Below, piece by piece: positions 1 to 5,509 of a stretch of DNA of 5,509 nucleotides. How positions within the stretch are numbered: position 1 is the stretch's first letter; the number at the start of each line of letters is the position of its first letter. A program made the position numbers and the translations under genes. Source of the DNA: a bacterium (GTDB lineage Bacteria > UBA9089 > CG2-30-40-21 > SBAY01); assembly GCA_040757115.1 (NCBI GenBank), contig JBFLYA010000247.1:1-5509 (forward strand). Reading direction: 5' to 3'. The notes below the pieces were generated by a model, which saw nothing but the letters and a program-made list of their open reading frames with translations, had not been told where the DNA came from and ran no database searches.

Positions 1-6
1 GCAGAG

Positions 7-110
7 CTGTCCACAACTTACCCACAATTGCTTGGATAACTCCTTTGGAGTTACCCACACTCTCCACATCACTACCAGTACTAATAATTAATTTTTTAAT
101 TTTATTTTCA
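7..110. other. DnaA-box-like cluster with adjacent AT-rich tract (candidate replication origin element)
   Basis: Four nonamers ending in CCACA lie on the + strand: CTGTCCACA (7-15), TTACCCACA (18-26), TTACCCACA (51-59) and CTCTCCACA (60-68). A fifth, inverted one, TTATCCAAG, reads on the minus strand at 31-39. The consensus DnaA box is TTATCCACA; the two TTACCCACA copies differ from it at one position, the others at two. The 18-26 and 31-39 sites form an inverted pair 4 nt apart. A strongly AT-rich stretch follows at about 82-110, as expected of an unwinding element. Cluster plus AT tract is the usual oriC layout, but no origin-linked gene is visible, so it could also be a DnaA-regulated promoter or a coincidence. 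Confidence 0.4.
37..53. repeat. Perfect 17-bp palindrome between DnaA-box-like sites
   Basis: TAACTCCTTTGGAGTTA is a 7-bp perfect inverted repeat around a TTT centre. It overlaps the end of the inverted DnaA-like site and the start of the 51-59 site. It may be an operator or a structural element of a putative origin. It has no T-run and is not a terminator. Confidence 0.45.
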
Positions 111-118
111 ACCCCCAA

Positions 119-134
119 CCCCCAATCTTGGGGG
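119..134. repeat. C5/G5 hairpin upstream of the DUF1844 gene
   Basis: CCCCCAA and TTGGGGG form a perfect 7-bp stem with a 2-nt centre (126-127). An additional C5 run lies at 112-116, so the single G-run could pair with either C-run. No U-rich tail follows on either strand, which argues against an intrinsic terminator. It could be a leader structure of the downstream transcript or part of the origin-like region. Confidence 0.4.
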
Positions 135-209
135 ATTTAATAAGGAATTAAGATTGTGGCATTCAAAATGACCAACAATATATATTATACGAGGAGGATA
201 GAAGATAAA

Positions 210-494
210 ATGTCTGATGAAATTAAAGAAACACCTCCAGAAGAAGGTAACTTTTTGGACCTTATTTCTATGTTATCTACTTCTGGAATGATTCATTTGG
301 GTGAAATAAAAGACCCAATTACTAATGAAAGCAAAGTGAACCTTGAAGGAACCAGATGGAGTATCGATATGTTGGGAATATTAGAAAAAAAGACTAAAGG
401 AAATTTAACTAATGAAGAAAGTGAGATATTAGTGAATGTTTTATATAATCTAAGAATGAAATATCTGGAAGCACTAAAGAAGAAAGAAGGTTAA
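210..494 (+). CDS. DUF1844 family protein, 94 aa
   Basis: A small soluble protein that I recognise as DUF1844 by its ungapped core: an N-proximal FLDLISMLSTSGMIHLGEI block, a middle NLEGTRWSIDMLGILEKKT block, and a C-terminal NLRMKYLEAL helix. The family is widespread in bacteria and has no established biochemical role. There is no signal peptide or membrane segment. I chose ATG 210 because it gives the typical MSDE-like beginning, follows a GAGGAGG Shine-Dalgarno at 191-197 (12 nt, slightly long), and because the upstream in-frame residues (NNIYYTRR) look like translated leader. The frame stays open to GTG 156, which has AAGGA at 142-146 with 9-nt spacing, and also contains ATG 168; a 112-aa form is therefore possible. 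Its stop is 8 nt before the dehydrogenase start, so the two are probably cotranscribed. Confidence 0.85.
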   Translation: MSDEIKETPPEEGNFLDLISMLSTSGMIHLGEIKDPITNESKVNLEGTRWSIDMLGILEKKTKGNLTNEESEILVNVLYNLRMKYLEALKKKEG

Positions 495-502
495 GGATAA
501 GG

Positions 503-1654
503 ATGAAATTTGAATTTATTGCCCCAGCAAAGATAATATTTGGCGAGGAAAGTAGTGCCACGGTTGGCATTGAAACGAAAAGATTTGGCAAAAAAGTATG
601 TTTGATTACGGGTAAAACGGCGATGGCTAAAAGTGGTATTTTGAATAATGTGCGTAAGTCTTTAGAAGATGCAGGATTAGAAGTAATTCTCTTTGATAAA
701 GTGACACCTGAACCGACTATACAAATGGTTGATGAAGGATTATCATTAGTTAAAAGAATCAAATGTGAAGTGGTCATTGGACTAGGAGGCGGAAGTTCCT
801 TAGATGTGGCTAAGGCAGTAGCAGGTTTAGCCAATGATGGTGGTGATTGTGCTGAATATCAAGAAGGTAGAAAAATACAAAAAGAAGGATTACCATTTAT
901 TGCTATACCAACTACGGCTGGAACAGGTGCAGAAGCAACTTATAACGCAGTTATTATTAATGAAGAAAAAAAGGTTAAACAAAGCATTCGAGATTATTCG
1001 TTAATGGCAAAGGTAGCGATTGTTGACCCCACATTAACTTTTACACTTTCTTCAAATATGACGACTATTTGTGGGATGGATACCTTAGTTCATCTTATAG
1101 AAGGTTATGTTTCAAATGGGGCTAATCTTTTAACAGATTCATTAGCTCTTCAAGGGATTAAATTAGTCAGTGCAAGTTTAAAAAAGGTAGTTTTCGATGG
1201 TCAGGATAAAAAGGCAAGAACAGATATGTCTTTAGCCTCATTGCTTGGTGGGTTGGTATTAGCCAATGCTGGTTTGGGGGCTGTCCATGGATTAGCCGCT
1301 TCTTTAGGACCGTTATACAATCTCCCACATGGCCTGGCCTGTGCGGTTTTACTCCCTTATGTTATGGAGTATAATTTAGAAGCCGCTATTCCAAAGTTTG
1401 CCCAAATTGCTTATCTTCTGGATAAACAAACCACGACTCTTTCAACCGAAGGAGCGGCTTTTGAATCCGTAGTTTTAATCGAAGAATTTATCTCAAGTCT
1501 AAAATTACCTTTTAGTTTAAGCAGTCTTGGTGTTCAAGAACAGGATTTACCAATTATCGTTCAAGGGGTCTCTTCTTCTTTAAAATATAACCCACGAGAG
1601 GCGAATTTTAAAGATTTGCTTAATATCCTTAAAAACGCTCTGGTTGGAGAATGA
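503..1654 (+). CDS. Iron-containing alcohol dehydrogenase (Fe-ADH superfamily), 383 aa
   Basis: A cytoplasmic group III (iron-dependent) alcohol dehydrogenase of full family length, interconverting alcohols with aldehydes or ketones using NAD(P). The N-terminal Rossmann-like half carries the dinucleotide-binding GGGSSLDVAKA (residues 95-105) and the TTAGTGAEAT segment (137-146). The C-terminal helical half supplies the expected metal ligands: D193 and H197 in GMDTLVH, H262 in AVHG, and H276 in LPHG. The residue four after H262, a histidine in FucO-type enzymes, is alanine here (A266); some subfamilies with a GAVHG motif also lack it, so this points to subfamily rather than inactivation. Substrate cannot be told from sequence. 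The start is supported by AAGGATAAGG just upstream, overlapping the DUF1844 stop region, and suggests translational coupling with that gene. Confidence 0.93.
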   Translation: MKFEFIAPAKIIFGEESSATVGIETKRFGKKVCLITGKTAMAKSGILNNVRKSLEDAGLEVILFDKVTPEPTIQMVDEGLSLVKRIKCEVVIGLGGGSSLDVAKAVAGLANDGGDCAEYQEGRKIQKEGLPFIAIPTTAGTGAEATYNAVIINEEKKVKQSIRDYSLMAKVAIVDPTLTFTLSSNMTTICGMDTLVHLIEGYVSNGANLLTDSLALQGIKLVSASLKKVVFDGQDKKARTDMSLASLLGGLVLANAGLGAVHGLAASLGPLYNLPHGLACAVLLPYVMEYNLEAAIPKFAQIAYLLDKQTTTLSTEGAAFESVVLIEEFISSLKLPFSLSSLGVQEQDLPIIVQGVSSSLKYNPREANFKDLLNILKNALVGE

Positions 1655-1680
1655 TAGACAAAATTAGAAATTGAAAAAAG

Positions 1681-1714
1681 GTAACCTTTAGCCATCTGAG
1701 GGTGTAAATAAGGG
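1681..1714 (+). repeat. Dispersed repeat, copy 1 (TTTAGCCATCTG family)
   Basis: GTAAC, then TTTAGCCATCTG (1687-1698), a purine-rich part and AAATAAGGG closely match positions 3207-3243. Both copies lie about 25 nt after a stop codon and in the same orientation. With only two copies in view, it could be a 3'-end processing or structural signal, or a dispersed intergenic repeat. Copy 1 also includes half of a small AAAGG/CCTTT inverted repeat (1677-1689), too weak for a terminator. Confidence 0.5.
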
Positions 1715-1805
1715 AAAATGGAAAAAACCGGGAAAAAGAGAAAAAAATAGGTGATGATTAAGATGTCCGTTTGGTCGAAGGAATAACAAAAGATATAATG
1801 CTGTG

Positions 1806-1834
1806 TTTTATCCGTGTTAATCTGTGGCTGAATA
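1806..1834 (+). repeat. Dispersed intergenic repeat containing CCGTGTTAATCTGTGGCT
   Basis: I recognise CCGTGTTAATCTGTGGCT (1812-1829) from memory as a short sequence that recurs in intergenic DNA of many unrelated, often uncultured bacteria, in forms such as CGTGTTAATCTGTGGC. It occurs once here, 12 nt before the first attC-like site. No function is known to me. Confidence 0.4.
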
Positions 1835-1846
1835 AAATAATAATTA

Positions 1847-1905
1847 GGCTAACAAGTCGTTAGAGCGGACGTGCTAACGCACGCCGCTGAACTCTGTCGT
1901 TAGCA
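1847..1905 (+). other. attC-like integron recombination site 1 (about 59 bp)
   Basis: The site has the paired-box architecture of attC. R'' GCTAAC (1848-1853) complements R' GTTAGC (1899-1904). A spacer with mismatches follows (1854-1858 against 1893-1898). L'' GTT (1859-1861) pairs with AAC (1890-1892), then AGCGG (1864-1868) pairs with CCGCT (1884-1888). A1869 is an unpaired extrahelical base, and unequal bases at 1862-1863/1889 form a second bulge. A terminal stem CGTGC/GCACG (1870-1874/1879-1883) closes on a TAAC loop. R' has the invariant GTT but deviates from GTTRRRY in its last two bases. Length lies at the short end of the known attC range. Alternatives are an unrelated REP-like hairpin, but the box order, bulges and the second copy at 2444-2575 favour attC. 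Confidence 0.8.
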
Positions 1906-1927
1906 ATAAAATAAAAGGAAATTCCGA

Positions 1928-2188
1928 CTGCCTATTATATCCAGATTTTTCGGTATAGTAATACGGATGTTCTACGATGAGCATAGTCCTCCTCACTTAC
2001 ATGCTGAGTACCAAGGGAGCAAGGCAGTTTTTGATTTTGAGGGTAATATTGCAAAGGGAAGTTTAGGTTCCAGGACAGCGACCAAGCTTGTCAGAGAATG
2101 GATAGATTTACATCTTGGTGAGATTGAAAAAGATTGGCAGCTGGCAAGTGAAGGAAAAGAAATAAGAAAGATTGCACCATTGGATTGA
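1928..2188 (+). CDS. DUF4160 family protein, 86 aa, probable CTG start
   Basis: Recognised as DUF4160 from the DEHSPPHLHAEYQG block, the FDFEGNIAKGSLGSR strand-turn region and the VREWIDLHLGEIEKDW helix, followed by a short C-terminal KIAPL. The family is small and of unknown biochemical function, usually encoded next to a DUF2442 gene. The first in-frame ATG (1967) gives only 73 aa and removes the conserved N-terminal strand. Reading upstream restores PIISRFFGIVIRM, the expected family N-terminus, beginning at CTG 1928-1930, exactly where members normally have ATG followed by Pro. AAAGGAA at 1914-1920 gives an SD about 8 nt before this CTG; ATG 1967 has no good SD. Either CTG is used as a rare start or an ATG was lost, which would lower expression. 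First gene of the integron cassette; DUF2442 follows 18 nt later. Confidence 0.82.
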   Translation: MPIISRFFGIVIRMFYDEHSPPHLHAEYQGSKAVFDFEGNIAKGSLGSRTATKLVREWIDLHLGEIEKDWQLASEGKEIRKIAPLD

Positions 2189-2206
2189 GGGAGGCGAGAT
2201 ATAAAT

Positions 2207-2449
2207 ATGTGGAATATGAACGAGGTTCAAGAAATTAAATACAATAGAGATTATATCTATCATATTGTATTTGACGATGGGAAAAGGGGCAATGTTGATT
2301 TTTCCGAATATATTGCTAAAGGCCCTGTGTTTAAGCCGTTGCGAGATTTAGCATTTTTCAGAAAAGCCATAATTGATGGGGGGACAATAGCATGGCCGAA
2401 TGGTGCCGATATTGCGCCAGAAACATTATATGATAAAATAAATTGCTAA
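2207..2449 (+). CDS. DUF2442 family protein, 80 aa
   Basis: Recognised as DUF2442 from its C-terminal signature [18 protein letters not shown] (residues 58-75) and the preceding [24 protein letters not shown] segment. The family is a small single-domain fold of unknown function, sometimes fused to DNA-binding domains and often paired with DUF4160. That pairing has led to suggestions of a toxin-antitoxin-like module, which nothing in this sequence proves. GGGAGG (2189-2194) is the SD for ATG 2207 at 12 nt; ATG 2216 ([10 protein letters not shown]) is an alternative start. The gene is 18 nt downstream of DUF4160 and its TAA stop (2447-2449) forms part of the attC R'' box GCTAAC, a hallmark of cassette-borne genes. 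Confidence 0.87.
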
Positions 2450-2575
2450 CAAATCGTTGCATCGGACGGCAGGGACTATGCCGCTTGTCAGAGTTTTGCG
2501 GGTTATCAAGGTTTTATCTTGCTAACAAAGGTTGGTGGTAATTTTCCTCGCCGCCGCTGAACTTTAGCGTTAGAC
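2444..2575 (+). other. attC-like integron recombination site 2 (132 bp, long form)
   Basis: R'' TGCTAAC (2444-2450) opposes R' GTTAGAC (2569-2575), which fits the GTTRRRY consensus fully. L'' GTT (2456-2458) pairs with AAC (2560-2562). CGG (2463-2465) pairs with CCG (2554-2556), A2466 is extrahelical as in site 1, and CGGC (2467-2470) pairs with GCCG (2550-2553). The terminal region (2471-2549) is long, within the known attC size range. CGCCGCTGAACT at 2552-2563 is identical to 1882-1893 of site 1. A second R''-like TTGCTAACAAA inside the site (2519-2529) means the true boundaries are ambiguous; see the nested site. Confidence 0.72.
2520..2575 (+). other. Nested shorter attC candidate within site 2
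   Basis: TGCTAAC at 2520-2526 could serve as R'' with the same R' (2569-2575), giving a 56-bp site close in size to site 1. GTT (2531-2533) pairs with AAC (2560-2562) and GTGG (2535-2538) with CCGC including one G-T wobble. In that reading, 2444-2519 would be a degenerate earlier attC or the remnant of a nearly empty cassette. The pairing is weaker than that of the 132-bp reading. Confidence 0.4.
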
Positions 2576-2637
2576 TTCAGTTGAGTAAATAGTTACGAAG
2601 AAAGTAAGTAGGGTAGGGGGAGCAAGGAGAATAATGA

Positions 2638-3183
2638 ATGATGAAATATAAATTAATAGGAATTTTACTCATAATCTTTGGCTATATATCTCCTTCAGGA
2701 GCGCAAGACTATAGCTCACTGGGAAAATCTGTCTATTCCTCGAAATTTTATGGGAGTAAATATTCACAAGGGAAAAAGAAAACTACACCTTTAAAATCAA
2801 TAGAACAAAGCAGTGGGTTATTATATGAGCGTGGGACATCTACTTTAAGAGGTGGAACTCACACCCCCACAGGATTATTATTATATAAATATGCTAAAAA
2901 AACTGAACCTGTTCCCTATGTGCCTATTTCGAAAGTAGCAACTTCTACCCTGACTTATACGACAACTGATTATGCAACCGCAGAAAGATTGAAAGTTGAA
3001 GAACCTATGTTTAGTCCCTGGTTAGGGCAATCGATTTATAAAAAACTATCTGAACAAGATAAAGATGATACCCCTGCATATTATTCCCCAACAGAAAGAA
3101 AAAATGATTATTACCAGCAATATTACTCTAATATTTTTTATAAGGGGAAAAATCCACCTGATAAAAAAGGTAGTGTTAAATAA
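2638..3183 (+). CDS. Hypothetical secreted Tyr/Ser/Lys-rich protein, 181 aa
   Basis: I do not recognise a family. The N-terminus is a clear Sec signal peptide: basic start (MMKYK), hydrophobic core (residues 6-17), then SPSGA with likely signal peptidase I cleavage after A22, leaving QDYSS. There is no lipobox cysteine. The mature part has low complexity and is rich in Tyr, Ser, Thr, Lys and Pro, contains no cysteine, and shows recurrent short Y-x-S/K motifs such as VYSSKFYGSKYSQGKK (residues 32-47) and YYQQYYSNIFY (158-168), which suggests an extended or surface-associated protein. AAGGAGA (2624-2630) is a good SD for ATG 2638; ATG 2641 is equally possible. It begins 62 nt after attC site 2 and has no attC after it, so it is either resident DNA or a cassette that lost its site. 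Confidence 0.75.
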   Translation: MMKYKLIGILLIIFGYISPSGAQDYSSLGKSVYSSKFYGSKYSQGKKKTTPLKSIEQSSGLLYERGTSTLRGGTHTPTGLLLYKYAKKTEPVPYVPISKVATSTLTYTTTDYATAERLKVEEPMFSPWLGQSIYKKLSEQDKDDTPAYYSPTERKNDYYQQYYSNIFYKGKNPPDKKGSVK

Positions 3184-3206
3184 AACATAGAAACCGCATT
3201 AATCTT

Positions 3207-3243
3207 GTAACTATTTAGCCATCTGGAGAATGAAAATAAAGGG
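3207..3243 (+). repeat. Dispersed repeat, copy 2 (TTTAGCCATCTG family)
   Basis: GTAAC, TTTAGCCATCTG (3214-3225) and AAATAAAGGG correspond to 1681-1714 with a few substitutions and small indels. As with copy 1, it starts 24-27 nt after a stop codon and in the direction of transcription. Confidence 0.5.
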
Positions 3244-3313
3244 ATTCGGGACTCGGGATTCGGGACTCGGGAATAAAAGAATTCCTTAACCCCTAAATCC
3301 GAACCCCGAGTCC
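3241..3313. repeat. GGGAYTC heptad array with inverted partner
   Basis: A 14-bp unit GGGATTCGGGACTC is present twice without mismatch (3241-3254, 3255-3268); each unit is itself two heptamers. The stretch 3249-3263 is complementary to 3299-3313 (CCGAACCCCGAGTCC) at 14 of 15 positions, so RNA or single-stranded DNA could fold into a stem with a 35-nt loop. No T-run follows, so a standard terminator is unlikely. Confidence 0.65.
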
Positions 3314-3314
3314 A

Positions 3315-3331
3315 ATTTTCAGGGGAAAGGA
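3315..3331 (+). repeat. 17-bp direct repeat, copy A
   Basis: ATTTTCAGGGGAAAGGA matches 3467-3483 at 16 of 17 positions (G versus C at the tenth base). Copy B carries the Shine-Dalgarno of the HydB-like gene, so copy A looks like a displaced duplicate of that gene's leader. Confidence 0.6.
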
Positions 3332-3333
3332 AG

Positions 3334-3355
3334 TTTCACGCAAAGAACGCAAAGG
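3334..3355 (+). repeat. Dispersed CACGCAAAG-type repeat
   Basis: CACGCAAAGAACGCAAAG (3337-3354) is a variant of the CGCAAAG repeats that I recall from intergenic regions of many anaerobic and uncultured bacteria. It consists of two CGCAAAG units 10 nt apart. Confidence 0.45.
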
Positions 3356-3376
3356 GAAATAAGGGAAATAGATAGG

Positions 3377-3472
3377 TAGGAGATAGAAGGTAGGAGGTAA
3401 GGAGATAGGCGTGAGGAGTGATGTTTTCTTTACTTTCTACTTTCTACTCTCTACTTTCTACTTCCTATTTTC
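3377..3472. repeat. Opposed purine and pyrimidine heptad arrays
   Basis: Six consecutive heptamers of the TAGGAGG type run from 3377 to 3418, the last three degenerate. After a 12-nt centre, six of the TACTTTC type run from 3431 to 3472 (three exact copies at 3431, 3438 and 3452). The second array is roughly the reverse complement of the first, so the pair can form a long imperfect hairpin, or triplex DNA given its purine/pyrimidine strand bias. It ends 12 nt before the HydB-like SD core. Confidence 0.7.
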
Positions 3473-3483
3473 AGGCGAAAGGA
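3467..3483 (+). repeat. 17-bp direct repeat, copy B, overlapping the HydB-like ribosome binding site
   Basis: ATTTTCAGGCGAAAGGA, continuing into G3484, includes AAAGGAG (3478-3484), which sits 7 nt before ATG 3492 and is a strong Shine-Dalgarno. Confidence 0.6.
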
Positions 3484-3491
3484 GATAAACA

Positions 3492-5279
3492 ATGCAACAA
3501 TATCGAACGAACCTATTAATTTGTGCGGGCACTGGTTGTGTTGCCAGTGGTTCATTAAAGGTAAAAGCATCATTAGAAGAAGAACTTAAAAAACATAATC
3601 TGCAGGATGAAATTGGAATAGTTTTAACCGGGTGTAATGGTTTCTGTGCTCAGGGACCATTAATGGTTGTTTATCCAGAAGGTATATTTTATCAAGGACT
3701 TAAACCAGAAAATATACCATTTTTAGTTGTAGAACATTTCTTGAAAGGGCGACCTGTTAAGGACTTAATGTACACACCTCCAGCAGAAAAAGAACCTGTT
3801 CCGGCAATGAGAGATATTCCATTTTTTAGCCGTCAGATATTACGGGCTTTACGGAACCGTGGTTTGATTGATGCCGAGAAGATTGATGAATATATTGCCC
3901 GCGATGGGTATCTGGGTGCATCTAAAGCATTACTTGAAATGACCCCGGAAGAAATAATCCAGGAAATAAAAGATTCTGGGTTACGAGGTCGAGGTGGTGC
4001 TGGTTTCCCAACCGGGTTAAAATGGGAATTTTGCTCTAAGGCGAAAGGGGATATTAAGTATATTTTATGTAACGGAGATGAAGGAGACCCAGGGGCATTT
4101 ATGGATAGGTCTATATTAGAAGCTGACCCACATGCGGTTTTAGAAGGAATGATTATTGGAGCAAAGGCAATTGGTGCTCATAAAGGCTATATCTATGTTC
4201 GAGCAGAATATCCATTAGCCGTGAAACGACTTGAGATTGCTATTGAACAGGCAACTGACTATGGACTTTTAGGAAAAGATATCTTAGGTTCAGGGTTTGA
4301 TTTCGAAATAGAGATTTATCAAGGGGCAGGGGCATTTGTTTGTGGTGAAGAGACCGCATTAATGACATCAATTGAAGGAAAAAGAGGAATGCCGCGACCA
4401 AGACCTCCATTTCCGGCTCATAAAGGACTCTGGCAAAAACCATCGGTATTAAATAATGTAGAGACATTTGCCAATGTTCCCCAGATTATTCTTAATGGAG
4501 GAAGTTGGTATGCCAGTCTTGGCACTGAAAAGAGTAAAGGAACTAAAGTATTTGCTTTAACGGGTGCAATAAACAATATCGGTTTAATAGAAGTTCCAAT
4601 GGGTATCCCATTACGCCAGATTATCTATGATATTGGAGGTGGCATAAAGAATAGGCGTAAATTTAAGGCAGTCCAGATGGGTGGTCCTTCGGGTGGTTGT
4701 ATTCCAGAAAGTCTTTTAGATATCCCGGTTGACTATGAATCTATTACCCAGACTGGTGCAATTATGGGTTCTGGTGGAATGGTTGTTATGGATGAAACAA
4801 CCTGTATGGTTGGAATTGCTAAATTTTTCTTAGAATTCACTCAAGATGAGTCTTGTGGTAAATGTATTCCCTGTCGAGTAGGAACAAAGGTAATGCTTGA
4901 TAAATTAGAAGAAATTACCTCAGGACAGGGAAAAGAAGGTGATATTGAATTATTAGAAGAATTAGCAGAAGATATTAAAAATACATCTTTATGTGGGCTG
5001 GGACAAACAGCACCTAATCCCGTATTAACGACCATTAAATATTTCCGGAGCGAGTATGAAGCACATATTAAAGAAAAATATTGTCCCGCTCATTCTTGCT
5101 TGCCTTTATTGAAGTTCGAGGTAATTCCTGAGTTGTGTAAAATGTGTGGTCAATGTGCCAAAAGTTGTCCTGTAAGTGCTATTACCTGGGAAAAGAAACA
5201 AGTAGCAAAGATAGATAAAGAGAAATGCATTCGATGTAAAACCTGTATTACCAGCTGTCGCTTTATGGCGATTGAATAA
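3492..5279 (+). CDS. NuoF/HydB/HndC-type NAD(P)H-FMN iron-sulfur subunit, 595 aa
   Basis: A soluble flavoprotein subunit that passes electrons between NAD(P)H and iron-sulfur clusters in NADH-quinone oxidoreductases or [FeFe]-hydrogenase/bifurcating complexes. Residues 1-90 form a thioredoxin-like [2Fe-2S] domain with C11, C16, C48 and C52. The NuoF core has GRGGAGFPTGLKW (166-178) and GDEGDPGAF (195-203) for FMN/NADH, then an SLBB-like region (about 355-400). The 4Fe-4S helical domain has C455, C458, C461 and C501. C531 and C536 precede a two-cluster ferredoxin domain (C549-C552-C555-C559 and C579-C582-C585-C589). The N-terminal [2Fe-2S] plus C-terminal ferredoxin extensions match HydB/HndC rather than plain NuoF (about 430 aa). 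No NuoE/HydC- or NuoG/HydA-like gene is in the window, so the complex type stays open. The start has a strong SD. Confidence 0.93.
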   Translation: MQQYRTNLLICAGTGCVASGSLKVKASLEEELKKHNLQDEIGIVLTGCNGFCAQGPLMVVYPEGIFYQGLKPENIPFLVVEHFLKGRPVKDLMYTPPAEKEPVPAMRDIPFFSRQILRALRNRGLIDAEKIDEYIARDGYLGASKALLEMTPEEIIQEIKDSGLRGRGGAGFPTGLKWEFCSKAKGDIKYILCNGDEGDPGAFMDRSILEADPHAVLEGMIIGAKAIGAHKGYIYVRAEYPLAVKRLEIAIEQATDYGLLGKDILGSGFDFEIEIYQGAGAFVCGEETALMTSIEGKRGMPRPRPPFPAHKGLWQKPSVLNNVETFANVPQIILNGGSWYASLGTEKSKGTKVFALTGAINNIGLIEVPMGIPLRQIIYDIGGGIKNRRKFKAVQMGGPSGGCIPESLLDIPVDYESITQTGAIMGSGGMVVMDETTCMVGIAKFFLEFTQDESCGKCIPCRVGTKVMLDKLEEITSGQGKEGDIELLEELAEDIKNTSLCGLGQTAPNPVLTTIKYFRSEYEAHIKEKYCPAHSCLPLLKFEVIPELCKMCGQCAKSCPVSAITWEKKQVAKIDKEKCIRCKTCITSCRFMAIE

Positions 5280-5293
5280 AATAAACATAGCCG

Positions 5294-5347
5294 TTCACCG
5301 CACAGACGCAGAGAAAAAAATTAAAATCTATTCACCAGAGACAGAAA
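5294..5347 (+). repeat. Two TTCACC-led ACAGA/GCAGAG dispersed repeats
   Basis: TTCACCGCACAGACGCAGAG (5294-5313) and TTCACCAGAGACAGAAA (5331-5347) are two variants of the CACCGCAGAGACGCAGAG type that I recall from intergenic DNA of diverse bacteria. They follow the HydB-like stop codon within 70 nt. Confidence 0.45.
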
Positions 5348-5447
5348 TTTCCTTTTTTTGTGCATTTCGGGTCTTTCGTTGTTTATAGCGGTTATTAACT
5401 GGAAGTTTACATAGGATAATACCCATAAATAAGGCATGAGAATAATC

Positions 5448-5509
5448 GTTCCGTTAGGAACATAATATCGGTAGGAATAGATAGACAAATCAATCAGTTC
5501 CGTAGGAAC
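5448..5509. repeat. Small palindrome repeat array, continuing past the window end
   Basis: GTTCCGTTAGGAAC (5448-5461) and GTTCCGTAGGAAC (5497-5509) are GTTCC/GGAAC inverted repeats 49 nt apart, with a related half unit ATCGGTAGGAAT (5468-5479) between. The second copy runs up to the last base, so more units may follow. The rest of 5350-5447 shows no gene and nothing else that I recognise. Confidence 0.55.

Follow-up and report, generated by a model that had tools for sequence, protein, structure and literature searches.

A gene cassette of integron type, with a DhiTA-like pair of toxin and antitoxin genes, very probably occupies positions 1900-2569 of the window (the whole 5,509-nucleotide stretch analysed, which is the entire contig C247), as a two-site CALIN that came most likely from the host's own large chromosomal integron. 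The genome is 4.3 Mb in 462 contigs, 99.9 % complete with 1.4 % contamination. On the plus strand, the order is DUF1844, iron alcohol dehydrogenase, attC1, DUF4160, DUF2442, attC2, predicted secreted protein, and a NuoF-type protein of 595 aa. The left neighbour of the cassette is a host gene for an iron-containing alcohol dehydrogenase (503-1654, plus strand; Pfam Fe-ADH E 9.6e-53), and the right neighbour is a host gene for a predicted secreted protein to which no family was assigned (2638-3183, plus strand). The intergenic segment at 3366-3480, which stops just 5′ of the NuoF-type gene, is a repeat of about 110 bp; this genome and another from the same genus (G001) contain dozens of copies that are 87-99 % identical.

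Positions 1847-1905 (attC1) and 2444-2575 (attC2) are attC sites on the plus strand. These outer limits are exactly those of the initial annotation, which was made from the sequence alone, and the complementary boxes it described are present in the right order at both sites. The first site is of the short type, 59 nt, with R″ GCTAAC at 1848-1853, L″ from 1859, L′ at 1883-1893, and R′ GTTAGC at 1899-1904. The second is of the long, 132-nt type with a partly degenerate stem, and has R′ GTTAGAC at 2569-2575. The shared 12-nt segment (CGCCGCTGAACT) was likewise confirmed at 1882-1893 and 2552-2563, and the extrahelical A reported at 1869 and 2466 corresponds to column 23, an invariant and unpaired A, in an alignment of 19 other attC sites from the same genome. 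A second extrahelical base is found 3′ of the L″ GTT, at 1862 in attC1 and 2459 in attC2, and each site has one L-box mismatch. For the bottom strand of attC1 a canonical hairpin is predicted, with R-box pairing of 0.96. The large stem of attC2 is eroded and folds poorly alone, its R-box pairing of 0.38 being the lowest among 21 sites folded. From these predicted folds, attC1 looks competent as a recombination substrate and attC2 less so. The 63 nt to the left of attC1 (1777-1839) are 97 % identical to L052:4471-4533, just past the last attC of the array on contig C116.

An Rfam search of the window returned no match, and because Rfam gave no attC model, two covariance models were built. The first (R1) was made from six class-1 integron attC sites taken from plasmid records (aadA1, catB3, OXA-1, aacA4, the aac(6′)-IIc-linked site, and IMP-1) and was searched with filters off. 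In the window it matched attC1 with 28.8 bits (E 2.7e-6), the second-best score being 9.7, and outside integrons it scored no higher than 16.7 bits across 233 kb of control loci; at whole-genome scale, the attC1 match has an E of 0.002, which is modest alone. The large apical part of the long sites makes R1 overlook most of them. The second model (R2), intended for these, was made from 19 long sites at other places in the genome, with the window left out, and it matched attC2 with 119.9 bits (E 8.3e-33) and attC1 with 39.9 bits. The attC model check that the initial annotation had proposed therefore found both sites, and the R″-L″-L′-R′ architecture, with its extrahelical bases and unpaired central spacer, is recognised by an independent attC model. 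When applied to plasmid DNA, R2 recovered the known aadA1 attC (49.5 bits) and IMP-1 attC (23.6 bits), therefore the genome's own and the classical attC sites recognise each other.

Selection acts on the attC hairpin. Standard pairs make up 94.9 % of the paired cells in the alignment of 19 sites, a share that falls to 36-56 % when the partner is slid by one to three columns. Cells changed on both sides numbered 39, against 16.4 in shuffles, and none of 500 shuffles reached 39; all 19 rows come from one genome and related copies inflate this shuffle test, a weakness from which the slid control is free. The two-sided changes are mainly GTT/AAC to GCT/AGC and, in the L box, AGCGG/CCGCT to ACCTG/CAGGT, while columns 16 and 23, the extrahelical bases, stay unpaired.

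Between the two sites, which are 538 nt apart, the predicted mobile cassette measures 670 bp from cut to cut (1900-2569, plus strand). The predicted cuts, between 1899 and 1900 in attC1 and between 2569 and 2570 in attC2, were placed by the G/TT cleavage point of the R′ boxes in known attC sites, and the repeat copies are spaced 670. The cassette carries a DUF4160 gene for a DhiT-like putative toxin (1928-2188, plus strand; Pfam DUF4160 E 1.7e-17), followed directly by a DUF2442 gene for a DhiA-like putative antitoxin (2207-2449, plus strand; Pfam DUF2442 E 1.4e-16), which is the DhiTA gene order. The genes had been described as packed against the sites, and this is borne out here by the DUF2442 stop codon TAA, which falls inside the R″ box of attC2, and genome-wide by the head-to-tail arrangement. 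Except for the DUF4160 start codon, both frames are open. Translated from the CTG codon at 1928, the DUF4160 gene gives LPIISRFFGIVIRMFYDEHSPPHLHAEY, and its first ATG is at 1967. A homologue on contig C130 starts MPEISRFYG, and its ATG corresponds to the CTG (1928-1930) of the window copy, which is either a rare start codon or a lost start.

DUF4160 and DUF2442 are the domain pair of DhiTA, shown experimentally in Dickeya (PMC8198452). In a Thermus plasmid persistence module with the same two domains, no transformants were obtained from plasmids without the second gene (PMC12724237). The pair in the window has the same domains in the same order, toxin first, but its antitoxin, at 80 aa, is about half as long as the 160-position DhiA model and, unlike those systems, it rides on integron cassettes. 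Neither window protein reaches the NCBIfam equivalog cut-off (toxin_DhiT 37.6 bits against 100; antoxin_DhiA 26.9 bits against 200), and the pair is therefore called only DhiTA-like. PADLOC found nothing among the cassette proteins. Every one of the four DUF4160 genes in the genome is flanked by attC sites and has a DUF2442-like gene 3′ of it. The C98 and C130 pairs each take up a single cassette, like the pair in the window; on C38 the interval also contains a transposase gene, and the DUF2442-like partner there was judged by eye. Such recurrent DhiTA-like cassettes fit the idea of toxin-antitoxin modules stabilising big arrays. Two lone attC sites outside any array (L053:947-1005 on C261 and L054:2434-2492 on C197) are 92 % identical to attC1 and adjoin an apparent small toxin-antitoxin gene pair.

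The cassette is present here and absent from the corresponding locus of a genome of the same family (G003). There, the DUF1844, alcohol dehydrogenase, and secreted-protein genes are consecutive (the last being on contig C118 of that genome, directly 3′ of the Fe-ADH gene), with about 0.3 kb of non-coding DNA, and neither attC nor cassette was found between the alcohol dehydrogenase and secreted-protein genes. G003, at about 79 % identity, is related at the level of the family and not of the strain, and its intergenic DNA could not be aligned with that of the window. Because it keeps the flanking genes in order without a cassette, the cassette region is read as a probable insertion relative to G003, loss from G003 being less likely. 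G001 has an RpoB 99.8 % identical to that of this genome. Its sequence matches the right side at 97.6 % identity, beginning at window position 2585, 10 bp past attC2 (98 % over the region of the secreted-protein gene). Left of that position, G001 has unrelated sequence instead, up to the end of its contig 114 bp on.

The initial annotation had also called for a genome search for intI and further attC sites, and both were found. R2 gave at least 131 matches at E 1e-3 or better, with 150 of 1799 first-look candidates scored, and R1 adds short sites, so that at least 144 distinct attC sites are present on 36 contigs over the genome stretches examined. The count from an ad hoc script scan, which picked up many true sites together with palindromic false ones and missed some, was discarded. 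Single contigs hold 14 (C98) and 15 (C30) sites. Neighbouring sites within 4 kb form 103 pairs, 102 of them on the same strand, with a median gap of 660 nt. Hairpins found genome-wide with no genes between them had been named as evidence against a cassette; here, 90 of the 102 same-strand intervals contain an ORF of at least 40 aa, the longest running in the expected direction in 82 and in the opposite direction in 8 (none in 12). The cassettes are thus arranged head-to-tail, with their genes oriented with the sites and packed against them. More than 10 homogeneous attC sites on a chromosome mark a sedentary chromosomal integron, and this genome has at least 144, with attC also on the 16S contig. 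Cassette products include PIN, HEPN, nucleotidyltransferase, HicB, BrnT, CopG antitoxin, restriction, and methylase domains, functions that are common in cassettes elsewhere too (PMC9668308). Two long attC sites (L061:4388-4519 and L062:5023-5154) are read through as small ORFs (SNPALQLTAGDCAVVRVLWSLKVLSCYQTF..), and such read-through is a likely source of spurious annotated proteins.

Neither intI nor attI lies next to the cassette on the 5.5-kb contig, so this locus is not a complete integron. The earlier statement that no integrase is in view holds for the contig but not for the genome, in which C39 carries one intact IntI and six other copies are broken or cut. The C39 protein (L029:1471-2853), the sole intact IntI, is 460 aa long and, with 372.5 bits, clears the TIGR02249 cut-off of 265. 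Its alignment with the crystal structure of Vibrio IntI4 (2a3v) covers the catalytic R, K, HxxR, H, and Y motifs as well as the integron-specific patch, and the genome therefore encodes a tyrosine recombinase with the patch specific to IntI. Its gene is divergent from the attC array on the same contig. The protein has about 135 extra residues N-terminal of the usual start, and relatives of this long form come from named Brocadia, Desulfobacterota, and Nitrospirota genomes.

The six further intI loci (C30, C63, C118, C114, C324, and C116; L046 and L048-L052) hold fragments of a shorter IntI. At the protein level these are 38-56 % identical to the intact IntI, and at the DNA level about 72-98 % identical to one another. 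They carry differing stops, frame breaks, and internal deletions; those on C114, C116, and C324 are at contig ends, where incompleteness may partly be due to assembly. On C30, C118, and C116, the broken intI is separated from the array by conserved sequence that contains TTGACA, resembling a promoter, and a segment that ends at or near AGTATAATCTAAGG/TTA; these are likely candidates for Pc and attI. It is tentatively suggested, as a reading rather more apt to be wrong than right, that this is a compound super-integron, in which repeated intI-promoter-attI platforms of the short IntI have each decayed in their own way and the long C39 IntI, the only intact integrase, now serves all arrays and the outlying clusters, the window included, in trans. 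If so, it would be a visible history of integrase duplication, decay, and replacement in very large integrons outside the Proteobacteria. The repeated broken platforms are in any case material for asking how big arrays lose or replace their integrases.

The host lineage is small and deep. In an RpoB tree, it falls in a fully supported clade with DeMMO4_10, Modern_marine.mb.176, and IMS_BF-2 (labelled 'Marinifilum sp.', a doubtful name), apart from the Desulfobacterota, Nitrospirota, Planctomycetota, Calditrichota, and Chlorobiota genomes included. IntI over the cut-off was found in 6 of 19 genomes of the host phylum. Two genomes of the same order share the long attC type (up to 1e-29), with stronger matches than in the IntI-bearing genomes of other phyla tested. 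The only 16S match of the genome is on C63, and the integron is regarded as the host's own because this contig also has an intI relic and two attC sites. Together with the long attC type common within the order, this points to a long-resident chromosomal integron for the system as a whole. The initial annotation had suggested either an extended range for integrons or horizontal transfer. The range is extended by lineage only, since integrons are already known from many phyla and from Archaea (PMC8618304, PMC9668308), and horizontal transfer is not the best reading for the whole system.

Alternative explanations differ greatly in probability. It is very unlikely that proteobacterial integron contigs contaminate the genome bin. 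An assembly of 462 contigs with 1.4 % contamination leaves room for such an error, but the single 16S match shares its contig with integron parts, the cassette is contiguous in the window with genes 79-98 % identical to those of family and genus mates, IntI recurs in the phylum, and the long attC type recurs in the order. More improbable still is that the attC-like hairpins have nothing to do with integrons and are instead dispersed repeats of another kind, for example transcription terminators or REP-like elements. The sites are many and alike genome-wide and the genome is rich in other dispersed repeats, but these hairpins have two conserved extrahelical bases and an unpaired spacer, are uniform in strand with ORFs packed between them, and form arrays headed by IntI loci. 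A generic dispersed repeat was rejected on the reciprocal matches with class-1 attC sites and the covariation.

A far more serious possibility, falling a little short of an even chance, is a variant of the main reading and compatible with it: the window would hold a stranded fragment of an old chromosomal integron array, beside housekeeping genes, that is no longer a recombination substrate. The eroded attC2 stem, the CTG in place of the ATG of the DUF4160 homologue, the broken or cut state of six of the seven intI loci, and the unrelated sequence in G001 left of position 2585 are in keeping with this. On the other hand, attC1 has a canonical fold, both frames are otherwise open, and the gene order kept in G003 favours insertion over rearrangement. 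Because attC2 is eroded and DUF4160 has the CTG start, the window copy may now be fixed or decaying.

On the preferred reading, a gene cassette from the host's own integron, IntI supplied in trans would recombine the folded bottom strand of attC at the G/TT of the R′ box. Cassettes would leave as circles and enter attI, another attC or a secondary GTT-like site, in the window by insertion between the alcohol dehydrogenase and secreted-protein genes. Addiction to the toxin-antitoxin content would then disfavour cassette loss.

A CALIN is defined in the literature as two or more attC sites spaced by under 4 kb with no intI (PMC9024848, PMC9668308), and within the contig the window conforms to this. 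It differs from a typical CALIN in that the same genome also holds an intact IntI, and the contig is too short to exclude a nearby intI. The boxes and fold of its sites are like those of class 1 integron cassettes (aadA1, blaIMP-1), with models that cross-match both ways, but the window element has no resistance gene and no mobile platform was seen in it, and the IntI core here is 39.5 % identical to IntI1. The sedentary chromosomal integrons (superintegrons) of Vibrio and Xanthomonas share with this genome the many cassettes, the homogeneous long attC family, the IntI with its integron-specific patch, cassettes divergent from intI, and cassette genes that are mostly without known function or for toxin-antitoxin, nuclease or restriction functions. 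In contrast to those, the host is uncultivated and far from the Proteobacteria, the arrays are seen in a fragmented assembly, and intI occurs in two types at seven or more loci, of which six are broken or cut. The integron class is not new here; its size, its host, and the series of decayed integrase platforms are what is unusual. With at least 144 sites in one genome and IntI in 6 of 19 genomes of the phylum, cassette stores on the scale of superintegrons occur far from Vibrio.
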